DNA of 50,138 nucleotides from the NCBI GenBank assembly GCA_027858295.1, contig JAQICZ010000012.1:1-50138 (forward strand). Direction: 5' to 3'. The position numbers were made by a program, and so were the translations under genes. This DNA comes from Nanobdellota archaeon (GTDB lineage Archaea > Nanobdellota > Nanobdellia > Pacearchaeales > GW2011-AR1). This document shows, piece by piece, positions 1 through 50,138 of the stretch; position 1 is the first letter of the stretch, and each line of letters starts with the position of its first letter. The notes under the pieces were generated by a model. That model was given only the letters and a program-made list of their open reading frames with translations. It searched no databases and was not told the origin of the DNA.

Positions 1-28
1 TTTTTCTCCCCTCCTTAAAGAATTAATT

Positions 29-685
29 TTAATTTAAAACTTTAATAACTTCTTCTTTTTTAGTTAATTCTGAAAAGGTAAATTCTTCATTAACTAAAAT
101 TGATGGATAAGTTGTTATATTATATTCTTTTAAGAGAATGGATAGTGAATCTAATGAAGTGTCTGCAGCAATTGGAATCAATACCACATCAAATTGTTTT
201 TCGAACTTGATTTCATATAATACTTTAGACCAAACATTTTGTTCTGCTTTCTTTGTAAGATCTGTTTCGTTATAGTTATAAAAATAAACAATTGTATTGA
301 AATCATTTCCACACTTTTGTTTAATCTTGATTGAATTAATCCATAAATAGGACCTTAAAGCATCGTATTTTCGATGTAAAGCTTCTAAATTCTTAGTCAT
401 TCTTCCACTATTTTCATAGTCTTCTAGTATGATTGCTTGATTGTAAACCTCATCTAGTAACTTAGAGTTTGATTGTTGTAAGCTCTCACAGCTAACGTTT
501 AGAGAATCTACTAGGTTATCCTGAGCCATAATATCTAGTAATAGAACTTCTGAATCAACAAAATATTCATTCATTTGAGTTAGTCTGTTTTCTTCTAAAA
601 TAACGCCGGAATACATTCCAATTAGAAATACAACTATTGTTAATGCCAACGCTTGTAAAAATACTGGATATTTCATTTGAACCAC
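29..685 (-). CDS. Membrane-anchored protein with thioredoxin-like C-terminal region, uncharacterised
   Basis: 218-aa ORF; N-terminal TM segment; C-terminal region resembles a thioredoxin-like fold (VLIPIAADT..LKEYNITTYPSILVNEEFTF) without an obvious CxxC. Confidence 0.6.
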   Translation of the reverse strand: MVQMKYPVFLQALALTIVVFLIGMYSGVILEENRLTQMNEYFVDSEVLLLDIMAQDNLVDSLNVSCESLQQSNSKLLDEVYNQAIILEDYENSGRMTKNLEALHRKYDALRSYLWINSIKIKQKCGNDFNTIVYFYNYNETDLTKKAEQNVWSKVLYEIKFEKQFDVVLIPIAADTSLDSLSILLKEYNITTYPSILVNEEFTFSELTKKEEVIKVLN

Positions 686-1914
686 CGAATGTCTCCACGA
701 GCAAATTTATACCCTGATGTAATAAGTATTACTGGATACATCAATAAGTAAAAAAACTCATAGACAATAAAGGTTAATACGGTTGGCCTTTTATATTCTT
801 TTCGTTCCTTTATACTAAATAATGCAATCATGGAATAAGCAACACTTACAATAAGAAGAACCATCCCAATATAGGCTAGAATACTTGGATTTATTTTAAA
901 ATCATTAAGAGTTATTATTGCAACATTTGCTTCAACTGAATTAATAGTAAGGAGGATTCTCGTCAGTAAAGTAGAGAATATTCTAAAGAGTAAAATCCCA
1001 AGGCCGATAACTCCGAATAACCAACTGAATGCAAAGAAGGGCAAAACAAAAGCACCAAGCATTCCCTGTCTTCCCCAGGCTTTTTTGTATTTGAAGATGC
1101 ATTGGATTCCTCCTAGGTTCCATCTAATTCTTTGTTGAAACCATGCTCTGAAAGTTTCGGGGGATTCTGCGTATACCTTTGATGGTACGCTCATTTTCAC
1201 ATCATAGCCCAAAGACAAGAGTCTCCAAGTAATTTCTATGTCTTCTGTAATGTTTTTATCATCAAATCCTTTTATCTCGTCAAATACGGTTTTTCTGTAC
1301 ATGGCGAGTGGGCCAGGTGTTACATAAATTGAACCAACAAATTCTAATAATTTTCTTGTGAATTTAATTATTATATATTCGACTGCTTGAAGCATAAGTA
1401 GGGTATTTGTTCTGTTCTTAACTAAGACATTAGCTGTAACAGCAGCTACATTTGGTTTGTCAAAAAATCCCAACCCTTTTGCAATTGAGCCTTCTTCTGG
1501 GAAGCTATCAGCATCTCCGAAGATTATGATTTCAGAATCAACAAAATTAGCACCGTAATTTTTAGATCCTGCTGCACAACCAGTATTTTTTGGTGTTTGT
1601 ACAGCAAGTACTAGTCCTGGATATTTTTTTTCATATTCTTTTGCAATTTTGAAGGAATCATCTGGTGAGCAGTCATCAACTACAACAATTTTCTCAATGT
1701 ATTTGTATCCGTTATTGATAAATTTTTCAATAACTGGTCCAACAGTGTTTCCTTCTTTATAACAAGGAATAACTATACTTACTCCATAGTTTCTCTTAGC
1801 TTTTGGAGTCCACATTATCTTTTTTTTATTTTGGATATATATTAAGAAGAATAAGAACATAAAATAAAAACCAATGAAGGAATATGTGAGAAATATTTTT
1901 GTTAGAAAATCCAT
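673..1914 (-). CDS. Membrane family 2 glycosyltransferase (cellulose synthase/COG1215-like)
   Basis: VSIVIPCYKEGNTVGPVIEKF, VVDDCSPDDSF, GDADSFPEEGS, QQRIRWNLGG motifs plus C-terminal TM segments; start probably MDFLTK rather than the ORF-track start. Confidence 0.9.
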   Translation of the reverse strand: MDFLTKIFLTYSFIGFYFMFLFFLIYIQNKKKIMWTPKAKRNYGVSIVIPCYKEGNTVGPVIEKFINNGYKYIEKIVVVDDCSPDDSFKIAKEYEKKYPGLVLAVQTPKNTGCAAGSKNYGANFVDSEIIIFGDADSFPEEGSIAKGLGFFDKPNVAAVTANVLVKNRTNTLLMLQAVEYIIIKFTRKLLEFVGSIYVTPGPLAMYRKTVFDEIKGFDDKNITEDIEITWRLLSLGYDVKMSVPSKVYAESPETFRAWFQQRIRWNLGGIQCIFKYKKAWGRQGMLGAFVLPFFAFSWLFGVIGLGILLFRIFSTLLTRILLTINSVEANVAIITLNDFKINPSILAYIGMVLLIVSVAYSMIALFSIKERKEYKRPTVLTFIVYEFFYLLMYPVILITSGYKFARGDIRWFK

Positions 1915-2022
1915 TTTAGTTATTGTCTTGCCCCGTGAATTTACTACCAAAATTCACTTTAAAAAGATTGCTGGGATGTTGTTTTTGGAAAGTTTTTTTA
2001 ACTAAATAGCCTATATTCTATT

Positions 2023-3111
2023 ATGAAGGGGTACAGAAATTCTAGTATTAGAGAACAGGAGGGTATTTATTATCTTAGAATAAAAGAAGATAATTACTAT
2101 GATGTAGGTCATACCTATGGTAAAATGCTTGTAAATGTTGAACATCCGGTGTTAAATTTTCTTAGGAATTGGTTTGTTGTTTATATTTTGTCTATTCTAA
2201 TGAAGCTTTTTAGTAAAAGAATTAATGAAATAAATATACCAAAGGATTATTTAAATGAAATCAGAGGATATGCAGACGCCACAGAAATTTCGTATGATAT
2301 ATTGATGTTTTTGAACTTTTATTTTGATGTTTCAGGGAAATCTGGACTTTCAGGCTCTACATTTACTTTTTTTAACGATAAGGGGCTATTCGTTGGCAAT
2401 AATACAGATGTTAAGTCCTTAATAATGAGGATTCTTCTAAGGCATACAAAGAGTATTGTTGTTGAAATGAACATATTGGGCCGAAATAAATTTACATATG
2501 TTTCGTTTCCATTTTTTGTTGGAGTGGTTAATGGTTTTAATGAGAATATTATATTGAGTAGCCATAAGATTTTAAGGAAGGATAATAAATTTGTTAATGG
2601 TCGGTTGGGAATTTTTATTTTATCCAGATATCTTTTGGAAAATTCTAAAGATATTTCTGAAATTAGAAATATTATTCCTAAAAACTTGCCAGGCAAGTCT
2701 ATGAATTTAATGGTCACTGATATCGGGCGAAAGAAAAGTTCTGTTTTTGAAATTAGTTCAGGTGGTGTGAATGAGCTCACAATAAAAGGACAATGGATGG
2801 GGTGTACAAATCATATAAAAAGTGAAAAAATGAGAGATTTATATGCAGGTCTGCCTGAAGCTAGTGAAGTTGTTTTAAAGAGTTTGGAAACATTATTATC
2901 TGAGGTTGAAGAGATGACTGTTGATAAATCAGTGTCAATTTTGCAAAATAAGGGTAGTGGTCTAAAAGGAAGATTTGGTAATTCTTCAGTCGCTAATAAT
3001 GCAACATGTCAGAGTTTTGTTTTTGATTTCGAAAACATGGAGATGCATATTTCGAATTCTAATAAAAGGCCTGTTTCCTTAAACGGGAAATTTGTAAAAA
3101 TCTCATTCTGA
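2023..3111 (+). CDS. C45/acyl-CoA:6-APA acyltransferase-like Ntn-hydrolase with Ser at the putative nucleophile position
   Basis: 362 aa; GSTFTFFNDKGLFVGNNTD and MGCTNHI resemble the AAT-like family signature and downstream TNH motif. Confidence 0.6.
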   Translation: MKGYRNSSIREQEGIYYLRIKEDNYYDVGHTYGKMLVNVEHPVLNFLRNWFVVYILSILMKLFSKRINEINIPKDYLNEIRGYADATEISYDILMFLNFYFDVSGKSGLSGSTFTFFNDKGLFVGNNTDVKSLIMRILLRHTKSIVVEMNILGRNKFTYVSFPFFVGVVNGFNENIILSSHKILRKDNKFVNGRLGIFILSRYLLENSKDISEIRNIIPKNLPGKSMNLMVTDIGRKKSSVFEISSGGVNELTIKGQWMGCTNHIKSEKMRDLYAGLPEASEVVLKSLETLLSEVEEMTVDKSVSILQNKGSGLKGRFGNSSVANNATCQSFVFDFENMEMHISNSNKRPVSLNGKFVKISF

Positions 3112-3963
3112 CTTTATGTATTTAGAAGCTGATGGGTATTCTTCTTTTATTTCGTCTTTGAATAGCTTCATTTGCTGTTCTCTGTATTTCTCTGGGAGTT
3201 TGTTTCCGAAGGCTTTACAATAGGTTTTATATTCACACCAGTTACAAAGGATTGTTTTTTGTGTTGGGAATATTTTTGCGTGTTCTACTGTCTCAATTAA
3301 TTCCATTATTTCTTTTTTTAATTCATCTAATTGCTCGTTTGTTCTTTTTGAGAAAATTTGTTTGTTATGATTCAGATAATGCCAAGTTAAGAGTACTGGT
3401 TTGTCTTTTCCGTATTTTTCTTTTATTGCTATACTATATAGGGCCAATTGTCTATCTTTGTCAAATTTTTCTTGACTAGGAAGAGAATTGGCTGTTTTAT
3501 AATCGTGAATTTCATATTCTCCTGTTTCTTTGTTATGAACTAATCTATCTATATATCCAATTAATTTGTGTGGGTAATCTCTTGCTAAGTCAACCCAGAC
3601 TTTTTCTTCCATTGAGATTGTTCCATCTTTGAAAGGTTGGTGTTTTATGTAATAATCTATTAAGAATTGGACTCCTTTGGTCTTGTAGTCTTCTGCTGTT
3701 ACGTTTGTTTTTACAATTAGAATGTTTTCTACCCAGCCTTCTTGCCAGGTTAAAACGTATTTTTCTAAAACATCATCTAAGGTTGGTAGATTTCCTTTTT
3801 GAACTTCAGTATAAAGCCATTCTAGTGAATCATGGACACAAGTTCCGAGATGTGCTTCAATGGATTTTTCTACGGGGGATGGGACTTTGTCAATGTATTT
3901 TAATTTATACTTGTATCGACATTGTTCGAATGATGCTAGTTTGGAATGTGAATATACTGTCAT
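3103..3963 (-). CDS. PD-(D/E)XK nuclease-family protein (RecB/Cas4-like, probable Fe-S cysteines)
   Basis: SHSKLASFEQCRYKYKLKYID, GTCVHDSLE, GYIDRLV...YEIHDYKT, CNWCEYKTYC motifs. Confidence 0.85.
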   Translation of the reverse strand: MTVYSHSKLASFEQCRYKYKLKYIDKVPSPVEKSIEAHLGTCVHDSLEWLYTEVQKGNLPTLDDVLEKYVLTWQEGWVENILIVKTNVTAEDYKTKGVQFLIDYYIKHQPFKDGTISMEEKVWVDLARDYPHKLIGYIDRLVHNKETGEYEIHDYKTANSLPSQEKFDKDRQLALYSIAIKEKYGKDKPVLLTWHYLNHNKQIFSKRTNEQLDELKKEIMELIETVEHAKIFPTQKTILCNWCEYKTYCKAFGNKLPEKYREQQMKLFKDEIKEEYPSASKYIKSE

Positions 3964-4110
3964 TTTTTAGTTCTTTAGTAATTAGTTTAATTGTTAATAA
4001 AAATAAGAAAGTGGTTATAAAACTTTAGACCATTTTCACTTAATTCTGTTGTAATTTCGTAGAGATAACATTGTGGAAGGTTTTATATATAGTTTTTATT
4101 TGGTTATTGA

Positions 4111-5340
4111 ATGAATTGTGATTTAAAATATCCTGAAGAGCTTGTAAATAAGTATGGCGCAAAAGCAGGAATTAATATGTATATTAAATCTGAATTACCC
4201 AAAATTCCTCAAGCGAAGAATATTGTTAAAACTCCCAGGGAATCAATTGACGATGCCTTAGAAAGGGCAGAAAGAGAAGGTGTTGGATGGCCCAGGCTTT
4301 TTAGATCAAGTGCTAAAGCAGAACTGTGGGGGTATGAAGGTAAATTTTCAACTAAGGAAGTGGAAAGTTTTGAAGAATTTGAAAAGAAAATGCAAGGTCG
4401 TGTGATGTATGGTGGAGTTAGCAATAGGGATGCATACAATAGAGATTTAAGAGAATTGATTGGATCAATAGAATCTTCTTCTTCTGACTTGAAGGAAGAC
4501 AATCCTAAGCTTCATGGTAGTTTACCAGATAAAATTCCAGTTATTTTTGCAGAAAAATCGGATTCTTCAATTGTTGGAACATATATTAAACATCCTAATA
4601 AAGATGATTTTTATCATATAACAATAACAAATTCTTCTTCTCTTGTTCCTCAGTTTAGGAATATTATTGATCCGGAAAGGTCAATGTATATTTCAAATAA
4701 AGGTAAAGTTAATAGGCTTACTGTTCCTCAAATATTTGGTTCAGAAAAATATCATTCTCCGAATAATTTAGATTTTAATTTAAAGAAGGAATTAGAAAAA
4801 GTTGTTTCATGGCATGATAAATTTGTTTCTCTACCTGAGTTAGATGAAAATTGGGCTTGGCAAGTTGAGTTTGGATTGGACCCTATTATGCTTTATCAGT
4901 TTAGACCATTTAAGATAAAAGAGAAAGCTGATTTTATTATTGATTCTCCAAATGTTGATAAACCAAATATCTATATGATAGGAATAACTCCTAAAGAAGG
5001 AATTAATGTTCAGGTGGAAAAAGATATTTTTAATAATGAAAATTTATCAGAAGACCCTTTGTTGTTTTATAATAAGATGAGATTACTTAAAAATTTGTCT
5101 GGAGGAGAAAATATTAAAGTTAATTTCTTAGAAGAATCCTTGAATTTTTTAATGCATGATGAGGTTGCTGCCATGAGGAGAGCAGAATTAACAGTTTTAG
5201 ATGCTGGGAATATTGAGAGTTGGATCTCTGGTGGAAAGAATGATTTGTTAAGTCAAGGAAATTGGGTAAATATAAAAGCAGATGGAGAGAATCTTCAAAT
5301 TACACCAATGAACAAAGGTTCTTTTCCTAATCTTGAATAG
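4111..5340 (+). CDS. Diverged PPDK/PEP-synthase N-terminal (ATP-grasp-like) domain protein
   Basis: PRLFRSSAKAELWGYEGKFST and WQVEFGLDPIMLYQFRPFK resemble PPDK_N signatures; no phosphohistidine or PEP-binding domain in 409 aa. Confidence 0.5.
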   Translation: MNCDLKYPEELVNKYGAKAGINMYIKSELPKIPQAKNIVKTPRESIDDALERAEREGVGWPRLFRSSAKAELWGYEGKFSTKEVESFEEFEKKMQGRVMYGGVSNRDAYNRDLRELIGSIESSSSDLKEDNPKLHGSLPDKIPVIFAEKSDSSIVGTYIKHPNKDDFYHITITNSSSLVPQFRNIIDPERSMYISNKGKVNRLTVPQIFGSEKYHSPNNLDFNLKKELEKVVSWHDKFVSLPELDENWAWQVEFGLDPIMLYQFRPFKIKEKADFIIDSPNVDKPNIYMIGITPKEGINVQVEKDIFNNENLSEDPLLFYNKMRLLKNLSGGENIKVNFLEESLNFLMHDEVAAMRRAELTVLDAGNIESWISGGKNDLLSQGNWVNIKADGENLQITPMNKGSFPNLE

Positions 5341-5395
5341 ATAATTATTTAATTCTGCTAAATTTTATATTATTACCCCCTTAAATACATAAAAA

Positions 5396-5642
5396 TACCT
5401 TCGCTACGCTCAGAATTAAGGCAGTTGAATTATCTACTCCGTCAGGGGCAAATATTATATTGAGAACAGGGGAATTATTAGTTTTTCAGCTATAAAAATC
5501 TACTAATATAATTTTGTAAAGGCAATTGTACAGGATAGATTTGTTATTTTGTTATCATAGAATAAAGAAATAAGTTTAACCTTTATTTCTTATGAAATTT
5601 AGAGATAATTGTATTTTTTGTTCAAAATGGGGAGAAGATGGA
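5396..5642. repeat. Intergenic structured element type D, first copy
   Basis: ACCTTCGCTACGCTCAG...GTTGAATTATCTACTCCGTCAGGGGCAAATATTATATTG...GAAATTTAGAGATAATTGTATTTTTTGTTCAAAAT. Confidence 0.6.
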
Positions 5643-5647
5643 GAAAT

Positions 5648-6835
5648 TTATTTTGTTATTTCTCCGAAGCCGATTAGTCTCCAATGGCCGCCAACGTTTC
5701 TTGCAATTCCTACATTGTCTCCTTCTAGAGCTACAATTGGGATGTTTAGGTTCATTTCAACTTCATCGCCTGAAATCTTTTCAACAGTTCCAACTGTAAT
5801 TGTTGTATTTACTGAAAGCATTAACATTTCTGTTGTTTTTAATTCTTCTACTTGTTTTTTTGTTTCTTCGCCTAGAACTTCTTTGAATAGTTCTGTTTTG
5901 ATTTTTGTCTTATATGTAATATCTGGCAAGACTCCTTCTATTGAACATACTGAGCCTGTTAATGAATCTGTTCTTGTCATAAAGGGATCTAGTTCTGTTT
6001 CAATTGAAATACTTGCTCCAGGCAATACTTCATCTACTGAATCTGAGCCCTTGTGTAATGAGATAATTTTTGTTGTTAATGGTGAATATGTAAACTGGTT
6101 ATTCTTTTTTGTTGAGAGCCCTGGTTTTATTTCGATGCTATCTCCAACTTTTAATTTTCCTTGTTTTAGAATTCCACCCAGAACTCCTCCATGGATATCT
6201 TTGATTTTTGTTCCTGGTCTGTTAATATCAAAACTTCTTGCTATTAAAAAAACTGGATTTTTTGTTTCGTCTCTAACGGGCACTGGTAATTCTGTTAACA
6301 TCTCAAGTAATTTGTCTATGTTTACATTTTGTTGTGCAGAAATTGGGATTACTGGTGAGTTTTCAGCAATAGTTCCTTTGACAAAGTCTTTGATTGTTTT
6401 GTAATTTTCTAGAGCTCTTTCTTTAGTTACTAGGTCAATTTTATTTTGAACAATGATTATATTTTTGATTCCTTTTGCTTGAAGTGCCATAAAGTGTTCT
6501 TTTGTTTGTGGTTTGATTCCCTCGTTTGCTGCGATAACTAGAATAGCTGAGTCGATAATTGCTGCTCCTGAAAGCATAGTTGCCATTAACATTTCGTGAC
6601 CTGGTGCGTCAATGAAAGAAACGTATCTTTCTGGAGTTCCTCTTTTTTCGTTAGTGAATTCGTCGCCGTCTTTTGAAATAATTACTTCTGCGTAGCCTAA
6701 TTTGATTGTAATTCCACGCTTTAATTCTTCAGAATGAGTGTCTGCAAATTTTCTTGTTAGTCTTGATAATAGGGTTGTTTTTCCGTGATCAATGTGCCCT
6801 ACAACTCCAACATTTATTTCTTTTAAGTTAGTCAT
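5648..6835 (-). CDS. eif2g: Translation initiation factor aIF2 subunit gamma
   Basis: GTPase motifs GHIDHGKTTL, DAPGHE, NKID; RGITIKLGYAE; full-length 395 aa. Confidence 0.95.
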   Translation of the reverse strand: MTNLKEINVGVVGHIDHGKTTLLSRLTRKFADTHSEELKRGITIKLGYAEVIISKDGDEFTNEKRGTPERYVSFIDAPGHEMLMATMLSGAAIIDSAILVIAANEGIKPQTKEHFMALQAKGIKNIIIVQNKIDLVTKERALENYKTIKDFVKGTIAENSPVIPISAQQNVNIDKLLEMLTELPVPVRDETKNPVFLIARSFDINRPGTKIKDIHGGVLGGILKQGKLKVGDSIEIKPGLSTKKNNQFTYSPLTTKIISLHKGSDSVDEVLPGASISIETELDPFMTRTDSLTGSVCSIEGVLPDITYKTKIKTELFKEVLGEETKKQVEELKTTEMLMLSVNTTITVGTVEKISGDEVEMNLNIPIVALEGDNVGIARNVGGHWRLIGFGEITK

Positions 6836-6995
6836 AGAGAAACTAGAAAAAATCAGTTAAAAAAGGTTTTGAATTTTTGCAGGGCAAAAATTGGTATAAA
6901 GTATTGCATATCTGGTATTAGGTAAATTAAATAAAAGATGTTAATAAAAAATTTAGAACTCTAGGTTGAAGCTAGAGTAATATAAAAATAAAAAT

Positions 6996-7322
6996 TTATT
7001 TAATTGACTCTAGTCTGTCTGGAAAAACATTTTGCCAATGTGGCACTGTGAATTCCGTAGTATAGTCTCGACCAGTTTTTAGAGTATCTGGGTTTACCAC
7101 GTGATAATCTGCAGAAATTGGCTTAGCTATATTTGTTCTGTTTGGCAATGTGTTTTCATCAAAAACAAGGGAATTTTTATTTTCACCTCTAGAGTAGCCT
7201 TGGTAGGTCTGGGTCATTGTTTTTGTTTCGCCTTGGTATCCATGGTTTATTGTCAGTGCTAATACAGCAGCTGCAATTCCACCAACCGTTCTTTTTCTGA
7301 ATTTGTTTAATTCTGTTTCCAT
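6996..7322 (-). CDS. Hypothetical small protein with N-terminal hydrophobic segment
   Basis: 108-aa ORF with plausible start and intergenic context. Confidence 0.5.
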   Translation of the reverse strand: METELNKFRKRTVGGIAAAVLALTINHGYQGETKTMTQTYQGYSRGENKNSLVFDENTLPNRTNIAKPISADYHVVNPDTLKTGRDYTTEFTVPHWQNVFPDRLESIK

Positions 7323-7418
7323 ACTATACTTAGATATTCTTGCTATTTAAAGGTTTCTATTTTGTTATTCCTCTGTAGGGGTGACGGTATTTGAGATGTT
7401 TGGGAGAGATGGCGCATT

Positions 7419-7822
7419 GTGAATTGATAGAGGGTTGTTGGGTTAATGTGAAGGCATAGTTGGAATGTATTTTTGGTAGATAGTTTTGTGTAATTGTTAA
7501 TGGGGCAGAAGACAAATTCCTTCGCAAACTCAGTTGTTGGGGCAAGTTAAACTATCGCCTCTGGCAGGGACAAATATTGATGAGGTTTTTGGTGGTTGAG
7601 GGCAATGGATTGATAGTTAGGGTGAATTGATAGAGGGCCGTTGGGTTAATGTGCCGGCATATTTGGAGTAAATTTTTAGTGAGCCCGTAGCTAGATTTTG
7701 TCATGAAGTTATTATTCGTTTGTAATATTATTTTTTAAAATAGATTCGCTGCCGCTCATAATTGATAGAAGACAGTTAAGTTATCCTAAGGGCATACTTG
7801 GAGCGTTTATTTATGGCGGATA
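7419..7822. repeat. Three degenerate ~60-bp direct repeats
   Basis: GTGAATTGATAGAGGGTTGTTGGGTTAATGTGAAGGCATAGTTGGA (7419), GTGAATTGATAGAGGGCCGTTGGGTTAATGTGCCGGCATATTTGGA (7621), CATAATTGATAGAAGACAGTTAAGTTATCCTAAGGGCATACTTGGA (~7756). Confidence 0.8.
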
Positions 7823-7842
7823 TTTAATTCTATTTTTATAGA

Positions 7843-8113
7843 ATATTTGGTTATGATAAGTTGATTTTATAGAGCGGAACGGAGTGACCTCGTAAAATTA
7901 ATTTGGCAAATTGTCGCAGGGAATTTCCTCATAACTGTTGTTGTTTGACCAGAGGCAGAAGCCGAGAGCCTGCAAGGCGTGGCAAGAAATTATGGAATAA
8001 TTTCGTAGAGTTTTAATTTTTCTTTTCAGGTTGGGGGAAGACGGTGGGACGACCAATGTATTAGAGAGATAAGTCCGCTTTTTGTTTCTTTTTTCTAAAA
8101 AGAAAATGGGGAG
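7843..8113 (+). repeat. Type-B structured repeat, copy B1 (attC-like candidate) with long tail
   Basis: ATTTGGTTATGA...CTGTTGTTGTTTGACC...GAGAGCCTGCAAGGCGTGGCAAG...GAGAGATAAGTCCGC; tail closely matches 17237-17410. Confidence 0.8.
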
Positions 8114-8120
8114 TTCCTTT

Positions 8121-8771
8121 TTATAATTCAATTTCTAAATTTTCCACTTCTTCTTTTTCTGTAAGTAAATCAATTATTGTTATTTCCAAAAGATAAGTGC
8201 CAGAGTCATATTCGTCTAACTCAAGATTTATATTATAATGTAATTTACTTTGGGATTCATCAATATTCTCTACACAATTGGGGATTGAAGAGCAAAATCC
8301 TTTATCAATTCCAACATCCCAACTATTTACCCAAAGATTATTTCCATCTTCATCATATAATTTTTCGTAAATATGGATTTTGTAATAATTATCTTGTACT
8401 ACTCCAACAACAGAATAAGGTACTTTCCAAAAATAATTATTAACTTCTTCTATTTTATCGGTAAAAATATGTGGAGAATTATATTTTGGGGTAATTTCAC
8501 TTTTTTCTACTGAATTATTTTTTAATATTTCTTCATTCTTGTCCTCTTTGTTTTCAATTACTTTTTCAACTTCTTCATCTCTATCACAAATACTATTTGA
8601 GTTTTGGTCTAAACAACATTCAATTCCAACTTTTATGTAAGGAGAATTACAAATAATTTCATTTTGAGGATTGTTATTTGAATTTGAGATTAAAACAATA
8701 GCAAGAACTACAATGGCAACAATAGAAACACCAATCCAAAGATAATTATTATTTTTCTTTTTGTCTACCAT
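8121..8771 (-). CDS. Single-TM membrane-anchored extracellular protein, uncharacterised
   Basis: 216 aa; N-terminal TM (YLWIGVSIVAIVVLAIVLI) then polar Asn/Glu-rich region. Confidence 0.7.
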   Translation of the reverse strand: MVDKKKNNNYLWIGVSIVAIVVLAIVLISNSNNNPQNEIICNSPYIKVGIECCLDQNSNSICDRDEEVEKVIENKEDKNEEILKNNSVEKSEITPKYNSPHIFTDKIEEVNNYFWKVPYSVVGVVQDNYYKIHIYEKLYDEDGNNLWVNSWDVGIDKGFCSSIPNCVENIDESQSKLHYNINLELDEYDSGTYLLEITIIDLLTEKEEVENLEIEL

Positions 8772-8772
8772 T

Positions 8773-8916
8773 TTATTGTTTATTTTTTATATTATTTAAA
8801 CCTGATCTTTCAATTGAAATTATTATGCCCCAATAATAAATATCTTCTTTTGTAATATTTTTTACTCCTCGTTCATTCAATTCTTTTTTTATTTCTGATA
8901 TTGTAAGCTTATTCAT
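8773..8916 (-). CDS. 47-aa conserved micro-protein (IYYWGIIISIER family), paralog of 18494-18640
   Basis: MNKLTISEIKKELNERGVKNITKEDIYYWGIIISIERSGLNNIKNKQ; stop one base before the start of the 8121-8771 gene. Confidence 0.75.
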   Translation of the reverse strand: MNKLTISEIKKELNERGVKNITKEDIYYWGIIISIERSGLNNIKNKQ

Positions 8917-8922
8917 TTTAAT

Positions 8923-8974
8923 ACATTAATTAATGCAATATATTGTATTTAAATCTTACTGCACTAATTAATGT
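8923..8974. promoter_or_regulatory. Inverted-repeat operator candidate in divergent promoter
   Basis: ACATTAATTAATGC (8923-8936) and GCACTAATTAATGT (8961-8974), inverted with one mismatch, between two divergent start codons. Confidence 0.6.
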
Positions 8975-8977
8975 AGT

Positions 8978-9151
8978 ATGGTAGAAGTAAAATTACAGGA
9001 AAGAGTTTCGAAGCAAGGGAAGAATGAGTATAAGACTTATGTCGTGACCTTGCCGAAGATTATAATTGAGGCGATTCCGAATTTAGCTAAGACGAAAAAG
9101 TTTGATGTTGAAGTTGATGATGGGAAGATTGTTTTGATTCCTAAGAAATAA
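8978..9151 (+). CDS. AbrB/SpoVT-like small DNA-binding protein
   Basis: 57 aa MVEVKLQERVSKQGKNEYKTYVVTLPKIIIEAIPNLAKTKKFDVEVDDGKIVLIPKK; swapped-hairpin AbrB-like pattern. Confidence 0.7.
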   Translation: MVEVKLQERVSKQGKNEYKTYVVTLPKIIIEAIPNLAKTKKFDVEVDDGKIVLIPKK

Positions 9152-9193
9152 TTATATAGTAATGTTCTCAAGATTTAAATAATATCAATTGTA

Positions 9194-9427
9194 TTGATTA
9201 ACATGGAAGAAGAAACCCAGATTCAAATATTGATAAGTTCAATCATTGCATTAATTATTAATTTATCTTTTTCGATTACTCAAATTTTAAAAGAAGCCCT
9301 TACAGACATACCTTCAGTTGCAGGCTATGAATGGTTACATCCTTTCTTAATAATGTGCTTTTTTATTGCAGAGATTGCTGGGATTTATGGTTTATTATTT
9401 AAAATTTTAAATTTCGGAAATAATTAA
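9194..9427 (+). CDS. Small two-TM membrane protein
   Basis: 77-aa ORF with two hydrophobic segments. Confidence 0.6.
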   Translation: MINMEEETQIQILISSIIALIINLSFSITQILKEALTDIPSVAGYEWLHPFLIMCFFIAEIAGIYGLLFKILNFGNN

Positions 9428-9428
9428 T

Positions 9429-9869
9429 ATGGGAAATAAGGAAGTAGATTTATGGTCAATTGAAAGTCAAATTTATCCCATTTTGGATGCAAAAATGATG
9501 AGGAAAGAATTTTCGTTTAAAGATGAATTTGATTTAGGAGGTAATCAAAAGTTTTCCATAGCAGTTAATTCTAAAAATGGCTCTCCAGTTTCATTGCATC
9601 AACAATTTAATTCAAATGATATAGATTTTAAGATGGATTTTAGAAGTGACAAGGATAATTGGTTTAGAACAGATAATCAATCTCATGATTATTTGCATTT
9701 TCATTTAGAAAGTGGTGGACAACTATTTGATGATAGAATTAAGATGTCTGAAACAAATACTATTTCTGGATTAATTTCAGAAACTTTTGAAAAGGCTTCA
9801 AATATAATCTCTTGGAAGTTTCCAAGTTTCTTGGTTGTTTCTGGGACAGGTTTTGTTGGAACTGCTTAA
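9429..9869 (+). CDS. Hypothetical protein
   Basis: 146-aa ORF immediately after 9194-9427. Confidence 0.6.
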   Translation: MGNKEVDLWSIESQIYPILDAKMMRKEFSFKDEFDLGGNQKFSIAVNSKNGSPVSLHQQFNSNDIDFKMDFRSDKDNWFRTDNQSHDYLHFHLESGGQLFDDRIKMSETNTISGLISETFEKASNIISWKFPSFLVVSGTGFVGTA

Positions 9870-9877
9870 AAAAGATA

Positions 9878-10447
9878 TTAGTTCTCGAATAAATATTTTC
9901 TTACTTCCCGAATTAAGAATAAGATAGCCCAAGAAGCAAGAAAAGTTAGAATTAATTTTGTAACTCCTGACCAAAATTCAGGCTTTATTATTGGTTTAAC
10001 ATCTCTTCTTCCATATTCTACCACAATGGTTTTATTTTCTGCAATAAGGTCTCCAATATTAAAACTATTGCTTCCCTCTTGAATTAAAGTTTTTACTCCA
10101 AGATTCAAGTTTACAATTTCACAATATTTCCCTTCAGAGGTTATGTTAAATAGTTTAGTCTCTTCTCCATTTGTTAGTTGGGTACTATAAGGATATGACT
10201 TAGAACCTCCAGAATCTATGAAACAAAATTTATAATGGTCTGACCTGAACGGAATATTAATTATTTGCCTCAGAGAACATTTTAGAGATGGACAATCATC
10301 ATCCAAAGCCATAGCATTACCTCTTTTTTCAAACTGATAATTATTTGGATTAATTGAAGAAAAAATCCAAAGATAAATTAAAAGGGGTACTACTACGATT
10401 AAAAAGAATTTCCAACAAATTTTTTTAATCGTATTATTCTTTCTCAT
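9878..10447 (-). CDS. Membrane protein with N- and C-terminal TM segments, uncharacterised
   Basis: 189-aa ORF; two TM segments flanking an extracellular Cys-containing domain. Confidence 0.65.
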   Translation of the reverse strand: MRKNNTIKKICWKFFLIVVVPLLIYLWIFSSINPNNYQFEKRGNAMALDDDCPSLKCSLRQIINIPFRSDHYKFCFIDSGGSKSYPYSTQLTNGEETKLFNITSEGKYCEIVNLNLGVKTLIQEGSNSFNIGDLIAENKTIVVEYGRRDVKPIIKPEFWSGVTKLILTFLASWAILFLIREVRKYLFEN

Positions 10448-10483
10448 AAAAAAATAAAGGTTGCCTTTTTTATATATTTAATC

Positions 10484-10740
10484 ATCTGCGAAAGCCAAAC
10501 TATATATCCGCAGGATTAGGAACTCCCTATCAATGAAAAATTTGCGTGAGTGAAACGAACCTTTTATCCTTGGTTATGCGAAATTTTAATTTCGTTTGTT
10601 TTTTGGTTGTGGTCGGATAAAAGAAGTTCTTATATTTTTGTCTAAGACAAAAACTATTTGTCCGAAGGACTGCGGGCTTATCTCTCGTCTCGTTGGGGTG
10701 GGAAAGAAAAGAAAAATTAAAATTTGGGCGAAGCCAAGCA
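10484..10740. repeat. Type-A structured element, copy A1
   Basis: Highly similar to 19862-20104; internal hairpins; tail GCGGGCTTATCTCTC...GAAAAGAAAAATTAAAA is inverted relative to the B1 tail. Confidence 0.8.
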
Positions 10741-10821
10741 ACAAGTTGGCGGAAGAAGTTTTCTATTTGTTCTATAGGCTTTGCAGTGGAAGTGGGCTCG
10801 TTCCTTGTGGAAAGATTAATT

Positions 10822-11285
10822 TTATTTTATAATTTCTAAGATTATACTGATTATAAAAAAGGCTGAGATTACTATAATTGTTGGGAGGTTGATTTTTAAC
10901 TTGGCTTTCCTGCCCATTAGGAGGATTAGTATTCCGGTTATTCCGGCTGAGATTGCGCCGCCGATTCCGAGGATTGAGGTGAAGCTGATTATTTGGAAGT
11001 ATTCGGTTATAATGTAGAGGGCTAGGGGAACCAGGGAGGTGTAAATGAAGGTTTGTCTTTTGGAAGCTCTGACGTCTAGGGAAAATGTGTCTTTTAGGGC
11101 GAAGGATAGGCCTAAATATGCGGTGAGCATTGTGAAGATTCCGAGGATGATTAGAATTGAACCAAAAGACAGGGTTGCGACTTTGGGAACTTTTTCTCCG
11201 AAGACTCCGAGGACGGTTGCTGAAAATATTGTGTAGAGGATTATCGGGATTAGGCTTCCGAAGATGATTGCTTTTTTTAGGAGGT
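10822..11285 (-). pseudogene. 5'-truncated aromatic amino-acid-permease-like membrane protein
   Basis: Minus strand reads LKKAIIFGSLIPIILYTIFSATVLGVFGEKVPKVATLSFGSILIILGIFTMLTAYLGLSFALKDTFSLD...; no N-terminal half present. Confidence 0.6.
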
Positions 11286-11287
11286 GT

Positions 11288-12047
11288 TGATGGATGTTGC
11301 TGTGAAAATCATTAAGAAATGTTTCAGGAAAGCATAGAGGAAATATTCACAGGTTGGGGTTATTTGTGTTTTGCATCCGTTTGAAAGGGACCTAGTTTTC
11401 AAGCCACATGTTCATGTGATTGCTACGAATGGCGGATTTGCTGAAGATAATAAGTTTGTAAAATTGGGTTTTATTAGTTACGATTTGTTGCATAAGACTT
11501 GGCAATATAATCTTTTTATGGAGTTAAAAAATATATTTCAAAGAGGATTACCGATTGCTGTTTTGATAAATATCCTAGAGGTTTTGCTTGCTATTTGAAG
11601 CCTGAGGTTATTTGGTCTAATAAATTTTTGTCGAAATATATTGGTAGGTATTTGAGGCATCCTGCGATTGCGAATTCTCGGATTGTTTTTTATGATAGGG
11701 AGATTGTTCGGTTTTATTATTTGGATCACAAGACCAAAAAGAGGGTTATTTGTGAGATGAAGGTTTTTGATTTTATCGCTTCGGTTGTTCAACATATTCC
11801 CAATAAGAATTTTAAGATGATTCGTTATTATGGCTTGTATTCTCGGAAGGGTGTGAAGAAGGTCTGTGAGATTTGTTTACAGTCATCTTTAAAGGAAGAA
11901 GTTTTATTTGCTGAGAATGAGGTTTTTTGGTGTCCTTGTTGTTTTGAGAAGATGATTTTTGTTGCTTATTTCAAGAATCCGCCTGATGATTTGGTTTTAA
12001 GGGTTAAAGATGGAAGGTTTTTTCAGATGGGCACCCGAAGGGCCTAA
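11288..12047 (+). pseudogene. IS91-family (Y2/HUH-like) transposase remnant
   Basis: HPFERDLVFKPHVHVIATNGGF...ISYDLLHKTWQYNLF (frame 1) continues as CCFDKYPRGFACYL...KYIGRYLRHPAIANSRI...IRYYGLYSR...C (frame 3); frameshift near 11555 and an in-frame TAG upstream. Confidence 0.75.
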
Positions 12048-12336
12048 GTTCGTAGCATACTATTCTCAAGGAAATAATGTTTATGATGGTATTAATGAAA
12101 GAAAATTAAACTCAAAAAGAAATGAAAATGTGATTTCTTGTAAAAATGTTGTGATTGACTTAGATACTATAGATATAAGAGAATGTGAAAAACTTGAAAA
12201 AAATTAATCGAATTAAATATAATATTTTCACATAAAATTGTATCTGGTGGCGGATTCCATTATTATATACCTTATACCTTTTTGAATAGCGCCAATATTT
12301 AGGAACCTTTATTAATGGAATTAGCATATCTCAATT

Positions 12337-14268
12337 ATGAATAAAACTAATTTTAATTTTTGGATTCTTTTAATAGTCTTTTTAGGACTATTTCAAACAG
12401 TTTATGCTGGCGATGAGTCATCTATTTCTGTTGAAAACACTGAAATGGATTGTATTTTAGAAAATCATGCAATGTGTAATGGGCAATGTATAGATTTGAG
12501 TAATAATGATTTAAATTGTGGTATGTGTGGTACTGAATGTGAATCTAATTCTCAAAACTGTGTAAATTCAATTTGTATTGAGAATAGTGAAGCTGAATTA
12601 TCTCCTTATAATGAATTTTTAAAATTATTGAAAGATAATTATATTATTAATATTCAAGGAATTAGAAATGATTCTTCAATTCAATATATGTCAATTAATT
12701 TGATAGATGGAAATGTTATTGATGAAGAAAATGATGATGCATATCTTTTATTTGAAGTTGAGCAAGAAACTATTGAAGATATGTTTACAAAAGGAGGCAA
12801 TCTTGGAATAATTTTCTTTAACAAAGTAGTTTCAGGTGAAATTAAAATGACTAAACTTGATAACATAGGTATGTTTGAGAGTATTGGAAATTGGGTTGGT
12901 GGAATCTTTAGTGATAATGATTTAGAAAAAGTAGATTCTTATTCAAAATTTATGGATTTAGAATTGATTAAGTTGAATATGGTTTGTGACATAGATGGTT
13001 CTTATTTTGATTTTGATGAAATTACTTGTTTAAATCTTAAAGGTAATTATGAAAAAGAAAATAATCAATTAATAGTTAATTCTCTAGAAAATTGGGAACT
13101 TGAAAATGAAGAAATTCTTTTCAATAAAAGATTTTTAATTTCAAATGAATCTGATGCTTTAAAAATGCTTGGTGAAGTTATGAATGCAAGAGAAGAAGGT
13201 AAAGTTGCTCAAAATGTTTGGGATAATTTTGGAGTTGGAGATAAATTTAAAGATAGAGTAAATCTTGATGGTTCAATTGATTTAGGAGCTTTTACTGACG
13301 GCATTGGAGATGAAATAGGAAATCTTGATGGTATTGGTGGCTTTGATGATGGTTTAGGTGGAAGAATTGGTGGCTTTGACAATATTGGCGGTTCAACTGA
13401 TTTTGATGATGGTTTAGGTGACATGGGAAATCCTAACGGTGGATTTATGGGTGATGGTTTAGGTAATGATTATAGAGGTAATGGGAATACTGGTGGCTTT
13501 GATGATGGTTTAGGTGGTTTTGGTGATTCTAATAAAGATGGGGGTTATGATGGTCAAATGGGTGGAGACTCAGGTTATGGTGATACTTCAGGTTTAGGTG
13601 GAGCAGCTGGTGCTGGAGCAGGTGGACTTGGTGGAGGTGCTGGTCAAGATACAACTTGGGGTGTGGAAGCTAATCATTTTAGTTATAAACATTCTGGATC
13701 TAGTGGATATGATTCATTTTCTCATCATCAGGAAAGTGTTAGTAATGATAACGGTTTTTCTTCAACTACTGATAAACAATCATTTACAAGTGCAGATGGT
13801 ACAACTACTACAAGAGTTGTTGTAACTCAAACTGATGCAGATGGTAATACAAAAACTTCTTCAACTACTACAACAAAAGATAGTGATGGAAACAGTAAAT
13901 CTACTCAAACTTATACGGAAACAGATTCAGATGGAGAAGTTACTGAACAAGAAACAACTACTAAGAGTGATCCACCAGAAGATGGTGATGATGATAGTTG
14001 TGAACCTGCAGATGGTGAATATCATGATAATTATGTTCCTCCAGGAGAAGCTGAAAAACAATCAGCTGTAGGTAGAGCTATTATGAATGGAGGTCTTGCT
14101 GGTGGAAGTCCTATTGGATATGAACAAGCTGGTGCTGTAGATGGTGTTGGAACTTTCGATCCAAATGGTCTTGGTTGTCAAGATGGTGGATGTACTAATA
14201 GGGAAGTTGGTGTCAAGGTTAATGAAGATAAATTTGATACTGGAAATATTAATCCCGGATTAAAATGA
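12337..14268 (+). CDS. Large secreted Gly/Asp-rich repetitive surface protein with N-terminal Cys-rich motif
   Basis: Signal peptide; NCGMCGTECESNSQNC; repeats of GFDDGLGG-type sequence; Thr/Ser-rich DADGNTKT region. Confidence 0.75.
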   Translation: MNKTNFNFWILLIVFLGLFQTVYAGDESSISVENTEMDCILENHAMCNGQCIDLSNNDLNCGMCGTECESNSQNCVNSICIENSEAELSPYNEFLKLLKDNYIINIQGIRNDSSIQYMSINLIDGNVIDEENDDAYLLFEVEQETIEDMFTKGGNLGIIFFNKVVSGEIKMTKLDNIGMFESIGNWVGGIFSDNDLEKVDSYSKFMDLELIKLNMVCDIDGSYFDFDEITCLNLKGNYEKENNQLIVNSLENWELENEEILFNKRFLISNESDALKMLGEVMNAREEGKVAQNVWDNFGVGDKFKDRVNLDGSIDLGAFTDGIGDEIGNLDGIGGFDDGLGGRIGGFDNIGGSTDFDDGLGDMGNPNGGFMGDGLGNDYRGNGNTGGFDDGLGGFGDSNKDGGYDGQMGGDSGYGDTSGLGGAAGAGAGGLGGGAGQDTTWGVEANHFSYKHSGSSGYDSFSHHQESVSNDNGFSSTTDKQSFTSADGTTTTRVVVTQTDADGNTKTSSTTTTKDSDGNSKSTQTYTETDSDGEVTEQETTTKSDPPEDGDDDSCEPADGEYHDNYVPPGEAEKQSAVGRAIMNGGLAGGSPIGYEQAGAVDGVGTFDPNGLGCQDGGCTNREVGVKVNEDKFDTGNINPGLK

Positions 14269-16808
14269 AAAATATAAATCAAAAATTATTGATATTTTGT
14301 ATTGTATTTATTTTATCTTTACATTTTACTTTTGCATGTTATACTCCTACTGGCGCAGTAGGAATTGATTTTGATGAAAATAGTGGAGATAACTTAACAA
14401 TTTGTACTGGTGATTATAGTTATGGTTCATCTAGTACTCATATATTTGAGTTACAAGGAAGTAATTATGTTTTTGATTGTAATAATTCTAATTTTTATGG
14501 TAATTTAACAGGAGCTGATATAGGAACAATGTTTAGAATTACAGGACACCATATTACTATAAAAAATTGTAATATTAATAGTTTTGCTACAGGAATAGAA
14601 GTTTATTATAATGATAATAATATTATAATTGATAATGAATTTTATTCAATTAAAACTATTGATATTTCATTGAATGAAGCAAGTAATAATGTTATAGATA
14701 ACATAACTTCAATTGGTGATTTAATTGATAATGTACATAAATCTATTTATCTTATACGAGCACATAATAATACCATTAGTAATCTTAAGTTATATAATCA
14801 AAGAATTGGATTAAGTGTAGTTGATTCAAATGATAATAATTTTGAAAATGTTTTGATAAATGTTTCATCAACTGGATTTCAACTACAAACTGGAAATAAT
14901 AATTATTTCAACAAGTTTAGAATTTGTAATAATGATTATTCTGGAATTTTTGGTGATGGAGTTAATTTTTTTGGTGATGATGGTCAGGGAAACGTTTTAA
15001 ATAATTCTAATATTTATGGTAATACTCTTGGAATTAGAATTCAGAATGGAAATAAATTAATAATAAATACAAATATATCAGGTTCAACAGATGGAGCTAT
15101 TTCTTTTAGAAATGGTGCAATTAATAATACTCTTTATAATTTAAATATATCAAATAATCCTGGCAAAGGTATTTATTTTTATGGTTATAATTCAATAAAT
15201 AATTTTATTTATAATAATTATTTTTCAAATAATTCTCAAAATATTGATTTAGTATATACAGAGAATACTCCCAATTATTTTAATACTACTAAAACACCTG
15301 GAACTAATATTATTGGAGGTGCAAATATTGGTGGTAATTATTATGATGATTATGTTGGTACAGATTCGGATTCAGATGGAATTGGTAATGTAAGTTATGA
15401 TTTGGGTTATGGTATTTATGACTTTTTGCCTTTGACTAATAATCAAAGTGTAGTAATTGTACCAAGTAAAGATATTAATGTTTCATTTAATTCAAATAGT
15501 ATTGATGAGGGAGATTTTGTAGAAATTGAAGTTAATTTTTCAAGTTTTAATAATCCAACTAATATTTCAATTAATTTTGGTGATGGGAATGTTTCAATTT
15601 ACAATTCTCAAAGTTCTCCTTTTTATGTAAATCATACTTTTATTGATGATGGGAGCTTTGATCTAAATATTAGTGTTTATGATAATGTTGAGACTATTAG
15701 TGATTTGACAAGTATTACTGTGTTAAATACTGCTCCTTTTGATTTGAGTTTTGGTCAACAAATGAATCAAGATTCGTCTTATTCATTTCAACCTACATTC
15801 TTAGATAATGGAACTGATGATTCTCATACTGTTTTTGTTTTTTGGGGCGATGGTAGTAATTCAAGTCTATTTGTTGATGGAAGTAATGCAATCTCTCATA
15901 ATTATTCAAGTGATGGAAGTTATAATATTAATTTTTCAATTATTGATGATAGTGATTTAAGTTCTTCTTTTTTAGATTTTGATGTTACATTGAATGATGA
16001 TGAATTTGAAATCTTTAATAATCAAACGATTACTCTTGGGACAAATGCTTCTTTAGAATTATTTATTAAATATATTAATTCTGAGAATATTAATATTACT
16101 TGGGGAGATAGTACTAATACATTTGATAATAATGAGGCAAATGGGAGCTCATATTCACACAATTATACAGCCTTTGGTAATTATACTGTTAATGCAACAT
16201 TAGTTGGTTGTAGAGCAGGAGGATTATGTATAACTGCTAATGAATACACAGCAACTATATGGGTAAGTGTTATTGGTTATGGTGATGGTATAGTTAATGG
16301 AGTGGAGGCTTGTGATATAACAAATTTTGCTGGGAAGAGTTGTTCTACTTATGGTCATAATACGGGGAGTTTAACCTGTAATGCTGGTGTTATTGATAGT
16401 TCGGCTTGTTCAACTGCGAGTACTGGTGGAGGGGGTTCTTCCAGAACATATAACGAGGTAGTTGATGAAATTAATAGTACATTAATTAATAAAACTGGTT
16501 TGGATAAAAAAAATAGTTCTAAATTTAACAATTTAATTGAACTTATTAATCAAACTATACCTTCTTTAATTAATGTAACAATTCCTATTGTTGAAAATAA
16601 ATCAATCATTTTTGATTTTACCCCTTTTATTAATCCCATTTTTGATTTCTTTGAAATTGATTTTATAGATGAAGAATATAATTTTAAACCTAGATTATCT
16701 TTAATCTTAAATCAATATAAAAATGAAATAAATTGGAATGAAGAAGGAGAAATTTATGATTTCAAAAAAAATATATCTTTGATATTTAATCAATGGGTGC
16801 AAGAATAA
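14265..16808 (+). CDS. Secreted right-handed beta-helix (NosD/pectate-lyase-like) plus PKD-like surface protein
   Basis: Signal peptide; many NxIxxN repeats; FGDGNVSIYNSQSSPFYVNHTF PKD-like motif; ATGA overlap with the upstream gene. Confidence 0.8.
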   Translation: MKNINQKLLIFCIVFILSLHFTFACYTPTGAVGIDFDENSGDNLTICTGDYSYGSSSTHIFELQGSNYVFDCNNSNFYGNLTGADIGTMFRITGHHITIKNCNINSFATGIEVYYNDNNIIIDNEFYSIKTIDISLNEASNNVIDNITSIGDLIDNVHKSIYLIRAHNNTISNLKLYNQRIGLSVVDSNDNNFENVLINVSSTGFQLQTGNNNYFNKFRICNNDYSGIFGDGVNFFGDDGQGNVLNNSNIYGNTLGIRIQNGNKLIINTNISGSTDGAISFRNGAINNTLYNLNISNNPGKGIYFYGYNSINNFIYNNYFSNNSQNIDLVYTENTPNYFNTTKTPGTNIIGGANIGGNYYDDYVGTDSDSDGIGNVSYDLGYGIYDFLPLTNNQSVVIVPSKDINVSFNSNSIDEGDFVEIEVNFSSFNNPTNISINFGDGNVSIYNSQSSPFYVNHTFIDDGSFDLNISVYDNVETISDLTSITVLNTAPFDLSFGQQMNQDSSYSFQPTFLDNGTDDSHTVFVFWGDGSNSSLFVDGSNAISHNYSSDGSYNINFSIIDDSDLSSSFLDFDVTLNDDEFEIFNNQTITLGTNASLELFIKYINSENINITWGDSTNTFDNNEANGSSYSHNYTAFGNYTVNATLVGCRAGGLCITANEYTATIWVSVIGYGDGIVNGVEACDITNFAGKSCSTYGHNTGSLTCNAGVIDSSACSTASTGGGGSSRTYNEVVDEINSTLINKTGLDKKNSSKFNNLIELINQTIPSLINVTIPIVENKSIIFDFTPFINPIFDFFEIDFIDEEYNFKPRLSLILNQYKNEINWNEEGEIYDFKKNISLIFNQWVQE

Positions 16809-17151
16809 TAATAATCTTATAATTAAAATATATGTTGTTGAAACAGGTAAATATGTGATGCTTGTAGTGTTCTTTTTCTTTAAATTTCTTTCTATTAAAA
16901 GGTAACAAATTGTTACTTAAAGTGACACATAAGGTAATGAAAATGAAAATGTCATTATGTTTTACAACAATGTTATACAGATATTTTAATTTTGGTATAA
17001 TCATATATTTTTTAGCACTATTATTAGGAATTAGATTTTTCAATATCTATATTGATATTATGATAGGTCTAATATTAGGATATATTACGTTTAATTATTT
17101 AAAAAAGTTGAATTCTGCAAGAAAATAATTCCAGGTCTAATATATAAATTG

Positions 17152-17410
17152 AAACTAACATTTGGTTATGAAAAGCTCTTTGGAGTGTAGCGGAGAAAAT
17201 TTGGGAAAATCTAACAGGGATTTTCTCTTTAACTGTTGTTAAGTCGTGCGAGCGAAGTGAGAGCCTGCAAGGCGGTGTCGAGAAATTATGAAATAATTTT
17301 TGCAGAGTTTTAATCTTTCTTTTCAGGTTTGGGGAGGACGGTGGGACGACCAATGTATTAGAGAGATAAGCCCACTTTTTGTTTCTTTTTTTTAAAAAGA
17401 AAATGGGGAG
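17152..17410 (+). repeat. Type-B structured repeat, copy B2 with long tail
   Basis: AACTAAC (17152) ATTTGGTTATGA...TTGGGAAAATC..GGGATTTTCTC...GTTAAGT (17237)...GAGAGCCTGCAAGGCG...GAGAGATAAGCCCAC. Confidence 0.8.
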
Positions 17411-17454
17411 TTCTTTTTTGCCTTCTTTTTTCTAAAAGAAGTTTAGAATTAAAA

Positions 17455-18492
17455 TTATTTTAATTGAAGTTTAGATTTTGAATATTCGACATAACAAATT
17501 CCTTGTTCATTGGTGTTTTTAATCAAAGAACAAACATTCGAATTAATATTTTGATTCGTTTCATCCATGGATTCAACTGCAGATATTATGCAATTTGATT
17601 TTATAGGATTTAAACAAATATCTAAATTTACACTTCTTCCGTATTGTTCAATGCAAGAATCTATATGAGCTTCATCGCTCCTTTCTTGACAAAATGAAAC
17701 ATCATTCGTTAAAAGTGATAAAGCCAAAATACAAGAATCCCTTCTATTGTTTTTAATCAACAAGCATTTATTAGACTCTTTATTATTCATAGCTTGACAA
17801 AGTAAACAATCGCTTTCTTCCGATTCATCTTCATATGTTGAACAATCTTGGTTATTATATTCAGATTTACAATTATTCCCATATACAGCAATAATAGTTT
17901 CTTCTTCTGTTCTCTTTAAACTTTCTTCAATAGTATTTAATGAATTTAAACAATCCTTTTCTGATAATCCAAACTTAACATCTCCTTCGCTATCTACTAA
18001 TCCATCATTTTTGACTTCTTGTTCTTTCTGCTCAATTAAGTCACATGCTTCTTTCTCTTGGTAAAATTGCATATAATTTCGCAGACACCATATTTCTGAT
18101 TCTAAGTCTATTGAATACGCACATTGGTTCATATCTTTTGTTGCTATTGCTTCACATTTCCATCTTAATTTTTTATCTTCTATTTTTATGCAATTATTTT
18201 CTTCTGTATGTATGGAAAGAATATAATAACATTCATCAATATCATCTTTCCCAGAAGGATTTCCATTGCTAAATGATTCACATAAATATGAATTTGTATC
18301 TTTATATGCTTGACATCTTTTTTGCCAAACTTCATTATCAGTATCAAGACAATAATTATTATCTAAAGAACTCGTTGGTTTTGAGTTATTATTATTTGAA
18401 TCAGTAATTGTTTCTTGATTTTGAGGAAGAAAAATTAATATTAAAAGAACCACGCAAGCTATTCCTATTATTCCAGTTGTTATTTTATTCAT
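17455..18492 (-). CDS. Single-TM membrane-anchored Cys-rich extracellular protein
   Basis: N-terminal TM (ITTGIIGIACVVLLILIFL), Cys/Glu-rich; start at MNKITTG fits linkage with the upstream micro-protein. Confidence 0.75.
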   Translation of the reverse strand: MNKITTGIIGIACVVLLILIFLPQNQETITDSNNNNSKPTSSLDNNYCLDTDNEVWQKRCQAYKDTNSYLCESFSNGNPSGKDDIDECYYILSIHTEENNCIKIEDKKLRWKCEAIATKDMNQCAYSIDLESEIWCLRNYMQFYQEKEACDLIEQKEQEVKNDGLVDSEGDVKFGLSEKDCLNSLNTIEESLKRTEEETIIAVYGNNCKSEYNNQDCSTYEDESEESDCLLCQAMNNKESNKCLLIKNNRRDSCILALSLLTNDVSFCQERSDEAHIDSCIEQYGRSVNLDICLNPIKSNCIISAVESMDETNQNINSNVCSLIKNTNEQGICYVEYSKSKLQLK

Positions 18493-18493
18493 C

Positions 18494-18640
18494 TTATTTT
18501 TTGTTGTTAACAATATTATTTAAACTTAATCGTTCAATAGAAATTATTATGCCCCAATAATAAATATCTTCTTTTATAATATTTTTTATTCCTCTTTCTT
18601 TTAATTCTTGTTTTATTTTTTGTAATGTTAGTTTTTTCAT
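18494..18640 (-). CDS. 48-aa conserved micro-protein (IYYWGIIISIER family), paralog of 8773-8916
   Basis: MKKLTLQKIKQELKERGIKNIIKEDIYYWGIIISIERLSLNNIVNNKK; start overlaps the preceding ORF stop (ATGA). Confidence 0.8.
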   Translation of the reverse strand: MKKLTLQKIKQELKERGIKNIIKEDIYYWGIIISIERLSLNNIVNNKK

Positions 18641-18789
18641 TTTGAGCATAAGACTAAAATTTTTATGTAGTCTTCCCAGTTTAATTTTTCATATTTGTGA
18701 TTCTTTATGTAACGATTTTTTCTTTTTTTCATTATTCCAAATGTTGATTCGTCGAATTTTAGGGAGAGATGTTTTTGTTTCATATTCAT
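18637..18789 (-). CDS. 50-aa basic small protein, possible regulator/antitoxin-like
   Basis: MNMKQKHLSLKFDESTFGIMKKRKNRYIKNHKYEKLNWEDYIKILVLCSK; coupled by ATGA to 18494-18640. Confidence 0.55.
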   Translation of the reverse strand: MNMKQKHLSLKFDESTFGIMKKRKNRYIKNHKYEKLNWEDYIKILVLCSK

Positions 18790-18848
18790 TACACCAAATA
18801 TGGTAAATCATATTAATATATAAACCTTACCCTTAAAATGGTGTAATG
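18787..18848. promoter_or_regulatory. Perfect 10-bp inverted repeat covering both divergent start codons
   Basis: CATTACACCA (18787-18796) and TGGTGTAATG (18839-18848). Confidence 0.7.
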
Positions 18849-19115
18849 ACGACTAAAATCCTTCTCCAAAATGAGAAATTATTTTCTAAAATAAAGATAG
18901 TTTCGAATAGATTTAGGTTTAAGATTTTGGAATTGACCCAAGATGAATCATTAAGTATTTCCAAATTAGGCTCTACTTTAAAACTTGCTTATACAAAATG
19001 TGCGGATTATGTGAGTATGTTGGAAAAAGAAGGACTTATTGAGAAAACAAAAGATGGAAAGGAAGTTTTAGTCAGGAGTAAGGTTAAGATAAAAGAGGGG
19101 CAGGTTATTTTTTAA
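18846..19115 (+). CDS. Winged-HTH (ArsR-like) transcriptional regulator
   Basis: RFKILELTQDESLSISKLGSTLKLAYTKCADYVSMLEKEGLIEKTKDGKEVLVRS. Confidence 0.75.
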   Translation: MTTKILLQNEKLFSKIKIVSNRFRFKILELTQDESLSISKLGSTLKLAYTKCADYVSMLEKEGLIEKTKDGKEVLVRSKVKIKEGQVIF

Positions 19116-19131
19116 AACGGAAGTATTTTAC

Positions 19132-19797
19132 TTATTGCCATCCATGTTGTTTATCACCATCTAGATTTAATTTAAAAATTTCTTTGTCAATTATTTTTAA
19201 ATGCTTGAAAATAGCCTTGATATTTTTTAGTGTTCTTTCATCATCTTTTAGTTCAATATACAACGCTAAGCTATTCAGTCTTTCAATAATTTCTGAGATA
19301 TTCAATATCAAATTATGTGATAAATGGTTTACATTTAATGAAGTTAAATCGACTAATTTTGTTTTATATCCAATAAATAATTTATTAGAATCGATCTTTT
19401 TTTTGTAATAATCAAGATACTCATCATTTAAAACCAGTTTATCAATTTTTTCAAAAATATCCTCATAGTTATTAGCCCTAATGCCTCTTTCTGAAAAATT
19501 AACTAAATGTTCTAAATCAATGTATATGTATGTAAATAATCTTTTTAAAATTGGTGAAAACTTTATAAGATATTTTTTCTTGAATTTCTTTTTTTGTCTA
19601 GATGAGTTATAATTAATAAATAAAATTGCGATAAATACTCCAAATAACGATGAATAAATTGCTTGCATAAAAATTTTCCATTCTAAAAATTTTAAACCAA
19701 TTATATATGAAATAAAAAGTAGGGAAGCAATTATTATTAAAGTAGATTTACTATTATTGATTTCAATTTCATCTAATCCCGATTTAATAAATGACAT
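19132..19797 (-). CDS. Two-TM membrane protein, uncharacterised
   Basis: 221-aa ORF with N-terminal TM pair and helical cytosolic part. Confidence 0.65.
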   Translation of the reverse strand: MSFIKSGLDEIEINNSKSTLIIIASLLFISYIIGLKFLEWKIFMQAIYSSLFGVFIAILFINYNSSRQKKKFKKKYLIKFSPILKRLFTYIYIDLEHLVNFSERGIRANNYEDIFEKIDKLVLNDEYLDYYKKKIDSNKLFIGYKTKLVDLTSLNVNHLSHNLILNISEIIERLNSLALYIELKDDERTLKNIKAIFKHLKIIDKEIFKLNLDGDKQHGWQ

Positions 19798-19861
19798 AAA
19801 TTGAAAGATGTTTGCAAAATTATAAAGCTTGTGTTAATGCTTTTTGTTGGAAAATAATTAA

Positions 19862-20104
19862 TTCTCGGAGAAAGCTAAACTATCTATCCGAAGGATTAGG
19901 AGCTCCCATTATCAATGAAAAATTTGCGTGAGTGAAACGAGCCTTTTATCCTCGGTTATGCGAAATTTTAATTTCGTGGTTTGGTTTTCGTTGGTCGGAT
20001 AAAAGAAGTTTTTCTATTTTGTCGAAGACAAAAAGCTATTTGTCTGGAGGACTGCGGGCTTATCTCTCGTATCGTTAGGGTGGGAAGAAAAGAAAAATTA
20101 AATT
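19862..20104. repeat. Type-A structured element, copy A2
   Basis: Near-identical blocks with 10484-10740: ATCAATGAAAAATTTGCGTGAGTGAAACGA, CTTTTATCC, GGTTATGCGAAATTTTAATTTCGT, GGACTGCGGGCTTATCTCTCGT. Confidence 0.85.
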
Positions 20105-20378
20105 TTAGCGACGGAGGAGCGACAACAAACCTATTATTATATTTTGCGACGAGATTATTGTTAGTTGAGAATTTTAATAGAGCAATTTATGTCTGCATTG
20201 TACGGATAAGATTGTGCCTTGCTCATGGATGAGCTTTCATATCAATACTAAGCAGTATAGCAATAAAGAGCTGAAATGAATTTTGAGAGTCAGTATCTAG
20301 CTGTAATGCAGTAATTTTGATTAAATTGCATAGTAGATATAAAATTAAAATGTTAATTTGATCGAGGACAAAAAGTAT

Positions 20379-20816
20379 TTAGTTGGCTTCTGGAGCTGCT
20401 TCTACTGCTGGAGCATAAATTTCTGTTAAAGTTTTAGCACCTTGTTTTACAACTTTTAGGTTAATTTGAGTGATTTCTTCTGATATCATATTCCCTCTAA
20501 CTGTTTTTCTTAATTTTAATCCTTTTGGAGTTGGATTTGATGATTTTTTCTTACCTTCTTTTCTTGGCTTTTTCTTCATACCTTTACCATAAGTTAATAG
20601 AAGCTTTTTTCTTCCAATACCCTCAACTTGTTTCATTACAGTAAATCCTGATTTATCAGAAGCACCTGTGATTTCGAATTCGTATCCTTCTAAATCTGCA
20701 GAAATAATGTTTCCTGGAACAACTTCACCTAGTATTTTGTCGATGAATTCTAATCCTTCGATTTCTACTTTCCAAGTTTTCCCTGTCTTTTCAGATAAAT
20801 TTAGTTTGAATGTCAT
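20379..20816 (-). CDS. rps6e: 30S ribosomal protein S6e
   Basis: MTFKLNLSEKTGKTWKVE..GLEFIDKILGEVVPG..LEGYEFEITGASDKSGFTVMKQVEG..RKKLLLTYGKGMKKKPRKEGKKK..GLKLRKTVRGNMIS. Confidence 0.95.
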   Translation of the reverse strand: MTFKLNLSEKTGKTWKVEIEGLEFIDKILGEVVPGNIISADLEGYEFEITGASDKSGFTVMKQVEGIGRKKLLLTYGKGMKKKPRKEGKKKSSNPTPKGLKLRKTVRGNMISEEITQINLKVVKQGAKTLTEIYAPAVEAAPEAN

Positions 20817-20892
20817 AGGTTAGTTTACAAATTTGAGTTTATAAAGGTTACGACAGGCTCGATGTTGGGGATGGGCTAAAAGACAAAGGTGG

Positions 20893-21060
20893 GGCAGGTT
20901 GACATGTTTAGTTAGATTAAGGCTACCAATGGCATAACCCGATATGGGAAGCTGGGCCTCGGTTAAATTATTCCTCGCAGTTGTGCATGAGAATTATTGA
21001 TGGCTACTCAATTTAGACTTATCAGAGCTTAGTACTGTCCCTTATAATCTAAGGAAAATC
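20893..21060. ncRNA. Conserved intergenic element type C, copy C1 (possible structured RNA; strand unknown)
   Basis: TACCAATGGCATAACCCGATATGGGAAGCTGGGCCTCGGTTAAATTATTCCTCGC; near-identical to 49859-49960 over ~100 nt. Confidence 0.5.
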
Positions 21061-21089
21061 TGATTTTAGATGTTGTAAAGCTGAGTCTC

Positions 21090-21887
21090 CTAAAAACCGA
21101 ACATTGCTAAAGTGCTAACCATAAAGAATTTTTTGAAGATTACAACGAATGCCAATATAATTAATATAATCCCTGAGATTTTGAACATACGTTCTTCGGA
21201 TATCTTATTTACGTATTTAGATGCTACAACTGCCCCAATAATTCCTCCGAATGAAGTTATTATTATATCTGTTAAGGGGAAGGGTCTGTGTATGAAGTGC
21301 CCAATTCCTCCAGATAATGCAATGAAGGCCATTATTAATACGGATGTTCCGATGGCTACTCTGATTGGATAGCCTAATATGAATACTAGTGCTACAAGAA
21401 TCGAGAGTCCACCACCCACTCCAAAAACACCACAGATTAGTCCAACAATTACACCAATAAGAATTGAAGCTAATGTCTTTTTGTTTTTGAAATAGTTAAA
21501 AATCCAAGTGTCTTGCCTCTTTAACGGGTTTCTCATAAATGATAGGCCTGTTATTAATATGACAACACCCAAACCGTCACCAAGAGCTAAATCTGGAATT
21601 GTTCTGGCTAGAATGCTTCCTAAAAAAGCAAAAATTGTTGCGAATACTCCAATGATTACTGCTCTTTTTAGGTCTAGATTTGAATATTTTTTATAGATAT
21701 GGGCTGAGGCTAAAGAAGCAAAGACGTCTGTCATTAATGAGATTCCGATTGCATCATATACTGAATATCCAAGTATAACTATAAGAATTCCTGCCATGAA
21801 GGTTACAGCCGAAGCACCAATTAAGCCAGTCATCACCCCGGCGCCTATTCCAGAAAGGAATAGAACAATAGCTGAAAGTATTGCCAT
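21090..21887 (-). CDS. TauE/SafE-family membrane transporter
   Basis: GLIGASAVTFMAGILIVILGYSVYDAIGISL...IGVIVGLICGVFGVGGGLSILVALVFILGYPIRVAIGTS. Confidence 0.9.
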   Translation of the reverse strand: MAILSAIVLFLSGIGAGVMTGLIGASAVTFMAGILIVILGYSVYDAIGISLMTDVFASLASAHIYKKYSNLDLKRAVIIGVFATIFAFLGSILARTIPDLALGDGLGVVILITGLSFMRNPLKRQDTWIFNYFKNKKTLASILIGVIVGLICGVFGVGGGLSILVALVFILGYPIRVAIGTSVLIMAFIALSGGIGHFIHRPFPLTDIIITSFGGIIGAVVASKYVNKISEERMFKISGIILIILAFVVIFKKFFMVSTLAMFGF

Positions 21888-22062
21888 AGAACATAAACCT
21901 AAAAATAAGTTATAAAGGTTGGGATTTGCGGGAGCGGTGGTTTGATTTTGCTATTGATCGATTTTGCGAGAATATATGAAGGGAAATATGAATTTTTATT
22001 CATATTTATCCAAATTATAAAGCAAAGCTTTTTAAGACAGAAGTGTTTGACATGTCAGTATA

Positions 22063-23678
22063 AAATGAAAAGTCAAGGAAAACACACGCAGAAAAAGTTC
22101 GTTAGAAGACCTGAAGGAAGGATGGATATTAAAGAAATGCAAATTCAAGATATTGATATAAATTGTAAAAAAGTTTCTATTACAGCTAAAATTAATCGAA
22201 TTGTTCAAACAGGTGGGCCTACAGTTTTTGTAGCTGGAGATGGGACTGGAAGTTTTTCTTTGAAAGGGTTCATTGGTCCTGGAGAAAGAGCTTATCCTGA
22301 GATTGAAGAAGGAGATGTTGTTAAGGCAACTGTTTCTGTTGGTGAATTTCAAGGGGAATTAGAAGGAGAAATTGCAAAGATTAAGAAAGTTAATGAAGAT
22401 GAGCACAAATATTTCTTAAAACAAATGGAGCAAATTGAATTTGATAGAGCTAAAGTTGATGCTCCAGAATTTTTAGTTAAGACTCCTATTTTAGAAAAGT
22501 TGAAAGATAGATTTGAACAAGCAGCAACTCAAATTAGACTTGCGGTTATTCAAGATAGACCTATTATTGTAAGACATCATAATGATGCTGATGGTTATTC
22601 TTCAGGTTTTGCACTTGAAAGAGCAATTATCCCATTAATCCAAAAACAACATTCTGCTGTAAAGGCTCCATGGGAATATTTCCTCCGAGCTCCATGCCAA
22701 GCTCCATTCTATGAAGTTGATGATTCAATTAGAGATACTGCCAACTCATTACGAAATGTTGCTAAATTTTCAAACAAGATGCCTTTGATTATTATTGCTG
22801 ATAATGGATCTAGCGAAGAAGATTTAATGGCAATTAAGCAAGGAAAGATTCATGGTTCTGACTTTATTGTAGTTGATCATCATGGTTTTGACAAAGATGT
22901 TATTTCAGAAGAAGTTTTGACTCATATTAATCCATTTTTAGTTAATGAAAGTGGTGCGGAAATCTCTGCAGGTATGTTATGTACAGAACTTGCAAGATTC
23001 ATTAATCCAAAAGTTGATAATGTTACACAAATTGCCGCAATGAGTGGTTATGCTGATAGAATTGATTTAGGAGCTCCTGAAATTATGGAAAGATATTTGA
23101 AATTAGCTGAAGAAGAAGGTTATACTAAAGATTTGCTTTCTGATATTTCATTAGTTATTGATTATGTTTCTGCTAAGGTTAGATTTATGGAAGTTAGAGA
23201 ATATATTGAAGTTTTATTTGGAGAACCAAGAGAACAACAGAAGAAATTAGTTGAATTAATGGCTCCTTATATTAGAAAGATGGATGCTAAAGGTCTTGCT
23301 ATTGGCGTTTCAACTGCAACTCAAGAGAAATTAGGAAATGTAATTTTACAATCAATTGATATTGATGCAACATTCCCTGGATTTGGATTTTTCCCTAAAC
23401 CTGGAAGAGCAACAGGATTGGTACATGATGATTACCAAAAACAATCTGGAGAAACAGCTGTCGTTACTGCTGGAATTATGAGAACTGCTATTACTATGAG
23501 AGCAACTAATGCTGCTAACTTTTCAGTTCATGAATTGAAGAATTATATTGAAGAAAAATGTCCAGGAGCTTTCGTTGAAGGTGGAGGGCATAAGAATGCT
23601 GGTGCTTTGAGTTTCTTGCCTGTTAAGAAGGATGAAGTTGTGGCACTGTTAAAAGAATTTATTACTAATCGTAAATAA
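22063..23678 (+). CDS. Archaeal RecJ-like DHH-family phosphoesterase/exonuclease with OB-like N-terminal domain
   Basis: VRHHNDADGYSSGFAL, VVDHHGFD, DxID motif, C-terminal GGGHKNAGAL; start taken at MKSQGKHT rather than the ORF-track extension. Confidence 0.9.
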
Positions 23679-23780
23679 TTTTGTTTCTTTTTCACCAATA
23701 TACTACTAAATAATTTCTTATGTACAGGAAGTACACGGCGAAATGATTTAGCAGCATCTTGATAAAAAATAAATCAAAAT
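23674..23780. repeat. MITE-like structured element F, copy F1 (~107 bp)
   Basis: Termini AATAATTTTGTTTCTTTTT and AAAAATAAATCAAAAT identical to 48232-48338; internal hairpin CTAAATAATTTC/GAAATGATTTAG. Confidence 0.7.
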
Positions 23781-23830
23781 AGATAATGTAACATAATAAT
23801 TTTTATAAGGAATTTTATTGTTTGTATTTA

Positions 23831-23941
23831 ATGAATAAATATTTTTGGGATAAAGAAGATTCTGATTTGATTGGTGGTATGTTTATGCTTGTAAGTTCTT
23901 TTTTGTTTTCTTTAATAATTTTAGAATTTGTAAAAAATTAA
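23831..23941 (+). CDS. 36-aa micro membrane protein
   Basis: MNKYFWDKEDSDLIGGMFMLVSSFLFSLIILEFVKN; TAATG overlap with the next ORF. Confidence 0.5.
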   Translation: MNKYFWDKEDSDLIGGMFMLVSSFLFSLIILEFVKN

Positions 23942-24117
23942 TGGAAGAGAATTATTGGGTTTCTTCTATTTTGGTCTTAGGAATGGGGTATTTATTTTAT
24001 AATTTGGGTTATAATATTAAAAATAGAAATATAGTTAATGTTATTTTTTCTATTCGTAGCCTTTTGTATATAATTGGATTAATATTGTTTCTTTGTTTAC
24101 TTCTTTTGTTAAACTAA
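23941..24117 (+). CDS. 58-aa micro membrane protein
   Basis: MEENYWVSSILVLGMGYLFYNLGYNIKNRNIVNVIFSIRSLLYIIGLILFLCLLLLLN; translationally overlapped with the upstream ORF. Confidence 0.55.
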   Translation: MEENYWVSSILVLGMGYLFYNLGYNIKNRNIVNVIFSIRSLLYIIGLILFLCLLLLLN

Positions 24118-24157
24118 ATTTCATTATCTTTAAATATTCACAAGACTCTTTTATGTT

Positions 24158-24925
24158 ATGAAAAAGGGTGAAGTTGAGCCTCATGTTATTGAGCTGAAGA
24201 ATGTTTGTAAGTATTATTATATGGGTGAAAATGTTGTGAAGGCTGTGGATGATTTGTCTTTGACTATTGAGAAGGGGAGTTTTATCGCAATTATGGGACC
24301 CTCGGGTTCTGGAAAATCTACGGCTATGAATTTGGTTGGAAGTTTAGATGTTCCGACTTCTGGGACTGTTTATTTAGATGGTGAGGATATTTCTTTTTTG
24401 ACGGAGTCTGATTTGGCTCAGATTCGTGGTAAGAAAATTGGGTTTATTTTTCAATCTTTTAATTTGATTCCAAATTTAACGACTAGGGAAAATGTGGCTT
24501 TGCCTATGACTTTTCAAGGTTATGATGAGTTTGAAAGAGCTGCTAAGGCTGAGGAATTATTAAAACTTGTTGATTTGGCTGATAGGGGCGACCATTATCC
24601 TGGTGAATTGTCTGGTGGGCAGAGACAGCGGGTTGCTATTGCTCGTTCGCTTGCTAATAATCCTGAAATGATTCTTGCTGATGAGCCGACGGGAAATCTT
24701 GATACAAAAACTGGAGATATTGTTATGGAGTTCTTATCAAAAATGCATAAACAAGGAAAAACGATTGTTGTTATTACACATGAGCCAGAGCTTGCAAAAA
24801 AATATGCAGAAATTGTTTATTGGTTGAAAGATGGAAAGCTTGAAAAGGTTACTCAAAAGAAAAATGGTTTTACTAAATCATCAAAGGATAAGTTGAATAA
24901 ATTAAAATATAGTGAGATGAAATAG
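24158..24925 (+). CDS. MacB/LolD-type ABC transporter ATP-binding protein
   Basis: Walker A GPSGSGKST, LSGGQRQRVAIARSL signature, Walker B MILADEPTGNLD. Confidence 0.95.
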   Translation: MKKGEVEPHVIELKNVCKYYYMGENVVKAVDDLSLTIEKGSFIAIMGPSGSGKSTAMNLVGSLDVPTSGTVYLDGEDISFLTESDLAQIRGKKIGFIFQSFNLIPNLTTRENVALPMTFQGYDEFERAAKAEELLKLVDLADRGDHYPGELSGGQRQRVAIARSLANNPEMILADEPTGNLDTKTGDIVMEFLSKMHKQGKTIVVITHEPELAKKYAEIVYWLKDGKLEKVTQKKNGFTKSSKDKLNKLKYSEMK

Positions 24926-24926
24926 G

Positions 24927-26141
24927 ATGATTTCTGATTATTTTGTTTTGGCTTATAAAAATTTAAAACATAGAGGGGTCCGTTCTTGGTTGACTCTTTT
25001 GGGGATTTTTATTGGTGTGACGGCTGTTGTTTCTTTGATTTCTTTAGGTAATGGTCTTGAGATGGCTGTTGGTAGTCAGTTTGGAATTAGTCAAACGGAA
25101 CTTATTACTATCCAAGCAAGTGGAGCAGGATTTGGTCCGCCTGGTTCGACTTCTGTTAATTCTTTAGATTTAGATGACCTGGCTGCAGTTGAAAAAGTTT
25201 CTGGAGTAAAGAGAAGCATGGGAAGATATTTGCGTCCAGGAAAATTAGAGTATAATGACAAACTAGCTTTTGGGTATATTACGAATGTTCCTGATGGGGA
25301 GAACAGAGATTTTATTTATGATAATCTAGATGAGTCAGCTGTTGATGGTCGACTTTTGAAAGATGGAGATAGGGGGAAGGTTTTCTTGGGATATAATTTT
25401 TATGTTGATAAAGTTGGACTAGACAAACCTATTACTGCAGGTAAGAATGTTTTAATTAATGATAAAGAATTTGAGGTTATTGGAATATTGGATAAGAAGG
25501 GGAGCTTTATGTTTGACAATGCTGTTTTTATGGGTAATTCTGATATGGATAAGCTTTTGGATGTCGGAGAAGAGTTGGATTTAATTATTGTTCAGCCAGT
25601 TGATGTTAATGATATGGATAGATTGAAATCGGATTTAGAAAGAGCACTTCGTAAGAGTCGTAATGTGAAAGAAGGCGAAGAAGATTTTACTGTTGAAACT
25701 CCTGAGGCAATGATGGACACAGTTAATGGGGTTCTTGGTGGTATTCAGGCTTTTATTATTATTGTTGCTTCGATTTCTATTTTTATTGGGGCTATTGGAA
25801 TTATTAATACTATGACTACGTCGGTCCTTGAGCGTAGACGTGATATTGGGATTATGAAATCTATTGGAGCAAGAAATGAAGATATTTTTATGCAATTTTT
25901 TATTGAGTCTAGTTTGCTTGGACTTATTGGTGGTTTTGTGGGGTCTGTTTTTGGTATATTGATTGGGGTCGCTGGGACTGCGGGAATTGCTAGTTTCTTG
26001 GGTACTGATTTGAAGCCCTCAATTGATTTTGCTTTGATTGGGTTTACATTACTTGGTAGTTTTTTATTGGGAGGTTTAGCTGGGATTAGTCCTGCGATGA
26101 GTGCAGCGGCGCAAAATCCTGTTGATGCCTTGAGGGGGTAA
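24927..26141 (+). CDS. MacB-type ABC transporter permease
   Basis: N-terminal RSWLTLLGIFIGVTAVVSLISLGNG; C-terminal LERRRDIGIMKSIGA; ends NPVDALRG. Confidence 0.92.
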   Translation: MISDYFVLAYKNLKHRGVRSWLTLLGIFIGVTAVVSLISLGNGLEMAVGSQFGISQTELITIQASGAGFGPPGSTSVNSLDLDDLAAVEKVSGVKRSMGRYLRPGKLEYNDKLAFGYITNVPDGENRDFIYDNLDESAVDGRLLKDGDRGKVFLGYNFYVDKVGLDKPITAGKNVLINDKEFEVIGILDKKGSFMFDNAVFMGNSDMDKLLDVGEELDLIIVQPVDVNDMDRLKSDLERALRKSRNVKEGEEDFTVETPEAMMDTVNGVLGGIQAFIIIVASISIFIGAIGIINTMTTSVLERRRDIGIMKSIGARNEDIFMQFFIESSLLGLIGGFVGSVFGILIGVAGTAGIASFLGTDLKPSIDFALIGFTLLGSFLLGGLAGISPAMSAAAQNPVDALRG

Positions 26142-26170
26142 AATAGCAGGACTAAAGTCCTGAATTTATA

Positions 26171-26204
26171 GGTTTAATTATTCCTCGCGGTGCGTGCAGG
26201 GGGG
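26171..26204. repeat. Partial copy of type C element (3' portion)
   Basis: GTTTAATTATTCCTCGCGGTGCGTGCAGGGGGG versus GTTAAATTATTCCTCGCGATGCGTGCATAGGGGG at 49928-49960. Confidence 0.6.
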
Positions 26205-26234
26205 TGATTGAATTAATAGAGGTTAAAAAATAAG

Positions 26235-26711
26235 ATGGTAGAGAAAATGAAGATAAGAAAAGCTAAGAAGGAAGATGCTAGAAGAATTAGTTTACTCAAG
26301 AGGAAAACTATCCGAGAAATTAATATCAAGGACTATTCGGAGCAATCAATTAGTATTATGCTCGAGAAAAATAGTCTGCAAAATATCTTAAATAGAATTG
26401 ATAATAAAAATGTTTTTTGTGGGTTTGTTAACGACGTTTTGGTTGGAACAATTGCCCTAAGTGGAAATAATATTCAAAGCCTTGCTGTTAAATATTCACA
26501 GGTTGGCAAAGGTTATGGGGAAACTCTTGTTGAATTTATTGAAAATTATGCCAGGAGAAAGGGAGTTATAAAATTAATAATATATCCCTCTTTGACTGCA
26601 AGGGAATTTTATAAAAAATTAGGATATAACAGGACCGGGAAAACTTCTACTTGGAAATTTGGAGATAAAATTTTGGAATCAAGTGTCCCAATAATGGAGA
26701 AGAAACTATGA
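26235..26711 (+). CDS. GNAT-family N-acetyltransferase
   Basis: MKIRKAKKEDARRISLLK...LAVKYSQVGKGYGETLVEFIENYARRKGVIKLIIYPSLTAREFYKKLGY. Confidence 0.85.
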   Translation: MVEKMKIRKAKKEDARRISLLKRKTIREINIKDYSEQSISIMLEKNSLQNILNRIDNKNVFCGFVNDVLVGTIALSGNNIQSLAVKYSQVGKGYGETLVEFIENYARRKGVIKLIIYPSLTAREFYKKLGYNRTGKTSTWKFGDKILESSVPIMEKKL

Positions 26712-27913
26712 TAAGCCAAGATTCTATTATGTATTCATTAAGGAATTTGGCTCATAGAAAGGGGCGTAGTTTTTTGACTGTGTTTTCTATCTTAGTCGGT
26801 ATTGCCACAATCTTTATTTTTATTAGTTATGGGTATGGGTTGTTTACTTATACTGATGATTTGACTACTGGTTCTTCTGCGGATAAGTTGCTGATTATGA
26901 GTAAGGGTGGAGGGCCTCCTGGAAGTGATACTGGTATTATTTTAAATGATGATGATGTGAAGGCTATTGAAAAAGCTGCGGGTGTTATTGAAGCTACTCC
27001 GATGTATTATTCTCCAGTGGAGATTGAGAGGCGTAATGAGATTTATTATGCAAGTATAATTTCTTATGACCCAACTAATAATTTAATGATGGAGATGTTT
27101 AATATTGGGCCGGAGAAGGGTCGTCTTTTGAGGTCAGGGGATGACAAGAAGGTTGTTCTTGGGTATAATTATTTACTTGATGATAAAATTTTCACAAAAG
27201 GATTAGAAGTGAATGATGTTATTGATGTTAATGGTATTCAATTAAAGGTGATTGGTTTTTTTGAAGCTGTTGGAAATCCTGCTGATGATTCACAACTTTA
27301 TGTGACAAATGATTATTATGAAGAGATGTTCCCGAATAAAACTAGTTATTTTGAGATTATTGCAAGGGCTGATAAGACAGATATTGCGAAGGCTCAGTCG
27401 AATGTTGAAAGGTCACTTCGTAATTCTAGAGATTTAGAAGAGGGGAAGGAGGATTTTTTTGTTCAAACTTTTGAGGATATGTTGGAGTCATTTTCTGCTG
27501 CATTGAATATTATTATTGCATTTGTTATTTTGATTGCTCTTATTTCGGTTTTGGTTTCAGCTGTTAATACGGCGAATACTATGATTACTTCTGTTTTGGA
27601 GAGGTATAAAGAAATTGGTGTTTTGAAATCTATTGGTGCTAGGAATACAGAAATCCTTAATATTTTCTTGTTTGAATCTTCATTTTTAGGGTTTGTCGCG
27701 GGAGTTTTGGGTGTTGGCCTTGGCTATGTTGGAACAGAAGTTGCTGATAAAATTCTGACTGCTGCTGGTTATGGATTTTTGTCTCCTCATTATTCTGTGG
27801 CTTTATTTGTCGGGTGTATTTTGTTTGCTGTTTTGACTGGGGCAATTTCTGGAGTTATTCCCGCTATTCGTGCAAGTAAAATTAATACTGTTGATGCCTT
27901 GAGGTATGAGTAG
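26708..27913 (+). CDS. MacB-type ABC transporter permease (paralog of 24927-26141)
   Basis: RKGRSFLTVFSILVGIATIFIFISYG; LERYKEIGVLKSIGARNTEI; ends NTVDALRYE; ATGA overlap with the GNAT gene. Confidence 0.92.
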   Translation: MISQDSIMYSLRNLAHRKGRSFLTVFSILVGIATIFIFISYGYGLFTYTDDLTTGSSADKLLIMSKGGGPPGSDTGIILNDDDVKAIEKAAGVIEATPMYYSPVEIERRNEIYYASIISYDPTNNLMMEMFNIGPEKGRLLRSGDDKKVVLGYNYLLDDKIFTKGLEVNDVIDVNGIQLKVIGFFEAVGNPADDSQLYVTNDYYEEMFPNKTSYFEIIARADKTDIAKAQSNVERSLRNSRDLEEGKEDFFVQTFEDMLESFSAALNIIIAFVILIALISVLVSAVNTANTMITSVLERYKEIGVLKSIGARNTEILNIFLFESSFLGFVAGVLGVGLGYVGTEVADKILTAAGYGFLSPHYSVALFVGCILFAVLTGAISGVIPAIRASKINTVDALRYE

Positions 27914-27963
27914 CCACTCTTTTTTAGAATACCTCTTGGTCATGAATTTAATATTGCACTCAC

Positions 27964-28001
27964 GATTAATTTAGCCCGCACACGGCAGGGCTAAATTAAT
28001 C
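27964..28001. terminator. Strong 14-bp hairpin downstream of the ABC operon
   Basis: GATTAATTTAGCCC (27964-27977) / GGGCTAAATTAATC (27988-28001), perfect. Confidence 0.55.
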
Positions 28002-28150
28002 TCCGTTGGGGCTTTGAATTGGTGTTTCGAGGGCCGAGGTCGTTTGCTGGAGATAATTGCTAGTTCTTATTGAGTAGCTCTTTACATGGAAACTACACTC
28101 GTGTAGAGATTCGACCCATAGGTCGAATCTTTATGGTGTGGATGATGCCA

Positions 28151-28300
28151 TTTTAACATTTGGTTAAAGAAAGTTCTTTGAAGTGCAACGGAAAAGAATT
28201 TGGGAAAATCTTGCAAGGATTTTCTCTTTAACTCTTGTTCATTTCTCCTAGGCGTAAGTCGAGAGCCTTTAAAGCGTGGCAAGCGAGATTAATTTTAGAC
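28151..28300 (+). repeat. Type-B structured repeat, copy B3 (attC-like candidate)
   Basis: TTTTAAC (28151) ATTTGGTTAAAGAAAGTTCTTTG...GGGAAAATCTTGCAAGGATTTTCTC...GTTCATT (28237)...GAGAGCCTTTAAAGCGTGGCAAG. Confidence 0.8.
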
Positions 28301-28368
28301 AAATTTTAAAGGGGGCGTTTTTGACTTTTTTAGTTAATTTAATAAAAGATGAAGCTAATTATTTTATT

Positions 28369-36942: not shown

Positions 36943-36991
36943 CATTTCTTGGGCCGGTAAAATCGATTGGTAAACGATTTTACAAGAAATG
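36943..36991. repeat. Long two-segment hairpin
   Basis: CATTTCTTG..GTAAAATCG / CGATTTTAC..CAAGAAATG. Confidence 0.65.
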
Positions 36992-37093
36992 AATGAAGAA
37001 AAAGGCTTTAGTTGAAAATGGCTATGAATAATAAAAAGTAATTGCTAATCTATTCGTAGTTTATTTTAATAAAAAGAATGATTATAGTTTTTT

Positions 37094-37294
37094 ATGAAAA
37101 ACGAATCATCTCTTGACAGATATTTAAGATTTATTTTTGCAGTTGTTAGTTTTTTTATTGGGTTTTTTTATTTGAAAAATGTTTGGCAATATGTAGCTTA
37201 TATTATTGGATTAATCTTTATAATCACTTCATTTACTGGATTTTGTGGTATCTATAAATTGCTTGGAATTTATACTATAAAAAAGAAGAAATAA
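37094..37294 (+). CDS. DUF2892/YgaP-like small membrane protein
   Basis: DRYLRFIFAVVSFFIGFFYL...IGLIFIITSFTGFCGIYKLLGI. Confidence 0.85.
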   Translation: MKNESSLDRYLRFIFAVVSFFIGFFYLKNVWQYVAYIIGLIFIITSFTGFCGIYKLLGIYTIKKKK

Positions 37295-37449
37295 TTCTGG
37301 TCTTAAGTATTAGATAGGTATGTATTGGGACTATGATGATATTGCTTCACTTTGTTCAGCTATTCCGGGCAGATTGGATTATCACCTGCGGCGCGGGCAT
37401 GTAAATTATAAATAGGTAGGTTTTTATAATTTTTTTTTGGTATTTATGT

Positions 37450-38568
37450 ATGAATAAATTAAGACTCTTTATTAACAACTGGAATAATGACCCAGAGAAA
37501 GCCTTCTTAGACATAAATTCTTTTGTTAAATTTATTATAAGACCACGATATCTAATTCCATTCTTCCTTTCTCTTATTGTTTTCCACATTATATTGAATT
37601 TAAGAGTAATTCTCTCAGACTTGCCTTCATATTTTAGATATTTATTTTTATCAATCATAATCCCTATTTCACTATTCTATTTACTAGTTTATATCATTAA
37701 GAGAATTAAGAATGCTGATTTAAACAAATGGAAAAGATCTCAGACACTTCAAGAGAATTATCTAAATAATAAAATCTTAAACTTATTTTTAAGGTCATTT
37801 TTTAGCACTATAGCTATCATTTTAATTATAGTATTTATGTTTTCGTTATTTTATTTTGCATTATCATTTGTTTTCTTTCTTCTTGGTTGGATTGGACTAC
37901 TATTTAATGGGGGAGTAGAAGCCTATATTAAAATTGTTATTGTATTTTTGTACTCGTATTCAGTCCTTCAAATTTCATTCCAATCCTTAAATAAAGGAGT
38001 AATTACAAGGAAGGACTTGGTTCTGTTTGCTTTTGACAATTTCGAAGAGTCCAGTAATAAAGATAGAGACTTCTTTAAATTATTAAGTTATTTGAAAAAC
38101 TCTTCATTAAATACAAAGCATGTAAAACCCTTCTCAAAAAAGATAATTAATTCTATCGTTAATTATTATCTTAATATGGGATACATATTGATTAAAAAAG
38201 AAAAAATATATGAAGAGTTATTGCCGAAACTTAAAAAAATTATTGAAGATGAGGACTATAATAATTTACTCGTTTATTTAGAATATGTTGATAAATTTTC
38301 TAAAAAGAATGAATTATACTATAAGAAACAGAAGTCTTTCTTGATTCATTTACTGCCTGGAGAAAAAGATCTTGATGAAGAAATACTTCTATTATCACTA
38401 AAATTAGATAAGTTGAAAAAGAAACCATCTTCAAAGATGAAAGAGATTTTATGGTACCACATTCTGACAAGAATGGTCTGGGGGGTTATTGCAATAGCCA
38501 TAATTCTGTTTTGTGCATCGATTATTAATGTTGATAAATTCTTGCCAATTTTGAAATTATTATTTTAG
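37450..38568 (+). CDS. Multi-TM membrane protein, uncharacterised
   Basis: 372-aa ORF with several TM segments. Confidence 0.65.
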   Translation: MNKLRLFINNWNNDPEKAFLDINSFVKFIIRPRYLIPFFLSLIVFHIILNLRVILSDLPSYFRYLFLSIIIPISLFYLLVYIIKRIKNADLNKWKRSQTLQENYLNNKILNLFLRSFFSTIAIILIIVFMFSLFYFALSFVFFLLGWIGLLFNGGVEAYIKIVIVFLYSYSVLQISFQSLNKGVITRKDLVLFAFDNFEESSNKDRDFFKLLSYLKNSSLNTKHVKPFSKKIINSIVNYYLNMGYILIKKEKIYEELLPKLKKIIEDEDYNNLLVYLEYVDKFSKKNELYYKKQKSFLIHLLPGEKDLDEEILLLSLKLDKLKKKPSSKMKEILWYHILTRMVWGVIAIAIILFCASIINVDKFLPILKLLF

Positions 38569-38602
38569 ATATAGGGCTAATATCTACAGAATCCATAACT
38601 TA

Positions 38603-40342
38603 CTACATTCCCCATTCTGGGTTTGTTTTTCGCTTTAATTCCGCTATTTCTTTTAGAACTTGCATATCGTCGCCGTTTAGGAGGTCTTTGTTCTTTTTGA
38701 ATTCTCTAAACTGGGATTCTCCTATGTTTGTGTATAAGTACTTTTTATCTTTAAGTTGTCTTTCGTAATTTACTCCTGGTAATGACATTGCGACTTCTTG
38801 ACCTGTTGTTGCTTCTTTTACTGACTTTTGTTCGTGTTGGATGTTTTTTACGCTTCCAACTTTTTCGTCATTTTCATCAATCATTGAAAGTTCTGAAGTT
38901 AATTTCCCACCGAGTACTCGAACTCCGAAGATTGCTGGTTTTGTATTTCTGAATACGTATTGCGGGAGAAGTTCAAGTTTACAAATTGTAGATAGACCCA
39001 TTAGTCTTTTTTTCTCGATATCTTTTTGTTTTTGTTGTCTCCATTCTACTAAGTCTTCAATTAATTTATATACAATATCATTTGTTATTATTTTTGTTTT
39101 TGTTGAAATTTCCTGGACATCTTCACCCACATCAACATTAAAGCCAACGATTACAGAGTCTAACTCGTTTATTTCTAAGTTTGCCTTTGCATTAATTGCG
39201 TCTTTTTTATTGATCTTTCCAATCCCTGCTCTAACTACTGGAATATGATGTTGCTTTAAGAGAACTAATAATGCTTCTAGGCTTCCTAAGGAGTCTGCTT
39301 TTGCGATGATTCCTTGTTTATCTGTTTTGATTGATTCTCCTAGTTCTTTTTTGAATTTTTTTCTTAATTCTTCCATGTTGTTTTTATATAGAACAAATGG
39401 CATTCCTGGCAAGATTTCTGTTTTTTCTACTAGTTGCATTCTAATGCCTGTTGAGGCTGTTACCTTATCTTTGGCCTTGAATTTGGAAGAAAGGGGCTGT
39501 ATCTCTTCTAGAATACGAATTTTCGATACTATAGGCTCACCATCAAAGGAAGCAACTGCTATTTGGTCTGTTCTTTTTAATTCTCCATCATAGAGAATTG
39601 CTTCAATATATGGTGTTGTATTTTCTTTTTTTATTTCAAGCATTACACCTTTTGGTTCTTCGTTTAGTTGAAGTTGTTTTGTTAAGAATTTTTGACTTAA
39701 ACCACAAAGCATCATAATCAATTCGGAGATCCCTTCTCTTGAGACTGCACATGTTGGAACCATTGCGATTTTTTTTGTATAGTCTGTTATGTTGTAGAAT
39801 AAGTCTGCATCTAGACCGTGAGCTTGTAGTGAACCGATTAGTGTATAGTATCTTTCATCAAACATTTGTTTTACTCTTTCTTGTTGCCCTTCTACTGACT
39901 CTTGGATTGATTTTTCTGATTTTCTCCAGCCACCGATTTTGTCTACTTTGTTTAGGGCAATAATAAAAGGTGTTTTGTTTAATTTTAGGATTTGAATAAC
40001 TTCTGCGGTTTGGGGTTTGATTCCTTCTGTTATATCGATTACTAGAACTGCTAGGTCGGCTAGTGAGCCTCCTCTTTTTCTTAGGTTTGTGAAAGCTGCA
40101 TGGCCAGGTGTGTCGATTAATAGGAATCCCGGGATGTCTAGTTTGATTCCAGATTTTTCGATTAAAGGGCAAGCTGCTTTTAGCTGGTCCATGGGATATG
40201 ATGTAAATGAGATTTTTTGAGTAATTCCTCCGGCTTCGCCTCCTTGAATAGAGGTGCTTCTAAGGCAATCCAAAATTGAGGTTTTTCCGTGATCTACATG
40301 TCCAACAACTGTCACAATTGGTTGTCGAGTTTTCTTTTCCAT
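38603..40342 (-). CDS. infB: Translation initiation factor aIF5B
   Basis: RQPIVTVVGHVDHGKTSILDCLR, DTPGHAAF, NKVDKIGGW; full-length 579 aa. Confidence 0.95.
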   Translation of the reverse strand: MEKKTRQPIVTVVGHVDHGKTSILDCLRSTSIQGGEAGGITQKISFTSYPMDQLKAACPLIEKSGIKLDIPGFLLIDTPGHAAFTNLRKRGGSLADLAVLVIDITEGIKPQTAEVIQILKLNKTPFIIALNKVDKIGGWRKSEKSIQESVEGQQERVKQMFDERYYTLIGSLQAHGLDADLFYNITDYTKKIAMVPTCAVSREGISELIMMLCGLSQKFLTKQLQLNEEPKGVMLEIKKENTTPYIEAILYDGELKRTDQIAVASFDGEPIVSKIRILEEIQPLSSKFKAKDKVTASTGIRMQLVEKTEILPGMPFVLYKNNMEELRKKFKKELGESIKTDKQGIIAKADSLGSLEALLVLLKQHHIPVVRAGIGKINKKDAINAKANLEINELDSVIVGFNVDVGEDVQEISTKTKIITNDIVYKLIEDLVEWRQQKQKDIEKKRLMGLSTICKLELLPQYVFRNTKPAIFGVRVLGGKLTSELSMIDENDEKVGSVKNIQHEQKSVKEATTGQEVAMSLPGVNYERQLKDKKYLYTNIGESQFREFKKNKDLLNGDDMQVLKEIAELKRKTNPEWGM

Positions 40343-40554
40343 GGAGATTTTAGTGAGAATTAGCTTAAAAAGATTGTTAAATAGTTTTTAGTTGTTAGTC
40401 TTTAGTTCTTAGAAGTATTTTTAATGATTTACTTAAGCTGGAGGACTTGAAGTTATGAGGGGTGGGATAAAAAAATGGGATTGTTATCAAAAGTGAATAT
40501 ATTTTATGATTTTTATTAAATAACTATTATTAAGGTTTTCATCAATATTGTAGT

Positions 40555-41253
40555 ATGAAGTTATCACACGATTATTCGTGTTTTAATATAAAAAGAAAAA
40601 AGATGGACAGCGAAGATTTAGTGTTATTGACTTTGGATTTGGATATTCCGAATCTGTGGGAAAATGCTCTTGTTAAGAAATTTCCAAAAGCAACGTTTGC
40701 GATAAAGCAAGCAAATCCTTTAGGTGATGATTCCTTCTCGGGATTATTAGAAATTAAGGGTGTAAAACTTAGAGAAGTTAATAAATTTCTTGAAGATAAT
40801 TATCCACTTGTAACTGTTGATAATTTTTGTAAAGAAGCTAATCTTTTTCATTATTTAGCTCCTGATGAAATACTCTCGAAGGTTGTTAGGGAGTCTAAAA
40901 GTGTTTTGAGTTGGCCAGTTCCTCTTCTTGAAAATCATAAAAGAGTTAAGTTTGTAATTAAGGGTGGAAAGGTCAATGCTGTTATGGATCCTTTAGAAGC
41001 CGACGGGATTGAAATAAAGAAATTTTCAAAGGTTAAGGTTGATTTTAATTTGAAGGAAATTTTAACGCCAAAGCAAAAAGAAATTCTGGCACCATCTTTA
41101 AAACATGGGTATTATAGCTTTCCAAAAAAGATTAGTTTGAATGCTTTATCTAAAAAAATTGGAGTTAGTCCAAGTACTTTGTGTGTCCATTTGCAGAAGA
41201 TTGAAAGTAAGATTCTGAATTCTGAGTATCAAGATTTGTTGTTTAATTTCTAA
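40555..41253 (+). CDS. HTH_10 (bacterio-opsin activator-like) regulator
   Basis: LTPKQKEILAPSLKHGYYSFPKKISLNALSKKIGVSPSTLCVHLQKIESKIL. Confidence 0.85.
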   Translation: MKLSHDYSCFNIKRKKMDSEDLVLLTLDLDIPNLWENALVKKFPKATFAIKQANPLGDDSFSGLLEIKGVKLREVNKFLEDNYPLVTVDNFCKEANLFHYLAPDEILSKVVRESKSVLSWPVPLLENHKRVKFVIKGGKVNAVMDPLEADGIEIKKFSKVKVDFNLKEILTPKQKEILAPSLKHGYYSFPKKISLNALSKKIGVSPSTLCVHLQKIESKILNSEYQDLLFNF

Positions 41254-41545
41254 CGATTGATAAATAATTTATTGGTTTTTATACAAATTAAATCAAGTAC
41301 ACGGATGCAAGGGAAATTTATTGCATACACAGATTCTTCAAGAACGCGAAGGAATTGTTGTGTACACGGATTGGGCATATTTGTATTGAATGACAACATT
41401 GTGTTTTAAAATAGAATATTAAATGATAAGAATGTATTATGACAGAATTGTGAATATAAGAATATATTCGCTGATGAGGAGATTTTTCCTTTTCTTTGAA
41501 TATGTTCGTCGTATACTATTAATAAATTACAGTTAACTAATTAAT

Positions 41546-41731
41546 ATGGCCAATGAAAAAGAAGTTGTTGAGTTGTTAAATAAAAATAATGAAGGATTGA
41601 CAATAACTGAAATTGTAGATAAATCTAAATTTTCTAGATCAACTATTAGGACAATTCTTGCTAAATTGGAAGGTGCAAGAAAAGTTAAGGTTAAGATTAT
41701 CGGGATGGCAAAACTTTATACTTTGAAATAG
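41546..41731 (+). CDS. Small winged-HTH regulator
   Basis: EVVELLNKNNEGLTITEIVDKSKFSRSTIRTILAKLEGARKVKVKIIGMAKLYTLK. Confidence 0.7.
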   Translation: MANEKEVVELLNKNNEGLTITEIVDKSKFSRSTIRTILAKLEGARKVKVKIIGMAKLYTLK

Positions 41732-41808
41732 GTAAATAGGGTATAACTAAATATGATGGAGAATAAATTAATTGAATCTGCAAGCTCAATGAATTTATTT
41801 AATCTAAG

Positions 41809-42780
41809 ATGAAATTTATTCAGATATATATCATTGTGTCGTTGATATTGCTTGTTTTTGGTGGAGCTGTTTTATTTTTAACAACGAGTTATAATGATTA
41901 TAGCCTTCTTTCTAAAAATTATCCTCAGGAAACAATTGATCTGTCAATGATGGCTGCTAGGACTTTAGATTTGACTATTAATGAAAAATTAGAGAACTCT
42001 CTTTTGATTGCAAATTTTCCTAATGTGAGAGATGTCTTTAATGATTATTCTGAAAATAATGAAGTGAGTATTAATGAGTCTTTGAAAAGAGATTTGTTTA
42101 CTGCTTTAGAGTTTTATGACGGTCTTGACATTGCTCTTATTTCTACTGAGATGGAAATTTTATTTCAGGCTAATGACTTGTCATATGAATCTTTTTTGAA
42201 CGAAAAGCTGGGAATGATAAAGTCTCAAAAAGATTCAAAGATTTATCATTTTCATTATGGGAACGGAGAGAGTATGTTTATTTTAATAGCACCTTCATTC
42301 AGAGATTCTTTTGAGGGGGAAATTATTGGATTTGTTTTGATGGAGTTAAGTAAAGAAAGCTTGGAAGAAGTTATTTCTAGGAAAATCAGTGATGAGGTTA
42401 CTGAGATTTATGTATTAGATTATCACGAAGATTCTATTACCAAGATTTTATCTTCAAAAGGTGAGAATCTGGATTTTATGAATGTGAATGATTTGGTGGC
42501 GAGACAATGTTTTGATATTGAAAATGGGAATACGAATAAAGAGACTTTGAAATCTATGAAGTCTTTGAATCGAGAGGGGCATAATGTTCTGAGTGCTCAT
42601 AAATATATTCCTTCTATTTCATGGTGTGTTATTGTTGAAACAGAGTTTGACTATAAAATACTTGGTTTGACTTCTAGTGAATCTAAGTTTTTGTTTTATA
42701 TCCTTTCATCTTTTTTCATTTTAGGATTTTTAGTGTCTTTAATTGTGGGAGGGGTTTATTCTTTGAAGAAAAATGATTAA
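41809..42780 (+). CDS. dCache-like extracytoplasmic sensor membrane protein
   Basis: TM, ~250-aa extracellular domain with Cache-like features, TM; no kinase or HAMP output. Confidence 0.6.
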   Translation: MKFIQIYIIVSLILLVFGGAVLFLTTSYNDYSLLSKNYPQETIDLSMMAARTLDLTINEKLENSLLIANFPNVRDVFNDYSENNEVSINESLKRDLFTALEFYDGLDIALISTEMEILFQANDLSYESFLNEKLGMIKSQKDSKIYHFHYGNGESMFILIAPSFRDSFEGEIIGFVLMELSKESLEEVISRKISDEVTEIYVLDYHEDSITKILSSKGENLDFMNVNDLVARQCFDIENGNTNKETLKSMKSLNREGHNVLSAHKYIPSISWCVIVETEFDYKILGLTSSESKFLFYILSSFFILGFLVSLIVGGVYSLKKND

Positions 42781-44641
42781 AGTTGGTAATTTAATAATCA
42801 TAATTATGTTTGCTCTTTTGCTTATCACAACAAGTGCTATGTTTTATCAAGAATATTCTAAAGAAGATATTGCATTAAAAGATAAAATAGAGGATAGAGT
42901 TTTATCTATGGCACATTCCGAGCAGAATCTTCTGACTAATTATATAAAAGAAAAGGAAAATCAAGCTTTATTTGTCTCTTCTTTGGACGGGGCTAAAGAT
43001 GTCCTTTTACAAAAACCTATTGTAAAAGAAGAGTTAGCAAGAGAAAGTGTTCGGAATTCAATGGGTGTTCTTAAAAAAGAGGTTGAGAATTATATGATAT
43101 TTAATAAAGACAAGACTTTGGACGAATTATTGCAAGACTCTACTCTTATAGACATTGTTCTTCGTAATACTGACACAGAACATTATAATTTTTTATATCA
43201 GTTAGAAGGAAATCAAATTATTATACATCCTGAGGATGTTTATGTAGGGCAGGAATTTAAAGAAATCCTTGAAATCGCACCTGAATTTATAGCCTTGGCT
43301 GAAAATATCTCTGCTGGTGAGAGGTACCTGGAAGGAGAATATAAATTTATTGATTCAAATGGAGAGACTCATAATAAATTTGCGGCTATTGAATTAATAT
43401 CAATAAAAACAAGTGACGGGAAAGTCTTGGTTCTAGTATCTACAGTAAACTTGGACAATTATATGGTATATGAGTCTATACCAACTATACTTGAAAATCG
43501 GTTTTCTGACTTAATTGAGGTATCTCAATTTAGTAATGTTATGATTATCTCTTCTGAAGGAAGAGTCTTTTATGACTATGGGAAGACTGATATTGAGGGG
43601 GTATCTTTAAATCAGAATTTTGAAGAACATATTGATATTATTAATTTACTCGGGAAAAAAGAAGTCAGCATAATTGGCCCAGTTCCTTTGATTGGGAAAA
43701 GCAAATCGTATGTCTTTTTAATTTTTGTTCCGATTATTAAAAATGGGGAATATCTTGGTTTCTTTTTGTATGAATATCCGGCAGAAAGTGTTTATGATTT
43801 GCTTGCAATGAAACATAAGAGTGATATTGACTGGTCTTCTTTTTTGGTGAATTCTTATTATTTACTTGCAAGTCCTATTGGTGAAGATAAATCTGATGTT
43901 CTTGTTCAGGATATTTCTTACGCCAATGTAGAGAAATGCTTTGCGGAGAAGGTCTCTAACTTTTATGCCAAATATGAAGGCACTGAAGGTTATCATCAAG
44001 CTGCATCTAAATATCTTAATTATGCTGGAGATTCTGTTCTTGGAGTTGGATTGTCGATAAATGATAACTTGTGTTTAGTTTTAGAAGCTGATTATAAAAA
44101 TACATTCGTAAAAGAGTTGAATAAAAAGGATATATTAGATTTCCTTTCAATTATTGCCCCTCTGATTTTTGTTATACCATATTTATTGTTTACTCGGAAG
44201 TATTTGAATAGGAAATACAAGCTGGTGTTGAATAAAAAGTCTAGGAAATCTTTTGAATTTAAACCTCTTTGTGATTGTACTCTCCCAAACATGATTATTA
44301 TTTCATTTGTAACTGCCGCTATAATTTTTGTTGGCATAACTTCTTTCTATGGTGCTTGGAATAATACAATTACTTTCCATGAGAATATATTTGATGCTCT
44401 TTTGATTGGCCTTGGGATATCATTTGTTATTCTTTCCTTTAAGATAGCTCCCTTGAAAGAAAAACTCTTTGTACTTCTTGGCGCGGTTTCATTTGTTGGT
44501 ATTAAAATATTGGAAATTTTTGCTCAGTTGATTTATATTAGTAATAATGTGAATTTTCCGGAATGGTTGACTTTGGTTGTTTATTTTAGATATATTTCAT
44601 TGGTTCTTATATTTGAAGGGTATAGGAGGCTGGTTAAATGA
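42773..44641 (+). CDS. dCache-like sensor domain protein with multi-TM C-terminus
   Basis: FLYQLEGNQIIIHPEDVYVGQEFKEI, VVSTVNLDNY-like Cache signature; C-terminal TM bundle; overlaps the upstream stop. Confidence 0.6.
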   Translation: MIKVGNLIIIIMFALLLITTSAMFYQEYSKEDIALKDKIEDRVLSMAHSEQNLLTNYIKEKENQALFVSSLDGAKDVLLQKPIVKEELARESVRNSMGVLKKEVENYMIFNKDKTLDELLQDSTLIDIVLRNTDTEHYNFLYQLEGNQIIIHPEDVYVGQEFKEILEIAPEFIALAENISAGERYLEGEYKFIDSNGETHNKFAAIELISIKTSDGKVLVLVSTVNLDNYMVYESIPTILENRFSDLIEVSQFSNVMIISSEGRVFYDYGKTDIEGVSLNQNFEEHIDIINLLGKKEVSIIGPVPLIGKSKSYVFLIFVPIIKNGEYLGFFLYEYPAESVYDLLAMKHKSDIDWSSFLVNSYYLLASPIGEDKSDVLVQDISYANVEKCFAEKVSNFYAKYEGTEGYHQAASKYLNYAGDSVLGVGLSINDNLCLVLEADYKNTFVKELNKKDILDFLSIIAPLIFVIPYLLFTRKYLNRKYKLVLNKKSRKSFEFKPLCDCTLPNMIIISFVTAAIIFVGITSFYGAWNNTITFHENIFDALLIGLGISFVILSFKIAPLKEKLFVLLGAVSFVGIKILEIFAQLIYISNNVNFPEWLTLVVYFRYISLVLIFEGYRRLVK

Positions 44642-44678
44642 TTTGCTTTTCTTTTGTTCCATTCGCTTGTGATTATGG

Positions 44679-44890
44679 GTGCCAAAATTTCAGGCAGGTT
44701 AAATCTATTGTTGACAATTTTGCAGGCAATCGGAAATACTTGGAAAAATTTCCGATGCAAAACCGTCTGGGGAAAAGATTTAACGAAATTTTGTATGGTG
44801 TTGAAGGGCATTCTGTTCTGTTTATGCCGTGCCAAAATTTCAGGCAGGTTAAATCTATTGGAAAAAGATTTAACGAAATTTTGTATAGGA
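44679..44890. repeat. Duplicated and nested stem-loop elements (type E)
   Basis: GTGCCAAAATTTCAGGCAGGTTAAATCTATTG at 44679 and 44829; GAAAAGATTTAACGAAATTTTGTAT after each; 44716-44764 is a second hairpin inside the first copy. Confidence 0.85.
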
Positions 44891-44900
44891 GGCCATTCAA

Positions 44901-45161
44901 ATGATAAGTTCTCTTATTTTGATTTTTATGATATTATTGCCGGCTATTTATTTATTGTATCAAACAATTGATACTATTTTAACAAAGAAAAATATCTCTG
45001 ATTTTTATTTTTTCTGGATTCTGGCTTTTGTTTTTATTTTTGACACAGTATTGAATTTTTATGCTGATTTTAATCCTAAATATTGGGCAATATCTTTTTT
45101 ATTAGTAGCTATTTTAATGGTTAAATGGATATTTAATTTTTATAGGAGGTTGTCGAGATGA
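44901..45161 (+). CDS. Small three-TM membrane protein
   Basis: 86-aa ORF, RBS-like ATAGGAGG upstream. Confidence 0.65.
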   Translation: MISSLILIFMILLPAIYLLYQTIDTILTKKNISDFYFFWILAFVFIFDTVLNFYADFNPKYWAISFLLVAILMVKWIFNFYRRLSR

Positions 45162-46675
45162 TTGATACAACAACATTGTGGATAATTGTTTCACTTGTTT
45201 GGGCGATTTTATTTTATTTGATTTTAGGCGCAGCATTCATACCTTATTTGGGAGATAAAAAAAAGAAGGTTAATATTCTGTTTACTTTGTTCATAATCTT
45301 CTTTTTTAAGAAAATATTTGATTTTATAATCTTTATTGACGGTAGTCTTTCTTGGATGTTAACCCTAAACACTGTGATTGAAATTTGTTTATATTTGTTT
45401 CTTGTCTATTTCTTATTTGAAAATTGGGAAAAAACAAATACAAAGATTTCAGTTTTGTTAATAACTTTGGGTATAATTTCCATTATTATTGGAGCAATTA
45501 AAGATAATGAGTTCTTTTCGATAATTGACTCAATTGTTGGAGTTATATTCTCTGGTATAGTGGGGATATTTCTTCTTGATTATTTTGTAGGTGGATTTAA
45601 GTTTACTTTTAGGATTAAAAATAGAAAGTTCATTTATGTGTTAATTGGAATTGTTATATTAATTTCTTCTTTCTTTGTTTTTATGCCAACAACGGATAAA
45701 GCTATGACTAATGAGTTGGTGATTTACAATTGGGATGATTATTTTGGTCCAACGACTATTTCTGATTTTGAGGAAGAATTTGGTATCAATGTTACGCTTT
45801 ATTCACATGAAGATGAATCTATGGCATATCTAGATGCGGTTGAATCTTATGGAAAATATGATTTAATTATTTTGAGTGATACTTTGATAAAGAAAGGAAT
45901 AAGTGAAGACAATCTGGAGATTATAAATAAAAAGAATATTCCAAATTATAGATTCATTTCTGATAGTTCTTTAGATAAATCTTCAGATATAGGAAATCAA
46001 TATTCAATTCCTTATTTATGGGGGACCACCGGGCTTCTTTTGAACACCAAGTATTTACCTGATGAAGATAGTTGGGGTATTTTTTGGAATAAGAAATATC
46101 AGAATAAAACTGCTATATTAGCAAGTTCTATAGATGCCATTCCTGTCGTCTCTAAATATATTGGAATTGGAGTATTACCTCTTAATGAAGCCAATTTGAA
46201 AAAAGCTTTTAGTTTCTTGGAATTGCAAAAAATTAATATTCGTGGAGCACTTCCCATGTCTGATATAATTGATTTAATGGTCTCTGAAGAAATTTGGGCA
46301 GCTGAGGCTTTTAGTGGAGATGTTCTTGTGGCAATTGAAGGATATCCCGATTTGGAATATATTATTCCTTATGAGGGGGGAGTTATTTGGTTAGATAATT
46401 TTGCTATTATGAAAGGTGCAAAAAACAAGGCTGCTGCAGAGACTTTTATTAATTATATTTTAAGGCCAGAGGTTTCTGCAAATATAACAAATTATCAATC
46501 TTATGCAACCTCAAATAAGGCTGCTGAAAAATATATTAGCCCGGATATATTAAATAACTCGGCGATTTATTTAGATGAGGCTTCATTGAGAAGAGTTAGT
46601 TATGCTTCTGAGGTTGAACAACCTGAAGAAATTGTTAAACTTCAAGATAAATTATGGGAGGAATTATATGGGTAA
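45158..46675 (+). CDS. Membrane-embedded protein fused to a PotD-like substrate-binding domain
   Basis: Six or so N-terminal TMs, then LVIYNWDDYFGPTTISDFEEEFGINVTLYSHEDESMAYLD...IPYLWGTTGLLLNTKYL. Confidence 0.85.
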   Translation: MIDTTTLWIIVSLVWAILFYLILGAAFIPYLGDKKKKVNILFTLFIIFFFKKIFDFIIFIDGSLSWMLTLNTVIEICLYLFLVYFLFENWEKTNTKISVLLITLGIISIIIGAIKDNEFFSIIDSIVGVIFSGIVGIFLLDYFVGGFKFTFRIKNRKFIYVLIGIVILISSFFVFMPTTDKAMTNELVIYNWDDYFGPTTISDFEEEFGINVTLYSHEDESMAYLDAVESYGKYDLIILSDTLIKKGISEDNLEIINKKNIPNYRFISDSSLDKSSDIGNQYSIPYLWGTTGLLLNTKYLPDEDSWGIFWNKKYQNKTAILASSIDAIPVVSKYIGIGVLPLNEANLKKAFSFLELQKINIRGALPMSDIIDLMVSEEIWAAEAFSGDVLVAIEGYPDLEYIIPYEGGVIWLDNFAIMKGAKNKAAAETFINYILRPEVSANITNYQSYATSNKAAEKYISPDILNNSAIYLDEASLRRVSYASEVEQPEEIVKLQDKLWEELYG

Positions 46676-47153
46676 GCTTTTTTGTCTATTGTTTTTATTG
46701 CTACTAATTCTACCTAGCTTTGCGTCTTCTTTGAGTGTCGTTGTCCATGTTCCTGAGAAGTATACAGATGTTTCGGCTGGTGATAGATTTTATTTTGCAG
46801 TAGAGGTTAAATATCCTGAGAATCCGAGGCGGAAAGATTTAAGACTGGAATATACAATTATAACTATTGATGGGGAGTTAATTGCTCAGTCTAAGGCACT
46901 TAAGGCTGTTGAAACTCAGGCTTCTTTTATTGATTTTATTGTTATTCCTGAGTCCACAGATAGTGGGCTTTATTTAGTGAATGTTGAAATAAAGGATTAT
47001 GAAATTCTGAGTGAAGAGGTTAGTTCTAGTTTTAATATTGTTGGCAATAAAGACGATGAACTTAAATTGTATTTTATGATTATGATTGGGGTTGTTTTGT
47101 TCTTGGCTATATTGGTTTTATTTCAGATATTTAGAGGGAGGAAGAAGCGGTGA
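46668..47153 (+). CDS. Secreted beta-sandwich protein with C-terminal TM
   Basis: MGKLFCLLFLLLLILPSFAS signal peptide; C-terminal TM and RGRKKR; ATG overlaps upstream stop. Confidence 0.65.
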   Translation: MGKLFCLLFLLLLILPSFASSLSVVVHVPEKYTDVSAGDRFYFAVEVKYPENPRRKDLRLEYTIITIDGELIAQSKALKAVETQASFIDFIVIPESTDSGLYLVNVEIKDYEILSEEVSSSFNIVGNKDDELKLYFMIMIGVVLFLAILVLFQIFRGRKKR

Positions 47154-47267
47154 TGAGTTTTTAGTCTTTAGTTGTTAGTCATTAGCTGGTGATTTTCAAT
47201 TGTTAGAAGAGCTTGGATGAATATATTCGTGGAATTGGTTATATTGTTTGGTTAATTTTATTTATTG

Positions 47268-50138: not shown

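Follow-up and report, generated by a model that had tools for sequence, protein, structure and literature searches.

Bacterial attC recombination uses the bottom strand of the site, and the IntI domain is held to be necessary for integron recombination. Xer-type recombinases move gene modules at the pdif sites of bacterial plasmids, and dif itself consists of two arms of about 11 nt around 6 nt. In archaea, Ghaly et al. (2022, PMC9668308) reported integrons with 539 attC sites but only six IntI, presence of the IntI-specific domain being the criterion for calling an integrase. Here, we describe arrays of attC-like sites in a 50,138-nt stretch of DNA from a Nanobdellota archaeon (contig JAQICZ010000012.1; hereafter the window) and in its relatives, and propose, with a probability of roughly three in four, that a block near the left end of the window, module 1 (Table 1), belongs as a gene cassette to an integron-like system found in Pacearchaeota-type and other DPANN archaea. 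Like the archaeal integrons and CALINs of Ghaly et al. (PMC9668308), the arrays combine attC-like folded sites on one strand with short cassettes, in lineages that include Nanoarchaeota and Aenigmatarchaeota, and the sites reported there may be the same as ours. The integrases of that report, however, carry the IntI-specific domain, whereas the enzyme associated with our arrays belongs to the XerA family and lacks it.

Table 1. Coordinates of the two modules, the downstream array and neighboring features in the window
Feature	Position	Strand	Evidence or remarks
aIF2-gamma, left conserved neighbor of inserted region	5648..6835	-	
attC-like folded site, left edge of module 1	7842..7942	+	covariance models R1/R2, E 3e-10 and 3.5e-9
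tail B, module 1, starts at GTT	7940..8130	+	84% identity to module 2
216-aa ORF, N-terminal hydrophobic anchor	8121..8771	-	ORF list
47-aa ORF with motif KEDIYYWGIIISIER, common to module 2	8773..8916	-	
AbrB/MazE-like regulator, 57 aa	8978..9151	+	Pfam MazE_antitoxin E 2.2e-4, under curated cut-off
two ORFs, 77 and 146 aa	9194..9869	+	without Pfam family
189-aa ORF with hydrophobic segments	9878..10447	-	
tail A, module 1, finishes at AAC	10474..10742	+	88% identity to module 2
degenerate IS91-type transposase, outside module 1	11371..12047	+	Pfam Y2_Tnp E 8.6e-21, two frames
attC-like site, left edge of module 2	17157..17242	+	E 5e-12
tail B, module 2	17240..17430	+	
module 2 cargo	17455..19797		352-aa anchored ORF (-), 51-aa shared ORF (-), winged-helix regulator 18846-19115 (+), 221-aa ORF (-)
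tail A, module 2	19854..20106	+	
ribosomal protein S6e, right conserved neighbor of inserted region	20379..20816	-	
array, mostly single-gene cassettes	28155..33418	+	sites 28155, 29460, 30197, 31452, 32401, 33331; 30815 weak

The unit that recurs at cassette boundaries lies outside the tails and measures about 80-150 nt, running from AACAT through a stem, two hairpins and the returning stem to TGTT. Across 17 units aligned on sequence alone, the outer stem is 93.6% paired, and the same units show 28 two-sided changes, against 1-3 in controls with slid partners. Several of them take a Y-shaped DNA fold in which the spacer beside the AACA/TGTT termini stays unpaired and two hairpins form the inner part; the window sites at 7842 and 17157 fold more poorly than the best sites of relatives. 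These units thus have the imperfect inverted repeat, the AAC/GTT outer boxes and, by prediction, the single-strand fold of attC, and judged from sequence their anatomy of outer triplets, spacer, inner boxes and variable terminal structure is that of an integron attC. Within the R' box, GTTRRRY, GTT is invariant and the remainder is variable: GTTAAGT at 17240 fits the consensus, and GTTAGTT and GTTGCTT do not. GNA triloops, which are favorable in DNA hairpins, occur in 39 hairpins against 5 in shuffles, with the AACAT strand favored 39 to 13. With the recombinase drawn on the left, the AACAT strand would be the bottom strand, as in bacterial attC, a correspondence that is suggestive only. Folded and 80-150 nt long, the array sites do not have the form of a Xer/dif or pdif site, a 28-bp duplex with two 11-bp arms. 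A scan for perfectly symmetric sites proved too strict and recovered few.

Of 186 genomes of the order, 82 carry sites found by covariance-model searches, as do 57 of 149 genomes drawn from the phylum. MAGs named Candidatus Pacearchaeota belong to the window's family: site positions in contigs L189 and L187 match those in G093 and G100, two genomes of that family. Among 56 genomes, the 85 sites fall into 54 clusters. Of these, 18 hold multiple sites, and none of the 18 is of mixed strand, giving the cassette array with sites in one orientation that is expected of an integron. All sites in the window, including a second weak one at 34946, likewise lie on the plus strand. Cassettes (n = 35) have a median length of 843 bp and mostly hold one ORF; their genes face either way among sites that keep to one strand, and 37 of 55 point away from the recombinase. 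Cargo of the array at 28155-33418 comprises U32-like, DUF5694-like (under cut-off), NADAR and methyltransferase genes and one without assignment, and one further ORF looks like an epimerase. Genes for a ParE-like toxin, methyltransferases and a deaminase are also among the cassette cargo. In L062 (genome G007), two site-like repeats enclose, at 8179-8674, a ParE-like toxin gene together with a small DUF7557-like ORF.

Modules 1 and 2 share a common plan: a site, a B tail, an anchored protein, a 47-51-aa ORF, a divergent regulator, more cargo and an A tail. The regulator is AbrB-like in module 1 and a winged-helix protein in module 2. The small ORF bearing KEDIYYWGIIISIER (8773-8916 and 18497-18649) is kept in both modules, and the rest of the cargo differs. 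Two proteins of module 1 have counterparts in the array of another genome, G044: a homologue of the 216-aa ORF (53% over 74 aa) adjoins an A-like tail there, and the 146-aa ORF has a 34% homologue in a cassette. The site at 7842, whose first triplet is AAT in place of AAC, aligns over its full length, at 85% identity, with a site on a Pacearchaeota contig (L189, 3389-3490). The window holds other features around the modules. Three imperfect 59-nt direct repeats (63-85%) lie directly left of module 1 at 7419-7815; the degenerate Y2_Tnp transposase is situated between modules 1 and 2; and two large plus-strand ORFs (643 and 847 aa; 12337-16808), surface-protein-like with repeats, finish just before the module 2 site. 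Further repeats (72-94% identity) at 20893-20978, 47220-48572 and 49663-49943 are not matched by the site model, and ARAGORN found no tRNA.

The first-pass annotation had described module 1 as bounded by inverted repeat tails, and the six motifs it named all lie exactly where it placed them. The 17-nt stretches at 8011-8027 and 10706-10722 are perfect reverse complements, those at 8064-8078 and 10672-10686 match as reverse complements at 14 of 15 positions, and GTTGTTTGAC (7940-7949) and GCCAAGCAAC (10733-10742) match as complements at 8 of 10. Shuffled sequences gave a local alignment as good as that between tail B and reverse-complemented tail A in 0 of 1000 trials for module 1 and in 4 of 1000 for module 2. 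The alignment with module 2 that it called for gives 84% identity between the B tails over 225 bp and 88% between the A tails over 257 bp. The inverted matching stretches are short, yet both whole tails recur: tail B is present in 19 and tail A in 15 of the 56 genomes searched, the window's own genome counted. Of the limits given earlier, the right one, 10742, is correct, as several independent copies of tail A finish at the AAC of GCCAAGCAAC; several copies in other genomes finish at ...GAAGCCAAGCAAC. The left one, 7843, has to be moved: the folded site 7842-7942 begins there, and module 1 proper runs from a first triplet GTT (7940-7942) to a last triplet AAC (10740-10742). We find no intact site at the position to the right of module 1.

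The same annotation offered two readings of this block. That it is a larger member of a cassette class agrees with our data: module 1 holds several genes and has a recombination-type site as its boundary, and further along the contig single-gene cassettes follow one another. That it is a non-autonomous element with the inverted tails as its mobile ends does not: the boundary that is conserved lies outside the tails, at the AAC/GTT of the folded site, and A-like and B-like tails are also found separately from each other. The tails appear instead to be conserved cassette leaders, and may carry promoters or accessory binding sites.

The gene order PDDEXK-like, aIF2-gamma, S6e, DHH is kept in relatives, and comparison with them, proposed earlier as a search for an empty site, identifies module 1 as an addition: since aIF2-gamma and S6e lie 0.24-4.9 kb apart in 13 relatives and 13.5 kb apart in the window's own genome, with modules 1 and 2 inside, the block has been added. 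The gaps of these 13 relatives contain no convincing site, with two weak matches (E 0.11 and 0.17). The block thus withstands the refutation proposed in the first-pass annotation, under which flanks in relatives would always contain it. Comparison of cassette sequences indicates movement from genus to genus: G017 and G022, of different genera, share a 2.8-kb three-gene cassette at 88.6% identity, with sites and flanks that differ, and identity in a cassette common to contigs L184 and L189 is lost at AACAT. Over all blocks, homology ends within 5 nt of AAC in 8 cases, against 2.6 expected and a null maximum of 9, only weakly above random.

A tyrosine recombinase gene lies within 4 kb of only 10 of the 54 clusters, though many contigs are short. 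In all ten it keeps to the same strand and to the TGTT end, against 0.24 such cases expected (P = 7e-14). A scan of named genomes found relatives of this recombinase in MAGs labeled Pacearchaeota, Aenigmatarchaeota, Nanohalarchaeota and Parvarchaeum; 14 of the archaeal loci extend over 1.5 kb upstream of the gene, and 12 of these 14 have same-strand sites there; the bacterial loci scanned have none. Several contigs break off just upstream of the recombinase gene, where repeats would interrupt assembly. Bacteroidota tyrosine recombinases (L192-L202) are 37-47% identical to the array type, and none lies near this site family where scanned.

In a phylogenetic tree, nine of the ten array-labeled recombinases group with three others, at a fork of modest support (88/83) for the twelve, apart from a housekeeping XerA clade of 22 that contains no array-labeled member; we left the G017 recombinase, which lies 10 kb from its sites and in another clade, out of the array enzymes. 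The best NCBI family is archaeal XerA (NF040815), and among solved structures the nearest in sequence is 4a8e, a XerC-like recombinase that we take to be Pyrococcus XerA. We rejected a true IntI on three grounds: scores under the cut-off of the integron integrase model TIGR02249, a stretch of that profile left unmatched (positions ~184-236), and the spacing between the catalytic lysine motif and HxxR. This spacing is 61-63 residues in array recombinases and 64-66 in housekeeping XerA, against 106 in Vibrionaceae integrases, so the IntI insertion of about 43 residues is missing from the array enzymes. Across 56 relatives, no IntI match rises above the cut-off. Catalytic motifs are present in intact array recombinases. 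The window's own genome encodes two array-type recombinases, interrupted by stops or truncated, which look broken, and relatives carry intact copies. The array recombinase would be a non-IntI variant new to the literature searched, where, with thin coverage of subscription journals and preprints, we found no other description of the recombinase-array combination.

About 90 bp before the recombinase start codon, AACA(T) precedes a palindrome whose arms measure ~8-15 nt and are separated by 4-18 nt. Compared with shuffles, this palindrome stands out in 12 of the 17 loci from named archaeal genomes, in none of 27 bacterial loci, and for 7 of 11 array-type recombinases of the first genome set. In G010 and G022, A-type cassette ends abut it. 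The palindrome is thus a candidate for the attI that integrons carry beside the integrase gene. Some of these palindromes resemble dif, with two ~11-nt arms around 6 nt, and the recombinase belongs to the same family (NF040815) as that of archaeal XerA/dif resolution; unlike that system, the array enzymes form a separate tree group and their sites are long, folded and many per genome. As in pdif modules, gene modules go together with a Xer-type recombinase, but the array sites are 80-150-nt hairpins all facing one way, whereas pdif sites are 28-bp duplexes. The overall layout is that of a bacterial superintegron, with the recombinase at one end, an attI-like site before it, single-gene cassettes, most genes directed away from the recombinase and a ParE-like toxin gene in the cargo. 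Unlike superintegrons, these arrays lack the IntI insertion, have a Y-shaped conserved site core, and have about one third of their genes facing the recombinase.

We propose that cassettes are delimited by the folded site of attC anatomy, with its AAC/GTT triplets, unpaired spacer, covarying inner stem and variable hairpins, and that the XerA-family tyrosine recombinase beside its own attI-like palindrome at one array end is most likely the acting enzyme. This enzyme would act at the AAC/GTT triplet of sites folded from a single strand, and recombination there would allow cassettes to be inserted, removed and reordered. The mobility of module 1 was most likely supplied by the tyrosine recombinase found beside other arrays. 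Since the contig bearing the window's modules has no recombinase and both copies in its own genome look broken, the window cassettes are probably now immobile, or moved in trans.

Movement in trans is also the basis of a competing, and in our view unlikely, explanation: that these are ordinary integron CALIN clusters served by a classical IntI elsewhere, with the adjacent XerA-like gene a passenger. The attC anatomy of the sites fits this, as do the CALINs and Nanoarchaeota attC already reported (PMC9668308), but the XerA-like gene always occupies the same end and strand and is accompanied by an attI-like site, the 56 relatives yield no IntI match above cut-off, and our site model finds no site in Vibrionaceae loci bearing IntI-like enzymes. 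A very improbable reading is that the modules are transposon-like, with terminal inverted repeats of MITE or IS91/Y2 type, and were moved by a transposase like the degenerate copy at 11371-12047. Inverted tails are present and the Y2_Tnp remnant adjoins tail A, but it lies outside module 1, whereas an IS91 element holds its HUH Y2 transposase inside; the sites bound many unrelated single-gene cassettes that have no tails; and the enzyme that recurs beside arrays is a tyrosine recombinase. We therefore dropped the rolling-circle and MITE readings of the tails, the recurrent boundary being the folded site. Slimmer still is the chance that the sites work as RNA, in the role of terminators or regulators between ordinary genes, as their intergenic placing and conserved fold would allow: same-strand sites lie among genes in both orientations, cassettes transfer as units and are linked to a recombinase, DNA-favorable GNA triloops are enriched, and an Rfam search of the window matched no family.

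Beyond the cassette nature of module 1, we lean, with somewhat less confidence, toward a separate DPANN integron lineage, in which a XerA-family recombinase without the IntI domain captures cassettes via folded single-stranded sites and a dif-like attI. If so, the IntI insertion is not a precondition of integron-type recombination, and the Xer origin of integrons becomes testable in a natural system that has attC-like sites without that insertion. Archaeal attC clusters that seem to lack integrases could then be explained, since searches demand the IntI domain. For the small-genome DPANN archaea, the system would represent a widespread gene-capture device.

Follow-up and report, generated by a model that had tools for sequence, protein, structure and literature searches.

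Two modules of the same layout lie 7 kb apart in the window, here the whole stretch of 50,138 nt of Nanobdellota archaeon DNA that was analyzed, and raise the question of what kind of element they are. The initial annotation proposed a recurring family of genetic elements. This proposal holds, and it missed the cassette ends, the attC-like left junction, an array at 28-33 kb and a dedicated recombinase. We consider it very probable, on the sequence evidence given below, that DPANN archaea have an integron-like system with a dedicated XerA-like tyrosine recombinase, and that module 2 is one of its gene cassettes.

Module 2 had been described as a segment B2 at the left and a segment A2 at the right with nested inverted tails, and this description is correct. 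B1 (8001-8122) and B2 (17298-17419) are 93% identical across 122 nt, and A1 (10474-10725) and A2 (19854-20106) are 87.5% identical in 257 columns (about 85-88%). The right tails originally reported are exact; the left tails (P1 and P2 below) lie one base to the right of the positions first given. We identified a third, inner tail pair (GGGGAGTTC/GAGCTCCC, P3 and P3') and an outermost short pair (GTTGT at 17235-17239 and ACAAC at 20122-20126). B is predicted to comprise the right-hand half of an attC-like recombination site and the cassette start, and A the cassette end. The edges of module 2 were set by the boundary rule obtained from shared cassettes of other genomes. The features are:

17157..20126, + strand: module 2 cassette, written along the array strand; it runs from the AAC of the attC-like site to the closing AAC and was placed from sequence
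17157..17240, + strand: attC-like site with TAAC box, L-box stem GGTTATGAAAAG/CTCTTTAAC, inner hairpin and TGTTGTT
17235..17419, + strand: predicted cassette start B2, with P0 (GTTGT), P1 (17308-17324), P2 (17361-17375) and P3 (17405-17413)
17455..18513, - strand: cargo, 352-aa membrane-anchored protein without a Pfam family
18494..18649, - strand: cargo, 51-aa micro-ORF (IYYWGIIISIER), with 73% identity to its counterpart in module 1
18846..19115, + strand: cargo, 89-aa winged-helix regulator (HTH_24, above cut-off)
19132..19797, - strand: cargo, 221-aa protein without a Pfam family
19854..20126, + strand: predicted cassette end A2, with P3' (19900-19907), P2' (20054-20068), P1' (20087-20102) and terminal CGACAAC
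7842..10742, + strand: module 1, a cassette of the module 2 type, with site 7842-7942, start GTTGTTTGACC and end GCCAAGCAAC

The attC-like site of module 2 matches the site profile at 4e-17 (nhmmer), and its fold was also computed. A2 contains a covarying stem (CTTTTATCC/GGATAAAAG). The gene order follows that of module 1, as had been noted: a membrane protein (-), a micro-ORF of 51 or 47 aa (-) and a small regulator (+). The regulators differ (winged helix in module 2, MazE-like in module 1), and comparison of the membrane proteins of the two modules revealed no significant similarity. Common cargo was considered as the source of the similarity between the modules and rejected, because the membrane proteins are unrelated. 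The micro-ORF occurs in only two copies in the genome, one per module; homologues of its product were sought in 24 relatives and none was convincing, and thus we do not regard it as defining cargo. Both copies (8773-8916, 47 aa; 18494-18649, 51 aa) have a SAP-like start, LxxxxIKxELxERGxKN, and the conserved IYYWGIIISIER motif. A tRNA scan found none.

One local segmental duplication could also account for two similar modules. This is ruled out, as the search suggested for further B...A pairs found them with different cargo in seven related genomes (G003, G007, G010, G012, G020, G022, G035). A is present in 11 of 39 related genomes and B in 14 of 24. In the pairs, B always precedes A on one strand, at a distance of about 0.7-4 kb, and genes between or beside them include a RelE-type toxin-antitoxin pair, a DNA methylase with a restriction enzyme, winged-helix regulators and membrane proteins. 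Many A and B matches are at contig ends, as is the case for repeats. A and B of the same cassette are complementary over 35.8 nt in exact 9-mers vs 14.3 nt for ends taken from other cassettes (0/20000 permutations). Chance is excluded, since A and B pair within their own cassette and both recur in many other genomes. A solitary A end, probably a cassette relic, was found on another contig of the same assembly (C56; L006, 3672-3895), between a 748-aa gene and a phosphoglycerate-mutase-like gene; no B was detected there.

The sequence to the left of B reveals that B is the continuation of a shorter site, which is found again at 28-33 kb of the window in seven copies that separate six genes:

28155..28239, + strand: attC-like site S1 of this second array, from the nhmmer site profile
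29458..29538, + strand: attC-like site S2, nhmmer site profile
30197..30282, + strand: attC-like site S3, nhmmer site profile
30815..30894, + strand: attC-like site S4, weak in nhmmer
31452..31530, + strand: attC-like site S5, nhmmer site profile
32401..32483, + strand: attC-like site S6, nhmmer site profile
33331..33413, + strand: attC-like site S7, nhmmer site profile
28276..33262, mixed strands: genes of the S1-S7 cassettes, a U32-like peptidase (+), DUF5694-like protein (-), 122-aa ORF (+), NADAR domain protein (-), methyltransferase (-) and NAD epimerase (-)

The site has the layout TAAC-AT(CG)-stem-AAGT-hairpin-ATTTGGG-hairpin-stem-(TGC)TGTT, and the same fold occurs in many genomes. Its profile has 67 instances below 1e-3 in 570 kb of searched DNA, all on one strand within each array, and sites measure 65-200 nt from AAC to GTT. 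In an alignment of 25 sites, 14 of the 23 consensus pairs show compensatory changes, and AAC and GTT are nearly invariant. As in integrons, R boxes (AAC/GTT) and covarying L boxes fold into a hairpin, and the cassettes form tandem arrays with one site each. The canonical consensus RYYYAAC/GTTRRRY is only partly followed. A structure-only scan (AAC...stem...stem...GTT) gave low-scoring hits, 173 and 127 on the two strands vs about 121 in shuffled sequences, and is not specific at such scores; sites were therefore drawn from the sequence profile and then curated.

The strong covariation and nested helices could also be those of a large structured non-coding RNA, in which B and A form one molecule that hosts genes in its loop. 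We give this reading almost no credence: a search of the 50,138-nt window against Rfam gave no match, and an RNA leaves unexplained the genes on both strands, the linkage to a recombinase and the precisely bounded cassettes shared between genomes.

If the modules are gene cassettes, the two kinds of box in a site should differ in their partners. The circle excised in an integron carries one complete site: the stem is kept within a site, and the outer box at the start of a cassette pairs with the outer box at the end of the same cassette, located at the next site. We compared 63 curated sites and 40 cassettes. Outer (end) boxes of the same cassette are complementary at 3.75 of 6 positions vs 2.57 for random pairs (0/5000 permutations), and show no excess of complementarity within one site (p 0.29). 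Stem (L) boxes of the same site are complementary at 7.32 of 8 positions vs 6.25 (0/5000 permutations), and show no excess within one cassette (p 0.89). Thus, we infer that crossover occurs at the AAC side, in array-strand orientation. End boxes match poorly (scores below 5 of 6) in 25 of the 40 cassettes, several of them inside the window. Four end-box entries, from L072 and L074, were mis-specified (compact sites without AAC) and left in, which lowers the same-cassette score; the other poorly matching end boxes may have decayed. In one cassette of G022 (L066, minus strand, about 12455-8899), A and B are perfectly complementary over 55 nt, far longer than elsewhere, which suggests recent copying of one end onto the other.

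Cassettes common to different arrays, which we read as traces of past movement, show where the units begin and end. L181 has three identical copies of a 213-bp cassette without genes. Their flanks differ and their edges fall exactly at AAC; two copies are in tandem beside the attI-like site and one is elsewhere in the array. L181 and L186 have in common a three-gene cassette of about 2.5 kb (84-88% identical DNA) in which homology is bounded by AAC on both sides. A one-gene cassette found in G035 and G015, which belong to different families, encodes proteins of 92% identity, with correlated changes at its two ends (GTTAAATTC/GAGTTTAAC vs GTTAATTG/CAATTAA). As in integrons, cassette boundaries are at the core box, and both ends of a cassette would derive from one circle.

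These boundaries also bear on the possibility that the modules are cargo-carrying, non-autonomous transposons (MITE-like or IS91/IS200-like) framed by long inverted terminal repeats, as might be supposed from the nested inverted tails at both ends, the relic of a Y2 transposase (PF04986, 11371-12044) between the two modules and the scattering of single modules between housekeeping genes. Homology stops at the AAC boxes, not at the inverted tails; the boxes that bound the mobile unit lie outside the repeats. The occurrence, in many genomes, of tandem arrays that have junction sites in common and lie next to a tyrosine recombinase also speaks against transposons, as do the different pairing rules of end and stem boxes, which are not predicted for a transposon end. 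We consider transposons a highly improbable explanation.

The arrays are accompanied by a candidate enzyme. Tyrosine recombinases are encoded directly downstream of arrays, on the same strand, in G003, G010, G012, G015, G017, G022, G028 and G035, and the same succession of array and tyrosine recombinase on one strand is found on two contigs (C12 and C54) of the window's own assembly. The recombinase reads away from the array, as in bacterial integrons. Sites are present at 16 of 21 loci of this second recombinase vs none of 16 XerA loci, and at none of 59 bacterial loci. Nearly all archaeal relatives of the G010 enzyme for which upstream DNA is available have sites upstream; two more distant archaeal relatives, L188 and L193, have no upstream array, and L179 has only a weak hit on the opposite strand. 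The linked recombinases of G022 (G022:C7) and L181 group together at 100/97, apart from those of the window's genus, which suggests exchange of whole platforms.

Almost all linked recombinases that were inspected have a conserved attI-like TAAC↓A box with a hairpin immediately upstream. At the array end, the last cassette closes in a TAAC-type box, followed by the hairpin and the recombinase gene. The hairpin is often an 11-6-11 palindrome, e.g., GATTATCAATA-GTTTAT-TATTGATAATC. The location corresponds to that of attI, which adjoins the integrase gene at the start of an integron array, and the TAAC box would be the insertion point.

Given so many shared features (small-cassette arrays, an attachment site beside an end-encoded tyrosine recombinase that points away from the array, folded AAC/GTT sites, ends matched within a cassette, cargo such as toxin-antitoxin and restriction-modification genes and small proteins, and integrase-less clusters), the system might be a canonical integron (IntI integrase and attC sites) in another archaeal group. 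IntI-type integrons have been reported in archaeal MAGs, including attC clusters of Nanoarchaeota (PMC9668308). However, the array recombinases lack the ~44-residue insert specific to IntI, which integron recombination is said to require (PMC9668308). Between the KGxxR and LRHSFA motifs, the array enzymes have 65-71 residues and IntI 109-110, and residues 200-241 of IntI4 (2a3v) have no counterpart. No array recombinase reaches the cut-off of the IntI model TIGR02249, and matches skip profile positions of about 184-236. In a tree, the sampled IntIs form their own clade and array enzymes stand apart, except for the long-branch G015_C4. Placement of the integrases within IntI was rejected, as only G015_C4 weakly joins the clade, and it too lacks the insert. 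Unlike the mostly one-orientation promoterless cassettes of integrons, which are transcribed from a platform promoter, these cassettes have ORFs with no orientation bias (65 with and 70 against the array strand, counting ORF strand only). They also have long inverted A/B extensions of the site (about 100-250 nt each per cassette), absent from canonical attC. A canonical IntI integron is ruled out for the recombinases examined and, as an overall explanation, is very unlikely. Because this defining feature of the integrase is missing, we do not file the system as a canonical integron; it is best described as an integron-like cassette system with a XerA-like integrase that would work like an integron.

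The best family match of the array recombinases is archaeal XerA (PDB 4a8e, 5hxy), with which they share length and domain layout; they score above the threshold of NF040815, the archaeal XerA model, titled by NCBI site-specific tyrosine recombinase/integron integrase. In dif (pdif) modules, Xer recombinases move genes that lie between Xer sites. If the host XerA moved modules that have dif sites at their ends, an enzyme of the Xer type would likewise act on genes enclosed by its own sites. The dif-like 11-6-11 palindrome before several recombinase genes is in line with this, as are compact junctions (TAA-GCCCTG-TTA) in the G017 and G015 arrays. However, the genomes have a separate XerA, which forms a single clade (100/99) and is never beside sites; the array enzyme is a paralogue outside this clade that adjoins arrays, not the housekeeping enzyme and not a single-copy orthologue without cassettes. 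Further, dif sites measure 28 bp, whereas the sites here (65-200 nt) are large, folded and directly repeated. Movement by the host XerA thus has little to recommend it, and we retain the integron-like system with its own recombinase. The compact junctions, which have no folded middle (L072, 7526-7560 and 8268-8300; L074, minus strand, about 8740), are possibly a minimal, dif-like version of the site. The linked recombinases of these genomes (L072, L074) form a separate clade.

In the proposed mechanism, a cassette on the array strand would consist of the attC-like site (AAC, spacer, L stem, hairpins, L stem, spacer, GTT), B, one or more genes on either strand, A and the closing AA↓C. The recombinase encoded beside the array would catalyze excision of cassettes as circles, in which the AAC at the end of A is joined to the attC-like site, so that the A and B segments of a cassette lengthen a single large folded hairpin, presumably recognized as a single strand. 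The circle would then be reinserted at the attI-like TAAC box just upstream of the recombinase gene, or at other sites.

The cassettes carry diverse genes. Matches at 1e-5 assign 131 cassette ORFs to 82 Pfam families, few of which occur more than once, and include methyltransferases, N6 and C5 DNA methylases, a TdeIII enzyme, GmrSD, PemK/MazF toxins, thioredoxins and ABC transporters. PADLOC models for restriction and MADS components were also matched. The system appears widespread in DPANN archaea. A strict 21-bp pattern for the left half of the site was found in 53 of 211 genomes of the order (1 for the reversed control) and 84 of 382 genomes of the phylum (0 for the reversed control); genome-wide counts for the window's own genome rest on searches. 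Titled relatives of the enzyme are in records for Pacearchaeota, Nanoarchaeota, Aenigmatarchaeota and Nanohalarchaeota. Judged by its relatives, the organism of the window may belong to Pacearchaeota. Record titles need to be read with care, as 3 kb of L181 (titled Parvarchaeum) match G040 without a difference, and G040 is assigned to the same family as the window.

A screen of 6718 archaeal genomes reported 75 with integrons, with IntI integrases that have the IntI-specific domain; most were CALINs, and attC sites were reported in Nanoarchaeota and Aenigmatarchaeota (PMC9668308). Some of these Nanoarchaeota and Aenigmatarchaeota attC sites may belong to the present system. In a search in which most subscription papers and preprints were outside reach, that paper was the only one found on archaeal integrons, and no description of the present system was found; a review of archaeal tyrosine recombinases does not mention DPANN cassettes (PMC8371274). 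There is an even chance, in our estimate, that this is a widespread DPANN analogue of the integron that arose from XerA-type recombinases independently of IntI, and in which the long A/B extensions let an enzyme without the insert recognize the folded strand. A system working without the IntI insert would represent another way to use folded sites and would bear on the origin of integrons from Xer recombinases. It would also be a general platform for sharing genes (e.g., restriction, toxin-antitoxin and surface genes) among small-genome, probably symbiotic archaea, and DPANN cassette exchange would be directly searchable in existing metagenomes.

In ten congeners, the interval from the gene of ribosomal protein S6e to aIF2-gamma is about 0.5-4.5 kb and contains no sites. 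In the window it is 13.5 kb, occupied by both modules, a broken Y2 transposase and two large surface proteins. No alignment with congeners was obtained for a precise empty site at S6e, as they are too diverged (S6e 55-66% identity). The contig that carries both modules and the 28-33 kb array encodes no recombinase, and the two array-linked recombinases elsewhere in the assembly carry a stop or are in fragments, and look broken. Integrase-less clusters of bacteria are known as CALINs. From the lack of a recombinase on the contig and the state of the linked recombinases, the arrays of the window resemble such clusters and may be decaying; end boxes elsewhere match better than theirs.

The broken transposase between modules 1 and 2 (PF04986, IS91-like) spans 11371-12047 in two frames. 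Just left of module 1 are three degenerate copies of a 59-nt repeat (GTGAATTGATAGAGGG...) at 7419-7477, 7622-7680 and 7757-7815, which do not belong to the cassette sites. An intergenic repeat, ACCAATGGCATAACCCGATATGGGAAGCTGGGCCTC, is present in three copies of 84-90% identity, at 20917-20978, 49660-49721 and 49882-49943.
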